This document shows, in pieces, positions 1 through 64,000 of a stretch of 64,000 nt of DNA. Each line of letters starts with the position of its first letter. Within the stretch, counting starts at the first letter, position 1. Source of the DNA: Methanosarcinales archaeon Methan_01 (GTDB taxonomy: Archaea; Halobacteriota; Methanosarcinia; Methanotrichales; Methanotrichaceae); contig LUYE01000048.1 in NCBI GenBank assembly GCA_001602645.1, forward strand, positions 28,143-92,142. Direction: 5' to 3'. Under the pieces are notes generated by a model. That model worked only from the letters and a program-made list of their open reading frames with translations. It had not been told where the DNA came from and ran no database searches. The position numbers and the translations under genes are program-made.

Positions 1-35
1 ACATATCCCAGCACGGAGAGAAGGCCTATGCCTAG
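1..35 (+). CDS. amtB: Ammonium transporter AmtB, last residues only (partial)
   Basis: Frame 3 encodes ISQHGEKAYA followed by TAG at 33-35. Amt/Mep transporters commonly end in a motif like this (an H-G-E-x-A-Y tail in the cytoplasmic C-terminus). A glnK gene starts 55 bases downstream, and amtB-glnK is a classic operon order in archaea and bacteria. The body of the gene lies outside the window, so the identification rests on ten residues plus context. GlnK would plug this channel when nitrogen is plentiful. Confidence 0.6.
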   Translation, partial: ISQHGEKAYA

Positions 36-84
36 CGGAGAGATAGGTGGGAAGAATACCGGAGATCCGATTGGATAGAGGTGA

Positions 85-420
<336 letters not shown>

Positions 421-550
421 AGGCCAACCTTGCAACCTTCCTCCATCCTCCTTTCCTTTATAGATGCCATCTATTGAGCAGATCCGATCTCTCTTCTTCC
501 ACCTCCACCTGGTCCAAAAATCCCTATGAAGGGATCGGCCGTCTATCCCC

Positions 551-2686
551 CTATCGAGGTCGCTGCCAGATCCCCATCCTCTTCTGGACGGGGGTCACCT
601 TCGGCTCGGGGGGTACCGGGGGGTTCTTCAGGGAGACCGAGGGGTCGCCGTAGAGGTTCATGACGTACCAGTTCATCGTCGTCTCGCTGGAAGTCCCGGG
701 GTAGACGGTCCCTTTCGCCTGGTAGAGGGCGTCGCCGGCGGCAAGCTCCTGGACCTGCCTGTTCACGTACTCGTATCCGAGCCCCGAGTTTGAGGGGCTA
801 CCGTCGAAGGTGCCGTAAGCTTGATTGACGTAGTACCAGGAGACCCTCGTCGCCGAGACGGTCCCGATCCCGCCGTTCTTCAGGATGGAGTAGGCGAGGT
901 TATTGGTCGTCTCGGGCTCGGCGTTGAGGCAGGAGCACTGATAGGTGAAGGAGGGGTGGGCGTCGTCGAGGCTGGCACTCTGACTGCTTTCGAAGAGGAG
1001 ACCACCATTGCATCCGGAATAGCCTATGGACGCCGCCGTCGGGCTCCCATGGCCCCACCAGCAGACGATCCCGTAGTCGCCGGCGGCCCACCGGTCCCTC
1101 ACCGCCGTCCCTCCGTGGAGCTCCTCCTCGCTATCATACTTGGAGTCTGCACACGATCCGACCGTCCCCTGCTGGTACATCCGCCAGGAGAAGTAGCCTC
1201 CGGGGTTGAGATAATCGTCCCGCATCTGCTCGCTGAGGCGGGCCCCATCGGTCGACGAGTCGCTGAAGGCCATGGGGAGGAGGGCAGACTTCCGCCAGTC
1301 GGTGCTGGAGGAGAGCTCGTAGAGGATGATCTTCTGGAGGATCCCGTCGAGGGTCTGGTAGTCGGCGTCGTATACGGGGATCCTGCCGACGTAGACCTCG
1401 GGGGTGAAGTCGACGCCGCCGGCGACGGGATAATCCTTCCCAGACCCCCACTGGCCGTAGATCTGGTCGCCGTTCTTGTCCCAGTTCCCGGTGAGGTCGG
1501 CGTAGAAGTAGTCGGTCGGTGCATCGCGGTAGGTCGTCGCCGTCCGCCTCGGCCAGCACATCTTCATGGGGATGTCGCCCTCGCCGCTCTCGAAGGGTCG
1601 GGGATCGCCAACAAGAAGGACGTACTTTATCCCCAGGGAGGCGTAGTTCTCCTTCAGCCACTGGCGGATCTTCTCTGCCCTGTTGTTCGGGGCCTGGCCC
1701 GTCAGGGGCAAAAAGTCGCTCTCGGTGACCACGAGGACGCTGTACCCGAGCCGCTCCTTGTGGGCGATGAAGTCGTCGAGCTTTCCGCTCCCCGCGACGA
1801 TGGCGCTGGTGGTGATGATGACGTAATCGTAAGCCGCTCCCGCCCGCGCCTCGAGCCGATCATCCTCGGCCTCGGGGTACCAGGGCCTCCCGTCCTCGTA
1901 GTTGTCGAAGAGCGTGGAGGCGACCTCGTCCATGACCGCGTCCGCCGCAAGGGTATTATCTAAGGGCTCGGGGGAGGATCGATAGCTGATCTCGACGACG
2001 CAGCTCTTGACGAGGGTGAGCCTCTTTGAGACGGGGTTGTACTGGAGGGGGAAGAAGTCGACCCTCGCAAACTTCCACTTCCTCATCTCGGAGTAGGGGA
2101 GGAGGACGGCGAACGGCTCCGGGTAATTTTCGTCCCTCTCGTAGACGGCGAGGTTCCTGCCGTCGACGATCGTCTTTCCCAGGCCCCAGTATTCGGCCCA
2201 GGCCACCCCACCAAATTCGTCGTCGGCGGGGGCAGGGGCGAGGGGCCCCACCGGCCCGATCTCGTACGTCCCCTCCAGGACCTGGACCTCTTGGGAGACG
2301 ACCTCCATCGAGAGCTCCGACCCGACGGCCTCGGGCGGCACGAGGATGTTGTAGACCCGGTGGACGAGCAGGGGGTCCCCCGGGGAGGTGGTGGAGGCGA
2401 AGCCCTCCATCGCCACGACGTCGAACCCCTCCCCGTCTTCGGCGATGGATAGCTCCCCCGCCTCCAGGACGATCCGGACCTTCCCACCCGACAGATCCGA
2501 ATCTGACGGCGGTTCTGGTCCTACCGGAGATGGCCCCCCGTCCTCCGGGGCCGATAGGCCGACGAGGCTCAGTAGGAATATGACCGCGATGACGCCGACG
2601 ATGGCGGGACGAAAACCGGTGGGCGCCCTCCGGGGCGTCAGCCCGCCGTCCCTCGAACCCTGAACTCCATTAGAATCACCTGGCAT
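551..2686 (-). CDS. Gingipain-like cysteine protease (peptidase family C25), membrane-anchored or secreted
   Basis: The 711-aa protein has a basic N-terminus and one hydrophobic segment at about residues 27-46, so it is exported or anchored by a signal-anchor. A propeptide-like beta region follows. The catalytic C25 domain begins near YDYVIITTSA (about residue 285). The probable catalytic histidine is in WWGHGS (about residue 545) and the cysteine in the CSCLNAE stretch (about residue 585), the order and spacing expected for gingipain-type proteases. The end GDPSVSL is typical of the C25 domain boundary. An AAGGGGGT ribosome-binding site precedes the ATG. Function is inferred as extracellular proteolysis; substrate unknown. 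The C-terminus carries no Ig-like domain or sorting signal that I can see. Confidence 0.85.
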   Translation of the reverse strand: MPGDSNGVQGSRDGGLTPRRAPTGFRPAIVGVIAVIFLLSLVGLSAPEDGGPSPVGPEPPSDSDLSGGKVRIVLEAGELSIAEDGEGFDVVAMEGFASTTSPGDPLLVHRVYNILVPPEAVGSELSMEVVSQEVQVLEGTYEIGPVGPLAPAPADDEFGGVAWAEYWGLGKTIVDGRNLAVYERDENYPEPFAVLLPYSEMRKWKFARVDFFPLQYNPVSKRLTLVKSCVVEISYRSSPEPLDNTLAADAVMDEVASTLFDNYEDGRPWYPEAEDDRLEARAGAAYDYVIITTSAIVAGSGKLDDFIAHKERLGYSVLVVTESDFLPLTGQAPNNRAEKIRQWLKENYASLGIKYVLLVGDPRPFESGEGDIPMKMCWPRRTATTYRDAPTDYFYADLTGNWDKNGDQIYGQWGSGKDYPVAGGVDFTPEVYVGRIPVYDADYQTLDGILQKIILYELSSSTDWRKSALLPMAFSDSSTDGARLSEQMRDDYLNPGGYFSWRMYQQGTVGSCADSKYDSEEELHGGTAVRDRWAAGDYGIVCWWGHGSPTAASIGYSGCNGGLLFESSQSASLDDAHPSFTYQCSCLNAEPETTNNLAYSILKNGGIGTVSATRVSWYYVNQAYGTFDGSPSNSGLGYEYVNRQVQELAAGDALYQAKGTVYPGTSSETTMNWYVMNLYGDPSVSLKNPPVPPEPKVTPVQKRMGIWQRPR

Positions 2687-3027
2687 GAAGAGAACCCCCT
2701 TCTACTTTTGCCCGATCACGCTTATAGCTCGGCGATGAGCTCCGATCCGGTCATCGATGCCCAAAAAATCAGGCCGAGGGACTCCCTTCAGGCACGGGTT
2801 TCATCGGGGCCGAACGGATCGATCTCTACTTATATCCAGGGGCTTCGGATAAATAGACTTTCCTTCTGGCCGTCTCCGGGATTCAGGGCGACCACAACTG
2901 GGTCATTCGAAGGCGCGGGCGGGGAGGCTCCAGTGGCTGAGGAGCAAGGTCGGTGGAGGCACCGGATTGATTCGACATTTCTGGTAAAGAATGTATATAA
3001 AGATATTATTCTAGTATGCTCACACCC
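2687..3027. other. Intergenic region upstream of the C25 protease
   Basis: This 341-base gap separates two minus-strand genes. It contains AT-rich TATA-like stretches (around 2850-2870, and TGTATATAAAGATATT near 2991-3006) that could serve as the protease promoter. No convincing coding sequence is present; the long plus-strand ORF crossing its right edge is a shadow of the hydrolase gene. Confidence 0.5.
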
Positions 3028-4008
3028 TCATCCTCCACCCAGAAATCCCACCACCGCCTCCACCGTCTCCTCCGGATGGCTGATCCAGAAGAGGTGCCCC
3101 GCCCCCTCGATGATGCGAAGCTCCGCGCCGGGGATCTTCTCTGCCAGAATCAAACCGTTCTCCGGCGGGATCAGGATGTCGGAGTCGCCGGCCATGACCA
3201 GCGTCGGGGCGCGGATCTCTTCGAGCCGGTCGCCGATATCGAAGGCCCGGTAGGCGGCCAGCTGCGCCCGGTAGGCCTCGAGGCTGCTCGGGTGGGCCAT
3301 ATTCGCCTGGATCTTCCGCTCGACGATATCCGGATGAGCGTCGATGAACTCTTGGGGATACCCAGCGGGGGCGGACCACCAGAGCGCCTCGTGGAGCGTC
3401 AGGTCGAGCCGCGGCTCAAGGTATGCCTGAACCTCCGGGGGCGCGCAGACCGAGGCCTCGCCCCCGGGGCTGGTGGCGCCGAGGATCAGCCTGCCGATCC
3501 GCTCCGGATGGCGGACGGCCATCTCCTGGGCGATCATCCCTCCCATGGAGACGCCGAAGACGTCAGCCCGCCCGATCTCCAGAGCGTCGAGGAGGCCGAC
3601 GGCGTCCTCGGCCATCTCCTCGATGGAATAGGGGCCGGGGGGCTGCTCGCTCCGGCCAGAGCCCCGGTTGTCGAAGGCGATCACCGAGCGGCCCTCGGCC
3701 AGCCTCTCCGGCAGGACCCACCCCCAGTCGAGGACGTGGCCGCCGAGGCCCATGATCAGGAGGAGGGGCTCACCCTCGCCAGAAATCTCGTAATACAATC
3801 TTATCCCACCCACCGTGACCTCGCCGCTCGCCTCGGAGGAGGCTTCGCCACCCTTCACCATACCGGAGGCCTCCGCCGCAGAGGCCGAGGAGAGGAGGAC
3901 CAGAGCGAAGACGGCGGCGGCGATCGCCAGGGCCGGGGATGGGCCAGGCGATCTGAACCGAGACGGTCCGAGGAAGCTCATGCCTGGGATCGCCTTCTTC
4001 AAAGCCAT
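3028..4008 (-). CDS. Exported alpha/beta-hydrolase
   Basis: The 326-aa product starts with a signal-like region (hydrophobic stretch about residues 26-45 ending in ASAAEA) followed by a complete alpha/beta-hydrolase fold. The nucleophile elbow is GVSMGG, the acid lies in MAGDSD, and the histidine in EGAGHL near the C-terminus. GLGGH and DNRGSGRS are the usual oxyanion and early-strand motifs. Such enzymes hydrolyse esters or lactones; the substrate cannot be read from sequence. A second Met at residue 10 is an alternative start that would still leave a signal peptide. It lies 27 bases after the C45-like gene on the same strand, so co-transcription is likely. Confidence 0.85.
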   Translation of the reverse strand: MALKKAIPGMSFLGPSRFRSPGPSPALAIAAAVFALVLLSSASAAEASGMVKGGEASSEASGEVTVGGIRLYYEISGEGEPLLLIMGLGGHVLDWGWVLPERLAEGRSVIAFDNRGSGRSEQPPGPYSIEEMAEDAVGLLDALEIGRADVFGVSMGGMIAQEMAVRHPERIGRLILGATSPGGEASVCAPPEVQAYLEPRLDLTLHEALWWSAPAGYPQEFIDAHPDIVERKIQANMAHPSSLEAYRAQLAAYRAFDIGDRLEEIRAPTLVMAGDSDILIPPENGLILAEKIPGAELRIIEGAGHLFWISHPEETVEAVVGFLGGG

Positions 4009-4035
4009 AAATCTCTTTCTCCGAAGAGAGGCCGG

Positions 4036-5475
4036 TCAGGGGACCTCGTCCAGGAGGTCGTGGAGGTTGAAGTGCTCAAAGCCGCCCCGCTGCGCCGGAA
4101 AGCCCCGGATCGCCAGCCACAGGTCCCCGCCCTCGGGGCGGGCGACGAGGGACCACATGTTGGCGATGTGGGCCTTGAAGGCCCCGACCGGCTCCCTCGC
4201 CCGGTAGGCGAAGTCGGGGTAGAGGGCAGAGATGGTGCAGAGGATGTTGTTCGTCCAGGAGGGAAAGCCCTCCGGCCGGACCATCCGGGTGTAGGGGTCG
4301 TAGCGGTCGCTGAGGATCTCGATGGCCACCTCGGGGGTGATCTCGCCGTAGTGGTCGTGGATCAGCTGGCCGTACCTCTCAAACCTGCTGGGAGCCTGGA
4401 CGAAGAAGTTGTACGGGTCCCGGAGGCCCGCCTGCCATCTATCGATGGTGGAGACGTCGGATAGCCCGTTGACGGGGGCCTGGTCCCTCACCATGTTGTA
4501 CCCCGAGTAGCCCATCCAGCCGGGGTAGCAGTTGGAGTGGTTCGTCTGCCAGAGGGCTTCGACCCCGTCCATGGGATGGCGGACGCAGACCCTCTTTGAG
4601 GAGGTCTCGACGACCGCCGCCTCTCTTGCGACGCCATCGGCGACGTGGTAGGCGATCCCGGCACACCGGGGATATTCCCTCAATATTCTGACGGCGTCGT
4701 CGACGGTCTTCGCCCGGGTCAGAAGAAGGCGGGTGAAGACCGCGATGCCGCAGCCGGCCATCGTCTCGTGGCGCATCGAGCTGAGCTGGGTCATCATCTC
4801 AAACCCCGCCTCATTGACGCCTCCATCTAGGCCGATCATCCCCGGATAGGTCATGAAGACGTGGCCGAACCCGTCGTCGGGAGCGGCGACCACCATCATC
4901 CGGCATTCGAGCTGGCCGGGCATGTTGAAGTTGTCCTCGTTCTTCCCGAAGATCAGCTCGCCTCCCCCCCCGGCCCCCTCGTCCCAGGCGGAGAAGCTGC
5001 TGCACCCCCCTGCAGGCGGTGCCAGGGGCGCAGGCCCCTCCCTATCCCCCTCATCGGCAACACCGCCGCCGTCTGGGCCGGGGCTGCAACTCCAAAAGTT
5101 CGGATGGCAGTAGATGCACCACTGGTCGTAGTTGGTGTTCCACAGGAGGATCTCCTCGAGGGTCGCCCTTCCGCCGCCGTCCCGGACTCCGTCGGCGATC
5201 CCCTCCATCTCCACCTTGAGCTCCTTCGGAAGATGCGGCTCGGCCCTCCTCTGGCCGATCCACAGCATCTCCTCCGCCCGGTCGAGCTCCGAGTCGGCCT
5301 GGAGGGCGACGTAGGCGGCTGTGGCCGGAAGCGTCGTCTTCACCATCAGGTCGATCTCCTTCGCCAGCAACCGGCCGTGCTGGTAGCCCATCTCGTAGGG
5401 GCTCCCGGCGAGGCGGAGGATCTTCACCCCCCTCTCCACTTTCAGCTCCGCCTTTTCCATCGCCTCATATCTCAT
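4036..5475 (-). CDS. C45-like Ntn hydrolase (acyl-CoA:6-aminopenicillanate acyltransferase-like)
   Basis: The 479-aa protein resembles the AAT/C45 group of N-terminal-nucleophile hydrolases. Signature pieces are SPYEMGYQHG near the N-terminus, the GCSSFSAWD segment (about residue 150) where the cysteine would be the nucleophile, then LIFGKNEDNF and a long beta-rich body. No signal peptide is visible, so it is probably cytoplasmic. Members hydrolyse or transfer acyl groups on amide bonds, and some relatives are annotated as phospholipase-B-like; substrate is unknown. A Gly-rich, low-complexity linker (PGPDGGG to GGCSS) just before the nucleophile may be the processed propeptide. The start at 5475 follows a GGGGCGG-like ribosome site; Met6 is an alternative. 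Confidence 0.75.
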   Translation of the reverse strand: MRYEAMEKAELKVERGVKILRLAGSPYEMGYQHGRLLAKEIDLMVKTTLPATAAYVALQADSELDRAEEMLWIGQRRAEPHLPKELKVEMEGIADGVRDGGGRATLEEILLWNTNYDQWCIYCHPNFWSCSPGPDGGGVADEGDREGPAPLAPPAGGCSSFSAWDEGAGGGGELIFGKNEDNFNMPGQLECRMMVVAAPDDGFGHVFMTYPGMIGLDGGVNEAGFEMMTQLSSMRHETMAGCGIAVFTRLLLTRAKTVDDAVRILREYPRCAGIAYHVADGVAREAAVVETSSKRVCVRHPMDGVEALWQTNHSNCYPGWMGYSGYNMVRDQAPVNGLSDVSTIDRWQAGLRDPYNFFVQAPSRFERYGQLIHDHYGEITPEVAIEILSDRYDPYTRMVRPEGFPSWTNNILCTISALYPDFAYRAREPVGAFKAHIANMWSLVARPEGGDLWLAIRGFPAQRGGFEHFNLHDLLDEVP

Positions 5476-5553
5476 ATCCGCCCCATCTCCCGATGAAGAT
5501 CTCTCCTCCCCGCCTCGGCCCCGGCATAAAACCCCGGCCGTTTATAGGTCCCA

Positions 5554-7599
5554 TCAGATCGCGCCATCGTCGAAGGTGGCATCAGGAGAGTGGAAATACC
5601 TGACGACGACGGACTCGGCCTCTGGATCCACCGATATCACCTGGAACTTGACGTAGCCGTCATGGCACCTGGCGACGATGGTATGCCCTTCCAGGAGAGG
5701 GGGTATCAGGGGCGATCTGTCCCATTCTGCAGGAACGGCTCTAACAGAAGCCAAATCGACCGACCCCATGTCCCTGGTCTGGCTGACCCGGTTCTGATCG
5801 TCGAGATGGGTGTTCCTCCACCAGAGGTACCCGGCGTCCCGAGGATAATCCGGATGGTCTTCGGCGCTGGGCTGCCAGCTTATGATCTCTCCATCGAAGG
5901 TGGGGTATTCGCCGGTTTCACCCAAAGAGAAGTCGAACCCCGAATGGTTGAGGGCGGCCTCTCGATACGAAGTCGCCGTCCCACTGGCGTTACCAAAAGA
6001 GACCTCTTTCACCCCTTCGGACTTCGTTCCGACGGCTCCGCCCTCCTGAGGAGCGGAACCTCTCGCCCCGAGGCCTCCGCCGACGGCCCGGAAGGAGTAG
6101 CCGACGTTGTGAGAGTTTCCCGCCAGGTCGGCGACGCCGATGTAGTACCAGCCGGGCCCGGGAGCTTCATATTTGAGGGTGGCCAGGTCCCCGGGGTTTG
6201 AGGCGTCCGCCCTGGTGATGAAGTTGAAGTTCTTCCCGTAGAGGTCGATCCTCGCCCTCATATCTTCGGGGACGGATTCGAGCTTCACCTCCAGGTCCCC
6301 TGGGCCCTCCATCCATATCTTGTAGAGGTCCACGTCCCCCGCCGGGAAGATTACTCCTCCTACAGCCTCGCTGGGGGTGATGGGGGCGGCGTCCCCTATC
6401 TCGCCGTTCGGCTCGTTTCCGTCTGTAACCTCCTCAAAGGAGGCGGCAAAGCTGTAAGGCTGGTTATGGGATTTGCCCGCCAGGTCGAGGATACCGATAT
6501 GATATACCCCAGGATCTCTTATGTTGAGGGTGAGGGTCGTCCTGTCCCCCGGGTTTGAGGCGTCAATCCTCGTGATCCAGTTGAAGCTCTTGCCGTAGAG
6601 GTCGATCCTCGTCCTCATCTCCTCGGGGAGGTCGTTCAATTTCACCTCCAAGATTCCGGGGCTCGGCGCCTCGATCTTGAAGAAGTCTACGTCCCCCTTG
6701 GAAAAGATGCGCCCCTCTATCTGATCGCCGAAGGCGATGGCCACCGCATCCCCGATCTCGCCGTTCGGCTCGTTCTCGTCGATCACCGCCTCAAAGCCCG
6801 CTTTGAAGGCGTATGGGACGTGGTAGGAGCCTCCCGAGAGGTCGACGATCCCGATGTAGTAACATACCGGATACCATCCATAAGGATTGACCACGTCATG
6901 CTTCAGGGTCACCAGATCTCCGGGGTTCGATGCGTCTTTCCTGGTGATGAAGTTGAAGTTCTTCCCGTAGAGGTCGATCCTCGTCCTCATCCCCTCAGGG
7001 ACGGATTGGGCCTTCACCTCCAGGATCCCAGGGCCGGTTACATAGACCTTGTAGATCTCCGCGTCCCCCTTCGGGAAGATGTACCCCTCGACGAGGTCGC
7101 CGAATCCGATGGATATGGCGTCCCCCGCCTCCCCGTTCGGCTCATTTACGTCGACGACGGGCTCAAAGCCGAGATTGAAGGTGTACCCAGTATCGTGGGA
7201 CTTCCCCACCAGGTCGACGATCCCGATGTAATACCGGCCCGGGTCTGCCAGATCGAGGGTCAGGGTCACCAGGTCTCCGGGGTTTGAGGCGTCAATCCTC
7301 GTGATCCAGTTGAAGTTCTTCCCGTAGAGGTCGATCCTCGCCCTCATCTCCTCGGGGAGGTCGTTCAATTTCACCTCCAGGATGCCGGGGGTGGCGACCT
7401 CAAAGCCGAAGAAGTCCAGATCCCCCGCCGGATTTATCGCCCCCGCCGCGGAACCGCCTGTGCTCATCCACGTGGCGTCTCCCAGCTCGCTGTTCGGCTC
7501 GTTGGGATCGATCTGACAGTATCCCGTCGTCGCCATCGTCAAAAATACAAAAGTTGCATAGATCAGCCCAGGGGCTGATCGTCGGAGAGTTCCCATCAT
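5554..7599 (-). CDS. Secreted protein with four tandem PPC-like repeats
   Basis: The 681-aa protein has a signal peptide (to about residue 29, ending TTGYCQ). Four repeats of about 120 residues start near residues 30, 151, 274 and 393, each opening with an NEPN(G/S)E motif and containing RIDLYGK and DASNPGD blocks. The repeats resemble bacterial pre-peptidase C-terminal (PPC) beta-sandwich domains, which open with a similar D-x-x-E-P-N-D motif. The last 170 residues are different and unrecognised, with several Trp and His. Repeats are so alike at DNA level that recent duplication or gene conversion is likely. A surface or sheath adhesin/carbohydrate-interacting role is plausible but only inferred. 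Confidence 0.75.
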   Translation of the reverse strand: MMGTLRRSAPGLIYATFVFLTMATTGYCQIDPNEPNSELGDATWMSTGGSAAGAINPAGDLDFFGFEVATPGILEVKLNDLPEEMRARIDLYGKNFNWITRIDASNPGDLVTLTLDLADPGRYYIGIVDLVGKSHDTGYTFNLGFEPVVDVNEPNGEAGDAISIGFGDLVEGYIFPKGDAEIYKVYVTGPGILEVKAQSVPEGMRTRIDLYGKNFNFITRKDASNPGDLVTLKHDVVNPYGWYPVCYYIGIVDLSGGSYHVPYAFKAGFEAVIDENEPNGEIGDAVAIAFGDQIEGRIFSKGDVDFFKIEAPSPGILEVKLNDLPEEMRTRIDLYGKSFNWITRIDASNPGDRTTLTLNIRDPGVYHIGILDLAGKSHNQPYSFAASFEEVTDGNEPNGEIGDAAPITPSEAVGGVIFPAGDVDLYKIWMEGPGDLEVKLESVPEDMRARIDLYGKNFNFITRADASNPGDLATLKYEAPGPGWYYIGVADLAGNSHNVGYSFRAVGGGLGARGSAPQEGGAVGTKSEGVKEVSFGNASGTATSYREAALNHSGFDFSLGETGEYPTFDGEIISWQPSAEDHPDYPRDAGYLWWRNTHLDDQNRVSQTRDMGSVDLASVRAVPAEWDRSPLIPPLLEGHTIVARCHDGYVKFQVISVDPEAESVVVRYFHSPDATFDDGAI

Positions 7600-7663
7600 G
7601 TCAAATAACTATCTCCGGGAAGTGCCAAAAAGTTTGCGGGATGGGGAGGAGGTGGGGACCAAG

Positions 7664-7692
7664 GGCGGACCGCCCCTCTAAGGGGGTCCGCC
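7664..7692 (-). terminator. Stem-loop between two secreted-protein genes
   Basis: GGCGGACC at 7664-7671 pairs perfectly with GGTCCGCC at 7685-7692, with extra C/G pairing inside the loop. It lies just after the stop of the laminin-B-like gene and upstream of the PPC-like gene. No T-run follows, so it may be a terminator, an RNA-stability element or an attenuator. Confidence 0.4.
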
Positions 7693-7700
7693 TCCGATGC

Positions 7701-9218
7701 CTACCCCCCGGGCCCCAGGGTCACCATCACGTTGTCTAGGCCGCCGACGTCCCTCATGTTGCTGTACTCCCCCCGGATCCAGACCTCCGAGACGTCCTTC
7801 ATCACCTCCTCGAAGCCTCTCCCACCCTCCTTGAAGCTCGAGGGGACGAGAGAGACCTGGCGGCGGGTCCAGGCCTTGCCGGGCGGGTCTGAGGACCAGG
7901 AGAGGTAAGACCCGTCGCGACCGTATATCCGGACCACGTCCCCGAAGGTGGAGCTGCCGTTACCCGACTCAATCTCGACGATCTCGAAGCTCAGAGTGCC
8001 CCCGATGTAGCCGGTCCAGTCCCCCGACCAGGAAGGCGGGGAGACGTAGTACCAGGTCTGGCCCGAACCCTGGTCCTCCCCCCGGAGATAGCCGCCGGGA
8101 TCCCCTCCGGACTCCCTCCACGAGAGGGCGACGTCCCGGCCCTCCCGCCATCCCTCGTCGCCGAGGTCGAAGGTGCTGACGAGGTCGGTTGCGACCGGTA
8201 AAGAGACCAGGACGTTGTCGATCCCCTCCAAGTCTCCCCTATCCGAGTACTCGCCCCTGATGACGACCCGATCCACCGACCTCATCACCCTCGAGAAGGC
8301 CTCATCGGTGGTCCCGAAGGCGGCGGGGGTGAGGTCGAACCGGTGGTGGGTCCAGCCCCCCTCGGGAGTCATTCCGGATGGCGAGGGTGGGATCGTGACC
8401 TCCGACCCGTCGGATCCAAAGATCTTCACCAGATCTGCCTCGTAGGCCTTCCCCTTCCCCGAGTCGAAGACCTTCAGGTCGAAGGTCAGAGACCCGCCTA
8501 CGTAAGGGGTCCAGTCCCCCGACCAGGACCGGGGCGAGGCGAAGTACCAGGTGCTGCCGTCCCCGAGGTCCCTGCCCGATAGGAAACCTCCGCCGTTTCC
8601 GCCCCCCTCAACCCAGGAGATGGAGACGTCCCCCTCGGGCCTCCACTCCCCGTCGCCGTCGTCGAAGTTCGTGGCGAGGTCCAGCCCCGAGGGCGGGGCG
8701 ACGACGACGTCGTCGAGCCCCAGGGTCGAGGCCTTCCCGGCATCGAAAACCCCGATGGAGATCCCGTCCACATATCTCATCGTCCTTCGGAAATCCGCCT
8801 CCGGGACGGCGAAGTTTGTGGCGTTGAGGACCACCTCGCGACGTTCCCAGCACCTCTCCGGCGGGGGAGAAGAGGTGGACAGGACCGTCCCGTCCGATGA
8901 GTGGATCCTCACCTTCATCCCCTCGGGCCCCGATCCTCCGGAGGCGATGAGCCTCAGATCGAAGCTCAATACGCCCCCGACGTACCGGCTCCAGTCGCCG
9001 GACCAGGATCCAGGAGACCGATAGCTCCAGCCGTCGTCGCCCTCCCCTTCCAGAAAGCCGCCCGGATCGCCCCCAAACCGCTGCCAGGTCATATGGCCTC
9101 CCCCCTCCCCACCCCATCCCTCATCCTCCTCGCCGAAGGTGCTGGCCAGGGTCGAGGCCGAGCCCTCCATGACGAGAGCGAAGAGGGCAACCATCGATAG
9201 CATACCGATTGACTTCAT
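7701..9218 (-). CDS. Secreted protein with three laminin-B (domain IV)-like repeats
   Basis: The 505-aa product has an N-terminal signal peptide (about residues 1-26) and then three repeats of about 150 residues. Each repeat carries a W(S)GDW...YxGGxLSF(D/E) core and a C-terminal (L/I)DxVxVxxP block with a preceding acidic patch. This pattern resembles laminin IV type B domains, more familiar from animal basement-membrane proteins and some prokaryotic surface proteins. No enzymatic motif is visible. The GGAGGAGGAG ribosome site ahead of the ATG fixes the start. Together with the PPC-like gene downstream it suggests cell-envelope or sheath components. Assignment of the fold is from motif memory only. 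Confidence 0.7.
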   Translation of the reverse strand: MKSIGMLSMVALFALVMEGSASTLASTFGEEDEGWGGEGGGHMTWQRFGGDPGGFLEGEGDDGWSYRSPGSWSGDWSRYVGGVLSFDLRLIASGGSGPEGMKVRIHSSDGTVLSTSSPPPERCWERREVVLNATNFAVPEADFRRTMRYVDGISIGVFDAGKASTLGLDDVVVAPPSGLDLATNFDDGDGEWRPEGDVSISWVEGGGNGGGFLSGRDLGDGSTWYFASPRSWSGDWTPYVGGSLTFDLKVFDSGKGKAYEADLVKIFGSDGSEVTIPPSPSGMTPEGGWTHHRFDLTPAAFGTTDEAFSRVMRSVDRVVIRGEYSDRGDLEGIDNVLVSLPVATDLVSTFDLGDEGWREGRDVALSWRESGGDPGGYLRGEDQGSGQTWYYVSPPSWSGDWTGYIGGTLSFEIVEIESGNGSSTFGDVVRIYGRDGSYLSWSSDPPGKAWTRRQVSLVPSSFKEGGRGFEEVMKDVSEVWIRGEYSNMRDVGGLDNVMVTLGPGG

Positions 9219-9451
9219 ATCCTCTGCTCCTCCTCCCTACTTTTGCATATGTCATATAATATCTTTTATCCTTCAACGCATAACTTCAATATATTTCTTC
9301 CTGAGATTTTGATCTATGAGTTCCGTTATCCCTTCAAAAGATGGAAGGAAACCCATACAAAGATAATCTGAAAAAGTGGAAGAGATCTCCGGCCTCCCCC
9401 CCGGGGAGCTATTTTCAAAAAGACGCAACTGCAGGTCATGTTTCGCAACAA

Positions 9452-9460
9452 CTAAATATT
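9452..9460 (+). promoter_or_regulatory. TATA-like box of the polyprenyl synthase gene
   Basis: CTAAATATT sits about 25-30 bases upstream of the ATG at 9483, the usual archaeal TATA-to-start-site distance. If used, transcription would begin at or next to that ATG and give a leaderless message, consistent with the lack of a ribosome-binding site. Confidence 0.35.
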
Positions 9461-9482
9461 GATCCCGCAAACCATCTCCGAG

Positions 9483-10340
9483 ATGTTCGAGGCCTGGGAC
9501 GAGTACCATCTGATCAACGGGGAGCTTTTGAGGCTGACGGAGAGGCTTCCGGCCTCGGGGCTGGGGGAGGTGATCAGGTACGTCCTCACCACCCCCGGAA
9601 AGCGGGTCAGGCCCCTCATCCTCGTCCTCTCCTCGAAGGCCTTCGGCTGCGACGCGGCCGAATCGGTCAGAGCCGCCCTCGCCCTGGAGCTGGTCCACGC
9701 CGCCTCCCTCGTCCACGATGACATCCTCGACGGAGGGACGGAGCGGAGGGGAGTCGAGAGCGCCCTCAAGAGGTACGGGATGGAGGCGGCCCTCCTCTGC
9801 GGCGACTACCTGATATCCAGGTCCATTGGCCTCATCTCCGGCTACAGCCAGGAGGTGATCGAGGCCTTCTCCCAGGCCTGCGTCGAGATGTCGGAGGGGG
9901 AGATGCTCGACCTCGCCAGCAGGACGAGGCCCGAGGATTACTACCTCTGCATATGCAAGAAGACGGCCTCGCTCATCTCCGCCTCCTCCAAGATCGGTTG
10001 CCTCATAGCCGGCGCTCGCGCCGACGACGTCGCCCTCTTCGAGAGCTACGGTATGCACCTGGGCCTCGCCTACCAGGTCGCCGACGACCTGAACGAATTT
10101 CTGGGGATGGAGAAGGGGAAGTCTTCGGCGAAGACCTCCGCCACCCTCCCCGTGATATACCGGAGAGACCACTCGGCGGAGGCGACGGTCCGCCTCTGCG
10201 CCGAGGCGATCCGGGTGCACTGCCGCGCCGCGAAGAGGGCCCTGGCCGAGGCGGGGGGGGACGAGGAGGTCAAGGGGAGGCTTGGAAGCATAGTCGACAA
10301 ATGGGGAGAGGAATGCAAGTCGCTGAAAGACCGCTATTGA
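9483..10340 (+). CDS. Polyprenyl diphosphate synthase (geranylgeranyl/farnesyl type)
   Basis: The product (285 aa from this ATG; 293 aa from the TTG at 9459) is a trans-isoprenyl diphosphate synthase. GKRVRP is the IPP-binding motif, DDILD with following RRG is the first Asp-rich motif, and KTA plus YQVADDLNE is the second Asp-rich region. The second motif reads DDLNE instead of the usual DDxxD, a mild departure. Chain-elongating enzymes of this family make the lipid side chains of archaeal ether lipids or quinone-like carriers. I prefer 9483 because a TATA-like box overlaps the TTG start. The stop overlaps the next gene by 28 bases, indicating translational coupling to the radical SAM protein. 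Confidence 0.85.
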   Translation: MFEAWDEYHLINGELLRLTERLPASGLGEVIRYVLTTPGKRVRPLILVLSSKAFGCDAAESVRAALALELVHAASLVHDDILDGGTERRGVESALKRYGMEAALLCGDYLISRSIGLISGYSQEVIEAFSQACVEMSEGEMLDLASRTRPEDYYLCICKKTASLISASSKIGCLIAGARADDVALFESYGMHLGLAYQVADDLNEFLGMEKGKSSAKTSATLPVIYRRDHSAEATVRLCAEAIRVHCRAAKRALAEAGGDEEVKGRLGSIVDKWGEECKSLKDRY

Positions 10341-11464
10341 AGATAGAGGCCGACGCCGAAGGCGGCAAGATTGCCTTCCGGGCGACGGGCCCCCTCTCTC
10401 GGGTCGCTGCCCCCGTCATCAGGAAGATCAACGAGACCTTCGCCGGCGAGAAGCCTATCAGCTCCGGCCCCGACCGGATCATCTTCTCCACCTGGATCCC
10501 CCCCGCCCCGAGCCCCGCCTTCGATCGGATGGTCTCCTCCCAGGTGGCAGCCCTGACCCGGAGGAGGATCCCCGACCAGGCGTCCATCGGGATCGTCCGA
10601 GCCTGCCCTAACGACTGCCTCCACTGCAGCGCTCCCTCCCGAAGAGGGGACGTCCTCTCCTCCGAGGATATATTGAGGGTGATCGGGGAGGCCCTCGACC
10701 TCGGATCCTACATGATCTCCTTCGATGGCGGCGAGCCGATGCTGAGGCACGACCTGCCGACCCTCGTGGCCGGGGTAGACGAGAGGGCGATCGCCGCCTC
10801 CTTTTCCAGCGGCTTCGGCCTCACCGAGGAGCGGGGGAGGGACCTGAAAAGGGCGGGGCTCTACGCCGTCAGGGTCTCCATCGACAGCCCCCACCCCGAG
10901 GAACACGACCGGTTCCGCGGCCGGGAGGGGGCCTTCTCCGACGCCCTCGTCGGGATAAGAAACGCCCTCGAGGCGGGGCTGATGGTCGACCTCTTCATGG
11001 TCGCCTCTCCGATGAACATCGACGATCTGGAAGACGCGTACTCCCTGGCGGCGGAGCTCTCGGTCCAGGAGCTCTCCCTCTACGAGATCGTGGCGGTGGG
11101 GAGGTGGTCCTCCCACGCCGACGAGGTCCTGACCGGGGCGGACGTCGAGAGGCTCCGCCGGTTCCACTTAGAGAAGAACCGCCGCCCTGAGGGGCCCCGG
11201 GTCTCCGCCTTCCCCTACCTCCTCGGACCCGAGATGTTCGGCTGCTTTGCGGGGAGGAGGTGGCTCCACGTCGACGCCTCCGGGGACGTCCTCCCTTGCG
11301 CCTACATGCCCACCCCCTTCGGGAACGTCCGGGATAGGAGCCTCCGGGATATCTGGAGGGATATGGGCCGGGACCGTTGGCTCCGGAGAAGGCCCAGGGG
11401 GTGCATGATGAAGGACGAGGAGTTCAGGCGGGCCCATCCCGGGATATTCGATCTGGATAAATAA
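10313..11464 (+). CDS. Radical SAM protein with SPASM-like C-terminus
   Basis: The 383-aa protein carries the radical SAM cluster motif CPNDCLHC (Cys98, Cys102, Cys105 from this start), then the FDGGEPM glycine-rich SAM-binding strand. The C-terminal region has further cysteines (FGCFAGRR, VLPCAYMPTPFGNVRD, RRGCMMK) arranged like the SPASM/Twitch domains of MoaA, PqqE and NirJ relatives. It therefore probably binds an auxiliary cluster and carries out a radical modification. The ATG at 10313 is preceded at once by GGAGAGG; a TTG at 10337 is an alternative. It is translationally coupled to the polyprenyl synthase, so its substrate may be an isoprenoid or a partner in the same pathway, which is inference only. 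Confidence 0.8.
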   Translation: MQVAERPLLKIEADAEGGKIAFRATGPLSRVAAPVIRKINETFAGEKPISSGPDRIIFSTWIPPAPSPAFDRMVSSQVAALTRRRIPDQASIGIVRACPNDCLHCSAPSRRGDVLSSEDILRVIGEALDLGSYMISFDGGEPMLRHDLPTLVAGVDERAIAASFSSGFGLTEERGRDLKRAGLYAVRVSIDSPHPEEHDRFRGREGAFSDALVGIRNALEAGLMVDLFMVASPMNIDDLEDAYSLAAELSVQELSLYEIVAVGRWSSHADEVLTGADVERLRRFHLEKNRRPEGPRVSAFPYLLGPEMFGCFAGRRWLHVDASGDVLPCAYMPTPFGNVRDRSLRDIWRDMGRDRWLRRRPRGCMMKDEEFRRAHPGIFDLDK

Positions 11465-11498
11465 CATCTTCCGACGCCGATTTTCGAAGACAAAACGG

Positions 11499-11506
11499 TT
11501 TTATAC
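11499..11506 (+). promoter_or_regulatory. TATA-like box ahead of the tandem secreted paralogues
   Basis: TTTTATAC lies about 40 bases upstream of the ATG at 11545, after the radical SAM gene ends. A GGGGGTT ribosome site follows at 11531-11537. It probably drives the first of the three paralogues. Confidence 0.35.
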
Positions 11507-11544
11507 TCTGAAGTTCATCCACCAGGAACGGGGGTTAAAATTGG

Positions 11545-12237
11545 ATGATAAAAGGTAAGAGAGCTCTGCTATCTCTGGCTATCTTCATATCCATCGCCTC
11601 TCCGGGCCAGGCCGCCGAGGACTGGCTCGGAGGGAGCATGGGCATCTCAGACGTTCACAACACCGCCGAGTACATCGCGAAGGTCGGGAGCGCCCAAGGA
11701 AGCGGCACGAAATTGAACTCCTCCGAAGGCGGCATCGCCACCGTCCCGACCGCCGCGGTCCAGCAGGAGGTCTACTCCATCGGCAAAACTGGATCCTCAT
11801 CCGAAGCGGTGGCCTCAGAAGAGGCTATTGAGCCCTCCAACTTCTCAGGAAGATGGTCCCTCGCGATCACGGAGAGGAGCACCCGATCCCTCGACCTCGC
11901 CCTCTACCAGACGGGAGATCTAGTCTTCGGGAAGGGAGTTTTAGGGTCGTCGGAGAGCTCGGAGGCCAGCGGATCCTCCTCCGAAGACCGGGGGATCGAC
12001 TCGATGATCGAGTGGCTGAACCTGCCCCCCTCCTCCCTCGAATCCGCATCCCAGGCCGCCGCTAGCGGCACCGTCGAAGGTGACAGGCTCCACCTCGACC
12101 TCATCTCCCTCGAGTCGTTATCTCTATACAGGTTCGAGCTCAACCTCACCGGCGACCTCGTATCCGGGAGCTACTCCGCCTACGGGACCGATGGGTCGAC
12201 CTGGGCTGGGACCGCCACCGGCGCCCGAAGGGCCTGA
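11545..12237 (+). CDS. Secreted GxW-domain protein, first of three tandem paralogues
   Basis: The 230-aa product has a signal peptide (to about residue 21, ending SPGQAA) and a mature start EDWLGG. After a Ser-rich linker comes a domain beginning SGRWSLAI, with SLDLALYQTGD and VFGKGVL, ending in a GSYSAYGTDGSTWAG block. The same order occurs in the next two genes. The segment near residues 25-45 (GISDVHNTAEYI) is shared with the third paralogue but not the second. The GxW opening and beta-rich content recall lipocalin-like barrels, but I do not recognise a named family. A Ser-rich insertion interrupts the domain between VLGSSES and the SGTVEGD strand. Function unknown. Confidence 0.75.
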   Translation: MIKGKRALLSLAIFISIASPGQAAEDWLGGSMGISDVHNTAEYIAKVGSAQGSGTKLNSSEGGIATVPTAAVQQEVYSIGKTGSSSEAVASEEAIEPSNFSGRWSLAITERSTRSLDLALYQTGDLVFGKGVLGSSESSEASGSSSEDRGIDSMIEWLNLPPSSLESASQAAASGTVEGDRLHLDLISLESLSLYRFELNLTGDLVSGSYSAYGTDGSTWAGTATGARRA

Positions 12238-12301
12238 TCCCCAGGAGGCCGAGGCCGCTGGCCTGGCCCATTCCCATCATGAACAAGGAGGTTTGCGACA
12301 G

Positions 12302-12928
12302 ATGAAACTCCAAAAGGCTTTGACGTTGACCCTCATCACCCTCGCTGCCATCACATCTCCAGGATCGGCCGACGGCCTGAACCTGGACAACATGACAGGA
12401 AGCCAGATCCGAGAGGATATCAGGGAGTCCTTCAAGGACGAGTCCCTATTTTACATCAATCCCGTCACCGGGATGAGCCCCGGTGCCTCCGGCGGAAGCT
12501 CCGTATACACCCCGCCGACGACCACGGGGTCGCCCTGGTCTAACGTCGCCGGAAGGTGGACTCTCAACCTGATGGACACGGAATCGAGGAGCTTGGACCT
12601 CACCGTCTACCAGATCGGAAACGAGGTCTTCGGAAGGGGAGTGATGACCACGGGGGCCAACTCCCAGGAGATGACCGCCGCAGGGTCGATCGAAGGGACT
12701 GCCCTCACCCTCCGCCTCGTAAGCGTCGGCGGAGACAACATGTACAGGCTCCGGACGGCGGCGGGAGGAGACAGCATCTTCGGCACCTACACCGCCTTCT
12801 CCTCGTACGGCGTCACCTGGACCGGAAACTGCAATGGGAACCGCTTCTATCCTTCGTCCCTCGCCTCCCCGGCGGACTCTGCCGGCACCGTCAGGGTCGG
12901 GGCATCGGGCGGAAACGCCATGGCCTGA
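12302..12928 (+). CDS. Secreted GxW-domain protein, second tandem paralogue
   Basis: From the ATG at 12302 (AAGGAGGT ribosome site at 12285-12292) the product is 208 aa with a signal peptide ending SPGSADG. The shared domain runs AGRWTLNL, SLDLTVYQIGNEVFGRG, a GSIEGTAL strand, and GTYTAFSSYGVTWTG. It lacks the DVHxTExY segment found in paralogues one and three. The spacing between genes is 64 bases upstream and 53 downstream, so the three may share a transcript. The longer ORF in the track starts too early and would read through the previous gene's end. Function unknown; an extracellular binding role is a guess. Confidence 0.75.
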   Translation: MKLQKALTLTLITLAAITSPGSADGLNLDNMTGSQIREDIRESFKDESLFYINPVTGMSPGASGGSSVYTPPTTTGSPWSNVAGRWTLNLMDTESRSLDLTVYQIGNEVFGRGVMTTGANSQEMTAAGSIEGTALTLRLVSVGGDNMYRLRTAAGGDSIFGTYTAFSSYGVTWTGNCNGNRFYPSSLASPADSAGTVRVGASGGNAMA

Positions 12929-12981
12929 CCGGAGGCCCTTCGGCTTTTTTTTTAATTCAGGATTTTCGGGGGTTTTGTGAT

Positions 12982-13581
12982 ATGAAAATTCTTCTGGCTT
13001 TGACGGCTGCGATCTTCGCCGCCTCCCTTCCGGCGTCGGCTTACGGATTGTACGGGGACGAATGGCTCGGGATCGAGGGGCTGAGGATCGCCGACGTCCA
13101 TCATACCGAGGGCTACATCCGCGGGATCATGAACCTATCCGGCGAGAGGTGGACCCCGACGCTCGGGACGGGGACTTCCGACGTCGCAGGAGTCTGGTCC
13201 TTCACCCTGACGGGGGAGGTGTCGCGGAGGCTGGACCTCACCCTCTACCAGGCCGAGGGCGAGGTCTTCGGCGAGGGCACTTTGGCCGCCGACGGCGCTG
13301 CCTGGCAGGTCGCCGTCGCTGGAGAGAGGGCCTACAACCAGCTGGACCTCCGCTGCGTCGTCCTGGGAAGCCCGTCCCTCATCAGGCTCTGGCTCGGCCT
13401 CTCGACGAGCCCGGCTCGGGGGACCTACGCCATCTATACGCCGGCCGGGCCTGCTGGAGCCGGCGTCGCGTACGGATCCAAGGCCGCGCCGCTGGGAGGA
13501 AGCCCCTCCTCCCTCCCATCCGGGGGGGTCCTGCCGCCCTATCCGTCGGGGAGCCCGGCCTCCGGGCTGGGGGCGATCTGA
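12982..13581 (+). CDS. Secreted GxW-domain protein, third tandem paralogue
   Basis: The 199-aa product starts MKILLALTAA and has a signal peptide ending PASAYG. Its mature N-terminus EWLGIEGLRIADVHHTEGYI matches the first paralogue, then AGVWSFTL, RLDLTLYQAEGEVFGEG and GTYAIYTPAGPAGAG align with the shared domain. The C-terminal 35 residues are Pro/Ser/Gly-rich and unlike the others. Divergence between the three copies is high, so duplication is old. No cysteine or obvious catalytic motif is seen. Confidence 0.75.
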   Translation: MKILLALTAAIFAASLPASAYGLYGDEWLGIEGLRIADVHHTEGYIRGIMNLSGERWTPTLGTGTSDVAGVWSFTLTGEVSRRLDLTLYQAEGEVFGEGTLAADGAAWQVAVAGERAYNQLDLRCVVLGSPSLIRLWLGLSTSPARGTYAIYTPAGPAGAGVAYGSKAAPLGGSPSSLPSGGVLPPYPSGSPASGLGAI

Positions 13582-13626
13582 CCCGGCAGCAAAAGAGTTA
13601 TCCATCCGCCCGGAGATGGTGGGTCG

Positions 13627-14541
13627 ATGGAAAGGAAGCCTTTGAGGAAGGGCTCGGTCAAGGAGGTCTACGACCTCGGCCGGGTGCTGGAGTTCAGGTT
13701 CACAGACAGGATATCCGTCTTCGACAAGGTGATCCCGACCCTCATCCCCCACAAGGGGGAGACCCTCTGCAGAGAGGGGGTCCACTGGTTCAACCGGGCG
13801 AAGGAGATGGGGATCCCGACCCACTTCGAAGAGTTTCTCCCCCCCAACGGGATGCGGGTCAAGAAGGTGGACGTGATCCAGCCCCAGGATATCAGGCCAA
13901 TGTCGAAGAATTACCTGATACCCCTGGAGGTGATCTGCCGGTGGTATGCGGCGGGATCGATCTTTGACAGGCTCGTCGCCGGCAAGGTGAGGGCCGAGGA
14001 GCTGGGCTTCTCGAAGGGCCACATGGTCGAGTACGGGGAACCCCTCCCAGACCCCTTCATCGAGGTATCGACGAAGCTGGAGAGGGTGGACCGGCTCCTC
14101 GACCGGGGCGAGGCCCTGAAGCTCGCCGGCCTATCCCCCGAGGAGTACGACGCCATCTGCGAGACGGTCCTCAAGATCGACGAGAATATAAAACAAGAGG
14201 TCGAGCCGAGGGGGCTCATCCACGTCGACGGGAAGAAGGAGTTCGCCTTCGACGAAGATAGGCAGATCATGGTCATCGACGTCTTCGGGACCGCCGACGA
14301 GGACCGGTTCTGGGACAGGGCGAAGTACCAGGAGGGAGAGTTCGTCGACCTCTCCAAGGAGCACGTCCGCCAGCACTACCGGAGGATCGGCTACAAGGAC
14401 CGCCTCTACGGGGCCCGAGATGGGGGGGAAGCGGAGCCCGATATACCGCCCCTCCCCGAGGAGGTCGTCGCCACGACGAGCGAGATATACATCAGGCTCT
14501 TTGAGATGATCACAGGGGAGAAGTTCAAGAGCTCCGGCTGA
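13627..14541 (+). CDS. purC: Phosphoribosylaminoimidazole-succinocarboxamide synthase (SAICAR synthetase)
   Basis: The 304-aa protein matches PurC over its length. It begins LRKGSVKEVYDLG (the ATP-binding glycine loop), then FTDRISVFDKVIP, the WYAAGS and GEPLPDP substrate loops, VSTKLERVD and HVDGKKEFAFDED with the catalytic acidic residues. The enzyme joins aspartate to CAIR in de novo purine synthesis, using ATP, in the cytoplasm. The C-terminal 50 residues are the longer form seen in archaea and eukaryote-like types. It is followed 13 bases later by the lipoprotein gene, so it may head a four-gene transcript with no obvious pathway link. Confidence 0.93.
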   Translation: MERKPLRKGSVKEVYDLGRVLEFRFTDRISVFDKVIPTLIPHKGETLCREGVHWFNRAKEMGIPTHFEEFLPPNGMRVKKVDVIQPQDIRPMSKNYLIPLEVICRWYAAGSIFDRLVAGKVRAEELGFSKGHMVEYGEPLPDPFIEVSTKLERVDRLLDRGEALKLAGLSPEEYDAICETVLKIDENIKQEVEPRGLIHVDGKKEFAFDEDRQIMVIDVFGTADEDRFWDRAKYQEGEFVDLSKEHVRQHYRRIGYKDRLYGARDGGEAEPDIPPLPEEVVATTSEIYIRLFEMITGEKFKSSG

Positions 14542-14554
14542 GGAAGGCCCGCCA

Positions 14555-15499
14555 TTGACCGACTCGAGAAAGATGTCCAGGTCTTCGATCGCCGCCCAAG
14601 GGGCCGAAGGAGGGGGGCAGGTTCTGAAGAGGATATTGCTGGTGGTGGCCCTGGCAGCCGCGGCCCTCGCCGGGTGCGTCGACGATGATAGGGGCGAGGC
14701 CAAAAAGTTGATGGCGGGGGCGGCCGAAGAGGTCGAATCATATCGGTTCGAGATCGAGATGGACCAGACCGTCGAGTATCGAAACTTCAGCGGTCAGGGG
14801 TCCCTGGAGGGGGAGAAGGTCGCCCTTTGGTGGCAGGGTGAGATCAACCTCACCGATAACAGCTCTATGGAGGCGATCAGCTCGAAGAGGACGACCCTAG
14901 CCGGCGACCGAACAGCCGACGACGCCGTCGAGGTCTACTTCTTGAACGACACCCGCTATCAGAGGATGGGAGGAGAGTGGATCGGCCTTCTGGAGCCCGA
15001 CCCGGTCCACCGGATCGAGAACTCCGACCAGCTCGCCCACCTTTTGGAGATGATCGAGAGGGCGGAGGTGGAGGTCGCGGGGACCGAGAGGGTCGGAGGG
15101 GATAGGGTTCGCAGGCTGAAGGTCGTCCCCGACGACGACACCGCCTTCGGGATCATGCTGGGGCAGATCAGCTCCATCGACCCCCGGATCCCCCTGATGA
15201 TCGATATGAACGTCCTCATGGAGAGAGGGACAGAGCTGGAATGGACCGTCCTCGTATCGGAGGAGACGGGGCTCCCGACGGAGAGCCGGATATCTGCCGT
15301 CTATTCCGCTGGTCCGGGGGTCCTGAGGGTCCCCCCGGAGGCGGCCGGAGGGATGGAGATCGTGATCGAAACGACGGAGGTGAGGAGGTTTGGGGGCTAC
15401 GGGGAGCCTGTGACGATAATCCTGCCGGAAGAGGCGCGGGCAGCCCCCATCCTCCCGCCGGATCTCCCCGAGGGGGAGGAGCCAGAGCCGCTGACGTGA
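14555..15499 (+). CDS. Predicted lipoprotein (LppX/LolA-like fold possible)
   Basis: The product is 314 aa from a TTG start at 14555 with GGAAGG upstream; an ATG at 14573 is the alternative. A hydrophobic stretch ends in the lipobox LAGC, so it is probably lipid-anchored outside the membrane. The mature part reads like alternating beta strands (for instance YRFEIEMDQTVEY, VALWWQGEINL, EVYFLNDTRYQRM), which resembles the half-barrel lipoproteins of the LolA/LppX group that bind lipids. This similarity is from pattern only. It ends in an acidic Pro/Glu tail. The next gene encodes a winged-helix regulator 25 bases downstream. Confidence 0.65.
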   Translation: MTDSRKMSRSSIAAQGAEGGGQVLKRILLVVALAAAALAGCVDDDRGEAKKLMAGAAEEVESYRFEIEMDQTVEYRNFSGQGSLEGEKVALWWQGEINLTDNSSMEAISSKRTTLAGDRTADDAVEVYFLNDTRYQRMGGEWIGLLEPDPVHRIENSDQLAHLLEMIERAEVEVAGTERVGGDRVRRLKVVPDDDTAFGIMLGQISSIDPRIPLMIDMNVLMERGTELEWTVLVSEETGLPTESRISAVYSAGPGVLRVPPEAAGGMEIVIETTEVRRFGGYGEPVTIILPEEARAAPILPPDLPEGEEPEPLT

Positions 15500-15524
15500 T
15501 CTCGATCGGAGGGGCGGTGATGGG

Positions 15525-15992
15525 ATGAAAAGGGAGATTGCGTTCTTCTTTTTGAGGGAGAAGCCGGCGATGGCCCTCCTCGCCATCCGGGAGCTGGATC
15601 CCGCCTACGTCTCCGCCGTGGCGAAGGCGGTCGACTCCAACGTCCCCCACACCCTGAAGGTCCTGGCCGAGATGGAGGCGGCGGGGCTGATCCGCTCGGA
15701 GCCGCAGGGAAGGATCCGGAGGCTCAATCTCACGGACCGGGGGGTGAGGGCAGCGGCCGCCATATCCGGCCTCATCGACGCCCTAAAGGACGACCCCCTC
15801 CGAAGGAGGCTCGCCCGGCTGGAGGAGGCGGTCCTGGAGGCGAAGGACCTGTCGGCGGAGGAGGCAGAGCTCCGGATCGGACCCCTCCGGCGGGATCTGG
15901 CGAAGCTTTTGGCCGCCGAGGGGGAGGAGGTCCGAGAGGCAGCCCGGGACCTCGACCGGAGGATAGTCTCCACCCTGGGGGGAGGAGGGTGA
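15525..15992 (+). CDS. Winged-helix transcriptional regulator
   Basis: The 155-aa product has an N-terminal MarR/ArsR-like winged helix: DPAYVSAVAKAVDSNVPHTLKVLAEMEAAGLI is a helix-turn-helix with recognition helix, followed by a wing (GRIRRLNLTDRG). The remaining 80 residues look like an amphipathic, Leu/Glu/Arg-rich coiled-coil that may dimerise. No effector or metal site is visible. It overlaps the next gene by four bases (GTGA), so it is co-translated with the DUF71 ATPase. It may control its own operon. Confidence 0.75.
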   Translation: MKREIAFFFLREKPAMALLAIRELDPAYVSAVAKAVDSNVPHTLKVLAEMEAAGLIRSEPQGRIRRLNLTDRGVRAAAAISGLIDALKDDPLRRRLARLEEAVLEAKDLSAEEAELRIGPLRRDLAKLLAAEGEEVREAARDLDRRIVSTLGGGG

Positions 15993-16717
15993 AGACGAGG
16001 ACGGATCTGGGAGATGATGCCGACCTTGATGAAGGGGCCATCGCCGTAGCCTCCTGGACCGGGGGGAAGGACGGGTGCCTTGCGGCCTACAGGGCGATGG
16101 TGGCGGGGGTGAAGGTTGGATATCTCCTCTCCTTCTGGAATATGGGCCGGGAGGGGGCCCACGAGGTGAACCCCGCCCTCCTCGCCGCCCAGGCGGAATC
16201 GATCGGGATGCCCTTGATCAGGACCGGCTTTGTCTCATACGAGGAGGAGTTCAAGCGGGTCGTTCGCCAGCTCGAGGAGGTCGAGAGGGGCCGGGGAAGG
16301 TGGATCGGGACCGCCATCTTCGGCCACATAAAGACCCACGACGCCCTCGTCCATCGGATCTCTGCCGACCTCGGGATCGAGCCGATGATGCCGATCTGGA
16401 TGATGGACTCTGAGGAGATCATCGGGGAGCTTCTCGCCTCCGGCTTTGAGGCGGCGATCGTCGGGGTCCGGTCCGACCTCCTCGGCGACGAGTGGCTCGG
16501 CCGCCGGATCGACAGAAGCTTCGTCTCGGAGCTGAAAGCCCTCAACCCCGCCATCGACCCCTGCGGCGAGAATGGCGAGTTTCATTCTATCGTCCTCGAC
16601 GGCCCGATCTTCAAAAAGAGGCTCCGGATCGAGGAGGCGGAGGCGGTCTCTCGGGGGATGCTCCGGTTCCTCGAGATAAAGAAGTTCGCCGTCGTGAATA
16701 AGGGGCGCAAGGAATGA
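15989..16717 (+). CDS. DUF71 PP-loop ATPase, diphthine-ammonia ligase (Dph6)-like
   Basis: The 242-aa protein begins with GTG overlapping the previous stop. SWTGGKDGCLA is the PP-loop (SGGKD-type) ATP-pyrophosphatase motif, and the strongly conserved block DPCGENGEFHS near residue 190 is the DUF71 signature. Family members adenylate diphthine and transfer ammonia to complete diphthamide on elongation factor 2; other members act in B12 or nucleotide metabolism, so the exact role is not certain. The T in TGGKDG replaces the usual S. Archaea need diphthamide on aEF2, which supports the first reading. Confidence 0.8.
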   Translation: MKTRTDLGDDADLDEGAIAVASWTGGKDGCLAAYRAMVAGVKVGYLLSFWNMGREGAHEVNPALLAAQAESIGMPLIRTGFVSYEEEFKRVVRQLEEVERGRGRWIGTAIFGHIKTHDALVHRISADLGIEPMMPIWMMDSEEIIGELLASGFEAAIVGVRSDLLGDEWLGRRIDRSFVSELKALNPAIDPCGENGEFHSIVLDGPIFKKRLRIEEAEAVSRGMLRFLEIKKFAVVNKGRKE

Positions 16718-16908
16718 ACAGCCCCATATCTGCTCACTCCCAAGGGGGGAGCATCTGGATATTTTATCAACGTAGCTTCCGAAGTACGGCGTCAAATACC
16801 CCTCCAGGTGGTGGGAGGTGAGGCGATAGGGTCCAATAATTAGATATAGTGATGCCGCCGAGGGGGCCGAAAGGTTTGAAGGCATGAAGAAGAAAGAAGG
16901 AAGGCCCC

Positions 16909-17532
16909 ATGGATAAGACGTTGTACAGAATATATAGAACGGGGTTCTGGTCTGCCCTCGTAGCCTTCGTCGCCGCCGCCAGCTACTCCGTCTTCCAGAT
17001 CCTCCAGATCGCAGGCCTCATCGGCCGCCCCTGGGACGAGGTCCTCATCTACGGGACCTCCCTCCTCATCGCCGCGCCCTTCATGCTCGCCCTCCTCGCC
17101 CTCCACCACGTTGCGCCGGACGATAGGAGATATTGGAGCCACGCCGCGGTCCTCTTCGCCGTCATCTACGTCACCTACGTCTCCCTCAACTACGCCGTCC
17201 AGCTGACGGCGGTCCTTCCCCACCCCGACGCCGATCCCGTCCTCATCCAGACCCCCCACTCGCTATTCTGGACCGTCGACGCCCTGGGGTACATCGCCCT
17301 GGGGCTGGCGACCCTCTTCGCCGTCCCCGTCTTCGAGAGGTCGGGGCCGGACCGGTGGGTCCGGCGGTTCTTCCTCGCCAACGGCCTGATCATCCCCCTC
17401 TTTCTCATCGTCTACTTCTACCCCACCTTCTCCACCCGGCTCCTCCTCCTGGGCCTCCCCTGGATCGTCACCGCTCCGGGGTCGATCTTGATGCTGGCGC
17501 TATATTTCAGGAGAGGATCGGAGAGGGGATAG
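16909..17532 (+). CDS. Polytopic membrane protein of unknown function
   Basis: The 207-aa product has about six hydrophobic segments (roughly residues 13-35, 45-66, 80-100, 122-142, 156-175, 183-200), with few charges between. No family motif is recognised. The start ATG follows AGGAAGG. Its stop TAG overlaps the GTG start of the acyltransferase-3 gene by one base, so the two are translationally coupled. It could be a small partner of the acyltransferase, which is context inference only. Confidence 0.7.
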   Translation: MDKTLYRIYRTGFWSALVAFVAAASYSVFQILQIAGLIGRPWDEVLIYGTSLLIAAPFMLALLALHHVAPDDRRYWSHAAVLFAVIYVTYVSLNYAVQLTAVLPHPDADPVLIQTPHSLFWTVDALGYIALGLATLFAVPVFERSGPDRWVRRFFLANGLIIPLFLIVYFYPTFSTRLLLLGLPWIVTAPGSILMLALYFRRGSERG

Positions 17533-18785
17533 TGGACAGGAGGCTTGAGGCGGGTCTTGAGGCGGGTGAGGCAAAGCCCCGAGGGGAAGAGGCGGGCTCT
17601 GGAAGAAGGCTCTACTTCGTCGACAACATCCGCTCCTTCGTCATAGTCCAGGTCGTCGTCCTCCACGCCGCCGTCACCTACTCGGGCCTGGGGATGTGGT
17701 ACTACCAAGAGGCTGCGGCCCTTGAACCCCTCACCGCCCTCTCCTTCGGGATCATCCAATCCTTCATCCAGGCCTACTCCCTGGGCCTCCTCTTCCTCGT
17801 CGCCGGCTACTTCGTCCCCGCCTCCTTCCGCCGGAAGGGCGGGGCCAGGTTCCTCCGGGACCGGGCGGTCCGCCTCGGGGTCCCGGCCCTGATCTACATG
17901 CTCATGATCAACCCGGCGATTCTATACTACGTGACGAGCCTCTCGGCTCCAAATCCGACTCCTGCTCCGACTCCGGGAGGGTTTTACCTCGGATACATCC
18001 TCGGCCTCCAATTCCTCGGCGGCTCGGGGCCGATGTGGTTTGCCATCGCCCTCCTCGTCTTCTCGACAGCCTTTGCCGCGGCGAGGCTCCTTCGGGGAGA
18101 TCAGGAGAAGAAGGACGAGGAGGCGGCGGAAGGAACGGAAGGGCCAGAAGGGGCGGGAGATGATGCGAAGCTTCCCGACCACAGAGACGTCATCAAACTC
18201 ATCCTCGTCATCGCAGCCGCAGCCTTCGCGATCCGCCTCGTCCAGCCGATCGGGACGGCGGTCCTGAACATGCAGCTCTCCTTCTTCGCCTCCTACGTCG
18301 CCCTCTTCGTCGTCGGGATCGCCGCCCGCCGGCGGCGCTGGCTCGCGAGGATCCCCTATCCCTTCGGGATCGTCTGGCTCAAGGCCGCCCTCGTCGGCGG
18401 GACCGCCTTCTGGCTCGCCCTCTTCCTCTTCGGGATCGGGCCGGAGGGCGATATATCGATGATCAATGGCGGCCTCTATTGGCAGAGCGCCGCCTACGCC
18501 CTCTGGGAGGCCTTCTTCTGCGTGGGGGTCTGCCTCGGCATCGTCGTAGTATTCCGGGAGCGTTTCAACTCCGGCGGGAGGCTTCCCCGGTTCATGGCCG
18601 ATAACAGCTTCGCCGTCTACTTCTTCCACCCGGTGATCCTGATCCTCGTCACCGCCGCCCTTCGGGGGTTCGCGTGGCACCCCCTCGCCAAGTTCGCCGT
18701 GGCGGCGGCGGTGGCGGTGCCGCTCTGCTTTGTGGCGAGCGAGCTGGTGCTGAGGCGGATTCCGCTGCTGAAGGAGGTTTTGTAA
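17532..18785 (+). CDS. Acyltransferase-3 family membrane protein
   Basis: Starting at GTG 17532 the product is 417 aa. After a charged leader, RLYFVDNIRSFVIVQVVVLHA matches the first helix of acyltransferase-3 (OafA/OpgC/NodX-like) enzymes, which move acyl groups to extracytoplasmic sugars or lipids. About ten membrane segments follow (IIQSFIQAYSLGLLFLVAGYF and others). A long, charged cytoplasmic loop rich in Glu/Lys (about residues 195-215) splits the helices. The long ORF in the track that begins at 17133 reads in the previous gene's shadow frame and should not be used. Possible substrate: cell-envelope glycans. Confidence 0.8.
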   Translation: MDRRLEAGLEAGEAKPRGEEAGSGRRLYFVDNIRSFVIVQVVVLHAAVTYSGLGMWYYQEAAALEPLTALSFGIIQSFIQAYSLGLLFLVAGYFVPASFRRKGGARFLRDRAVRLGVPALIYMLMINPAILYYVTSLSAPNPTPAPTPGGFYLGYILGLQFLGGSGPMWFAIALLVFSTAFAAARLLRGDQEKKDEEAAEGTEGPEGAGDDAKLPDHRDVIKLILVIAAAAFAIRLVQPIGTAVLNMQLSFFASYVALFVVGIAARRRRWLARIPYPFGIVWLKAALVGGTAFWLALFLFGIGPEGDISMINGGLYWQSAAYALWEAFFCVGVCLGIVVVFRERFNSGGRLPRFMADNSFAVYFFHPVILILVTAALRGFAWHPLAKFAVAAAVAVPLCFVASELVLRRIPLLKEVL

Positions 18786-18846
18786 AAGAAGGGTCTTGCG
18801 GCGTGGCTGGCGCCGGAGCTTATAAATCAAAATGAGTGCAGGAACG

Positions 18847-21800
18847 CTATTTTGTGCTCTCTTCCACGATGGCGATCTCATCCTCGGTGAGGTTGTACAG
18901 TTCGTAGACCAAGGCATCTATCTGCTTGTCCGTATAATCGATCTGATTTTGGATGCGCGTTTTTTCATGCGGCGTTCCGACTTCCTGGAGCTGCTTATGC
19001 AGGTCGAGCATCGTCTCCACGAGGCTCACCATCTTGTCGTGGCGGGCGACGTCCTGGGGGTCGGAGAAGTCGATGGTCCGTACTGGAAGCTGAGATAAAA
19101 ATTGCCTATTGGCAGACAGCCACCCACCACGGAACGGAGCGCTCACGAACGGGAAATACCACCTGAATAACTTGGAATTAAGTAAACCAAGAATATATCG
19201 GAAACCCTGGTTTTGATATTTTGATTTTAATATTATACCTCCGACGTCAACATTGTCCAAGAAATGAGACCCATCTGCATCATATGCGGCGTACAGACTT
19301 TCAACTAAACGTGGCACACAAATTTTCTCTATTGACTGTTTAGACATATTTTTCAAGTAGATATATCCATACCAACCCGAACCTTTTGCTTTCCCCTTTT
19401 CTCGGCCCTCGAGTAAGTTCTTATTTTTTAATAGATATGCCGTGGTTTTCGGATAATTTTCAAGTAGTTTATTAAAATCGATCAATTTAACAGTATGGCA
19501 GTCAACCATATATGGGAATAGTATGTATTGGCGTGATGGAAGCTGTTTATATCGATTAACATCGGTTCCACTAACCAACGGAAATAAAAGACCCTTTTCA
19601 AATTCCCACTCTTCATTGAGTGCTTTTGATTTCAATTTCAGGCAATCAGATTTTTCTTCTATTAAGTCCAAAATAAATACTTTATCTGCACTTGTTTGTA
19701 AACCTACAAATATATCTGCTATATCACCCAATTTCGAGTCTAAGCTATATAATTTTTCAAATATTTTGGCGTCTTTTCCTACCACAAAATTCCATTCTCT
19801 GTCAGATATATTATCAGCAGAAATTGTACCAATTATGGATCTTCCACTGGTGCGCCATTCGACTAAATCGTCTACTTTCACAAACTCAAAATTGTCACTA
19901 TGGGATTTACATAAAAAGAGGAGGCAAGTATAAGTAGTAGCTCCAGGAAACACTTGCTCGTGATTGAAATGGACAATTTTACTGACGTGATTGCTTACTG
20001 ATAACACACTTCGCAATGGTTGTCCATATTGGGAGTTGAAGAATTTGTTTGGCAGGATGAAGCCTAAACGGCCGCTTTCGTTCAGGAGGCCCAGCCCCTT
20101 CTCGACGAAGACGACGTAAATATCGTAATTCCCTTTCTCGGCGGCCTGGTAATGCTCTTTGTAAAATTCCACCTCTACAGGAGCCCATTCCTTCATCATT
20201 TGAATCCTAATATACGGCGGATTTCCAATTACCGCATCAAAACCGCCTTTGGCGAAGACATCGTTAAATTCATCCTCCCACATAAAAGGATTTATCCTCT
20301 CCAGCTCTTCCTGGGAGAGACCAGGCCTATCTTCAAGGATATCCCAACCGATGAGGGAATTGCCACATTTTATATTATTCCCTAGATCTGGCAAAGCCCT
20401 CTCGTCGGAATACATGTTGAGATCGGTGATGGTGGCCTTATTCTCTCCTTCCAAGACCTTGAGGAGCAAAGAGAGCTTTGTGACCTCCACGGCCTGAGTG
20501 TCGATATCCACGCCATAGATGTTGTTGAGGAGGATCCTCTTCCTCTCGGCGGTCTTCAGATGCCATTCTCCCGCCCTCTCCTCGATGGGGAGGGTCGCCA
20601 CCGAAGCCCTCTCCCAGATCTTCTTCGATCGGAACCTGGCGTTCTTCCCCGGCTTCTCGATCGGAGACGGGAGGAGATCCTGCACCCCTTTTGATGTCGA
20701 CTTCTCTCCAGCATCCAAGAGAGGGACGAGACGGGCCTTGTACCAGTCGAGGTGCCAATCCAAGAGGTGCTGATAGGCCACTATCAGAAACGACCCCGAA
20801 CCGCAGGCGGGATCGAGGATGCGAAGGTCAGAGGCCTCCTTGGGCGTCTTCCCCTCCAAAAGCTTGCCGACGGTGTTTTTAACGATATAATCTACAATAT
20901 ATGGTGGAGTATAATAAACGCCTCCGGCCTTCCTCACCTCAGGCTTCTCCACCACGCTCACTTTGTGGCTCTCGTCCAGCTGGATGACCTTCCCCAGGAA
21001 CTGCTCGTAAACGTGACCAAGAATATCGGCAGGGATCTCGGAGAAGACGTAAGGGCTGTCGGGATAGTATAAGCTTTGAATTATATTCTTAAGAACATTG
21101 TCCTCGATCTTTATCGACGGGGTGATGGCGTCGAAGTTGTTCCTCTCCTCCTCTGGATGGAAGTGAAACAGCCCCGAATTGTACCTCTTATCGGCCTCTT
21201 CGAAGAGCTCAAACAGCCTCTTATATACATCATCCCCATCAAGAAGCCCCTTCAACCGCTCGCTGTCCTCAATAGACCGATCCTCACAGATCCTGAGAAA
21301 TAGAATCCTGTCGATCGTCATCTGGACGGCATAGTTAAGGCTCTTCTGAGAGATCTCTGGATTCATCTTAGTGATGCTCGCCGCCAGAGCATTTCGCCAA
21401 TCAGAGATGTCCTCCAATAGGGCATCATCGACCTTGTCTCCCTTGGGCGGAGGGATGGAGCCCAAGGAGCCCTTCTGGACTGATTCTTTGGAGAACAACG
21501 AGGCGATCTCGTCCCATCGCTTTTCATATTCATAATATTTTATTAATAATAATCTAGACTTTTGTGGCTTATCAAATTTGAACGGTTTGATCCTGCAATC
21601 GTAAACGGCAAACTCCTCAAAGTCGGTTACAATGGCAAGCGGCAGGGTAGAAGAATATGCATAACGCTTTATCTGAAACGCTGGGGTTATTCCTCCTTCA
21701 ATATTCACCGAAGGTTTTTTGGCGTCCAGAAAGAACTTCCTCTCCCTGTCAAGCCAGAAGCTGTAATCGGGCCTCTGGGTCTCCCCCTCTGACCTCAAGG

Positions 21801-21990
21801 TATCTTCAAACCTGACCTCTCTCTGATCTGGGGGCTTATTGCTCTTATTTCGGACATCCCAGCCTAGAGCTTCAAAGAAGGGATTTATAAATTCAATTTT
21901 AATTTCTTCTTCTTTATAACTAGATTTATATTTATCAATGACCAGATCGAATCTTTCAACCAACTCAAGGATCTTCTCCGGAACGGCCAC
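18847..21990 (-). CDS. Eco57I-like restriction-modification enzyme (type IIG, single chain)
   Basis: The 1047-aa protein combines nuclease and adenine methyltransferase. Near residue 75-95, a PDYSF...FLDAKKP block fits a PD-(D/E)xK nuclease core. The methyltransferase has ILDPACGSGSF (motif I) near residue 390 and GNPPYI (motif IV, N6-adenine type) near residue 590. The last 350 residues look like a TaqI-type target-recognition domain. The DNA of this part (about 19.1-20.1 kb) is markedly more AT-rich than the rest, as expected for a swapped recognition domain. No separate specificity or methylase gene adjoins it, fitting a stand-alone type IIG system. It may cut and modify invading DNA in the cytoplasm. 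Confidence 0.85.
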   Translation of the reverse strand: MAVPEKILELVERFDLVIDKYKSSYKEEEIKIEFINPFFEALGWDVRNKSNKPPDQREVRFEDTLRSEGETQRPDYSFWLDRERKFFLDAKKPSVNIEGGITPAFQIKRYAYSSTLPLAIVTDFEEFAVYDCRIKPFKFDKPQKSRLLLIKYYEYEKRWDEIASLFSKESVQKGSLGSIPPPKGDKVDDALLEDISDWRNALAASITKMNPEISQKSLNYAVQMTIDRILFLRICEDRSIEDSERLKGLLDGDDVYKRLFELFEEADKRYNSGLFHFHPEEERNNFDAITPSIKIEDNVLKNIIQSLYYPDSPYVFSEIPADILGHVYEQFLGKVIQLDESHKVSVVEKPEVRKAGGVYYTPPYIVDYIVKNTVGKLLEGKTPKEASDLRILDPACGSGSFLIVAYQHLLDWHLDWYKARLVPLLDAGEKSTSKGVQDLLPSPIEKPGKNARFRSKKIWERASVATLPIEERAGEWHLKTAERKRILLNNIYGVDIDTQAVEVTKLSLLLKVLEGENKATITDLNMYSDERALPDLGNNIKCGNSLIGWDILEDRPGLSQEELERINPFMWEDEFNDVFAKGGFDAVIGNPPYIRIQMMKEWAPVEVEFYKEHYQAAEKGNYDIYVVFVEKGLGLLNESGRLGFILPNKFFNSQYGQPLRSVLSVSNHVSKIVHFNHEQVFPGATTYTCLLFLCKSHSDNFEFVKVDDLVEWRTSGRSIIGTISADNISDREWNFVVGKDAKIFEKLYSLDSKLGDIADIFVGLQTSADKVFILDLIEEKSDCLKLKSKALNEEWEFEKGLLFPLVSGTDVNRYKQLPSRQYILFPYMVDCHTVKLIDFNKLLENYPKTTAYLLKNKNLLEGREKGKAKGSGWYGYIYLKNMSKQSIEKICVPRLVESLYAAYDADGSHFLDNVDVGGIILKSKYQNQGFRYILGLLNSKLFRWYFPFVSAPFRGGWLSANRQFLSQLPVRTIDFSDPQDVARHDKMVSLVETMLDLHKQLQEVGTPHEKTRIQNQIDYTDKQIDALVYELYNLTEDEIAIVEESTK

Positions 21991-22174
21991 ACTCTACATC
22001 TCCAAGGCTCCGATATCAGTAATACCCGAAAAAGCTTCCGATGGATTTCGATCGGGATCGGCTGAATTCCTGCCGACTGCCTGATCGTCCCGCCCATCGA
22101 CACCCTATTATATCCCCCCGACGGAATTCCTCCTCCGACTCCGCCCGCCCTTCGGCGCCGCAATTCTCCCGAAT

Positions 22175-23587
22175 ATGAGGTCTCCCATGAATATCATCGA
22201 GAAGCTCCGCGATATCGTCGGCGAGAGGGCCTCCGCCTCCCCCGCCGAGAGGCTCTGCTACTCCTCCGACGCCTCCCAGGTGAGGGGGACGCCCGACTGC
22301 GTAGTCCGCCCCCTCTCGACGGCGGAGGTCTCATCGGTGGTGGAACTGGCCGCCGCCGAAGGCGTTCCGGTGACGGCCCGGGGCGCCGGGACGGGCCTGG
22401 CTGGCGGGGCGGTGCCCCTGCGGGGCGGGATCGTCCTCGACCTCTCGGGGATGGACCGGATCGTCGAGCTCGATTTATCGAACCTCGCCGTCGTCGTCGA
22501 GCCGGGGGTCGTCCAGGCGCGGCTGAATGAACGGCTGCGGCCTCGCGGCTTCTTCTTTCCCCCCGACCCCGGCTCGGCGGCCTTCTGCACCATCGGCGGC
22601 CTCATCGCGAACAACGGCTCCGGGATGAGGTCCGTCAAGTACGGGACGACCCGTAACTACGTCCTCGACCTGGAGGTCGTCCTCGCCGACGGCTCCGTCG
22701 TCAGGACCGGCTCTCGGACCCTCAAGGCGGCGGCGGGCTACGATTTAACGAGGCTATTCATCGGCTCGGAGGGAACCCTGGGGATCATCACCCAGGCGGT
22801 CCTGCGGGTCGCGCCGCTGCCGAAGGCCCGCAGGCTCGTCATCGCCGCCTTCGATTCGGCGGAGGAGGCGGGCCGGACCGTCGCCGCCACCTTCGCCGCC
22901 GGGATCGTCCCCTCCGCCTGCGAGATCCTGGACAGGACGACGGTGGCGGTCCTCCGGCGGTGCGACCCCACCCTCAGGCTCCCGGACGGCGACGTCCTCC
23001 TCTTCGAGGTGGACGGGTCCGAGGGGGCCGCGGCGGAGGCGGCGGCGGAGATCGCCGCCCTCTCCTCGACGACGGCAGCTTCGGTGGCCGTCGTCGCCGG
23101 GGCCGAGGAGATGGAGGAGATCTGGGCCGCCCGCCGCCTCGTCGGGGCGGCCATCTCCCGCCTCGACCCCGCGAAGAGCCGGATCTACGTCGGGGAAGAC
23201 GTCGGCGTCCCCATCAAGGAGATCCCGGCCCTGATAAGGGAGGTCTCGGAGATCTCGGACCGGTTCGGGATCCCGGCGATGAAGTACGGCCACATCGGCG
23301 ACGGAAACCTCCACGTCGCCCTCTTCATCGACGTCTTGGATGACGGAGAGTGGGCGAGGCTCGCCGGGGCGGCCGACGCCATCCACCGGGCGGCGATCCG
23401 CCTCGGAGGAACGGTCAGCTCCGAGCACGGGATCGGCGCCGCCCGGTCGGAGTACATGAATGAACAGCTCGGCTCTTCCGCCCTTTCGGTGATGAGGGCG
23501 ATAAAGGGGGCGTTGGACCCGCGAGGGATCATGAACCCCGGAAAGCTCGGCCTCGACGACGGACCCTCCCCGGGAGGCTATGGATGA
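22175..23587 (+). CDS. glcD: FAD-linked oxidase, GlcD/D-lactate dehydrogenase family
   Basis: The 470-aa product is a VAO/PCMH-type flavoprotein. The PCMH FAD domain shows VTARGAGTGLAGGAVP and the GGLIANNGSGMRS and GSEGTLG motifs; the C-terminal substrate domain ends with HIGDGNLHV, SEHGIG and ALDPRGIMNPGK. Family members oxidise glycolate or D-lactate and pass electrons to an iron-sulfur partner. Met6 is an alternative start. The stop overlaps the next gene by ATGA, and that gene encodes the expected Fe-S partner. No glcE-like subunit is present. The direction of use in a methanogen is not known. Confidence 0.88.
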   Translation: MRSPMNIIEKLRDIVGERASASPAERLCYSSDASQVRGTPDCVVRPLSTAEVSSVVELAAAEGVPVTARGAGTGLAGGAVPLRGGIVLDLSGMDRIVELDLSNLAVVVEPGVVQARLNERLRPRGFFFPPDPGSAAFCTIGGLIANNGSGMRSVKYGTTRNYVLDLEVVLADGSVVRTGSRTLKAAAGYDLTRLFIGSEGTLGIITQAVLRVAPLPKARRLVIAAFDSAEEAGRTVAATFAAGIVPSACEILDRTTVAVLRRCDPTLRLPDGDVLLFEVDGSEGAAAEAAAEIAALSSTTAASVAVVAGAEEMEEIWAARRLVGAAISRLDPAKSRIYVGEDVGVPIKEIPALIREVSEISDRFGIPAMKYGHIGDGNLHVALFIDVLDDGEWARLAGAADAIHRAAIRLGGTVSSEHGIGAARSEYMNEQLGSSALSVMRAIKGALDPRGIMNPGKLGLDDGPSPGGYG

Positions 23588-24738
23588 TTGAGATGAGGAG
23601 AGAGGTGGAGGATTCGAGGAGCGGGACCGAGACGAAGACCGAGACGAAGGAGACGAAGGTCGAGACGGCCGAGATCTCCATCGACCCGAGAACAATCGAG
23701 CTCTGCGTCCGGTGCGGCACCTGCCGGTCGGTCTGCCCCGCCTTCGAGGTCCTCGGCTGGGAGTCGAAGAACACCCGGGGCCGGGTCATGGTGGCTAAAG
23801 CCCTCGGCGAAGGGCTCGCCCCCGACGCCTCCGTCCTCGACAGCCTCAACACCTGCACCACCTGCGGGATCTGCGCCGCCAAATGCCCCGCGGGGGCAAA
23901 TCCCCCGGCGATCGTCCAGTCTGCGAGGATGGGGCTCGTCTCCCAGGGCGTCATGACCGAGGCCCAGGCCGGGTTCAGGACGAGGATCGCGGAGAGCGGC
24001 AACACCTTCGGCGAGGGAGGGGACCGGCTCGGCTGGCTCTCAGATCCCGATCGGGAGGGCTTGAAGGAGAGTTCGGACCTCGTCTACTTCGTGGGCTGCC
24101 TCGACTCTTATCGGTATCCGGAGGTGGCAAAAAAGACCTTCGACCTCCTCAAGCGGTTCGGCGCCACCCTTCTTCCCGAGGAGGTCTGCTGCGGCTCGCC
24201 CCTCATCAGGACCGGCTCCGACGCGGGAAAGTTCGTGGACAGAAACCTCCGCCAGATCAAGATGATCGGAGCAAAGACCGTCATCACGGGATGCGCTGGC
24301 TGCTATTCGACCCTCAAAAAAGACTACCCTCCGGAGTTCGAGGTGGTCAGCGTCCCCGAGTTTCTGGCAGAGCACCTGGCAGAGCTGGACTTGAGACGGC
24401 TCGATTTGACCGTCACCTACCACGACCCCTGCCACCTGGGACGAGGGAGCGGGATCTTCGACCCCCCCAGGGAGGTGATAAAGGCGATCTGCCGCCTCGA
24501 AGAGATGAGGTCTAACCGGCAGGACGCGAGGTGCTGCGGCGGAGGCGGCGGGGTCCGGGCCGGCTACCCGGATCTATCCCTGGAGATCGCAAAGCTCAGG
24601 CTCCAGGACGTGCCGGCTGGCGTCGATGCCATCGTCTCCTGCTGCCCCCTCTGCATCCGAAACCTCTCGGACGCCAGCTCCGAGGTCGAGGTGATCGACC
24701 TCGTCGATCTGGTCGAAAGAGCGATCGTCCCGCCCTGA
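23584..24738 (+). CDS. glcF: Fe-S oxidoreductase with two CCG domains (GlcF-like)
   Basis: The 384-aa protein has two 4Fe-4S ferredoxin motifs (CVRCGTCRSVCP and CTTCGICAAKCP) followed by two CCG cysteine-rich domains: GCLDSYRYPE with EVCCGSPL, and HDPCHLGRG with ARCCGGGGG. The same architecture occurs in GlcF, GlpC, LutA and HdrD-type proteins. It is coupled to the FAD subunit by a four-base overlap. The pair probably oxidises a 2-hydroxy acid and delivers electrons to the membrane carrier pool or to ferredoxin. A disulfide (CoM-S-S-CoB) role is possible from the CCG domains but HdrE-like partners are missing. The N-terminus has a repetitive ETKTETKETKVET stretch. Confidence 0.85.
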   Translation: MIEMRREVEDSRSGTETKTETKETKVETAEISIDPRTIELCVRCGTCRSVCPAFEVLGWESKNTRGRVMVAKALGEGLAPDASVLDSLNTCTTCGICAAKCPAGANPPAIVQSARMGLVSQGVMTEAQAGFRTRIAESGNTFGEGGDRLGWLSDPDREGLKESSDLVYFVGCLDSYRYPEVAKKTFDLLKRFGATLLPEEVCCGSPLIRTGSDAGKFVDRNLRQIKMIGAKTVITGCAGCYSTLKKDYPPEFEVVSVPEFLAEHLAELDLRRLDLTVTYHDPCHLGRGSGIFDPPREVIKAICRLEEMRSNRQDARCCGGGGGVRAGYPDLSLEIAKLRLQDVPAGVDAIVSCCPLCIRNLSDASSEVEVIDLVDLVERAIVPP

Positions 24739-24796
24739 GCTGGCCTACGAGATGAGGCCCTCGCCGACGTATCCCAGGCCTTCGGGGTGGGAGCCG

Positions 24797-25447
24797 TCAG
24801 GTGAGCCCCGCCATCCCGGCGTATATGTTCCAGGCGCCGACTGCGACGAAGTTGACGGCGATCGCCCCCAGGAGGAGGCCCATGATCCTCGTCATCACCA
24901 TGATCCCCGTAAGCCCCAGGATCCGGTCGACGTACTCCGAGGACCGGAGGATGAGGTAGGTGGCGGCGAAGGTCGCGGTGATGGCGAGGAGGACCGCCCC
25001 CTTCTCGGCAACCCCCGAAGCCGTTCCCATCAGGACGATGACGGTGGTGATCGCCCCTGGCCCCGTCAGGAGGGGCGTCGCCAGGGGGAAGACCGAGACG
25101 TCATCCCGGTCGCTGGCGTCGGCCAGCTCCGCCTCCGTCACCTTCCTCCGGGGCTTCGCCTTCAGCATCTCGATCGCCATGATGAAGAGGAGGATCCCTC
25201 CGGCGACCCGGAGGGAGTCGACGGTCGCCCCGAAGAACTGGAGGACGTGGTCCCCCGAGAGGGCGAAGAGAAGGGCGATGACGTAGGCGACGGACGCCGC
25301 CCGGAAGGATATCCTCGCCCTCTCCCCGGCGGAGGCCTCGGGGGTGAGGGAGACGAATACTATCGTCGCCTCCACGGGGTTTACTATGATGAAGACCGAG
25401 GCAAGGGCGTAGAAGAAGTAAGCCACATGGCCTGCAAACTCCACCAT
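24797..25447 (-). CDS. MarC-family integral membrane protein
   Basis: The 216-aa product matches the MarC/UPF0056 family in length and pattern: about six hydrophobic helices, with FIIVNPVEA near the N-terminus and PLATPLLTGPGAITTVI as the signature loop. Despite the historical name, MarC is not proven to confer drug resistance; a small-solute transport role is likely. It is convergent with glcF and shows no clear operon partner. Confidence 0.88.
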   Translation of the reverse strand: MVEFAGHVAYFFYALASVFIIVNPVEATIVFVSLTPEASAGERARISFRAASVAYVIALLFALSGDHVLQFFGATVDSLRVAGGILLFIMAIEMLKAKPRRKVTEAELADASDRDDVSVFPLATPLLTGPGAITTVIVLMGTASGVAEKGAVLLAITATFAATYLILRSSEYVDRILGLTGIMVMTRIMGLLLGAIAVNFVAVGAWNIYAGMAGLT

Positions 25448-25543
25448 CGACGATCACCCCCCCATGCCTTTCGACCTCGAAGCCCAGATCGGCTCTGCCC
25501 AAGACCGGCCCCAGCTATGCGAGCCGAGGGGAACCAGCGGGCA

Positions 25544-26044
25544 TCAGGGAGAACCGCCGGGCTCCGATCGGCTGGCTCCGCCCTCAGGATAGACTAGGCG
25601 CGGCGCCTTGACCTCTTTCTCAGAATCGTCCTCGCCGATCGCCTTTCCCATCTTCCCCAGGAGGAGAAGGAAGGCGGTCATAGACCATCCGGTGAGGAGG
25701 GCATTTCTCCCGTCCCTCTTTTTATTGGCGACGAGGGCGGTGGCGAGCCCCGCGATAGCCGATACCAGGTACTCGGGGGCGTCGCTGAGGAGGTGGCCCA
25801 GGGGGTCGGCCTCGGCGTCGGCGATGTCCCGGTGGAGGACCCACCGGTCCGGGAACTCGTGGACGTGGGACCCCTCCGGCCCCCGGAGCTGCCGGACCGA
25901 TCCGGGCACCGACTCGCCGAGGAGCGTCTCCTTGAAGCACGGAGGGAGAGTCGGGTACCCCTCCTTCTTGAGGACGTACTTTCGGTGGTGGGGCAGGGTC
26001 TTCAGCCACTGACAGAACTCCCGGCAGGGCTCGCTGCATTCCAT
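25544..26044 (-). CDS. Hypothetical protein with cysteines at the N-terminus and a hydrophobic pair
   Basis: The 166-aa product starts MECSEPCREFC, three cysteines within 11 residues, and contains two adjacent hydrophobic segments (about residues 88-106 and 116-130) around a KKRDGRN loop, suggesting a helical hairpin in or at the membrane. The region before them is rich in His and Pro (LPHHRKY, HVHEFPDR, HRD). No family is recognised. The Cys/His content could bind a metal. It stands alone with 97 bases to MarC. Confidence 0.55.
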   Translation of the reverse strand: MECSEPCREFCQWLKTLPHHRKYVLKKEGYPTLPPCFKETLLGESVPGSVRQLRGPEGSHVHEFPDRWVLHRDIADAEADPLGHLLSDAPEYLVSAIAGLATALVANKKRDGRNALLTGWSMTAFLLLLGKMGKAIGEDDSEKEVKAPRLVYPEGGASRSEPGGSP

Positions 26045-26095
26045 GACAATCCATACGATGTCCAGCCTTAAATACCATGCTGAATGGTCGGCGTT

Positions 26096-26105
26096 CTAAT
26101 ATAAC
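26096..26105 (+). promoter_or_regulatory. TATA-like box ahead of a 44-codon ORF
   Basis: CTAATATAAC lies about 40-47 bases upstream of an ATG at 26143 that has AAGAGG at 26133-26138. Position and order fit an archaeal promoter, transcribed start near 26127. Confidence 0.3.
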
Positions 26106-26142
26106 GAGGGTTTGGACATAAAAAACCACACCAAGAGGCATT

Positions 26143-26277
26143 ATGCCACGTGATGGCACTTATGAGAGCAAATCAAATGAGATCAACCTCCCTCATGTCG
26201 CCCAGATGATCTGGGATGGTGGTACCCACTCCGTTGAGGTACACTGCCAGACGGCGGGGAGCCAAAATAAGGGGTGA
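26143..26277 (+). CDS. Possible 44-aa small protein
   Basis: A reading frame of 44 codons begins MPRDGTYESKS and ends TGA at 26275. An AAGAGG ribosome site and an upstream TATA-like box support expression. The composition is balanced (two His, one Cys, one Trp) and not biased like a shadow frame. It is the only gene candidate in the 256-base gap between the cysteine-rich hypothetical protein and the NikL-like gene. Family unknown; it could equally be a remnant. Confidence 0.3.
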   Translation: MPRDGTYESKSNEINLPHVAQMIWDGGTHSVEVHCQTAGSQNKG

Positions 26278-26300
26278 TCTGCTTTTATACCCAGAAAATT

Positions 26301-26702
26301 CTATATTCCGCCGCGCCGTCCCCAGATCCAAACTGCAGGCAGGGCTAATAAACCCATAGCTACAGCCGTATTAGGTGTAGCTGCCTCGCGATCATCCCTT
26401 ATGCTGAAATGCGTCTCCTCCTCATGTCCATCGCTGGAGACGACGAACCTCCAGTCTCCCGTCCCCTTTTCCGGCAGAACCATGCTGAAAGATCCCGCGT
26501 AATCCGTCTTGTTCTCGGAATACAGCGATCCATCCCGGAAGACCTGGATGGACGCCTCTATAGCCGGCTCACCGTCGTCGTATATCGCGGAGAGGCTCAC
26601 GGTCATTCTCTGGCCTACGAACATCCTATGGCCGGCGGCATTCATGCTGCCTCCAATCAGTGCCAAGATCAATGCCAATACAACGAGAGATCTCAATTTC
26701 AT
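26301..26702 (-). CDS. NikL-like exported protein (nickel-transport-associated)
   Basis: The product is 133 aa from the ATG (134 if the GTG one codon earlier is used), with a signal peptide ending MNAA, a mature N-terminus GHRMFVGQ, a small beta-sandwich (SIQVFRDG, DYAGSFSMVLP, GDWRFVV) and a C-terminal membrane helix ending WGRRGG. This order (signal, His near the mature N-terminus, carboxypeptidase-regulatory-like domain, tail anchor) resembles NikL, an accessory of Co/Ni ECF transporters. The transporter genes NikMNQO are not here. A TATA-like GATTATAATC lies about 20 bases upstream. It pairs with the DUF4198 protein directly upstream on the same strand. Confidence 0.55.
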   Translation of the reverse strand: MKLRSLVVLALILALIGGSMNAAGHRMFVGQRMTVSLSAIYDDGEPAIEASIQVFRDGSLYSENKTDYAGSFSMVLPEKGTGDWRFVVSSDGHEEETHFSIRDDREAATPNTAVAMGLLALPAVWIWGRRGGI

Positions 26703-26780
26703 CACCGTATGAGCTGATTATAATCTGTGACTTTGAGGGATTCCTTTGAATAAAAAAGAAATTTGGATCTGGGATGGCGG

Positions 26781-27578
26781 TTACTTCCTCACCCAGACCG
26801 AGAGGACTGTGGAGTATCTGGTGGTGTTGTACGGAACCGTATCTCCGGTCTTGAATGCCCCGCTGCTGTGGTCGTAGGTTGCCGTCCACTCTCCATCGCC
26901 CGGAACGTCGTAGCGGCAGGTGAGAAGCCACAGGCCCGTCTGGTTGAAGGAGATAACGAAGGAGTCCGAGTCCCCAGTGAACCCACTCTGAACGTTTTTC
27001 TCCGTCATCTGCGGGTAGGCGGAGTAGGTGGCATTGACCTGCTGATCGTTGTACTTGACCGAAAAGGTGACATTATCCTTGTTCATTATCTGATATAGGG
27101 GCTTGTCGGGGGTGATCTCGACGGGCAGCCCGGACTTGAAGCTGCTGGAGCCGTCGTCGCCGGCATTGATGACGGCCTCAGCGGCGCTGTACGTCAGCCT
27201 GTAGGTTGTGTTGCTGTACGAGGGGGCACGCTGTGCTACGAAGACGTAGTTGCCCGGCCAGAAGGTGGTCAGAGGGCTGATGCCAACGTCTCCAACCCGG
27301 CCGTACCCTGCAAACCACTTTCCAACCTCCTTGTCCAGCTTCGTATTGATCTTCTGGCCGTCGGGGGTCACCAGATAAGTTTGATCCATGACGGGAAGGG
27401 CAAATGATGCCGGATCGTGGCCATGGCCATAGAAGACATAAGCTTCCTGGCTCTCGCCGACTTCCGCCAGATCGTTCAGCTCCACCCAGATTCCGTGGCC
27501 GCTTGCGTTCATGGTTGCCGCTCCAATGAGGAGCAGGAGTAGGATTAATGCCGCTCTCGTGTTAATCACCGCATTCAT
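26781..27578 (-). CDS. DUF4198/NikK-like exported metal-uptake protein
   Basis: The 265-aa product has a signal peptide (about residues 1-26) and a mature start near SGHGIWVEL, then AYVFYGHGHDP. A His-rich strand at the start of the mature chain followed by beta domains is the pattern of the DUF4198 family, whose members occur next to nickel or cobalt transporters. Methanogens require nickel for F430, CODH and hydrogenase, so a nickel-capture role is sensible but inferred. It precedes the NikL-like gene by 78 bases on the same strand and likely forms a two-gene unit. Confidence 0.65.
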   Translation of the reverse strand: MNAVINTRAALILLLLLIGAATMNASGHGIWVELNDLAEVGESQEAYVFYGHGHDPASFALPVMDQTYLVTPDGQKINTKLDKEVGKWFAGYGRVGDVGISPLTTFWPGNYVFVAQRAPSYSNTTYRLTYSAAEAVINAGDDGSSSFKSGLPVEITPDKPLYQIMNKDNVTFSVKYNDQQVNATYSAYPQMTEKNVQSGFTGDSDSFVISFNQTGLWLLTCRYDVPGDGEWTATYDHSSGAFKTGDTVPYNTTRYSTVLSVWVRK

Positions 27579-27893
27579 AGTGCTACTTTAAGTATATACA
27601 TCTGTTGGTTAGTATTACATATACCGCGTATCCGCACCAACGCTCCAATTCATCGCATTTCAATCAAGGCTTCTCGGCAAAGGGATATGCATCGGGCTAT
27701 CCTTCCCCCATCCAGATATTGCGGGCATCTGAATCGGCTGGCCAGGGCTCTGCCCGCCCTTCGAGATAGTTCCATCGGACTTTGATCACTCCGGCCTATT
27801 TGCCAGCTCAGAATCGAAGAGTATCATTTGATAATCAGTGGATATAGGATGCTGACGACATTTCTTAAAAAAGACACCGGGAATTCTATCCCG
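27579..27893. other. Intergenic region upstream of the NikK-like gene
   Basis: This 315-base gap holds TATA-like sequence for the minus strand (GTATATGTAA near 27615-27630, and TGTATATACTT nearer the gene) and, at its right end, the terminator of the 31-aa ORF. No convincing gene is seen in the remainder. Confidence 0.5.
27864..27893 (-). terminator. Hairpin with T-run after the 31-aa ORF
   Basis: On the minus strand CGGGA pairs with TCCCG around a six-base loop, followed by GGTGTCTTTTTT. The T-run comes right after the stop of the small membrane-protein gene, so this fits an intrinsic-type terminator. Confidence 0.5.
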
Positions 27894-27989
27894 TCACCTG
27901 GTGTAGTAGACCACAATCAGCATGATCATTAAGAACAGGCTGAAGACGACGATGCAGGGATACCGGCGGAGGGTCTCTCTTATGTCCAT
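27894..27989 (-). CDS. 31-aa single-span membrane protein
   Basis: From the ATG at 27989 the peptide MDIRETLRRYP is followed by a 16-18 residue hydrophobic helix (IVVFSLFLMIMLIVV) and ends YYTR. AAGGTG sits about seven bases ahead, an excellent ribosome site, and a hairpin terminator follows the stop. The track's 60-aa ORF starts earlier in untranslated leader. Positive residues before the helix predict the N-terminus inside. No homologue is recalled; small single-span proteins often attach to larger membrane complexes. Confidence 0.55.
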   Translation of the reverse strand: MDIRETLRRYPCIVVFSLFLMIMLIVVYYTR

Positions 27990-28044
27990 GAAAACACCTT
28001 CTGTATATTTCGCCTTTTTCAGATTTATATCTTTTCGGGGGTGC

Positions 28045-28668
28045 TCACCAGTACTCCTCCAGCCTGGAGGCGACATCTCCGATCCGCCGGTCGACCTCCC
28101 GGGATCCGATGGCCCCGACGGGGATGGCCTCCAGGATCGCCCCGACGTACTTCCTCTTCGCCTCCATCAGGCCGGCGACGTCGGCTTCGGCTATATCGGC
28201 GAGAAGGGCCTCCGCCGCCTCCCTCGATCGGTCGAGGGAGGCCTCCAGCTCCTTCATCAACATCTCGGGATCCACGACTTCGGAGGGACCCTCCCGGATC
28301 GAGTGGACCTCCCCCGCAAGGTCGATGACCGCCTCGATGAGCTGGCCGAAGGCCGAGGCGTCGGCGTCGCACCTGCCGCCGTGGGTCTCGGCGTAGCCGC
28401 AACCTTGGCAGCGGCACCCGCCCGCGTTCTGGACGCAGAAGGGGCAGGCCTCAGGCCTGAGAGGCAGCGAGTCGAGGAGAAACATCGCCGTCGCCATCGC
28501 GAATCGGGCAGCCTCCCGGGCGGTCCGGACCTTTGATAGCCCCGCCTCGAGCCGGTCCAACCTCATGAGGAAGAGGAGGCTTCGTGCCTCCACCGCTCCC
28601 CTCGCCTCCTCCAGGGACCGGGGTTCGATCTTCGCCACAGCCCCCGCCTTGTCCTCAGGGCTCGCCAT
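28045..28668 (-). CDS. Hypothetical alpha-helical protein with a cysteine cluster
   Basis: The product (207 aa from this ATG; 211 aa from the ATG at 28680) is mostly Ala/Glu/Leu/Arg-rich helix. In its centre, CPFCVQNAGGCRCQGCGYAE provides six of the seven cysteines, a zinc-ribbon-like or Fe-S-like cluster. GGGGTCA precedes ATG 28668 and AGAGGTT precedes 28680, so the start is undecided. It is divergent from the AddB-like gene. I do not recognise the family; a nucleic-acid or protein interaction role is possible. Confidence 0.6.
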   Translation of the reverse strand: MASPEDKAGAVAKIEPRSLEEARGAVEARSLLFLMRLDRLEAGLSKVRTAREAARFAMATAMFLLDSLPLRPEACPFCVQNAGGCRCQGCGYAETHGGRCDADASAFGQLIEAVIDLAGEVHSIREGPSEVVDPEMLMKELEASLDRSREAAEALLADIAEADVAGLMEAKRKYVGAILEAIPVGAIGSREVDRRIGDVASRLEEYW

Positions 28669-28799
28669 AGCTGACCCCATCGAACCTCTGGGTCATAAGC
28701 CCTTTCTCCCTCGATCCGGCCATCTCCACCCTCCGGGCGAAATCAGCAAACGGGATATATGACGGCTGCAGATCTCCCGGAGGAGGAAGGAGGAAAGAG

Positions 28800-31700
28800 T
28801 TGAGAATACAGATCCTGCGGGGCCCCGCCCTCTCGGGGAAGACGGAACGGCTGATGGCGGCGATGGCGGAGGCCCACCGGGAGGACCCCACCTCCTACAC
28901 CTTCATCGCCCCAAGCCCGGAGGAGGCGGCTAGCTTCGCCGAGAGGTTCTCGCGGGCCGTCAAGGGTCCCGTCCCCGCCGGAAACTTCGTCACCCTCTCG
29001 AAGGTCGCCGAAGACCTCCATCGGCTCGCCCACCCCGGCGAGGTGCTCCTCAGCAGGGGCGTGGTGAACCTCCTCGCCGCCGACGCCTTCTCCGACCTCC
29101 CCGACGAGGAGCTGGGGGTCTTCGCGCCCCTCCGGGCCTCGCCAGCCTTCGCCCGCTCCGCCGCCGAGGCGGCCTGGGACCTCGCCATCAGGGGCGATGC
29201 CGAGATGGCCGACCTCCTCGCCTCCGAGGAGGCGCTCAATCTCGCGAGGGCGGTCCGGAGGTGTGTCGAACGGGTCCGGGGGCGGGGGGTCTTCGACCTG
29301 GCCGACGCCTGCCGCGGATTCGATCCGGAAGGCGCGAGGGGGTACCTCCGGGAGAGGTACGGGACCCGCCTCTTCGCCGACGGCCTCGCCGACCTCCCCG
29401 GGGCGGAGATGGGGTTTCTATCCCGTCTTATGCCCTTATTCGAGGATGCGACGATCACCCTCGACCCCGCCCTCTGGAGCCGAGGAGGGCTGGAGGAGTT
29501 CCTCGCCCTTCTGGCCGAACGGGGGTTCGAGGAGATCGAGTGCCACCCCCGGGACGAGCCGCTATCGAAGGCCCTCGACTCCTTCCTCCTGGACGGCCCA
29601 CCTCTAACGGCCTCCGACCTCCGGGGCCTCGTCTCCGTCGCGAGCCATTCGGACCCGGAGGCTGAGACCCTCGCCATCTGCCGGGAGGCGAAGAGGCTGA
29701 TCTCCGAAGGGCTCCGCCCCGAGGATATATCGATCGTCGTCGCCGAGCCCTCCACCCGGGGGCGCGAGTTCCTCCGGGCCCTATCGGCCGGAGGCGTCCC
29801 GGCGAGGCTCCTCGCCGGGGAGAACCTCCTGGAGACGAAGATAGTACAGCTGCTCCTCCTGCCCTTCAGGGCGGCGGCCGCGGGGTACCCGCCCGAGATG
29901 ATCCTCGCCCTCCTCGACGGCTGCCTCCCCGCCTCGCCCCGGGACCTGGAGGCCGTCGCCTCCGCCGCCGGCCTCCTCCTCCTGCCGGCTGGCGACCTCT
30001 CGGCGAAGAGGCGAGGTTGGATGGAGGCCCTGGCGGAGCACCAGTCCGCCCTCCAGGAGAAGGGCCGCCTCCTCGCCGCCGACGAGACGGTTCTGGATGG
30101 CGAGGTGGCGGCGGCGGCCCGGCGGGCCGAGCTCTGCGCCACTATTATGATCCGATCCGAGGAGCTCTTCGACCGCCTAGCTCGGATGGAGGCGGCGATC
30201 GATGGGTCAGGCCTCGAGGGGATCGCCTCCGAACTCCGGCGGATGATCGAGCTTCTGGAGCCGGGGCTCGCCGACCTGGAGGAGGAGAGGCTCGCCCTCG
30301 ATAGGTTTGAGGAGGCGCTGACGAGGACCGCCCTGGCGCTCTCGGCCCTCGGCCGGGGCGAGCTCCCCCTCGACCGGCTCCTCTCCATCCTGGCGAATGC
30401 CCTATCGGACCCGGCCTGGTCCGGCTCTGCCCAACCCGGGGCCGTCGAGATCCTCTCCCCAGCCCTCTCCTCGAGGAGGTACCGACGGGTGAAGTTCGTG
30501 GCGGGGTTCAACGATGGCCACTTCCCCAGCCGTTCGGCGAATCCCCTCTACCAGCTGAGCGACTTCTCCGCCGGCAAGGGGGAGAAGAACCTCCACCAGA
30601 GGAGCGACAAGGTGGAGCGGTCTCGGCTCCGGAAGGCCATCGCCGCCTCCTCCCGGGTCGTCGTCTCCTATCCGAGGGCGTCCCGGGAGGGAGCGCCCCT
30701 CGTCCCTTCCCTCTGGCTTTTCAGGATGGCGGGGCTCGGCCCCCTGGAGGGGGAGGCCGGACCGGGGCCGAAGGACCCCCCGGCGATCCTGAGCCGGAGG
30801 GATCTCCGGGTGGAGTACGCCCTAGCCCTCGCCCGGGGCGAGAGGCTGGAGGTCCCGAAAGAACTCCTCCAGGAGGTGGAGCCCCTCCGCCTCCGGGCTG
30901 AAATGGACCGGTTCCGCTGGAGGATCGACGACCCCGAGATATGTCGGGTCCTCTTCGGCAGAAGCTTCAGCTACTCCAAGCTCCGGGAGTATCGGAGCTG
31001 CCCCTTCCGGTTCTTTCTCATTCGGGGCCTGGGGATCGAGGAGCCGACCGCCGAGAGGTTCGAGCTCACCCCCCTGGAGAGGGGAACCGCCTACCACGCC
31101 ATCCTCCGGGCCGTCGGCGGAGGCGATGCCGGGGTAGAGGAGGTCGTCCGTGAGGAGGCGGAGAGGACGGCAGCGAGGTTCCTCGCCGACCAGAAGGTCA
31201 GGACGGTGGAGGCGGTCCGCCGGAGGATCGTCGGGGCCGTCGCCTCCGAGGTCCTCGGCTATCTGAGATTCGAGGCGGAGGATCCCGTCAGGGCCTCCGT
31301 CGGCCGCCGCCGGATGACGGAGGTCCCCTTCAGCCTCCAGCTCCGGAGGATGGGAGACCTCCTACCCCGCTCCTCCTCCGAGTACGGGGACCTGACCTTC
31401 CGGGGGAGGATCGACCGGATCGACCTGGACGCCCCAGGCAAAAAGAGGAGGATCGACGTCGTCCTCTCCGACTACAAATCCTCCGACTCCGGCGCCGAGT
31501 GGGAGCAGCTCCAGCTCTACTCCCTCGCCCTCCTCGCCCTCGGCCTCCCCGACGTCCCTGCGGAGCCGGGATCGATGAGGGCGATCTTCAGGATCGTCCG
31601 ACGGCCGGGGATCTCCCGAATCCTGGAGGTCTCTGCCGACGAGGGGAGGATGGTCCGGCAGAGGTCGAAGCCAAACCCCACCTTCGACGAGGTGGATGGA

Positions 31701-31859
31701 GAGCTCCTGGAGGCTCTGGATGGGATCTTCAAGGGGAGCGGGGAGTTCCGACGGGGCGCCGACCAGGAGGGATCGAAGAAGGGGTGCTGGGGATGCCCCT
31801 TCGAGGCGGAGCCCTGCGCCATCGCCGCCTGGCTGGAGGAGGAGGAGGGGTCTCGGTGA
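28800..31859 (+). CDS. addB: AddB-like helicase/nuclease subunit with Fe-S cysteines
   Basis: The 1019-aa protein begins at TTG after GGAGGAAGGAGG. Residues 8-15 hold a Walker A (GPALSGKT) and the C-terminus holds a RecB-type PD-(D/E)xK nuclease (FRGRIDRID and SDYKSS, about residues 866-892). Cys734 in YRSCPFRFF and the C-terminal trio Cys996, Cys999 and Cys1006 (GCWGC...EPC) match the four-cysteine Fe-S arrangement of AddB nuclease domains. The rest is helicase-like. It overlaps the next gene by GTGA, so both subunits are made together. AddAB resects double-strand breaks for recombination; AddB also reads Chi-like sequences. This family is bacterial in origin, and transfer is likely. Confidence 0.8.
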   Translation: MRIQILRGPALSGKTERLMAAMAEAHREDPTSYTFIAPSPEEAASFAERFSRAVKGPVPAGNFVTLSKVAEDLHRLAHPGEVLLSRGVVNLLAADAFSDLPDEELGVFAPLRASPAFARSAAEAAWDLAIRGDAEMADLLASEEALNLARAVRRCVERVRGRGVFDLADACRGFDPEGARGYLRERYGTRLFADGLADLPGAEMGFLSRLMPLFEDATITLDPALWSRGGLEEFLALLAERGFEEIECHPRDEPLSKALDSFLLDGPPLTASDLRGLVSVASHSDPEAETLAICREAKRLISEGLRPEDISIVVAEPSTRGREFLRALSAGGVPARLLAGENLLETKIVQLLLLPFRAAAAGYPPEMILALLDGCLPASPRDLEAVASAAGLLLLPAGDLSAKRRGWMEALAEHQSALQEKGRLLAADETVLDGEVAAAARRAELCATIMIRSEELFDRLARMEAAIDGSGLEGIASELRRMIELLEPGLADLEEERLALDRFEEALTRTALALSALGRGELPLDRLLSILANALSDPAWSGSAQPGAVEILSPALSSRRYRRVKFVAGFNDGHFPSRSANPLYQLSDFSAGKGEKNLHQRSDKVERSRLRKAIAASSRVVVSYPRASREGAPLVPSLWLFRMAGLGPLEGEAGPGPKDPPAILSRRDLRVEYALALARGERLEVPKELLQEVEPLRLRAEMDRFRWRIDDPEICRVLFGRSFSYSKLREYRSCPFRFFLIRGLGIEEPTAERFELTPLERGTAYHAILRAVGGGDAGVEEVVREEAERTAARFLADQKVRTVEAVRRRIVGAVASEVLGYLRFEAEDPVRASVGRRRMTEVPFSLQLRRMGDLLPRSSSEYGDLTFRGRIDRIDLDAPGKKRRIDVVLSDYKSSDSGAEWEQLQLYSLALLALGLPDVPAEPGSMRAIFRIVRRPGISRILEVSADEGRMVRQRSKPNPTFDEVDGELLEALDGIFKGSGEFRRGADQEGSKKGCWGCPFEAEPCAIAAWLEEEEGSR

Positions 31860-34800
31860 AGGGGGACCTATTCATATCGGCGAGCGCCGGGACGGGGAAG
31901 ACCTACACCATCTCCAAGAGGTACGTCGAGATCTTCGAGGAGGCCCTCCAGGCAGGGGAGGCGATCTCCGTCGGAGAGGTGGCGGCGATAACCTTCACCA
32001 GGAAGGCAGCGGCGGAGATGAAGAGGAGGATCGTCGAGATGATCGCCGACAAGGCCGAAGCCGACGAACGGTGGACGGGCCTTCTTTCCTCCATCCCCTT
32101 CGCCTGGATCGGGACGATCGACTCCTTCGCCGGCCGGATCCTGGCGGAGAACGGGGCCCTCGCCGGGGTTGATCCCGGCCTCCGGGTCGAGGCCCCCTCC
32201 GGCTCTTCGATCCTCGTCCGGAGGGCGGCCCTCCGGGCGGTCTGGGAGAACGAGGCCCTTGCGGAGCCGATCCTGAGGGCCGTGGGCGTCGACGACCTCG
32301 TCAAGGCCCTATGTCTCGGGGCGGAGGGGAGGGCGAAGGTCATCGCCGCAAGGCCGGCGGAGGCCGTCGAGGGAGACCTCCCCCTCCACCAGGATGCGAG
32401 CCTCGCAGCGGAGATCGCCGAGGCGAACCGCGCCTTCCTCGAGCTCTTCCGCCGCTTCGACGCAGTCCGCCGCCGGGAGATGGAGAGGCTCGGCCGGACG
32501 GACTTTCTCGGGGTCCTCCTCTCCCTCCGGGATCTCCTCCTGGAGAGACCCGCCCTGAGGGCCCGGCTCAGAAGCCAGTTCCGATACATCATCGTCGACG
32601 AGTTCCAGGACACCGACCACCTTCAGAAGGAGATCGTCGACCTCCTCCGAGGAGAAAAGACGCGGATCGTCTACGTCGGCGACGGGAAGCAGTCGATATA
32701 CAGGTTCCGGGGGGCAGAGGTGGAGGTCTTCGCCAAGGCGAGGCGGGAGGTGGAGGCGAGGTCCGGGACCGTCCGGGAGCTTGCGACGAACTACCGGTCC
32801 CATCCGGGGGTCCTCGACTTCTGTAACCGCTTCTTCGCTGGGATCTTCGATGGAGCCGACGGCTCCAGCGTCCGGGGATACTGGCCGGTGGCGCCCCTGC
32901 CGGTGGTGGGGGAGACCGGCGACCTCCCTCGGGCGAAGATCCTCTTCCACCCCGAGGACGAGGGGAAGGCCGCCGCCCTCTTCATAAGGAAGATGGTGGG
33001 AAGGGAGTTCGACTTTCTGATGAGGGAGGCGGACGGCTCCGGCGGCGTGAACCTCATCCCGGAGAGGCGAAAGGTCAGATACAAAGACTTCGCCATCCTC
33101 CTGAGAAAGCTCCGGGGCGGGACGGGGGACCGGTATGCAAGTGCCCTGAGGGAGATGGGGATCCCCTGCTACGTCGTCGGTGAGGCGGGGTTCTTCGACC
33201 TCCCCGAGATCAAAGGCATCTTATCCATCCTCAAAGTCCTGGCAGATCCGGCCGACGACCTCTCCCTGACGACGGCCCTCCTCTCCCCAGCCGTCGGCCT
33301 CGACCTCCAGGACCTGGCCCGGCTTAAGGCGAGGGCGAAGGCCATCGCCGAGGAGGGCGACCCCCGCCCCGGCGGGAGCCGGAGAGCCCCACTCTTCGAC
33401 TCCCTCGGCGGGATCGAGGAGGGGGACCTCTCCCCCGAGAAGGCGAGGCGGGTCGGGCGGCTGAGGGAGGTCCTGGACCATTTCGCAGATCGTAAAGACC
33501 TCCTGACCCCCTCCGCCATCCTGGAGGAGGCGGCAGAGCTCCTCGATTACGAGGCCCACCTCGCCCTCGCCGACCCCCTGAGGAGGAGGACCGCAAACCT
33601 CCGGAAGCTGATGGAGGCCTCGAAGGCCCTGGACGAGGCGGGGCTCTCCTTGAGGGAGGTGATCGGAAGGCTCGAAGGCCCCGGGTTCGAGGACGTGGAG
33701 CCAGCCTCCGTCGAGAGCGAGGAGACGGACGCGGTGAAGGTGATGACCGTCCACAAGGCGAAGGGGCTCGAGTTTCCGATCGTCATCGTCGCTGAGACCT
33801 CCTGGAGCGATCGGGCGACACCGCCCCCCTTCCTCCTGAGGAGGGGCGAAGGAGGGGGGAGAGAGCTCGTCATCTCCCTCCTCCCGGAAGAGAAGTCCGG
33901 GGAGGGGACATTTCTCTCCGAGATGGCGGAGGAGGAGAGGAGGCGGGAGGCCGAAGAGGAGGAGAGGACCCTCTACGTCGCCGCCACCAGGGCGAGGGAC
34001 CTCTTGGCCATCACCCTATCCGCCCCCAAGAGGCGGGGGCCGAGGCCCTGGCGGGACCTCCTCGCTCCCATCATCGCCGGCGAGGATGAAAGCCCGGAGG
34101 CCGCCCCCGACTTCTTGGGGGTCCTCGAGGTCGTCAGGGCGGCGGATCTGGAGCCTGGGGAGGACGGCCCCGCCCTCCGGGGCGATGGGTCGGCCATCGT
34201 CCCAGACCTCACCCTCATCGATCCGATCGAGGTCGAGGACGGGAGCCTCCGGATCTCTCCGACCCGCCTCGTCGATCCGGAGGAGCACCAGCCATTCCTG
34301 CCGGGGCTGGCCTCTGCTCGCAAGCCTGAGGCGGCAGAGCTGGAGCTGGAGCCCGAGGCGGCGGCCCTCGCTGATGAGGAGGAGCCCCTGGAGCCGAAGG
34401 ACCTGGGGAGGCTCGCCCACCAGATTCTGGAGGGGCTCGGCGTCGGCGGCCAGACCCTCGACGACCTCGGCTCGGCAGAGCGGCCCCGCCGCCCCCCTCA
34501 CCTCCAGGCCGGGATCTTCGGCGACGACGAGCTCCGGGAGGTCTGGACCGTCCTCGACCGGCTGAAGGGCCACCGCCTCGTGAGGGAGATCGAGGCCGCC
34601 GGAAAGACGAGGACGGAGTACGAGATTCTCCGCCCCTTCGGGCGGCACACCCTCGTCGGGAGGGTCGATAAGCTGGTGAAGACGAGAGAGGGGTGGCATA
34701 TCGTCGACTTCAAGTTCGCCGACTCCTCTGCCCACGCTCCCGCCTACGAGTTTCAGATGAGGTTCTACCTCTACCTCGCCCGGGAGATATTCCGGCCGAT

Positions 34801-34951
34801 GGTGGGGGCGCGGCTCTTCTACCTCAAGGACGGGGGCGTCCGGGATCTCCGGCTCGAAGACGGGGAGGTGGAGGGGTTTGAGGAGGAGCTCCGGAGGAGG
34901 ATCGAGAGGCTTGGGGACGCCTCTGGCACAGAACTTAATTATCCGGACTGA
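31856..34951 (+). CDS. addA: AddA-like UvrD/RecB helicase-nuclease
   Basis: From the GTG at 31856 the product is 1031 aa. It has a complete SF1 helicase set: ASAGTGKT (motif I, residues 9-16), VDEFQDTD (II), YVGDGKQSIYRFRGA (III), a TVHKAKGLEFP motif (V) and LYVAATRARD (VI). The C-terminus ends in a RecB-like nuclease (GRVDKLVK, HIVDFKF). Its length is somewhat shorter than many bacterial AddA proteins. The longer ORF in the track starts far upstream in the shadow frame of addB. With addB it should form an ATP-driven DNA-end resection machine, which in an archaeon would compete with or supplement Rad50-Mre11-HerA-NurA. Confidence 0.85.
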   Translation: MKGDLFISASAGTGKTYTISKRYVEIFEEALQAGEAISVGEVAAITFTRKAAAEMKRRIVEMIADKAEADERWTGLLSSIPFAWIGTIDSFAGRILAENGALAGVDPGLRVEAPSGSSILVRRAALRAVWENEALAEPILRAVGVDDLVKALCLGAEGRAKVIAARPAEAVEGDLPLHQDASLAAEIAEANRAFLELFRRFDAVRRREMERLGRTDFLGVLLSLRDLLLERPALRARLRSQFRYIIVDEFQDTDHLQKEIVDLLRGEKTRIVYVGDGKQSIYRFRGAEVEVFAKARREVEARSGTVRELATNYRSHPGVLDFCNRFFAGIFDGADGSSVRGYWPVAPLPVVGETGDLPRAKILFHPEDEGKAAALFIRKMVGREFDFLMREADGSGGVNLIPERRKVRYKDFAILLRKLRGGTGDRYASALREMGIPCYVVGEAGFFDLPEIKGILSILKVLADPADDLSLTTALLSPAVGLDLQDLARLKARAKAIAEEGDPRPGGSRRAPLFDSLGGIEEGDLSPEKARRVGRLREVLDHFADRKDLLTPSAILEEAAELLDYEAHLALADPLRRRTANLRKLMEASKALDEAGLSLREVIGRLEGPGFEDVEPASVESEETDAVKVMTVHKAKGLEFPIVIVAETSWSDRATPPPFLLRRGEGGGRELVISLLPEEKSGEGTFLSEMAEEERRREAEEEERTLYVAATRARDLLAITLSAPKRRGPRPWRDLLAPIIAGEDESPEAAPDFLGVLEVVRAADLEPGEDGPALRGDGSAIVPDLTLIDPIEVEDGSLRISPTRLVDPEEHQPFLPGLASARKPEAAELELEPEAAALADEEEPLEPKDLGRLAHQILEGLGVGGQTLDDLGSAERPRRPPHLQAGIFGDDELREVWTVLDRLKGHRLVREIEAAGKTRTEYEILRPFGRHTLVGRVDKLVKTREGWHIVDFKFADSSAHAPAYEFQMRFYLYLAREIFRPMVGARLFYLKDGGVRDLRLEDGEVEGFEEELRRRIERLGDASGTELNYPD

Positions 34952-34979
34952 TATAGGGAAGGCGACGAGGTCGGCAGAG

Positions 34980-35894
34980 GTGGCGGTTCCAGATTTCCAG
35001 AGCTTGATGCTCCCCCTCTTGAAGGTCTTGGGAGATGGTGACGAGCACAGCCTTCACGAGGTGATAGAGACTCTGGCAGATCAGTTTGGGCTGATCGAAG
35101 AGGAGAGGCGCGAACTCCTCCCCAGCGGAAGGCAGGCGAAGCTAGCCAACCGGGTGGGGTGGGCGAGGACGTACATGAAGAAGGCTGGCCTCTTGGAGAG
35201 CACGGGAAGGGGCAAGTTCCGGATTAACGATCGGGGTCTTGCAGTCTTGAGATCCGACCCGGCTGAGATCAACGTCAAGTTTCTTGAGCAGTTTCCAGAG
35301 TTTCAGGAATTTCATCGTGGGACCTCCAAAGATGGCCAGAGCGATCCGAACGACGATGCCACCGAGAAGACGAGAACCCCTGAGGAGGTCCTGGAGGCAG
35401 GCTACCAGAACCTGAGGAGGGATCTGGCCCAGGAGCTTCTCGATCGGATAATGGGATGCTCTCCCGAGTTCTTCGAGAGGCTCGTGGTAGACCTGCTGGT
35501 GGCGATGGGATACGGCGGCTCCCGAAGAGATGCGGGCGAGGCTGTCGGCAGGAGCGGCGACGGCGGGATCGACGGGATCATCAAGGAGGATAAGCTCGGC
35601 CTCGACGCCGTCTACATCCAGGCCAAGAGGTGGGAGGGGACGGTGGGCAGGCCGGCGGTCCAGGCCTTCGCCGGAAGCCTGATGGGGAACCGGGCGGGGA
35701 AGGGGGTCTTCATTACGACGTCTCAGTTCACGAAGGAGGCGAACGATTATGTCAAAGGGATCCAGCAGCCTAAGATAGTCCTGATCGATGGGGAGCAGCT
35801 CGCCCAGTTCATGATCGACCATGACATCGGCGTCGCCGACGTCGCCACCTACAGGGTGAAGAGGGTCGACCTGGACTACTTTGGGGAGGAGTGA
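34980..35894 (+). CDS. mrr: Mrr-type restriction endonuclease
   Basis: The product is 304 aa from the GTG at 34980. An N-terminal winged-helix (VAVPDFQSLMLPLLKVL to RGLAVL) matches Mrr_N. The C-terminal Mrr catalytic domain reads GDGGIDGIIKE...DAVYIQAKRW, where the Asp and the QAK strand form the PD-(D/E)xK site. I prefer this GTG because Mrr proteins usually start M-x-V-P-D-Y/F-Q; the track start at 34878 lies within addA. Mrr enzymes cut methylated DNA, and this one might police foreign methylation alongside the type IIG enzyme 14 kb upstream. The spacing from addA is 28 bases, so one transcript is possible. Confidence 0.88.
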   Translation: MAVPDFQSLMLPLLKVLGDGDEHSLHEVIETLADQFGLIEEERRELLPSGRQAKLANRVGWARTYMKKAGLLESTGRGKFRINDRGLAVLRSDPAEINVKFLEQFPEFQEFHRGTSKDGQSDPNDDATEKTRTPEEVLEAGYQNLRRDLAQELLDRIMGCSPEFFERLVVDLLVAMGYGGSRRDAGEAVGRSGDGGIDGIIKEDKLGLDAVYIQAKRWEGTVGRPAVQAFAGSLMGNRAGKGVFITTSQFTKEANDYVKGIQQPKIVLIDGEQLAQFMIDHDIGVADVATYRVKRVDLDYFGEE

Positions 35895-36031
35895 TTCGAG
35901 GCTTGCCGCCTTGAGATGGCGCGATCTCGCTTGAGCATCCGAACCGACGGTCTTGGCTTGGAGAGGACTCCCGGATGATCCGGGGGTCCAAGCCGCCGAA
36001 TAGAGCTCGCGTTTAGATCTCTTCTTTCCCC

Positions 36032-37207
36032 TCACCCCGCCAGCTGGAGGAGGACCACCCTCACCGAGCCGAAGCCGCTCGAGGTGATGACGTCGGGGTT
36101 GTACTCCTGGCGGATCGAGACGAGCCTCCCGGTCGGGTCGTAGGTGAAGACCTCCCGGAAGTCGACCTGGTTTGTCATCTCCACGACGATCGCGGTCTCG
36201 TCGTTCTGGACCACGCTGACCCTCATCCCGGTGTCGGGGTCGACGTCGACGACGCCGGTGCCGAGGGATCCCGCCTCGGGGGGGATGAAGCCACCCATCA
36301 GCTGACAGACCCCGTAGACCGTATAGACGTAGGGCTGGGCCGCCGCCTCCTGGGTGAAGGTCTCCTCCCCCGCCTCAACGAATCGGTGGTGGACGTCTCC
36401 GACCGTCGTCTGGACCGCCAGGGGGGAGGCCGAGGGGGCTGCCCCCTGGATCTGGATCTGGGACTGGCCCTGGTAATAGCTCGTCTCCCCCTCCTCAAGC
36501 CAGGACGGGACGCTTCCATCCGCCCAGGGGACCTTCACCTCCCGGAGGTTCTTCAGCTCGTAGATGGCGGAGGTGCTCCGGGAGCCGGTTGCCGCCCCGC
36601 CCGCCGTCCCTACCGAGTGGTAGTCCACGGCATGGTATAGCAAAAGCCCCGACGCCAGGTCGTAGACGAGGGCCATCTCCAGGCCATCGTTCCGGTAATC
36701 GAACCTGATTGCCTGATGCTCCTCCCCCCCGACGGTCGCGGGGAGGCGCTGGACCGTCAGCCTCTCGCCGGCCATCTCGGGGATCATCTTCAACGCCTCG
36801 GGGCTCGCCCAGAAGTCGCCGCAGCCCTCCGGGACGACCGATCCGAAGCCGACGAGCTTCCTCATCGCCCCCTGGGCGTCGGGGGCGTAGGGCTGGGTGT
36901 GGGTGGCGGCAACCCCTTCCTCCAGGGCCACCACGTCCACTTGAGATAAACCGTACCCCGGAGATCCGGTTGTCCACTCAATATTCTCGCTGTACTCGGA
37001 ATCGGCGGTGCTGGCGATGACGGAGTAGGTGGCCCTCATCCCCTCGGCGAGCCAGGAGGGGGCCGGGGCGGAGGCGAGGTCGGGATAGCTCAAAGGCAGG
37101 GGGTTCTCCATGCCGCTCGGGAGGTTAGAGGCTCCTAAGGCCGCCTGAGACGCGGCGACCATGAGGAGCAGAAGCATCAACGGTTTGACAGTGATATCAA
37201 TTCTCAT
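36032..37207 (-). CDS. Secreted hypothetical protein
   Basis: From the ATG at 37207 (GAGGAG ribosome site eight bases ahead) the 391-aa product has a signal peptide ending QAALGA and a mature chain of beta character. Notable are a VAATHTQPYAPDAQGAM segment, and a C-terminus reading like a repeating beta sheet ending SSGFGSVRVVLLQLAG. No domain is recognised. One YHAVDYHSVG stretch could hold a metal. It stands alone, convergent with mrr on the other strand. The upstream region carries a TATA-like ATTTATCTTATAG on the minus strand. Confidence 0.65.
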   Translation of the reverse strand: MRIDITVKPLMLLLLMVAASQAALGASNLPSGMENPLPLSYPDLASAPAPSWLAEGMRATYSVIASTADSEYSENIEWTTGSPGYGLSQVDVVALEEGVAATHTQPYAPDAQGAMRKLVGFGSVVPEGCGDFWASPEALKMIPEMAGERLTVQRLPATVGGEEHQAIRFDYRNDGLEMALVYDLASGLLLYHAVDYHSVGTAGGAATGSRSTSAIYELKNLREVKVPWADGSVPSWLEEGETSYYQGQSQIQIQGAAPSASPLAVQTTVGDVHHRFVEAGEETFTQEAAAQPYVYTVYGVCQLMGGFIPPEAGSLGTGVVDVDPDTGMRVSVVQNDETAIVVEMTNQVDFREVFTYDPTGRLVSIRQEYNPDVITSSGFGSVRVVLLQLAG

Positions 37208-37472
37208 TGGATTTCTCCTCTGAAAGCTTCTTGACATTAAAACTGACTGGAGGCTTCGAAGATGACAGACTTGGGCCTACCTGCGGTTCCGCTTTCGACC
37301 TCCTATAAGATAAATTTTTTGATCCCGATGAAAGGCAGCCTCCAGACCATCGGACCAGAAAGCCGCTCGGGATCGGGATCGGGATCGTGAGCTCTTATCC
37401 CGACCCTCGGGTCCGAACCGGACCTCTCCCCTTTACCCCAGGGGACGAGCCTGAGACGAACCTTATAGATGA

Positions 37473-38339
37473 TTACCGGTCCGCCGCAGCCTTGGCGGCG
37501 ATGAACTCCCGGATCAGCTTCGCGCCCAGGGAAGCCGTCTGCCCCCCGTCGTACTGAGGGGCGATCTCGTTCGCGTCCAGGCCGACGGCCTTTGGCGCCA
37601 CCCTATCGACGACGTATCGGACGTCCCAGGAGGAGAGGCCGAAGGGCTCGGGGGTCCCGACCCCCGGAGCGAAGGCGGGATCGATGGCGTCGAAGTCGAT
37701 GGAGAGGTAGATCTCGTCGGTGCCCACCTCCGCCAGGGCCTCCTCCAGGACCGCCTCGATCCCCCTCTCCCGGACCTCGTCGCTGGTATGGTAGCTGACG
37801 CCCCGCTCCTCGGCGTAGAGGTACTCCTTCAGGTCGCCGGACCGGATCCCGATGGAGGCGTAGCCAGAAACCCCCGAAAGCTCCAGGATCCGGCGGCTGG
37901 CGCAGGCGTGGCTGTACCTCGTCCCGCCGTACTCGTCCCGGAGGTCGAGGTGGGCGTCGAGGACGATGACGCCTATCTCCCCGCGCCTGCGGGCCACCTC
38001 GGAGACGATCGGCGGGGTTATGGAGTGCTCCCCGCCGATGAATATCGGGATCGCCCCCTCGGGGATGAAGGCGAAGCCGTCCCCGATCGTCTCCATGGCG
38101 TAGGCAGGGTCCGACCCCAGGTCGAGGTCCCCGAGGTCGGCTACCTGGAGATCCCTAAAATCGATGGAGTGGCGATGAACGTAAGTCTCGAAGTTATAAG
38201 ATGCCCGCCGGACGGCTTCGGGGCCTTCGCGGGTCCCGGACCTAAAGCTGGTGGTGGCATCGAAGGGAGCCCCCACGATGACGAAATCCGCCACCTCCGG
38301 GTCGGCGTTGGCATCAGCAAAATTGTGAATGTTGAACAT
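37473..38339 (-). CDS. speB: Agmatinase (ureohydrolase family)
   Basis: From the ATG at 38339 the product is 288 aa, standard for the family. The metal-binding motifs are FIGGEHS, LDAHLDLR and SIDFDAIDPAFAPG, with the substrate-shaping FRSGTREGP near the start. It probably hydrolyses agmatine to putrescine and urea, using two Mn(II), in the cytoplasm; arginase or guanidinobutyrase activity cannot be excluded. The start lies five bases after the aIF5A stop, on the same strand. The track's longer ORF extends into aIF5A in a shadow frame. Agmatine and its products lead to the amine used in the modification of aIF5A. Confidence 0.9.
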   Translation of the reverse strand: MFNIHNFADANADPEVADFVIVGAPFDATTSFRSGTREGPEAVRRASYNFETYVHRHSIDFRDLQVADLGDLDLGSDPAYAMETIGDGFAFIPEGAIPIFIGGEHSITPPIVSEVARRRGEIGVIVLDAHLDLRDEYGGTRYSHACASRRILELSGVSGYASIGIRSGDLKEYLYAEERGVSYHTSDEVRERGIEAVLEEALAEVGTDEIYLSIDFDAIDPAFAPGVGTPEPFGLSSWDVRYVVDRVAPKAVGLDANEIAPQYDGGQTASLGAKLIREFIAAKAAADR

Positions 38340-38344
38340 TGGGG

Positions 38345-38728
38345 TTAACGGATATCCATCTTCGTCCTGCCCATGACGAGCAGGTATGGGACTTCCTTCC
38401 CCTCCTCCAGCTTCTCGCGGTCCTCTTCGGTGATGGGAACGTCGATGGTGCTGTAGTCGCTGAGGTCCATCAGCTGGGCGGAGCTCTCGCCTATCGTCAG
38501 AACCTGGCCGGACTTCCTCTCGACGATCGGGACGTAGACCTTGGCCGTCACTGGCTGGACGGTCGACCTCTTCTGGCCGTCGAAGATCCCGATGGCGTCG
38601 ACCCTCGCCTTGGCGGCGCCGTGCTTTCCGGGCTTGGACTTGGCTATGCTCTTGATGACGCAAGGCTCGTCGTCGATGATCACGTACCTTCCCTCTTTCA
38701 GCTCTCTCGTCTCCACCTGCTCTTTCAT
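38345..38728 (-). CDS. eif5A: Translation initiation/elongation factor aIF5A
   Basis: The 127-aa protein is the archaeal homologue of eIF5A. The hypusination loop SKPGKHGAAK contains the lysine that is modified, followed by the C-terminal OB-fold (TVQPVTAKVYVP to LLVMGRTKMDIR). It relieves ribosome stalling at proline-rich or similar sequences. The length and motif match the family closely. The gene is followed after five bases by agmatinase, which supplies part of the polyamine pathway that feeds the modification, so the pair makes functional sense. Confidence 0.96.
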   Translation of the reverse strand: MKEQVETRELKEGRYVIIDDEPCVIKSIAKSKPGKHGAAKARVDAIGIFDGQKRSTVQPVTAKVYVPIVERKSGQVLTIGESSAQLMDLSDYSTIDVPITEEDREKLEEGKEVPYLLVMGRTKMDIR

Positions 38729-38763
38729 CTCGTCACCTTCCGGACGAATGCCACAGCTCCTAT

Positions 38764-39867
38764 TTAAAGAATTTCTCTCATCCTCTCCAGGGCGGTTTTT
38801 ATATCCTCCATCGAGGCGGCATAGGATATCCTGATGTGCTCTCTACCGACGGACCCGAAGGCGGTGCCCGGAACCACCACGACCCCCTTTTTGATCAGCC
38901 TCGTGGCGACGTCGTTTCCGTCCCCCACCCTCGGGAAGGCGTAGAAGGCGCCGGCGGGCTTCTCCATCTCGACCCCCATCGACCGGAGCCCCTCCACCAG
39001 GACGTCCCTCCTCCGCCGGAACTCCTCCCTCATCATTCGGACGCAGTCCTGAGGGCCGCTGACGGCGGCGAGAGCCGCCCTCTGGCTGATGGAGGAGGCG
39101 CAGGCCTGGACGTACTGGTGGATCTTTAGCATGTTCTCCAAGGCCTCGCCCCGAGCCGCCAGGTAGCCGAGCCTCCAGCCGGTCATGGCGTAGGTCTTGG
39201 AGACGGCGTTGATGGTGATGACGTTCTCGGAGTAGAGGGCGGGGCTCGCGTGCTCCCCCTCGTAGATGAACTGCTCGTATACCTCGTCGGATATCAGGGC
39301 AAAATCGTGATCCTCGGCCAGCTCCGCCAGCGCCCGGAGCTCCTCCCTCGTCTGGACGGAGCCGGTGGGGTTGTTGGGGGAGTTGACGATGAGGGCCCTC
39401 GTCCTCGGAGTCACCCTCTCGGCGACCGCCTCAGCGGTGAGGTGGAACCTCCCGTCCATGGGGACGGAAACCGCCCGCCCGTGGGTCACCCTGGCGATGG
39501 CCGAGTAAGAGACGAAGCCGGGGTCGCCGATCAGGACCTCGTCGCCCTTCTCGACGACGGCGGCGATGGCGAGAAATAGGGCCTCGCTGGCTCCGCTCGT
39601 GACCATGATCTCGCTCGGGGCGTAATCGAGGCCGTTCTCCCGCCGGAACTTCTCGGCCAAGGCCGCTCGGAGCTCGGCGGTCCCCAGGTTCATGGTGTAT
39701 CCCGTGAACCCCTCCTCGATCGCCTCGATCGCCGCCCGCTTGATATGGTCAGGGGTGTCGAAGTCGGGCTGCCCGAGGCCGAGGTTGATCGCCCCCGGCC
39801 CCGCCCCCTCAAAGCTCTTCCTTATCCCGGAGATGTCTATCTCCTCGACGTGGCATGCAAACTTCAT
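38764..39867 (-). CDS. Class I/II aminotransferase (aspartate/alanine type)
   Basis: The 367-aa protein is a fold-type I PLP enzyme. The Schiff-base lysine is in NAVSKTYAMTGWRLGY, with NSPNNPTG and the C-terminal arginine motif HIRISYA present. The GLGQPDFDTP opening is common to AspB-like enzymes. Substrate is not fixed by sequence; aspartate, alanine or a branched/aromatic amino acid are possible. It is 35 bases upstream of aIF5A on the same strand and may be co-transcribed with it. Confidence 0.9.
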   Translation of the reverse strand: MKFACHVEEIDISGIRKSFEGAGPGAINLGLGQPDFDTPDHIKRAAIEAIEEGFTGYTMNLGTAELRAALAEKFRRENGLDYAPSEIMVTSGASEALFLAIAAVVEKGDEVLIGDPGFVSYSAIARVTHGRAVSVPMDGRFHLTAEAVAERVTPRTRALIVNSPNNPTGSVQTREELRALAELAEDHDFALISDEVYEQFIYEGEHASPALYSENVITINAVSKTYAMTGWRLGYLAARGEALENMLKIHQYVQACASSISQRAALAAVSGPQDCVRMMREEFRRRRDVLVEGLRSMGVEMEKPAGAFYAFPRVGDGNDVATRLIKKGVVVVPGTAFGSVGREHIRISYAASMEDIKTALERMREIL

Positions 39868-40036
39868 GGTCAGGACCTCTTTTTCCGAGGTTTGGAAGGG
39901 GAGATAAAAATAGTTAAGCCCGAGAGAGAAGCGGTCCTTCTCTCGGGAGGGCGGGATGAGGGCATCGGGTTTGGGGAGGCGGGGGAACTGACTTGGGGGC
40001 GGACTCGGCAGAGATCGCGGCGAAGATGGCAGGGGA

Positions 40037-40048
40037 TTTATATAATTT
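40037..40048 (+). promoter_or_regulatory. TATA-like box of the phosphatase gene
   Basis: TTTATATAATTT lies about 75 bases upstream of the ATG at 40120 in an AT-rich stretch, well formed as an archaeal TATA box. Confidence 0.45.
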
Positions 40049-40119
40049 ACCTGCTAAGCAAGAAGCGTTATCTTTTTATGTTAATACTACATCTTAAACA
40101 TGTAATGTGGGAGATTGAT

Positions 40120-41844
40120 ATGAAATTGCGAATAGGATTGATTTTTCTTTCATTGATTATGACCTCATTTGCAGGAGTTCTATGCACATCCCAGCCAGAT
40201 TATGGGCTAGTCGATCTCAATGCTACAGCGGTCCCCGATCATGTCACGTTATCATGGACCAGCGACCCTATGACTACCCAAACAGTGACCTGGAGGACGG
40301 ATAGCACTGTCCAGAATGGCAGCGTCGAATACAGCATGGATCCAAATCTCAAGGATAAGGAATCTATCGCGGCCAATGTAAGCACCCTGAAGACTGATCT
40401 TGGTGACCAGAACATCCACACAGCCACGATCACCGGTTTGGCGCCCGGAAACCGATATTACTATAGGGTCGGCGATGGGACAAAAGATTGGAGCCCCGTA
40501 TATTCCTTCATGACTGAGGCCGAAGATACCAATAGCTTTAAGTTCTTGGTCTTCGGGGACACCCAGGGCGATGATGACGCGAATCCGGACTATAGCCTCT
40601 GGCAGTCCACGCTCCATAATGCATATAAAGCCAATCCTGATGCCAGGTTCTTCACGGTAGTGGGGGATGAGGCGCAAGCGGGATTGTCCAATCTTCATTG
40701 GAACCACTGGTTTGCTGCATGCAAAGGCGTTATTGAATCCATCTCTTACGTGCCAGTCGCGGGAAACACAGAATGCCGTGATATGGCCAGAGATCATGCA
40801 GATCCGAGCATCTACATGGGTCAGTTCAACGTGCCAAACAACGGTCCTTATAGCAACGATCAGGCATATTCATTCGACTATGGAAACATGCATATTATAG
40901 TGCTGGACAGCCAGCTTCGTGAAGAACAGGAGATTAATCCAGATCTACTGAATGATCAAAAGCTTTGGCTGGATAAAGACCTGAGCCGGACCACGAAGGA
41001 ATGGAAAATGGCTATCTGGCACAAGCCGCCTTATTACACCAGGGTCATCAGAACAAACGAAGGCATCAAGGCCGCTTTTGCTCCGATCATTGACAAGTAT
41101 CATGTAGACCTGGTGTTTAATGGCCATGACCATGCTTATTCCCGAACCTATCCCATTAACAACGATTCGATAGTAAGCACTCCAGCGTTGGGCACAGTTT
41201 ATGTAGTAGCAGGAAGAAGCGGCCAAAAAGTCATAGATGATAATGTGCAAAACATATGGTGTGCTAGCTTCTACAACCCGCAGGATATGCCCAACTACAT
41301 TGTAGTAGAAGTTAACGGATCCCGCATGGAGATGAAGTGCTTTAAGATGGATGGAACGCTCATCGACGATTACATCATAGACAAAACAAGTGGAGACACG
41401 CCGCGAACGATAGTACCTGTCAAATACAACGAACCAAGGCTGGCGATCAATGGTGTCTTGCTCAATGAGCCTATGCTACCCACATCGCCATCTAAGATCA
41501 ACGGCAAATGGTACTTCCCCATCAAACCTGTGGTGCTGTATCTTGGCGGCTCCGAGTCTGTCTCAGGCGAAAATGAGACCCTTTCCCTCCGAGTGAAGAA
41601 TTACATCGGGCCAGGGATAGTCTGGTCAGACAAGAAGGTACATGCTATAGTCTTAACCAACGCCAGCACCAAAGCAACCCTGGACAATACTACGATCTCA
41701 CTTCCAGATAGGGTCATAGTCGACGACGACAAGAATTTCCTCATCTCGGCAGATGATATGAAAACGCTCTGTGGCTTCACCTGGAAGTACGACTCAGACA
41801 TGAACATACTATTCCTGATCAACCCCAGTAAGCCTGGGGAGTAG
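40120..41844 (+). CDS. Exported purple-acid-phosphatase-like metallophosphoesterase with CuAO-like tail
   Basis: Starting at ATG 40120 (GGGAG ahead), the product is 574 aa. A signal peptide is followed by a fibronectin-III-type domain (VPDHVTLSWTS to SPVYSFMT) as in purple acid phosphatases. The metal motifs are FGDTQ, VVGDEAQ, GNTE, HKPPYY and NGHDHAYSR. The third motif is GNTE where GNHE is usual, a possible missing metal ligand. The C-terminus (LAINGVLLNEP to SDMNILFLI) resembles the copper-amine-oxidase N-terminal-like domain. The gene is clearly lower in GC and codon-flat compared with its neighbours, which suggests transfer. Expected role: extracellular phosphate release. Confidence 0.75.
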   Translation: MKLRIGLIFLSLIMTSFAGVLCTSQPDYGLVDLNATAVPDHVTLSWTSDPMTTQTVTWRTDSTVQNGSVEYSMDPNLKDKESIAANVSTLKTDLGDQNIHTATITGLAPGNRYYYRVGDGTKDWSPVYSFMTEAEDTNSFKFLVFGDTQGDDDANPDYSLWQSTLHNAYKANPDARFFTVVGDEAQAGLSNLHWNHWFAACKGVIESISYVPVAGNTECRDMARDHADPSIYMGQFNVPNNGPYSNDQAYSFDYGNMHIIVLDSQLREEQEINPDLLNDQKLWLDKDLSRTTKEWKMAIWHKPPYYTRVIRTNEGIKAAFAPIIDKYHVDLVFNGHDHAYSRTYPINNDSIVSTPALGTVYVVAGRSGQKVIDDNVQNIWCASFYNPQDMPNYIVVEVNGSRMEMKCFKMDGTLIDDYIIDKTSGDTPRTIVPVKYNEPRLAINGVLLNEPMLPTSPSKINGKWYFPIKPVVLYLGGSESVSGENETLSLRVKNYIGPGIVWSDKKVHAIVLTNASTKATLDNTTISLPDRVIVDDDKNFLISADDMKTLCGFTWKYDSDMNILFLINPSKPGE

Positions 41845-41880
41845 GAATATATCTCGTGGTATGCTTCCAAATTGCGGTGA

Positions 41881-41917
41881 TAAGGTCGGATCCGAATTCG
41901 CCCTGGATCCGACCTTA
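41881..41917 (+). terminator. Perfect 13-bp inverted repeat after the phosphatase
   Basis: TAAGGTCGGATCC pairs with GGATCCGACCTTA around an 11-base loop, starting 37 bases after the stop. A stem this long and exact is a likely terminator or 3' processing structure. Confidence 0.55.
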
Positions 41918-42032
41918 AAGATCCCTCCCAAAAGTGAAGCTGTGAAGGCAAGAGGTCGATGATCCGAGAAGTCTGCTATGCAGGAATTTCGGGACTCTAC
42001 ATCCAGATAAATCGCTCAAGGTGGTTATCTAA

Positions 42033-42365
42033 TGGAAGTTCAATTGGCTCTTTTCGAGACGTACCGGATATGCAGATCTCGATGAGCGGTTAGCATCAAC
42101 AGATGCGAATCGAGATGGGTTACTCAAAGTGCTCGATTATCCGTTCATACCATTCCATAATAATGAGGCAGAGATTGTCATCCGCGAAGGAGTCATCAAG
42201 AGGAAGATAAGCTATGTAACCAGATCTGAGCTGGGCAAAAGGGCATGGGAGAACATGTCTATATAATGTATACATGCCGCAAGCAGGGGGTAAACTTCTT
42301 CCACTATCTTAATGGAATGTTTTCATCTCGGAATGATATCCAGAAGCTGTCCAACTTAATTTATA
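42033..42365 (+). pseudogene. IS66-like transposase C-terminal relic (frameshifted)
   Basis: After a stop at 42030, one frame reads FSRRTGYADLDERL, then YPFIPFHNNEAEIV and VIKRKISYVTRS and ends TAA near 42264. The HNNEAE...RKISxxTRS pattern matches the C-terminal catalytic segment of IS66-type transposases. The following residues continue in a second frame (MYTCRKQGVNFFHYLNGMF, from about 42264), so a frameshift breaks the gene. The N-terminal two thirds and the ends of the element are missing. This is a dead mobile-element remnant in the atypical 40-45 kb stretch. Confidence 0.6.
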
Positions 42366-42419
42366 CCATGGCGCGATATAATATTTTATTGAGCTTGTTC
42401 GCGGGGGAGATACAGCGAG

Positions 42420-43703
42420 TCATCCGCCGGCAGCACACACCTGCCGGTTGACATCGAGACCCGTCTCGCTCAGGGCATCGGTCACGTAACAGTAGATGGG
42501 AATCATGCTGCCCCGGAGTCCGCCGGTCGGGAAGGGCGTCATATTCCGGATGACCGGATAAAACTGCCGGTAGTAAGGATCGTCGCGTACCGATGGCAGC
42601 GCGTAGAACTCCTCGGATGCCGGCAGCAGGTAACGCGGGACCAGCGGGCGTGCCGGGTCCGTATCCAAGGATAGCGCGATCATCTCCTTCACCTCAGGAC
42701 TGTTGTAGAAGTCGATAAACCGAATCGCTTGGTCCATCTTTTTTTGGCTGGTGTGTTTGTTGATCACAAACCCGTCAACCCATGCAAGGGACGGCGCCGG
42801 GTCCCTGCCAAAGGGGGTGCCAGTGATTTGGATAGACTGGTTCCGCACGGCAGGATTGCTTTTGAGGATCCGGTACAGCATCTCCGAGTACCCTACATAT
42901 CGGTCCGTCATCCCTGCCCCGAACTCCTCCGCAGCGGTATCATGCTCGAGGTAGTAGCCGTCCATACACAGGTTCTCTCCGGACGTTCCGGTGCAGGCCG
43001 AAAAGCGTTCAGAGAGTGCGGCGATAACCCCGGGATCCGGTGCACCGGCTGCCGCATCTATTATGGCGGCATCAAGAAGGGCAGGATCGGTACCATATGC
43101 TGACGCATAGGACGAGAGATAGAGATCTGGCAGGACCATCACCGAACTGAAATCCGCAGCCATCGGGGCTGTCCCGGGTGGCGAACGCTCAAAGGTGTAA
43201 AATGCACACAGCCAGGTCGGGACAAAGTAGACCATTCCTCCTTTGACCCCGATATCCCGGTACGGCCCGACTACCCCCCGCAGGTTTTCCCTTAACATTT
43301 GTTGTTCCGACTGAGAATCCGTTGCGAACGGCCGAATATACCCTCCAGCGATGAGGTTGTCAAGCTCCGTCTGTTCCACTTCCAGTAGGTCGGCGTCAGC
43401 GGCTTCGAACGACGCAGAGAGGTTGAGACTGTTTTCAAAATAGAGCGATTTTGCCGGATCAATGAATATCTCCACGCGGTCGTCCGGGTACTTCTCCTCG
43501 TATCTTCTGGTGAGGAGGGCAATCGTCCGAGCATGGTCATCCTCATTGACATCATCGAGGAACGGGTAGAGCGAAACGATGAGGGGAGGCGCTTCGGCCA
43601 CCTCCTCCAGGGAAGCAGCCGCAAGAGGCGGAGATTGGACCGAGACGCACCCGGCAGTCAGCAGGATGAGCGCAAGGATAAGGCAGGGGCCAGACAGTCT
43701 CAT
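42420..43703 (-). CDS. Extracellular lipoprotein, thiaminase-I-like / solute-binding fold
   Basis: The 427-aa product has a lipobox (LTAGC) after a signal peptide, so it is membrane-tethered outside the cell. The body resembles type-2 periplasmic-binding folds (VDGFVINKHTSQKKMDQAIRFIDFY). It looks closer to thiaminase I than to plain sugar binders: opening SLYPFLDDV and VPTWLCAFYTFER match the order of thiaminase I regions, where the cysteine is the nucleophile. I could not confirm the catalytic glutamate. If true it would degrade or bind thiamine or pyrimidine moieties; otherwise it is an ABC-type solute receptor without partner genes. Confidence 0.5.
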   Translation of the reverse strand: MRLSGPCLILALILLTAGCVSVQSPPLAAASLEEVAEAPPLIVSLYPFLDDVNEDDHARTIALLTRRYEEKYPDDRVEIFIDPAKSLYFENSLNLSASFEAADADLLEVEQTELDNLIAGGYIRPFATDSQSEQQMLRENLRGVVGPYRDIGVKGGMVYFVPTWLCAFYTFERSPPGTAPMAADFSSVMVLPDLYLSSYASAYGTDPALLDAAIIDAAAGAPDPGVIAALSERFSACTGTSGENLCMDGYYLEHDTAAEEFGAGMTDRYVGYSEMLYRILKSNPAVRNQSIQITGTPFGRDPAPSLAWVDGFVINKHTSQKKMDQAIRFIDFYNSPEVKEMIALSLDTDPARPLVPRYLLPASEEFYALPSVRDDPYYRQFYPVIRNMTPFPTGGLRGSMIPIYCYVTDALSETGLDVNRQVCAAGG

Positions 43704-43735
43704 GATAAACAGATCCTCAGTTGTGATTATGGGCC

Positions 43736-44605
43736 TTAATTTTTCCCGCTAAAAACGTATCGCTCTATTGGCAGGACCGGATGCAGGAGGAGATATTTCC
43801 GCTCCCGTTTAAGACCGGAGGGTAACTTGCCGATGATACGCTGGCTCTTTATCTTTACGGACAAAAGGGTGAGCGACCCGACGGTGCGGGTATCCTCCCG
43901 ATACCGGCAATCGCGAAATGGAGGTCGAAGACGTTGCCGGAGAGCATGGTGCTCCACACCGGCTCCTGGAACTCCCCGCCCAGGGGGTTTGCCTTGTGGG
44001 CGCCGATGAGGTTGTGGACGAAGGGGACCCGCCTCGTCATCCACGGTGCTCCGCTCCCCGTAAACCACGAAGTTGTGGTGGCCGATCCCCTGCAGCCCCC
44101 CGTACCCGCTGCGGACGGCACTTGCGGTGCCCTCTTTTCCGTAGCGGTGCGCGGTTTTGAGGTCGTAGGCGAAGGCCCCGATGACCCCGTTACTGACAAA
44201 ATCGATCCGCTGGGTCGGCACCCTTCCGCGTGCCCCGTCGAGCATCGCTGCAAGAAGCCCGCGAGCCGCTTCGGGTTCCACGACAAGGCGGGGATCGTAT
44301 GCCAGCGGGACCCTCGGAAGGTCAGCCGGGTCCGGCGGTCCGCCTCAGTCCTGCGGGGTTGCCAGCTCCCCGTTCGCGATAGTCGCTTTGAGGCGGGCCC
44401 GCCACTCGGCCGGGTTGGTGGTGCTCGATGAGCCGATCCTGCCCTCGTGGATCGTGTAGATACCAAGACCGCAGTCGCGGGTGGCAGTCGCACGACTCAC
44501 CTTCTTCTGCTTCAGTTCGGCTGCAACGCTCTCGCCCTCGACAAAGAATACCTCGTCCTCGTCGACACTCTGTTCCGCTTCCCGGATCAGTTCCTCAATC
44601 CACAC
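43736..44605 (-). pseudogene. Decayed pmbA (TldE-like) gene
   Basis: Starting from GTG 44605, VWIEELIREAEQSVDEDEV and GESVAAELKQKKVSR match the PmbA N-terminus. At 44347 an in-frame TGA stands where a Trp is expected (TPQD*GGPPDPADLP), and the same frame resumes with VVEPEAARGLLAAML. The centre is missing: MLDGARG joins directly to VPTQRIDFVSNGVIG, so perhaps 190 codons are deleted. A frameshift near 44030 moves into HNLIGAHKANPLGGEF, and a second near 43895 returns to TVGSLTLLSVKIKSQRIIGK, the usual C-terminus. Several lesions show that it is dead. PmbA with TldD forms a metalloprotease that trims leader peptides. Confidence 0.7.
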
Positions 44606-44912
44606 CACTGCCAACCACCATCGCATCGCCCAGGAGAATAAACGGGGCACCGTCGCTCACCGGCATGCTCTGGCCCCCTTTGCTGCAATACCCCGGGCTC
44701 ATCTTCCGCTCATTCCAGCACAGGGATATCTAGTGCAACGTGGAGAGGATGTCCCTGGAGAAGGAGACGTCCCGGACCATCTTCGTACACTCGCCATCCT
44801 CGACGAGGTAATCGTACTCGGCGTTGAACTGGAAGAAGCCCCGGCTCGGGTCCACCTGCGCCCACTGCGGGAGCCCACAAGGTTTCCACGCCTGAAAAGG
44901 TGTGGCGCAATT
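44595..44912 (-). pseudogene. Decayed tldD C-terminal fragment
   Basis: Upstream of the pmbA relic on the same strand, RRGNLVGSRSG and (another frame) QVDPSRGFFQFNAEYDYLVEDGE then VRDVSFSRDILSTLH match the TldD C-terminal domain. At 44732-44730 an in-frame TAG interrupts, and the same frame goes on ISLCWNERKMSPGYCSKGGQ and MPVSDGAPFILLGDAMV, the normal TldD ending, to TGA at 44595. The TldD stop overlaps the pmbA GTG, so the two were one operon. The N-terminal part is gone. One frameshift and one nonsense codon are visible. TldD carries the zinc site (HExxxH), which lies in the missing region. Confidence 0.65.
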
Positions 44913-44982
44913 TCAAGCGATTCTCCGAAGGGCGCTACCATAGATCTGGCCGGAGGATCTCGTTCGATCATCCCCTCCCTCG

Positions 44983-45468
44983 CTATCTTTCATGCCTCGA
45001 ATCGAAGGCGATGAGATACCCGATCGCCCTCTCGGCAAGGGGGTACCTTCGGACCAGCTCCCTGAATCTCCTGTTGTGGCTCGGCTCGATGAGGTGGGAG
45101 AGCTCGTGGACGACGACGTAGTCCTCGACCCACTGGGGCGCGTCCCTCAGCCGGGAGCTGATCCTGATCGTCCCGTCCTCGAGGGTGCAGCTCCCAAACC
45201 TCTTCATCTGTCGGTCGGAGTAGCATATCGATCTCCAGCGGAGGTGGCCGTCGAAGTACTTCTGGTTGAGGTGCTCGGCCCTCCTCTCCAGGTGGGCGTC
45301 GTCCCTCTCCCCCATCTTCTGCGCCATCCTCGCCCGAAACCGCGATACGTGCTCTGTCAGCTCCCGGTCCGATATGGCCGCTGGAGCCATCACCACCAGG
45401 GTACCCTCCACCATCCGGGCCTGGACCGTCTTCTTCCGCCGGGCCGACCTCTTGACGATCACGTCCAT
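44983..45468 (-). CDS. YgjP-like zinc metallopeptidase (DUF45)
   Basis: The 161-aa protein has the HELSH zinc motif followed by IEPSHNRRF (third ligand His about 10 residues on), exactly the DUF45/YgjP pattern (HExxH..ExxHnxxF). The preceding RFGSCTLEDGTIRIS is another family mark. Members are small M48-related or SprT-like proteases of unknown substrate, often next to restriction or helicase genes. The length is shorter than the usual 230 aa because the N-terminal strands are reduced. No signal peptide, so cytoplasmic. Divergent from the next gene. Confidence 0.85.
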   Translation of the reverse strand: MDVIVKRSARRKKTVQARMVEGTLVVMAPAAISDRELTEHVSRFRARMAQKMGERDDAHLERRAEHLNQKYFDGHLRWRSICYSDRQMKRFGSCTLEDGTIRISSRLRDAPQWVEDYVVVHELSHLIEPSHNRRFRELVRRYPLAERAIGYLIAFDSRHER

Positions 45469-45664
45469 CCTACATCTCCACTAATGTGTTGATGTTATGA
45501 TATGAATCTCTTTCGGCGATCGGCCGTTTTGGTCCCCGACCATCCGGGCGACGACCGATTTCCGAGATTAGGATCCCTTCTTAAAAGTTCCTACAAATTG
45601 TGAAAACATCTCAAACAAATACATATTAAGCCGACTCCAAAACAACTTCAAGAGGCGGTGAGGT

Positions 45665-45991
45665 ATGCAGGCAAGAGATTTGATAGATTGCGATGGAGAT
45701 TCTGAGGCGGGCGAAGTCTTCTGCGTCGTATCGAACGTGATCTACGGCCCCAACTTCTCCTGGGTCGTCTCCGGCTCCTCCGACGGGGAGGTGGTGATGA
45801 AGATCACCGGCTGCCCCCTCCTGAAGGAGGCGATGGAGATCGGAGCGGATTATGGGGGGCTGGCCGGGACCTGCCAGGAGTACGTGAGGTCCGCCGTCGA
45901 GAACCTCAACCCCCGATGCACCTCCAGGTACACCAAGTGCATGTGCTCCGGCGACGACTGCTGCGAGAACGTGATCGGAGCCCGGCCGTGA
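45665..45991 (+). CDS. Small cysteine-rich protein of unknown function
   Basis: The 108-aa product contains nine cysteines, most near the end (TCQEY, NPRCTSRYTKCMCSGDDCCENV). AAGAGGCGGTGAGGT precedes the ATG as a ribosome site and AATACATATTAAG upstream looks like a TATA box. The centre (GCPLLKEAMEIGADYGGLAGTCQEYV) recalls C-terminal parts of thiazoline-carboxylate hydrolase or V4R-like proteins, but this is weak. The terminal Cys cluster may hold zinc or an Fe-S cluster. No partner gene is apparent. Confidence 0.6.
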   Translation: MQARDLIDCDGDSEAGEVFCVVSNVIYGPNFSWVVSGSSDGEVVMKITGCPLLKEAMEIGADYGGLAGTCQEYVRSAVENLNPRCTSRYTKCMCSGDDCCENVIGARP

Positions 45992-46153
45992 TGGAGAGAC
46001 CTTCTGCTCAGCTCTCCCCTCCAGAGGTTGAAGGAAAGGATAGCGCCCCTGAAGCTCTCCCCGACATGAGGCCGAAACCCTTGGAGGGGCCTTGCGACCG
46101 GGGGCTCCGGGAGCCTCCGGCATAAAACTGCCCCATCAAATCTTCGTTCAGCC

Positions 46154-46933
46154 CTAATGGTCGTATATGTACCAGTAGATCGCCCCTACGAAGAGCCCGC
46201 CGCCGACGATGTTCCCCAGGGTCACCGGGATCAGGTTGACGATGAAGAAGTCGGCCCAGGTGACGGCGGCCCCGTACATGATCCCCGCGGGGATGAAGAA
46301 CATGTTGGCGACGCTGTGCTCAAACCCGATGGCGACGAAGGCCATGATCGGAAACCAGACCCCAAAGATCTTGCTCGCGACGTCGTCGGAGGCGATGGCG
46401 AGCCAGACGGCGAGGCAGACGAGCCAGTTGCACCCGACCCCCTTGAAGAAGAGGGGCCAGAACCCTTGGGAGACCTTCGCCTCGGCGATGCCGGTGATGC
46501 TCGAAAGCCATGGATCGGAGGCGAAGAGGCCGGTCATATAGGTGAGGAAGAGAACGACGAACAGCGAGCCGATGAGGTTCCCGACGTAGGAGAACGTCCA
46601 GTTCCTCGCGAGCCCCGACCAGGACGCCTTCCCGGAGAGGACCGCTGGGATGCAGCAGGCGGTGTTGCCGGTGAAGAGCTCCGCTCCAGCCACCACCACC
46701 AGGATGAGCCCCACCGGGAAGACGGCCCCGAAGATGAACTTCTGGAGCCCGGGATTTGCCAGCTTGATATCGGGGACCCCCCCGCCGACGATCACCGCCA
46801 GGAGCCCTCCGAAGGCGATGAAGGCTCCGGCGAGAAAACCGAGAGCCAGAAGAGGTCCCATGGCCATACCGATCTTGTTGCATCCGATGTTGTCGACCGA
46901 GCAGGTCGTCTCCTTTGGCGATTTGAATCCCAT
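46154..46933 (-). CDS. fdhC: Formate/nitrite transporter family protein (FdhC-like)
   Basis: The 259-aa protein matches the FNT family in length, with six membrane helices and paired half-helix motifs (GAELFTGNTACC and a FEHSVANMFFIPAG stretch). The central histidine of the second motif (GFEHSVANMF) is the conserved pore residue. In methanogens FdhC takes up formate. It lies directly downstream of the NfnB/GltD-like gene on the same strand and close to the divergent formate dehydrogenase gene, which makes formate the most likely substrate. Direction of transport is not fixed; export is possible. Confidence 0.88.
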   Translation of the reverse strand: MGFKSPKETTCSVDNIGCNKIGMAMGPLLALGFLAGAFIAFGGLLAVIVGGGVPDIKLANPGLQKFIFGAVFPVGLILVVVAGAELFTGNTACCIPAVLSGKASWSGLARNWTFSYVGNLIGSLFVVLFLTYMTGLFASDPWLSSITGIAEAKVSQGFWPLFFKGVGCNWLVCLAVWLAIASDDVASKIFGVWFPIMAFVAIGFEHSVANMFFIPAGIMYGAAVTWADFFIVNLIPVTLGNIVGGGLFVGAIYWYIYDH

Positions 46934-46997
46934 CGATCATTCTCCCTGAAATCTATCTCATCTCAAAGACGGACCATATGAAAAATGGTGGTTATAG

Positions 46998-47040
46998 GCC
47001 CCTCGAGCCCCAAGCCACCCTCAGGCCGAGCTCGAGGGGC
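46998..47040 (-). terminator. Perfect 11-bp stem-loop between nfnB-like gene and fdhC
   Basis: GCCCCTCGAGC (46998-47008) pairs exactly with GCTCGAGGGGC (47030-47040) around 21 bases. It lies downstream of the nfnB-like stop and upstream of fdhC, so it may terminate part of the transcription or lower fdhC expression. Confidence 0.45.
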
Positions 47041-47087
47041 TGAGAGATCCAGCCTCGTCCAGGCCGAGGACCCAAGCCGGATAAGGC

Positions 47088-48512
47088 TTAGCTGGACCAA
47101 GGCCCATCCTCTCGGAGCCAGCGGTCGATGTCCTCGGCCGCCCTCTTCCCGGCGCCCATGGCGCTGATGACGGTGGCGCCGCCGGTGGTTATGTCCCCTC
47201 CGGCCCAGACCCCCTTCCGGGAGGTCCTCCCGGCGTCGTCGACGACTATGGTGCCCCACCGGGTCGTCTCGAGCCCCGGGGTGTTCCCCGGGACGAGGGG
47301 GTTTGGGGTGGTCCCGACGGCGATGATGACGGTGTCGACGTCGACGATCCTCTCGGAGCCCTTCTCGACGACGGGCCTCCGCCTCCCGCTCTCATCCGGC
47401 TCGCCGAGGACCATCCTCACCACCTCCATCCCCGCCACCCTCCCCCGGTCGTCTGCCACAAACCGGGTGGGGTTTGTCAGGAAGTCGAAGATCACCCCCT
47501 CCTCCTTGGCGTTCTCGATCTCCTCTAGCCTCGCCGGCATCTCCGCCTCCGACCGGCGGTATACCACGTGGACCGCCTCCGCCCCCAGCCTGACGGCGCA
47601 CCTCGCCGCGTCCATGGCGACGTTCCCGCCGCCGACGACCGCCACCCTCTTCCCCTGCCTGATGGGGGTGTCGTACTCGGGGAACCGGTAGGCCTTCATC
47701 AGGTTGACCCGGGTGAGGTACTCGTTGGCGGAGTAGACGCCGTTGAGGTTCTCGCCGGGGACATTGAGGAAGCGGGGCGCTCCGGCGCCGATGCCGAGGA
47801 ATACGGCATCAAAGCCGTTCTTCAGAAGCTCATCGACCTGGACGAGCCTCCCCACCACCGAGTCGAGCTCGAAGGTGACCCCGAGGCTCTTGACGTACTC
47901 GACCTCCGACCGGACGATCTCCTTGGGGAGGCGAAACTCCGGGATCCCGTATATCAGAACCCCCCCGGCGTCGTGGAGCGCCTCAAAGACGGTGACCTGG
48001 TGGCCCATCCTGGCGAGGTCGGCGGCGGCGGTGATCCCCGCGGGGCCGGCGCCGACGACCGCCACCCTCTTCCCCCTCGGAGGCTTGGCCGACGAGCGGG
48101 ACCCCTCCGGGAGGGCGTTCTTCGACTCCCAGTCGGCGACGAACCTCTCCAGACGTCCGATGGCGATGGGAGCGCCCTTCTTCCCCAGGACGCACCGGCT
48201 CTCGCACTGGACCTCCTGGGGGCAGACCCGTCCGCATATCCCGGGGAGGCTGTTTTTGGCCTTGATCGTCGAGACGGCCTCCACCATATCGCCATCTCGG
48301 ACCGCCCTTATAAAAGCCGGGATATCTATCCCCACTGGACAGCCGTCCATACATCTCGGGTTCTTGCACTGGAGGCACCTCTCGGCCTCTTCCGCGGCCT
48401 GATCCTCGGCGTAGCCGAGAGCCACCTCGGAGAAGTTGTGCCGCCGCTCCTCCGGAGACTGCTTGGGCATCGATACCCGGTTCAGGTTCAGCTTCTTCTT
48501 ATTATCAGACAT
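47088..48512 (-). CDS. NfnB/GltD-like NAD(P)H flavoprotein subunit
   Basis: From ATG 48512 (GGGGTAAG ahead) the 474-aa product has the N-terminal Fe-S region of glutamate-synthase small subunits (CLQCKNPRCMDGCPVGIDIP and GICGRVCPQEVQCESRC), then FAD (VAVVGAGPAGITAAADLA) and NAD(P)H (VVGGGNVAMDAARCA) binding folds. It could be the NADPH subunit of glutamate synthase or NfnB of a bifurcating transhydrogenase. A matching NfnA-like gene (51697-52614) lies across the divergent promoter, and an FMN glutamate synthase lies 6 kb further on; both partners are possible. The longer track start (48578) is less likely. Confidence 0.85.
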   Translation of the reverse strand: MSDNKKKLNLNRVSMPKQSPEERRHNFSEVALGYAEDQAAEEAERCLQCKNPRCMDGCPVGIDIPAFIRAVRDGDMVEAVSTIKAKNSLPGICGRVCPQEVQCESRCVLGKKGAPIAIGRLERFVADWESKNALPEGSRSSAKPPRGKRVAVVGAGPAGITAAADLARMGHQVTVFEALHDAGGVLIYGIPEFRLPKEIVRSEVEYVKSLGVTFELDSVVGRLVQVDELLKNGFDAVFLGIGAGAPRFLNVPGENLNGVYSANEYLTRVNLMKAYRFPEYDTPIRQGKRVAVVGGGNVAMDAARCAVRLGAEAVHVVYRRSEAEMPARLEEIENAKEEGVIFDFLTNPTRFVADDRGRVAGMEVVRMVLGEPDESGRRRPVVEKGSERIVDVDTVIIAVGTTPNPLVPGNTPGLETTRWGTIVVDDAGRTSRKGVWAGGDITTGGATVISAMGAGKRAAEDIDRWLREDGPWSS

Positions 48513-48943
48513 CTTACCCCGCTTCGATATGCTGATGCTCTCCCGGCTCTTCGGATGACGCCGTCCTGCCGCCGTCAAAGTTCTTCGTGGTGGCCCCCCT
48601 CCGCCTCGACTGAAGCGGCGACAGATGGGGGACCCTCTGGCTTGCTGCCATCGAAATCCTCCTTTCGATGGGCTGTGGCATTCAACCTAATCCAGGATAT
48701 TTAAATCTTTTCGGTTTTCGCCTCCGGAGTCCCACGATCGCCACCGGGCGAAACCCTTTTTGGAGTAGACCTCACCGAGCCGGACTGACCTTTCCGGCTC
48801 ATCAGTACATATATGTTGCCTACCCTGACGTCCATCGCCCCGTTTGATTCAAATACACCATCGAGAAGTTCCATTTCAAGCAGAAAATCGAGAGCAACAT
48901 AGAAATATGACGACGGAACTCCTAAAACTGCGCGGTGGTGTAA
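48513..48943. other. Divergent control region between nfnB-like gene and formate dehydrogenase
   Basis: This 431-base region has no convincing ORF. For the minus-strand gene it offers AAAGATTTAAATATCC near 48695-48710 as a TATA-like box, some 185 bases before the start. For the plus side CAGTACATATATGTTG near 48802 contains the palindrome ACATATATGT, and AGAAATATGA lies near 48901. Shared control of the two sides is plausible. Confidence 0.5.
48695..48710 (-). promoter_or_regulatory. TATA-like box of the nfnB-like gene
   Basis: On the minus strand AAAGATTTAAATATCC is the best AT-rich match in this divergent region and gives a leader of about 160 bases. Confidence 0.3.
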
Positions 48944-51694
48944 GTGGACGAGATCGCCCTAACCATTGATGGACGGAAGGTCAGGACCAGGAGAGGAGCC
49001 ACGGTGCTGGAAGCTGCCCGAGGGGCTGGGGTCTACATACCAGCTTTATGCGACCATCCGGACCTAGCGCCCATCGGATCGTGCAAGCTCTGCATCGTCG
49101 AGATCGAGGGAGAGAGCCTCCGCCCCACCTCCTGCACCACCCTGGCCGAGGAGGGGATGGTGATCCTGACCAGGACGGAGGAGCTCCAGGAGATGCGCCG
49201 ATCCGCCCTGGAGATGATCCTCGCCATCACCCACCACCCGACGAGCTGCCTATTCTGCGATCGGAAGGAGGACTGCTCCGACCTCCGGGAGTGCATGAGA
49301 AAGTTTCCCGTGGCGGTGGGGTGCAAATACTGTCCCAACGACGGCCGATGCGAGCTGCAGGATGTGGTGGAGTACGTCGGCCTGGAGAGGATCAGGTACG
49401 AAACGAGCTACCGAAACCAGCCAGTCCTCCGGGAGCCCTTCTTCGACCGCGACTACAACCTCTGCATCCTCTGCAGCCGGTGCGTCAGGACCTGCCAGGA
49501 GGTGAGGGGGGAGGGGGTCCTCACCTTCGACGTCAACTACCATCACCACCACACCATCGGGCCGGTCTCCCTCTTCGAGTCGGAGTGCAAGTTCTGCGGC
49601 GCCTGCGTCGACGTCTGTCCTACGGGGGCGCTCTTCGCCAGGGCCGAGAGGTGGGGGAGGCCCGAGGAGACCGTCACCACCGTCTGCCCCTTCTGCGGCG
49701 TCGGCTGCGTCATGGAGCTCGGCGTTCTGGACGGACACATCGTCACGATCCGGGGGAAGAGGGGCGAGACCCCGAACAATGGCCAGCTCTGCGTCAAGGG
49801 GAGGTTCGGCCTCGACTTCGTCGAGAGCCCTGAGCGGCTGAAGACCCCCCTCATCCGGAAGGAGGGAGAGCTCGTCCCCTCCACCTGGGAGGAGGCGCTC
49901 TCGGTCGTCGTCGATAGGTTCTCCCGCGCCAAAGGCGATCGCTTCGCCCTCCTCTCCTCCGCCAAATGCACCAACGAGGAGAACTACCTCGCCCAGAAGC
50001 TCGCGCGGCTGGTGATGGAGACGAACAACGTCGACCACTGCGCCCGGCTCTGTCACGCCTCCACCGTCGCCGCCCTGGCGGCGACCTTCGGGAGCGGGGC
50101 GATGACCAACTCCATCGAGGAGCTGGCGGACGCGAGGTGCATCCTGATCATAGGATCGAACACCACCGAGCAGCATCCCGTCATCGCCCTCAGGATCAAG
50201 GAGGCGAAGAGGAGGGGCGCGAAGATCATCGTCGCCAACCCCCGGTGGATCGAGCTCTGTAAATTTGCAGACGTATGGTTGAGACAGACCCCGGGGACCG
50301 ACGTCCCCCTCATCCTCTCCCTCTGCAAGGTGATCCTGGTGGAGGGGCTCCTCGACGAGGAGTTCATCGAGGAGAGGTGCGAGGGGTTCGAGGAGTTCCG
50401 GGAGTCCCTTGCCGCCTTATCCCTGGAGGAGGCTGCCACCATCACCGGCGTCGAGGTCGGTCTGATCGAGGAGGCGGCCCGGATCTACGCCTCGAGCGGC
50501 CCCTCGTCGATCGTCTACTCCATGGGGATAACCCAGCACTCCCACGGCACCGAGAACATCCTCGCCCTCGCAGACCTTGCGATGATGACCGGAAACCTCG
50601 GAAAGCCCTCCAGCGGCATAAACCCCCTCCGGGGCCAGAACAACGTCCAGGGGGCGTGCGACATGGGCGCCCTCCCCAACGTCTTCCCAGGCTACCAGGC
50701 GGTGACGAACGACGACCTGAGGAGGAAGTTTGAGGCGCGTTGGGGAAGAGAGCTCCCGAAGAGGCCGGGGCTCACCCTGATGGAGATCTTCAACGCCGTC
50801 CACGACGGAGCCGTCGACGTCCTTTACATCATCGGCGAGAACCCCCAGATCAGCGACCCCGACGCCGCCCACGTCGCCGAGGCGCTGGAGAAGGTCGACT
50901 TCCTCGTCGTCCAGGAGATCTTCCTATCGGAGACGGCGAGGCATGCCGACGTGGTTCTTCCGGCCACGAGCTTCGCCGAGAAGGACGGGACCTTCACCAA
51001 CACCGAGCGGCGGGTCCAGAGGGTGAGGCGGGCGGTCCCGCCGCCGGGGGAGGCGAGGCCCGACTGGATGATCCTCTCGGAGATCGGGAGGAGGATGGGG
51101 TACGCGGATCAGTTCTCCTACTCCCACCCCTCGGAGATCATGGCGGAGATCGCCCCCCTCACCCCCAGCTACGGCGGGATCGGCTACGAGAGGATCGCGG
51201 GAGCTGGGCTCCAGTGGCCTTGCCCCAGCCCCGGCCACCCCGGGACGAAGTACCTCCACAAAGACGGCTTCACCCGGGGTAAGGGGCTCTTCACCCCCCT
51301 ATCATACCGCCCCTCGGCGGAGCTCCCCGACGGAGATTACCCCTTCATCCTCACCACCGGGAGGGTCCTCTGCCACTTCCACACCGGAACGATGACGAGG
51401 AAGGTGGCAGGCCTGAACTACCTCAGGGGCGAGGAGCTGGTGGAGATAAACCCCGGGGACGGGGAGGCCCTGGGGATCGAGGATGGCGACCTGGTGGAGG
51501 TCGCCTCCCGGAGGGGGAAGGTGAGGGCGAAGGCGAGGCTGACGGAGAAGTCGTCCCCGGGAGTCGTCTTCATGACCTTCCACTTCGCCGAGACCCCCAC
51601 CAACGTCCTGACGAACCCGGCCCTAGACCCCGTCGCCAAGATCCCCGAGCTGAAGGTCTGCGCCGTCAGCCTATCCAAAGCGGTTGGTGATTGA
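48944..51694 (+). CDS. NuoG-like formate dehydrogenase catalytic subunit (Mo/W-bis-MGD)
   Basis: The 916-aa protein begins at GTG with GGTGGTG ahead. It joins a NuoG-type N-terminus (2Fe-2S cysteines about residues 34-62, CKYCPNDGRCELQ, two 4Fe-4S motifs CILCSRCVRTC and CKFCGACVDVC) to a formate-dehydrogenase body with its own 4Fe-4S (CPFCGVGC). Cys370 and His371 in ARLCHAS occupy the active-site pair where other enzymes have selenocysteine-histidine. The C-terminus is a MGD-binding domain ending near FMTFHFAETPTNVLT. It can oxidise formate or reduce CO2. No F420-type FdhB is nearby; the next gene encodes an NfnA-like partner. Confidence 0.88.
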   Translation: MDEIALTIDGRKVRTRRGATVLEAARGAGVYIPALCDHPDLAPIGSCKLCIVEIEGESLRPTSCTTLAEEGMVILTRTEELQEMRRSALEMILAITHHPTSCLFCDRKEDCSDLRECMRKFPVAVGCKYCPNDGRCELQDVVEYVGLERIRYETSYRNQPVLREPFFDRDYNLCILCSRCVRTCQEVRGEGVLTFDVNYHHHHTIGPVSLFESECKFCGACVDVCPTGALFARAERWGRPEETVTTVCPFCGVGCVMELGVLDGHIVTIRGKRGETPNNGQLCVKGRFGLDFVESPERLKTPLIRKEGELVPSTWEEALSVVVDRFSRAKGDRFALLSSAKCTNEENYLAQKLARLVMETNNVDHCARLCHASTVAALAATFGSGAMTNSIEELADARCILIIGSNTTEQHPVIALRIKEAKRRGAKIIVANPRWIELCKFADVWLRQTPGTDVPLILSLCKVILVEGLLDEEFIEERCEGFEEFRESLAALSLEEAATITGVEVGLIEEAARIYASSGPSSIVYSMGITQHSHGTENILALADLAMMTGNLGKPSSGINPLRGQNNVQGACDMGALPNVFPGYQAVTNDDLRRKFEARWGRELPKRPGLTLMEIFNAVHDGAVDVLYIIGENPQISDPDAAHVAEALEKVDFLVVQEIFLSETARHADVVLPATSFAEKDGTFTNTERRVQRVRRAVPPPGEARPDWMILSEIGRRMGYADQFSYSHPSEIMAEIAPLTPSYGGIGYERIAGAGLQWPCPSPGHPGTKYLHKDGFTRGKGLFTPLSYRPSAELPDGDYPFILTTGRVLCHFHTGTMTRKVAGLNYLRGEELVEINPGDGEALGIEDGDLVEVASRRGKVRAKARLTEKSSPGVVFMTFHFAETPTNVLTNPALDPVAKIPELKVCAVSLSKAVGD

Positions 51695-51696
51695 AT

Positions 51697-52614
51697 ATGT
51701 ACCAGATAGTCGAGAAGGAGGCCCTCGTCCCCAACATCATCTACCTGAAGATCAGGGCCCCCAAGGTCGCAAAAGTCGCCCGCCCTGGCCAGTTTGTGAT
51801 CATCAGGGTCGACGAGACCGGCGAGAGGATCCCGATGGGCCTCTCCGGCTGGGACGAAAGAGAGGGGACGATCGAGATCGTCTTCTACGTCCTGGGAACG
51901 TCCACCATGAAGCTCGGGACCTTGCGGGTGGGGGACTCCGTCCTCAACCTCGCGGGCCCCCTGGGGACCCCCACCGAGGTCGGCAACTTCGGTACGGTGA
52001 TCTGTGCCTGCGGCTGCTTCGGGATCGGCCCCTCCATGCCCCTGATAAAGGCCCTCAAGGAGGCGGGAAACCGGGTGATAACCGCGGTGGAGGGGCGGAG
52101 CCGGGAGTTCATCTTCTGGGGAGATAGGTTGAAAGAGGCGAGCGACGAGGTCGTGATCCTGGCGGGGGACGGAAGCTGCGGCGAGGCGGGGTGGACGAAC
52201 GACTTCATCAAACGGCGGCTCGTGGAGGAGAGGATCGACCGGATCTTCGTCCACGGCTGCCCCTTCATGATGATGGAGGCGGCGAAGGCGAGCAAGCCCT
52301 TCGGGGTCAAGACGATCGTCAGCCTCACCCCCTTGATGGTAGACGGGACCGGGATGTGCGGAGCCTGCCGGGTCGAGGTGGGGGGAGAGACGAAGTTCGC
52401 CTGCGTTGACGGCCCGGACTTCGACGGCCACCAGGTCAACTGGGAGACCCTCTCCCTCCGACTCCGCCAGTTCATCCCCGAGGAGGACAGGTCCTCCATG
52501 CTCTGGGAGCGGGATAACTGGCACAGGCTGGTGGAGCTGGCGCCCCAGGCTCTGAACCCCACCCTGGGGAGGTCCGAGGAGAGGAATAAGAAGAAGGCGG
52601 CCTGCTCCAGCTAA
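51697..52614 (+). CDS. NfnA/SudB-like ferredoxin-NAD(P)+ reductase subunit
   Basis: From ATG 51697 the product is 305 aa; a TTG at 51691 overlapping the previous stop is the other option. It is an FNR-like fold with an RPGQFVIIR FAD site, GCFGIGPS as the NAD(P) loop, and a C-terminal 2Fe-2S site (Cys221, Cys224, about Cys236 in GTGMCGACR and FACVDG, with CPF upstream). This matches NfnA, SudB and PyrK-like subunits. A C-terminal extension of about 35 residues ends KKAACSS. It is coupled to the formate dehydrogenase gene, which supports a formate dehydrogenase-Nfn complex with the divergent NfnB-like protein. Confidence 0.85.
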   Translation: MYQIVEKEALVPNIIYLKIRAPKVAKVARPGQFVIIRVDETGERIPMGLSGWDEREGTIEIVFYVLGTSTMKLGTLRVGDSVLNLAGPLGTPTEVGNFGTVICACGCFGIGPSMPLIKALKEAGNRVITAVEGRSREFIFWGDRLKEASDEVVILAGDGSCGEAGWTNDFIKRRLVEERIDRIFVHGCPFMMMEAAKASKPFGVKTIVSLTPLMVDGTGMCGACRVEVGGETKFACVDGPDFDGHQVNWETLSLRLRQFIPEEDRSSMLWERDNWHRLVELAPQALNPTLGRSEERNKKKAACSS

Positions 52615-52996
52615 GGCCGTTTCACAACGTAATTCGAGACGAAATATTTCTGGTCAGATCTCTCATCTGACCAGCTCTATCCTCGTGGCGAACTTGTGAG
52701 GGGATGCCGCCACAGCCTCTACGTCGCCGATGATCCCCAAGCTCTCGGCATCCTCGAGGTGGAACCAGGACGCCTCCTCCAAGCCGGTCGATGGCCTCCT
52801 CGGGGGTGGCGCGCCTATGATAGTATATGTCATCCCCATGAGGAATGCCCATTCCTCCAGCCGATCTGGCGCGAAGGGGGAGAGGACGAGGCGAGGATGA
52901 AAAAAAGAGGGCAAATTGGGAGGATCGGATCCTCCCCGGCGATCATATTGTGAGCCTTCCCGTTTATTCTCCTCTGGTTGGTGAGAAGGAAGGCGG
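52615..52996. other. Gap between the NfnA-like gene and glutamate dehydrogenase
   Basis: A 382-base gap. One minus-strand frame (52663-52839) is listed separately as a weak small-protein candidate. The rest shows nothing more than short AT-rich patches. Confidence 0.4.
52663..52839 (-). CDS. Weak candidate 58-aa protein or decayed fragment
   Basis: MGMTYTIIG and WFHLEDAESLGIIGDVEAVAASPHKFATRIELVR have normal amino-acid composition and read like the end of a real protein. A neighbouring frame has ATPEEAIDRL, so a frameshift relic of a small protein is an alternative. The ribosome site is poor. No family is recognised. Confidence 0.25.
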   Translation of the reverse strand: MGMTYTIIGAPPPRRPSTGLEEASWFHLEDAESLGIIGDVEAVAASPHKFATRIELVR

Positions 52997-54259
52997 CTAC
53001 TCTGTCCCGACCCAGCCGCGGATCCTCATCGCCTCGACGACGCGGCTGACGGCTACGACGTAGGCCGCCTGGCGCATATTGATCTTGTAAACCCTGGAGG
53101 TCTCGAGGACGGAGTGGTAGGCCCGGGTCATCCTGGCGTCGAGCTTCTTTCGGACCTCTTCGACGTCCCAGCAGTACCGGTCGATGTTCTGGACCATCTC
53201 GAAGTAGGAGACGGTGACGCCTCCGGCGTTGCAGAGGAAGTCGGGGATGACGTGGACCCCCTTATTGTGGAGGATCTCATCCGCCTCGGGGGTGGTGGGG
53301 CCGTTGGCGAGCTCCGCGACGATCTTCGCCTTTATCCTGGGGGCGTTCTCCTTGGTGATGACGTTCTCGAGGGCGGCGACGATCAGGATGTCGACGTCGA
53401 GCTCCAGGAGCTCCTCGTTGGTGATCTTGGCCGTCGTCTTCCTCGGGGAATTGACGACGGTGCAGGTATCTTTCTTGACGCTGCAGGCGAGCTCCAGATC
53501 GAGGCCGTCCTTGTTGTATATCCCGCCCTTGGAGTCGCTGATCGCCACCACCTTGGATCCGAAGAGCTCCCGGCAGAGGAAGGAGGCATGGCACCCGGCG
53601 TTCCCGTATCCCTGGATGGCGACCGTTGCCCGAGAGAGGTCGATCCCCAGCTCCTTAGCCGCCTCGCGGATGGTGAACATGCCGCCCCGGGCCGTGGCGT
53701 CGTCGCGGCCGCAGGAGCCGCCTATGCAGAGGGGCTTTCCGGTGATGCAGCCGAACTCGTTCTTCCCCGTGATCTTCGAGTACTCGTCCATCATCCAGGC
53801 CATGATCTGGGGGGTGGTGTAGACGTCGGGGGCGGGGACGTCCTTATCGGGGCCTATGAACTGCCAGATTCGGTCGATGTACCCCCTGCTGAGCCGCTCC
53901 AGCTCATCCTGGGAGAGCTCCTTGGGGTTGCAGATGACGCCGCCCTTCCCCCCGCCGAGGGGGAGGTCGAGGAGGGAGCACTTCCAGGTCATCCAGGCGG
54001 CGAGGGCCCGGACGGTGTCGATAGTCTCATCGGGGTGGAACCTGATCCCCCCCTTCGTCGGCCCCTTTGCGTCGTTGTACTGGACCCGGAACCCCTGGAA
54101 GACCTTGGTGCTTCCATCGTCCATCCGGACAGGAATGGCGACGTGAAGCTCTCGCATGGGGTGCTTCAGCACCTCGCTGACGCCGTCACTCAAATTCATT
54201 ATTTTTGCACAGTTATCCAGCTGCTCTTTAGCTATCTCAAATGGGTTGAGTTCTGCCAT
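52997..54259 (-). CDS. gdhA: NAD(P)-dependent glutamate dehydrogenase
   Basis: The 420-aa protein is a full-length Glu/Leu dehydrogenase. Substrate and catalytic marks are [16 protein letters not shown] (catalytic lysine region) and PAPDVYT. The dinucleotide fold shows [10 protein letters not shown]. It interconverts 2-oxoglutarate plus ammonium with glutamate. A TATA-like CATAAATAAATG lies about 100 bases ahead of the start on the minus strand. The neighbouring glutamate synthase gene (upstream on the same strand) and GlnK at the far left show an ammonium-assimilation theme. Confidence 0.95.
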
Positions 54260-54650
54260 CCCTATATCACCCTACTTGGCTTCCGCCAAACCATCGATCA
54301 CAACGAGTTAGGAGGAAGGCCATGTCTGCAACCCATAGTTAAATCTTGTGAGTAACATTTATTTATGGCCAAATGGACCATCCAGGCCGTAAACTAATAT
54401 TTAAGCATTCTGGATAGCGGGGCGGAGGGGGGAAAGAATGTCAGAAGTTTAATGTTATTAATGAAAAATGATAGTTGATGACAATTCGAACGTCCTGCGG
54501 TTCGACCGCCCGCGGAAGGCTCCGTCGCCGCCGGATAATTGAGATTTGGCTGGGGGAAGGGAGCTCTTCGGCGTTTGGAGGATCCTTGGGGGATCGCCGG
54601 AGCCGCTCCCGGCCCCCTCTCATCATTCGCCAGAGCGGAAGCTCCGGCCT
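54260..54650. other. Intergenic region upstream of gdhA
   Basis: This 391-base gap lies between two minus-strand genes. It holds the gdhA promoter (GGCCATAAATAAATGTT at 54353-54369 on the minus strand) and several AT-rich stretches (ACTAATATTTAAG near 54392-54406, TTAATGTTATTAATG near 54449). No gene is seen; the longer minus ORF that crosses it is a shadow of glutamate synthase. Confidence 0.5.
54353..54369 (-). promoter_or_regulatory. TATA-like box of gdhA
   Basis: GGCCATAAATAAATGTT on the minus strand is the best-formed TATA-like sequence ahead of gdhA and gives a leader of about 70 bases. Confidence 0.4.
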
Positions 54651-56252
54651 TCAGCCGTCGAGGATCTCCTCGGCGACGTCCCGGTAGGCTTCCATGACGT
54701 AGGGTATCCCGCAGACCCGGGATGCCTCTTCGGTGAGGGCCATGACGTCGTTTCTCGATATGGTCTTGAGGCTGAAGTTCCTGCTCCCGGCCATCAGCTG
54801 CTGGAGGCCTACCTGGAACCTCTGGGCGTAGGTGTAGATCCCCATCGCCCCCAGGGGCATCTCCTCTACCTCCCTTCCGTACTTCTCGGCCAGCTCCTCG
54901 TAGGTGACGAAGAGCTGCTTTGCGGTCGTCCCGTACTTGGAGACGGACTTGGGAAGCTCTCCAGCCCCGATCCACTTCTGGATGTTCTTTCCGACCATCC
55001 CGGGGATCATCAGCGCCCTGCCCATGCAGACCGCCCTGAAGTAGGGGGCGCCGATGGCGATCGCCTTGAATACCCCGTCCTCGGAGGAGAAGCCGCCGGC
55101 GATGGCGAGGTCGGGGACCCTCATCCCCCTCTTGCTGAGCCGCTCTGCGAACTCCCGGGCGAGGGACTGGAGGTAGAAGGTGGGGATCCCCCACTCATTC
55201 ATCATCGGCCAGGGGCTCATCCCCGTCCCGCCGGGGGCGCCGTCTATGGTGAGGAGGTCTATCTTCGCCTCCGAGCCGTACCGGAGGGCCATGGCGAGCT
55301 CCGCCATGGAGTAGGCCCCGGTCTTGAGGGTTATCCTCTTGAACCCCAGGTCCCTGAGCCGGTCCACCTCTTCGATGAAGCTTTCTTTGGTGACGAAGCC
55401 GAGGCGGGAGTGCCGCTCGAACTCCTTTATCGCCCCGTCCCGGAAGGCCTGCTGGACTTCCCTCTTGGAGGGGTCGGGCCTCACGATGTAGCCCCTCTTC
55501 TGCAGCTCCAGAGCCCTCTCCAGGGACCGGACCTTGATCTCGCCCCCGATGCACTTTGCCCCCTGCCCCCACTTCAGCTCCAGGGTGTCCAGCTCGTGCC
55601 TCATCGAGACGTACTCGGCGGTCCCGAGGCGGGTGTCCTCGACGTTCATCTGGACGAGGATCTCCCCGTATCCCTCGTGAAACCGCTTATAGGTCTCGAT
55701 CCTCCGGTCCATCTCCGGGGACCGGGAGACCTTCCCCCTGCCGTCGAGGACGAGGTCCGGATCGACGCCGCAGACGTTTTCGCCACAGACGAGGGTGATC
55801 CCCGATATGGCGGCGCCGATGGCGAAGTGCTCCCAGTTCGCCCCGGCGATGTCGGTGGAGCCGAGGGCTCCGGTGAAGATCGGGACCTTCATCTTCACCT
55901 TTCTGTCCCAGCCGTACTCGGTCTCGGTATCGACCCCGTTGAAGACGGCGGTGTCAGGGTTCCCCTCGACCCCCGAGGGGAGGCCCCGGGCGCCGACGGC
56001 GTACCCCTGGATGTTTATATGAGAGTAATCGATGGGATAGTTCTTGTCCGCCCCGGCGGTGATCTCGCCGAAGGGGCCGGGATAGAGGACCTCCCGCCCT
56101 CGGAAAGAGGATAACCAGATGTCACAGCCGCCCCTGCAGCCGTCGATACATCGGGTGCAGATCCCGGACATCGGGGCGACGTTCCTCGACCGGTTGAACG
56201 TCCCGATCGCTTCGTTGGCGTTTGGCTGTCTGAGGTTCATAAAATCCACCAT
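54651..56252 (-). CDS. gltB: Archaeal FMN-dependent glutamate synthase (GltB2 type)
   Basis: From ATG 56252 (CTGGAGATTT ahead) the 533-aa product holds the FMN domain of glutamate synthase without an amidotransferase part. It begins with a cysteine motif (CTRCIDGCRGGCD) for an Fe-S cluster, then FTGALGSTDIAG, IDGAPGGTGMSP (TIM-barrel FMN phosphate loop) and AIAGGFSSEDGVFKAIA. In archaea this subunit works with separate glutaminase and NADPH subunits, so the GltD-like protein at 47088 may be one partner. The earlier Met at 56330 is less likely. It makes glutamate from 2-oxoglutarate and ammonia. Confidence 0.9.
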   Translation of the reverse strand: MVDFMNLRQPNANEAIGTFNRSRNVAPMSGICTRCIDGCRGGCDIWLSSFRGREVLYPGPFGEITAGADKNYPIDYSHINIQGYAVGARGLPSGVEGNPDTAVFNGVDTETEYGWDRKVKMKVPIFTGALGSTDIAGANWEHFAIGAAISGITLVCGENVCGVDPDLVLDGRGKVSRSPEMDRRIETYKRFHEGYGEILVQMNVEDTRLGTAEYVSMRHELDTLELKWGQGAKCIGGEIKVRSLERALELQKRGYIVRPDPSKREVQQAFRDGAIKEFERHSRLGFVTKESFIEEVDRLRDLGFKRITLKTGAYSMAELAMALRYGSEAKIDLLTIDGAPGGTGMSPWPMMNEWGIPTFYLQSLAREFAERLSKRGMRVPDLAIAGGFSSEDGVFKAIAIGAPYFRAVCMGRALMIPGMVGKNIQKWIGAGELPKSVSKYGTTAKQLFVTYEELAEKYGREVEEMPLGAMGIYTYAQRFQVGLQQLMAGSRNFSLKTISRNDVMALTEEASRVCGIPYVMEAYRDVAEEILDG

Positions 56253-56435
56253 AAATCTCCAGATCATCTCGCTCGGGGGCGGGATCCGCCCCGAGGAGGG
56301 ACGTTTTGCCAGAATGAATCTTCCGGTCAACTGATATATAAGGATTTCTTGGCGAAGCGCGGAAGTGGCATAAAAGGGGGAGGATTCCGAGGGGCTGGGG
56401 CTATGCCCCCATATCTTCGAGGTTTCGATGATGGG

Positions 56436-56927
56436 TCAGGTCCCGTCCCCACCCTTCAGCCCTACGATCTTCTGGACCTCGACGAGCTTCCAGATGAGGG
56501 ACCTCTCCTCCTCGACGATCGATTTGAGGGGGTCCTCGGGAGAGTGGCCGAGGGCCATGAGGACGTTTCGAGAGAGGTCCTTCCTCCGGATCAGATCGAC
56601 GAACCCCTCCCGGACGCCCCTCTTCTCCTGGGGGTCAGAGACCTCGGCGAGACGGCCCCGCAAGGTGACGAATCGATAGCTTGAGAGGTCCGGAGCGTAC
56701 CGCTCCACCTCCACCGAGACGTGGGGATCTTTTCGGAAGAAATCGATCTTGCTGCCGTACTTAGTCGATAAGAAGTACATGAACCGCCCGTCAAATAGGT
56801 AAACGAAGGGAGCTATGTGGGGGTATCTCTCCCCCCGGAAGGCGATCCTGCAGAGGTGCTCCTCCTCGATCAGCCGGTCGCGCTCGCCCTTCTCCATCCT
56901 CAGGATCTTGACAACTTCCACAGCCAT
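56436..56927 (-). CDS. Pyridoxamine-phosphate-oxidase-like flavin protein
   Basis: The 163-aa protein fits the split-barrel PNPOx/NimA-like family: a short N-terminal helix, CRIAFRGERYPHIAPFVY, MYFLSTKYGSKIDFFRKDPHVSVEVE, and VTLRGRLAEVSDP. These proteins bind FMN or F420 and reduce small substrates; some cleave nitro-drugs. Archaeal members often use F420, which would suit a methanogen, but no F420-specific residue can be read. No operon partner. Confidence 0.8.
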   Translation of the reverse strand: MAVEVVKILRMEKGERDRLIEEEHLCRIAFRGERYPHIAPFVYLFDGRFMYFLSTKYGSKIDFFRKDPHVSVEVERYAPDLSSYRFVTLRGRLAEVSDPQEKRGVREGFVDLIRRKDLSRNVLMALGHSPEDPLKSIVEEERSLIWKLVEVQKIVGLKGGDGT

Positions 56928-57051
56928 CTCCTCAAAACAAATTTGAGTTCAGATTGTATTTAAAGCCCCCACTGAGAAGCGGATCTCCGGGACGAAGAGT
57001 CCGGATGGGAGGAACAAAAAACGGAACCGAATCTCCCGGGCGAGGGATGTT

Positions 57052-57408
57052 TCACCGGTTGGGGACCCTCTCCCTTATGAGGGCCTTCAGAGCCTCCTCC
57101 GCCTCGGGGGTGACGGGCGGCTTCTGCCGCATGGTGCACCTCGCCGGCATTGGGATCAGCCCCTCGTCAAGAAGGGTGCAGTAGACCTCCTCCAAGCTCA
57201 TCTCGCCCGCGGCGTACCTTCTCAGCATCGCGACCGCCTCGGTCCGCTCCTTCAACCCGAGGGCGTCAAGCCTTTTTGCAAGCTGCTCTATCTCTTCCAG
57301 CAATCTGAACGCCTCGGTCCAGGACGATACCTCCTGGGATATAGCCCTTGCCGAAAACCCCAGGCCATAAATACCATCGAGGAGAACCGTCGAGGAGATA
57401 CCACTCAT
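57052..57408 (-). CDS. Short helical hypothetical protein
   Basis: The 118-aa product is Glu/Leu/Ala-rich with a probable helical core (WTEAFRLLEEIEQLAKRLDALGLKERTEAVAMLRRYAAGEMSLEE is one long amphipathic stretch). It may be a coiled-coil. The start is doubtful: it lies in front of the HMG-CoA synthase promoter and a later start cannot be excluded. Function unknown. Confidence 0.45.
   Translation of the reverse strand: MSGISSTVLLDGIYGLGFSARAISQEVSSWTEAFRLLEEIEQLAKRLDALGLKERTEAVAMLRRYAAGEMSLEEVYCTLLDEGLIPMPARCTMRQKPPVTPEAEEALKALIRERVPNR
57366..57373 (+). promoter_or_regulatory. TATA-like box of the HMG-CoA synthase gene
   Basis: CATAAATACC in plus orientation lies about 50 bases before ATG 57423, with GAGGAG at 57410-57415 as ribosome site. 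It overlaps the start of the divergent ORF on the other strand, which argues for a shorter version of that ORF. Confidence 0.4.
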
Positions 57409-57422
57409 ACGAGGAGATCACC

Positions 57423-58796
57423 ATGAGAGATCTGCGCAACTCTGCCGTCGGGATCGACGACATTGCCGTAGCCGTCCCAAAGCTATTTGTATCGACCCTC
57501 GGCGAGTTCGCGAGGGAGAGGGGGATTGAAGCTGAAAAGCTATCCCGGGGGATCGGGGTCAAGAAGATGGCCGTACCCGACGCCCACCAGGACGCCGCCA
57601 CCCTCGCCGCCACTTCGACCCTGGAGCTTATGGAGAAGAACGACCTCCGCCCCCAAGAGGTGGGGAGGATCTACATCGGGACCGAGTCGGGGGTCGACGA
57701 GGCGAAGGCCATCGGGACCTACGTCGTCGGGATGCTGGAACAAGTCTACGGCCCCGGGTCCTTCTCGGAATGCTCCACCGTCGAGTTCAAGTCCGCCTGC
57801 ATCGGCGCCACTCACGCCCTGGAGAACGTCGCCTGCTGGCTGAAGATGGGAGAGGACGAGGACGGGTCCTCTGGCCGGAGGCGGGGGATTGTGGGGATCG
57901 TGGTGGCGACGGACGTCGCCCGCTATGAGATGAAGACACCAGGTGAGTACACCCAGGGGGCGGGCTCCGTCGCCCTCCTCGTCGATAAAGATCCGAGGAT
58001 CCTCGCCCTCGACCCCGTCATGGGGGTCTACACCAGAGACGTGAACGACTTCTTCCGGCCCATCGGGATGAGGTGCGCCGTCGTCAACGGCAAGTACAGC
58101 AACCACTGCTACCTGACGGCGATGGAAGGAGCCTTCTCCTCCTTTCAGAGGAGAGCCCTTTCCCGGGGGATGATCCGCCTCGCAGAAGGCGAATGCGTCA
58201 CAGACCACCTCCAACACATCATATTCCACATCCCCTACCCCAGGATGGCAGAGTACGCGGCGGCATCGTTATTCCGGCTTGAGTGGCGGGGCCTCCCCCG
58301 GTGGCGAGAGGTGGAGGAGGAGATAGGGCCTGAGCCCGAGGCCTCGGATTTCTCGGATGAGAAGGTGAGGCTATCAACCGAGTACAACAGGAGGTTCTCC
58401 CGGTCGGCGCAGTTCCTGGAGGCGTACGAGAAGAAAGTGAAGCCTTCGACCATGGCATCCTCGATCGTCGGAAACATATATACCGGATCGATCTACCTCG
58501 GCCTGGCAAGCCTCCTAGAGGAGGGCCGCCTCACCCACGAGACGCGGCTCGGCCTCGGCTCCTACGGGAGCGGCTGCTCTGCCTCCTTCTTCTCTGGGTT
58601 GGTCGGAGAGGGCGTCGGGTCCCTGCCCAAAGGCCGCCTCCTCAAGCAGCTCGATGATAGGGTCGAGATCGGCCTAGAGGACTACCAGCTCCTCCACGAT
58701 GGCAAGCGGCGGGAGAGCGTTGTACCGCCGTCGGGAGAGTTCGCCCTTATGGATATCGACAAGGACGGGTACAGAAGGTACGAATTCGTCAGCTGA
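57423..58796 (+). CDS. mvaS: Bacterial/eukaryotic-type HMG-CoA synthase
   Basis: From ATG 57423 the 457-aa product matches the MvaS-type HMG-CoA synthase and not the shorter archaeal type (about 350 aa). Key residues are Glu88 (GTESGVDEAK), Cys126 (SACIGATH, acyl-enzyme) and His269 (FHIPYPRM), with NIYTGSIYLGLASLL and GLGSYGSG near the C-terminus. About 60 extra residues (including LEWRGLPRWREVEEEIGPEPEA) are inserted after the His269 block. It condenses acetyl-CoA with acetoacetyl-CoA in the mevalonate pathway. No thiolase or DUF35 gene adjoins it, unlike the archaeal type. Likely transferred from bacteria. Confidence 0.88.
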   Translation: MRDLRNSAVGIDDIAVAVPKLFVSTLGEFARERGIEAEKLSRGIGVKKMAVPDAHQDAATLAATSTLELMEKNDLRPQEVGRIYIGTESGVDEAKAIGTYVVGMLEQVYGPGSFSECSTVEFKSACIGATHALENVACWLKMGEDEDGSSGRRRGIVGIVVATDVARYEMKTPGEYTQGAGSVALLVDKDPRILALDPVMGVYTRDVNDFFRPIGMRCAVVNGKYSNHCYLTAMEGAFSSFQRRALSRGMIRLAEGECVTDHLQHIIFHIPYPRMAEYAAASLFRLEWRGLPRWREVEEEIGPEPEASDFSDEKVRLSTEYNRRFSRSAQFLEAYEKKVKPSTMASSIVGNIYTGSIYLGLASLLEEGRLTHETRLGLGSYGSGCSASFFSGLVGEGVGSLPKGRLLKQLDDRVEIGLEDYQLLHDGKRRESVVPPSGEFALMDIDKDGYRRYEFVS

Positions 58797-58844
58797 GGGG
58801 CGGAATCAAGCGGTGGTTCTTCGACATGCCACAGATATTCGAAC

Positions 58845-58883
58845 TCTCGAATGCTGTTAGACCTGCGGAGCTCGCATTCGAGA
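58845..58883. terminator. Perfect 10-bp stem-loop between convergent genes
   Basis: TCTCGAATGC pairs with GCATTCGAGA around 19 bases, between the HMG-CoA synthase gene and the convergent protease gene. A shared, two-directional terminator is likely. Confidence 0.5.
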
Positions 58884-59002
58884 ATAGCCCCAGATCCAGG
58901 AAAAAAGCGACTCCCGTCAGCGATTTGAAAAAATAGAGAAGATCGGTGAGCGTTGGTCCCACCGCCCATTTTATCCCATCACGCCCTGGGTGACGAGCTC
59001 CC

Positions 59003-60874
59003 CTACACAAGCACCTTTCCTACAACGCTCATGGGTTCCCTCATCTGGACCACGGTCCTATTCAGGGGAGCAATGGATAGGATTTTTGGCTCCGTCGTCA
59101 CTTGGTTCGACGTGTACTCCTCATCGCATCGCCGGTCCTTCAGCACCACATATACGCCCTTGGGTGGTGTCTCACCCTTCTTCACGGCAAACCACAGGTT
59201 CTGCAGATCCGATGGGGAAGAGAGAGCGCAGAACCCGTAAAGTCGTATTCCACTGGCATCGTAGATGTCCACCCAAGTCCGAGAGGACTCCGTGTTCAGG
59301 CCGCAGGGTGGCAGATCCGGAGCAGCTTCGAACAGCTCTCCAGGATAGGCGTTCCAGTTGGTCACCGAGAGCTTGTACCTGGTAAACTCTCCGCCACTGG
59401 CGGTATAATCTTCGGTTCCGGTAAGGGTCAGCTTGGGACTTGGAAGGTTGGAATAACACTCGTATTGGAGACACTGGTGGTAGACGTTGGCCTTGTTCAG
59501 GCCGCTCTCGATCAGTTGGGGCACATTCCAGCCGAGGATGCGGGTGACGTCGTTGTCCCAAGCATACTGGTGGGCCTCGCCAAAGGAGATCCTGCCGTCT
59601 CCATTCGTGTCAGCAGATGGGATGCTGAAAGCCATCATGTAGCCGTATATGCTCTCGCTTCCGGTGTCCGCCGGGTTTGGATCTGACCCATCGTCGATAT
59701 CAGGCCATGAGGAGGTGTCGGTGGATGCCGAGGTGAAGACCACCCGGTTGGTCTCACCGTCGCCGGTCAGCTCGTTCTCTCCAGCCGCGTAGGTTCCGTC
59801 CTTGTACTTGCCTATGAAGCTCCCACTATGGCAGGCCTCGATGATGATGGCCATCTCCTTACAGCTGATGGCGTCGAGCCAGTTGTCCATCTCATCGGCC
59901 GTTATGGAGCCGCCGTCCGGGCTGCCTGGCACGCAGGATACGAAGTTGACGTTGCCATGAGAGCTGTAGAGAAATAGCACCTTGTCCTTGATGTCGGATC
60001 GGGCTGCCACCTCATTGATGGCCCACTGGACGTTGCTCCTGCTCGTCGGCCTGTCCACGCCAGCGTGACCCGCATGGGGGCTGACGTAGAAGATGTGGTC
60101 ATCAGGAACGCCCAAGTTTTTGAGGACGGAGTACATCCCATTGGTGTCGTCATCGAAGCTGTCGGGCAGGTCGTTGTAGCCGCAGACCAGAACCGCCCAG
60201 ACGTCGCAGTTGATCAGGGGCTTGATCTCCCCCACCTGACCTAACGCCCCATAAGAGGTGCTGAGCTTCACCTCAGCGGCGGGCTTTTTGTAAAAGGTGG
60301 TGAGCTTTGGATCGGTCCGGATGGTCTCCGTATCGAATAGCTGGACGTCGTTGACCTTTGGCCACCAGTCGGTCTCCATCTCCTGCTGCTCTCCTGTGGC
60401 CGCGTCTACCAATACCAGCTTGACCGGATGGGCGAAGTGGGCCCCCGGCAGCTCGTCGACCATGAACAGCCAGCTCTGATTCTGAGCTACCATCCTCCTG
60501 GAGGGACCGCCCAAGGGGGCAAAGGCCGGCTCTATCACGGCCCCTTCCGCCAGCATCTCATCATGCTGCAGCACCCTCATCCCCTGGCGTTGGTCGGCCC
60601 GCTCCCACAGGGGAGCGACGACAGCGTCTTGGACCAGCCGGGCAGCTGTCTCCCGGTTCAGGAGCTCCAGGCTGGCGATGGCAGGAGATCTCTGAATCAG
60701 CTCGGCTCTCTTCAGCATCGGGCTTGTTTTGAGGACGGCGGTCGTCTCCTTCACGTCGTCCGTCGATTCTAGGGATGCGCCCAGGGATAGACCTGCCGAG
60801 CATAATAGCAGCAGAGAGACGGTCACCGCCCAGGTCGTGGCTGCCAATAATTTGCGAGATTCATTTGATCTCAT
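59003..60874 (-). CDS. Legumain-like cysteine protease (peptidase C13), exported
   Basis: From ATG 60874 (GGAAGGTCTTTGAG ahead) the product is 623 aa with a signal peptide ending SLGASL. Residues about 30-200 form an N-terminal domain that recurs alone in the next gene. The C13 domain has the histidine in YSSHGN (about residue 305) and the cysteine in EACHSG (about residue 347), the legumain-type pair. DTNGDGRISF near residue 424 is an EF-hand-like calcium loop. A C-terminal beta domain follows (LTLTGTEDYTASGG to VVGKVLV). The 671-aa track start is less likely. C13 enzymes cleave after Asn or Asp; an extracellular role is expected. Confidence 0.82.
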   Translation of the reverse strand: MRSNESRKLLAATTWAVTVSLLLLCSAGLSLGASLESTDDVKETTAVLKTSPMLKRAELIQRSPAIASLELLNRETAARLVQDAVVAPLWERADQRQGMRVLQHDEMLAEGAVIEPAFAPLGGPSRRMVAQNQSWLFMVDELPGAHFAHPVKLVLVDAATGEQQEMETDWWPKVNDVQLFDTETIRTDPKLTTFYKKPAAEVKLSTSYGALGQVGEIKPLINCDVWAVLVCGYNDLPDSFDDDTNGMYSVLKNLGVPDDHIFYVSPHAGHAGVDRPTSRSNVQWAINEVAARSDIKDKVLFLYSSHGNVNFVSCVPGSPDGGSITADEMDNWLDAISCKEMAIIIEACHSGSFIGKYKDGTYAAGENELTGDGETNRVVFTSASTDTSSWPDIDDGSDPNPADTGSESIYGYMMAFSIPSADTNGDGRISFGEAHQYAWDNDVTRILGWNVPQLIESGLNKANVYHQCLQYECYSNLPSPKLTLTGTEDYTASGGEFTRYKLSVTNWNAYPGELFEAAPDLPPCGLNTESSRTWVDIYDASGIRLYGFCALSSPSDLQNLWFAVKKGETPPKGVYVVLKDRRCDEEYTSNQVTTEPKILSIAPLNRTVVQMREPMSVVGKVLV

Positions 60875-60995
60875 CTCAAAGACCTTCCGCAATACATCAT
60901 CATATAGGGAGCAAAGGGAGCAAGATGGTCTTTCTGCCGAAGGATCAGCCTCGGAGATGCGACGGCGACCATCCTTTGGCCCCCCGTCCATTTTC

Positions 60996-61517
60996 TTAGA
61001 AATTCGGCTCCTTCTCAAAGACGATCGTCTCCGGATCCTGCCTCTCCGTCTCGTTCTCGAAGGCGGGCTGGATTATGACCGGCCACCACTGACCATCCAT
61101 GGATTGGATCTCCCCAGTTATGGCATCTAGCACCGCTATTATCACTGGATGAGCGAAATGAGCTCCGGGAGCCAGGTCCAGGAAGAATAGCCAGCTGGCA
61201 TTCTGGCAGAGCAAGAGACCCGATGGCTCAAGTTCATCCTGGTTTGCCTCCATCACCCGGGTGCCAGAATCCAGCAGATCCTGGTGCTGATTGACTCTCA
61301 GGCCCATCTCAAGCTCGGAACTCTCGGTCAGGTTCCTGACCAGGGTGTCGATGATCATCCTGGACGCCTCCTCCCTGGAGATCACTGACGGGTTTATGGC
61401 GTCCTCTGCCTGAGGAGAACCGAGGCATAGACTCACAGAGGCCAAGATCGCTATCATAAGGCCAGCAGCCCTGAACAAATTCAAAGGCCATTTATCACCA
61501 TTCGGCTTTAGGTTCAT
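60996..61517 (-). CDS. Free-standing homologue of the C13 protease N-terminal domain
   Basis: From ATG 61517 (GGGGGTC ahead) the product is 173 aa with a signal peptide. Its core matches the N-terminal domain of the next gene's protease in order: QNASWLFFLDLAPGAHFAHP against QNQSWLFMVDELPGAHFAHP, then LDAITGE and QWWPVI. No protease part is present. It lies upstream of the protease on the same strand, 121 bases before its start. A free prodomain could act as an inhibitor or folding helper in trans. The name of the domain is not known to me. N-glycosylation sites (N-x-S/T) occur. Confidence 0.7.
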   Translation of the reverse strand: MNLKPNGDKWPLNLFRAAGLMIAILASVSLCLGSPQAEDAINPSVISREEASRMIIDTLVRNLTESSELEMGLRVNQHQDLLDSGTRVMEANQDELEPSGLLLCQNASWLFFLDLAPGAHFAHPVIIAVLDAITGEIQSMDGQWWPVIIQPAFENETERQDPETIVFEKEPNF

Positions 61518-61785
61518 AAGACCCCCAAACTTGATGAATTTTCTGTGGATAAATAACTTTTGATTCATCTCCGCTTTGAGGGTCGGGAAGCTGCCAGGGC
61601 TGAGGAGAGGTTAAAGAAGCTCAAAACCGAGACGATAAGCAGATCTGGCCGCCGGAGATCCCAAGCCTGCTGTCTGGATCGGCGGAACCATCCCGAACCT
61701 TGAACCCAAAAAATTAAAGGCGGCTGCCCGCGGATTCGGTCGAGCTGGCAGCCCTTCAGCCACCATCCCGGCCTGATAATTCAAA

Positions 61786-61797
61786 TATTTTATATAG
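61786..61797 (+). promoter_or_regulatory. TATA-like box of the 61831 gene
   Basis: TATTTTATATAG lies about 35-45 bases ahead of the ATG at 61831, and GGAGGAAG sits directly before the ATG. Confidence 0.45.
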
Positions 61798-61830
61798 ATT
61801 GGACGACCCTCTCGTTACCGGTGGAGGAAG

Positions 61831-62451
61831 ATGGAGAGATCCCCAGCCCTGCTGGATCGGCGGGAACTGAGCCTGGCAGTCCTGGTGGTCCTGGCAGGGA
61901 TATTTGTCTTCGGCTGGACGATCTTCTCGGGCATCTCGGGGATCGACGAAGAGCTGGTTCAAGTGATAGCGCCGGGAAATGCCGACCTCGATCTCGAGGA
62001 GGCTGGAGATTATACAATCTTCTATGAGAACATGACCTTCTTCGAAAATGAACTCTATTCAACGGGGAGAACCTTCCCCTCAGGGCTGGAGATCGAGGTG
62101 GTGGACCTCTCCTCCGGCGAAAAAGCTGATCTCCGGCCTCCGACGGGGAGCTCCACCTACACCATCGGTGGGCGCTCCGGCAGGTCGATCGCGACATTTA
62201 AAGTCGATCATCCTGGCATCTATAGGATGACAACCCGGTACTCCCCGGGGAGGGAAGGGCCCGAGGTGGTCCTGGCGGTAGGTCACGAATTCATGATGAG
62301 GATATTTTCAGCGATGTTGATCTCCTTTACCGCCTTCTTTGGATCGATCGTCCTTGCCGCCGTCATCCTCATCTCGGCCAGGAGAAAGAGAGAAGAGGCG
62401 GAGAAACGGCATCGAGAGGAGGAAAGGATGATCCGGGGCCAAGGACCATGA
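61831..62451 (+). CDS. Membrane protein with two anchors around an external beta domain
   Basis: The 206-aa product has a helix at about residues 13-34 (LAVLVVLAGIFVFGWTIFSGI), a beta-rich external part (PGNADLDLEEAGDYTIFYE to PEVVLAVGHEF) and a second helix at about 160-183, then a basic/acidic cytoplasmic tail (RRKREEAEKRHREEER). The centre is reminiscent of small galactose-binding-like or CARDB-like sandwiches but nothing firm. No partner gene; function unknown. Confidence 0.7.
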   Translation: MERSPALLDRRELSLAVLVVLAGIFVFGWTIFSGISGIDEELVQVIAPGNADLDLEEAGDYTIFYENMTFFENELYSTGRTFPSGLEIEVVDLSSGEKADLRPPTGSSTYTIGGRSGRSIATFKVDHPGIYRMTTRYSPGREGPEVVLAVGHEFMMRIFSAMLISFTAFFGSIVLAAVILISARRKREEAEKRHREEERMIRGQGP

Positions 62452-62561
62452 TAAGATACAAAAATGGGAGGGGATCTGCATCCCCAGCCTCAAAGCCGGG
62501 GACTCGCCCCCCTCGGCTCCCCATCCCTTTTTAGCCCAGAGCAAGAAGATATGGTGTGGCG

Positions 62562-63230
62562 TTACCTCCTGAGGAGATATGCTCGGTTTACATCCCCTGA
62601 AGCATTGTGCTTCGACATTAGATCCCGCATCGACCTGTCGAGGGGGGTGCCGTAATCATCATCATCGCTAATCGATGAACCCATCAGTGGTATGCCAAAT
62701 ATGCTAGTCGAGATTATAGGAGAATAATCCACCGTTATGCTGTTCAGCAGGCTCTCAGTTCCTTGGTTCCATGGATACATCGAACCAATCTCTACCATGA
62801 TGTGTCCACTGTCATCATAAGTCCTAGAATAGGCAGCGATGAAGAGTTGCGCATCTTGGAGATCCATAACCCCTAGAACAGCCTCCTGACCATCGATGTT
62901 CCGCCCGTAATAACGAACCTCATCCTCTGGCAGACCGCTTGTGAACAATTCATTGAACGAATAGTTCACCCATAATTGCAGGGAAGGAAGATCAATAACA
63001 AGATCCTCTTCAATGGGATATGTATATAAATATGCAAAGCTATCTTCACTCAAGATCCAAAGGTCTAGGTAACCTGCGTTCGCTTTGGATTCGTTTACTT
63101 CCCACTGGTATGGAGTAGTCGTGCCCAAGTCAAAAGATACCTGATACGGTCCTGCATCGACCAATTCTTCATCTGCCGCCGCTACCATCACCAGCAATGA
63201 TGTCACCAACAGCATTAAGCAACTTCTCAT
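62562..63230 (-). CDS. Exported hypothetical protein
   Basis: From ATG 63230 (AAGGGGC ahead) the 222-aa product has a signal peptide ending VAAADE and a beta-rich mature chain (YQVSFDLGT, ESKANAGYLDLWIL, LPSLQLWVNYSF). There is a flexible DDDDYG near the C-terminus. Codon use is more AT-rich than most of the window. It resembles uncharacterised secreted proteins of methanogens; no domain recognised. The earlier start (63290) is less likely. Confidence 0.65.
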   Translation of the reverse strand: MRSCLMLLVTSLLVMVAAADEELVDAGPYQVSFDLGTTTPYQWEVNESKANAGYLDLWILSEDSFAYLYTYPIEEDLVIDLPSLQLWVNYSFNELFTSGLPEDEVRYYGRNIDGQEAVLGVMDLQDAQLFIAAYSRTYDDSGHIMVEIGSMYPWNQGTESLLNSITVDYSPIISTSIFGIPLMGSSISDDDDYGTPLDRSMRDLMSKHNASGDVNRAYLLRR

Positions 63231-63569
63231 ACTAAGCCCCTTCAGCGATTCTTGACAGGCTACTATGACCGATATTGCTTTGTTGAACACCCATCTCCGA
63301 TGAAGATCCAGAGGCTATCGACTTAAAGCTAGATCCAGCTACTGCCCAAATTGCCTTTTGATTTGTTGGAGCAATTCAATAAAGCAACACAGATCCGCCT
63401 ATCTATAGTTGCTAGTCATTACCATATAAAGATTTCCTGAATTGTTAACGGGAACTCCTATTTACCATTCCCATTCTTTAATTATCTCCTATCCATCTCT
63501 GATTTTAGCTCGATCCTCGCTCTTAATCGATTCTCGTTCCGTTTCCTCGTTTTTCGTCGATGGCTACCG
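63231..63569. other. AT-rich intergenic stretch beside the transposase relic
   Basis: About 340 bases, clearly AT-rich (for instance ACCATATAAAG near 63421). It carries the promoter of the exported protein and possibly one end of the mobile element. I could not identify terminal inverted repeats because the other end is outside the window. Confidence 0.4.
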
Positions 63570-64000
63570 CTATTTAGAGACGATTTCAGCATTTTTAAGT
63601 GTACATAGCTGTTATAAGTCGAAAGCGAAGGCAGTGAATACCATTTTGACGTGAACTCTCGGGATCGTCGTCACCATGACAGGGGCGCTTCGGAACACTC
63701 TTTTAATAACGGCAAACTGACGTTCGCCCGGAGATCTCAGTCTGCTGATCAAGCGGTTTCGCAGCTGATCGAGATCGCTTAGGGGATGACCCGCTGCTGC
63801 ACGCTTCATAATGAAGTCGTTTCCCTTAGCCTTCACACCGAAATATCCTTTGTCCCTGAGGACCACCTCACCTTCAACCGATAGATCAACCCGACTATCG
63901 TGAACCGAAGCAGTTGTCGATTCGATGCTCCTTATCAGGCCGTAATCGATATCGACTTTAGAATGAAGTTTATAACCAAAATGTAGTTCCTCCCCCTTCT
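63570..64000 (-). pseudogene. IS5-like DDE transposase, C-terminal part, prematurely stopped, off window
   Basis: Minus-strand translation from the right edge gives LHFGYKLHSKVDIDYGL, SVHDSRVDL, VLRDKGYFGVKAKGNDF, and HPLSDLDQLRNRLISRLRS then RQFAVIKRVF, the C-terminal DDE layout of IS5-family transposases (second Asp in LRDKGY, Glu in ERQFAVIKR). After AFAFDL an in-frame TAA at 63614-63612 stands where family members usually have a Tyr (NLYQL), and the same frame continues QLCTLKNAEIV to a TAG at 63572. So the last 13 or so residues are lost. The rest is outside the window. It may be inactive. Confidence 0.7.

Follow-up and report, generated by a model that had tools for sequence, protein, structure and literature searches.

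Peptidase gene and free domain gene in the window

The window, a 64,000-nucleotide stretch of an archaeal genome of 2.6 Mb, contains a gene for a C13-like peptidase and, on the same strand, a gene for a free twin of the peptidase's N-terminal domain (Table 1). The peptidase is composed, in order, of a signal peptide, the N-terminal partner domain, the catalytic domain and a C-terminal beta-rich module; signal peptides in both proteins were assigned by eye. The free gene is upstream, and the gap between the two is 121 bp with the ATG taken as the start of the peptidase. The initial annotation described the N-terminal domain as repeated in a free protein encoded by a same-strand neighbour, and this is confirmed by a BLASTP comparison of the mature part of the free protein with residues ~70-198 of the peptidase (42% identity over 129 aa, E 4e-31) and by the presence of both shared motifs in each copy. 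No third copy of the domain was found in the genome. We note a partial, transposase-like reading frame at the window end (63615-63998), beside a stretch of lower GC content at 62-64 kb.

Table 1. Features of the peptidase gene and the free domain gene, in window coordinates
Feature	Coordinates	Strand	Remarks
C13/caspase-fold cysteine peptidase, secreted, 623 aa	59006..60874	(-)	stop codon 59003-59005
N-terminal domain of the peptidase, residues ~69-199	60278..60670	(-)	helix and antiparallel strands, AF2 pLDDT about 90
Catalytic domain, residues ~224-475	59450..60205	(-)	legumain-like fold (Foldseek)
Catalytic His306 codon	59957..59959	(-)	SHG; YSSHGN
Catalytic Cys348 codon	59831..59833	(-)	EACHSG; IEACHSGS
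EF-hand-type loop DTNGDGRISFGE, 12 residues	59576-59611	(-)	in C-terminal part of catalytic domain; putative Ca2+ site
C-terminal module, residues ~476-600	59075..59449	(-)	no counterpart in the G015 and G034 peptidases
Free N-terminal-domain protein, 173 aa, signal peptide	60999..61517	(-)	stop codon 60996-60998
Motif SWLFxxDxxPGAHFAHP, fused copy	60425-60475	(-)	
Motif SWLFxxDxxPGAHFAHP, free copy	61146-61196	(-)	
Motif WWP, fused copy	60359-60367	(-)	
Motif WWP, free copy	61080-61088	(-)	

Catalytic domain and C-terminal module of the peptidase

The earlier assignment to the C13 proteases agrees with a match to PF01650 (Peptidase_C13) above its cut-off (29.1 vs 22.8 bits), and the caspase model PF00656 (Peptidase_C14) matches equally well (29.3 vs a cut-off of 21.4). 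A Foldseek search with an AF2 model built from 24 sequences returned legumains as the best matches for the catalytic part (E 8.8e-8, target TM 0.47), where the model confidence is moderate. His306 and Cys348 are invariant across the set of 14 peptidases. The C-terminal prodomain of eukaryotic legumains (~110 residues) is absent, and its place is taken by an accessory module or, in G015 and G034, by nothing; we therefore refer to a C13-like enzyme and not to a legumain in the strict sense. Asn/Asp cleavage specificity, a criterion of the legumain family, is only a candidate property for this enzyme. The EF-hand-like loop reported initially is indeed a textbook example, the canonical 12-residue form being kept in 11 of the 14 peptidases with Pfam EF-hand models below their cut-offs, and the peptidase may be calcium dependent.

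The C-terminal module is considered accessory because two orthologues lack it. It (FTRYKLSVTNWNAYP...SSRTWVDIYD...LWFAVKKGE) has 55-65% identity to many other secreted proteins of the Methanotrichaceae (also at L040 and L018) and 58% identity to a protein of 331 aa encoded by a Saprospiraceae genome (Bacteroidota), a match that suggests transfer of the module between archaea and Bacteroidota. A role of the pair in anti-phage defence was considered and rejected, as PADLOC gave only a generic caspase match for the peptidase and none for the free protein.

The N-terminal domain

AF2 predicts the N-terminal domain as a single N-terminal helix followed by antiparallel strands; the full-length model (pTM 0.54) provides no usable arrangement of the domains. 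The domain is conserved along its length and contains the invariant motif PGAHFAHPV. No relatives were found in Pfam, NCBIfam or the PDB. A Pfam-A scan of 20 domain members gave no match common to them and none to I29, and in a fold search against the PDB and viral models the confident matches listed were to the catalytic domain alone, with none to the N-terminal domain. Two specific identities were tried and discarded: a PepSY-like one, prompted by a 'VLDAxTGE' hairpin, gave an hhalign probability of 7.7% against a small set of six PepSY sequences, and a cystatin-like one relied on the sole PDB sequence match, a multicystatin at chance level (E 0.3). Similarity to FTP propeptides, looked for by Pfam scan only, gave no match. 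By sequence criteria the domain is thus a new family, without a Pfam entry or a sequence relative in the PDB.

The mature free protein has one invariant cysteine (Cys104), present in all free copies of the Methanotrichaceae and replaced by Ala or Ser in the fused copies. Its invariance is limited to the free copies of that family.

Distribution and linkage to C13-like peptidases

Searching for the domain alone and fused, as the initial annotation had proposed, identified 23 copies in 14 Halobacteriota genomes, the group covered by the domain-profile linkage searches. Thirteen are fused to a C13-like peptidase, nine are free and directly adjoin one, and the remaining copy is at a contig edge, such that every copy with readable surroundings is either part of a C13-like peptidase or directly beside one. 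Among 50 Methanotrichaceae genomes, seven have the free gene, which in six is followed directly downstream on the same strand by the peptidase gene; the seventh (G035) is the one at a contig edge. Conversely, in this family the free twin lies directly upstream of the peptidase in all six genomes that encode the enzyme. Neighbouring genes vary from genus to genus, which leaves the pair as the only unit that stays together, and this conserved linkage gives good support to the earlier view of a small regulatory pair.

The domain is rare in a sample of the whole phylum (6 of 394 genomes), and all six carriers encode a C13 peptidase, compared with about 27 of 394 genomes overall (hypergeometric P 6e-8). 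The family search itself found C13 peptidases in 26 genomes, but it missed G219, whose protein matches C13, and 27 was therefore used. Most other C13 peptidases of the phylum, about 24 genes in the sample, are without the domain. An iterated profile identified more carriers in the class of G224 and none beyond those known in the classes of G219 and G117, and no relative was found in plasmids, phages or viral contigs at the sensitivity used. The initial annotation had also allowed that the domain might be a common surface module with no particular link to C13 proteases. The peptidase does carry a module of this type at its C-terminus, but the rarity of the N-terminal domain, and the location of all its readable copies in or beside a C13-like peptidase, contradict the idea for the Halobacteriota, and we consider it very improbable.

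Gene arrangements and evolution

Free copies are found beside a peptidase gene in four lineages (Methanotrichaceae, G219, G572 and G224), and the gene orders vary (ARRANGEMENTS). In the Methanotrichaceae (a) the free gene precedes the fused one. The same order is present in G219 (b), with the free gene upstream and no signal peptide apparent in either product. In G572 (c) the fused peptidase comes first and the free copy is downstream, an adjacency read directly on one contig that starts inside the peptidase gene; this free copy has a weak C-terminal match to a PGF-CTERM-like sorting/anchor end. In G224 (d) there is no fused copy, and the domain has a gene of its own 3 bases upstream of a peptidase gene that lacks the N-terminal domain and is followed by a radical SAM/SPASM maturase gene. 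Finally, G117, G566, G570 and G576 (e) have only the fused form within the stretch available. The initial annotation placed the pair outside the cell, which fits the two proteins of the window, both with signal peptides, but not their relatives in G219 and G224, for which none is apparent.

The G572 and G224 loci have further features. Adjoining the G572 pair (L076, 2794-5376) is a gene whose secreted product contains HYR repeats; one part of this product, FYELAHGGS, is reminiscent of clan CD peptidases, although there is no Pfam peptidase match. The G224 genes (L073, 3037-8200) have an operon-like layout consisting of the free domain, a 434-aa C13 peptidase, the radical SAM/SPASM protein, which resembles SCIFF/ranthipeptide maturases, and a 620-aa protein of unknown function. 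The C-terminal part of this peptidase contains repeated C-x-P-[IL]-S-R-[IL]-I-like units. The cluster looks like a peptide-modification (RiPP-like) system, and the repeats that are modified may be part of the peptidase itself.

The free copies of the Methanotrichaceae form one clade (96/99) apart from the fused copies, and the duplication is therefore older than the carrier genera of this family. Across the tree four changes between free and fused labels are needed, at least two of them forced by well supported branches, and a repeated origin of free copies is probable, with long branches leaving the deep order uncertain. Within the Methanotrichaceae, where synonymous change is unsaturated, the free gene has dN/dS values of 0.12-0.28 and the fused domain has values of 0.10-0.32. 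Both forms are under purifying selection, and they make up separate groups of old origin. Partial duplicates often arise next to the original gene, and the free gene could in principle be a decaying, functionless remnant of a peptidase duplicate. However, it is intact in seven of seven Methanotrichaceae genomes, with its own signal peptide and its own clade, and free copies occur in several separate lineages; together with the dN/dS values this conservation contradicts the explanation, and we give it next to no credence.

Comparison with known protease-inhibitor pairs

The initial annotation saw no resemblance to known systems, but the principle has precedents in other protease families, including the I29 inhibitors, SUB1-ProM and SpeB-Spi; the inhibitor Spi is similar to the prodomain of SpeB. 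In Streptococcus pyogenes the gene for the C10 peptidase SpeB is transcriptionally coupled to the gene for its small specific inhibitor Spi, as cited in PMC3462683, and the window likewise has a peptidase gene beside a small partner gene. SpeB, however, belongs to the papain-like clan and the domain is unrelated, and inhibition has been shown for SpeB-Spi whereas we infer it here. Staphostatins and the C10-associated inhibitors of Bacteroides are also encoded by small genes directly beside secreted cysteine proteases, and some are exported (PMC3462683), but these inhibitors do not copy a domain of the protease itself. Closer in this respect is SUB1-ProM of Plasmodium, a stand-alone subtilisin propeptide-like inhibitor encoded beside subtilase genes in conserved synteny (PMC6993865); here too a copy of a protease domain is a conserved neighbour, although SUB1-ProM concerns a eukaryotic serine protease, a propeptide known to be removed, and a different fold family.

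The I29 propeptide-like inhibitors CTLA-2alpha, crammer and BCPI are free N-terminal protease domains that act on the cognate protease, and CTLA-2alpha cannot inhibit without one cysteine, which forms a bond with its protease (PMC4089206). The single invariant cysteine of the Methanotrichaceae free copies is comparable, and Cys104 may have a similar role, but the domain is unrelated to I29 in sequence, and the I29 inhibitors target cathepsin L-type enzymes. Closer to the catalytic domain, an excerpt of PMC4357240 describes two clan CD enzymes. Eukaryotic legumain, with which the archaeal enzyme shares its catalytic fold and its His and Cys motifs, is kept latent by its C-terminal and not its N-terminal domain; the archaeal enzyme lacks that prodomain and has a different N-terminal domain and the EF-type loop. 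Gingipain RgpB (C25) has an N-terminal inhibitory prodomain and calcium sites, and by that account is similar in its clan, its N-terminal domain and the putative calcium loop. Its prodomain is larger (229 aa) with known autoprocessing sites, and the excerpt describes no adjacent free copy.

Possible function of the free domain

A domain that is fused to an enzyme in some genomes and is separate but adjacent in others is a classic sign of two parts that bind each other. As this domain is found with one enzyme type only, whether fused or separate, it is expected to bind that enzyme, and the maintenance of the pair through evolution suggests that the free piece may control it. By analogy with the systems above, the reading that we judge most likely, at about an even chance, is that a prodomain-like domain binds the catalytic domain and that the free protein is a dedicated trans-acting inhibitor or folding partner. 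The domain would dock on the catalytic domain; in cis it would keep the newly made enzyme latent or aid its folding, and in trans the free copy would act as a co-produced, dedicated inhibitor or chaperone. The free copy might re-bind an enzyme whose own N-terminal domain has been displaced or removed. Since separate copies accompany enzymes that have the domain already, the free copy most likely either competes for the docking site or supplements it. Counting against this proposal are G117, G566 and G570, whose fused domains have no free copy in the stretch read, as well as the latency of eukaryotic legumain through a C-terminal domain and the AF2 model with its unusable domain arrangement. 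A broader version, to which we lean less, is that the family is a dedicated regulatory partner of this archaeal C13-like branch, interchangeable between cis and trans, and that the free form locks the enzyme by means of its conserved cysteine.

Between the N-terminal domain and the catalytic part is a linker of ~24 residues with little conservation and low AF2 confidence, in which the alignment shows no invariant residue. Removal of the domain in the manner of a prodomain is therefore unsupported, although cleavage is not thereby excluded. The domain could instead be a permanent substrate- or ligand-recognition (targeting) domain, with the free copy acting away from the active site as an adaptor, competitor or decoy for the same ligand. 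We regard this as somewhat unlikely, but it stays a serious rival because no conserved cleavage site was found; the invariant PGAHFAHPV, the conservation of the whole domain and the weak sorting/anchor-like match at the C-terminus of the G572 free copy are also in its favour. A general ligand module, however, should have other partners, and across all genomes searched the domain occurs with C13-like peptidases only, including the very different setting of G224 with its cytoplasmic-looking peptidase beside a radical SAM maturase. Alternatively, the free protein could be a dedicated substrate, recognised through its likeness to the enzyme's N-terminal domain, as the one-to-one gene linkage and its small, secreted nature would allow. 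This appears improbable, as the whole folded domain is conserved with no conserved extra segment for release, and the G224 peptidase has no copy of its own, leaving such likeness without a role there.

To our knowledge, archaeal C13 and caspase-like peptidases, and the way in which they are silenced, have received little study. Within our partial coverage of the literature, we know of no earlier stand-alone prodomain-type regulator for clan CD peptidases or in archaea. If the broader version of the proposal is correct, the free protein would be, as far as we know, the first in both respects, with a new domain family serving a regulatory principle that is itself already known. A structure of the domain would be new information, as it has neither a Pfam entry nor a sequence relative in the PDB. 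The small, recurrent combination of enzyme and free domain offers a ready two-protein system for studying how a peptidase is silenced, and its natural fused, duplicated and split versions could be used to study how a regulatory domain of a protease shifts between cis and trans.
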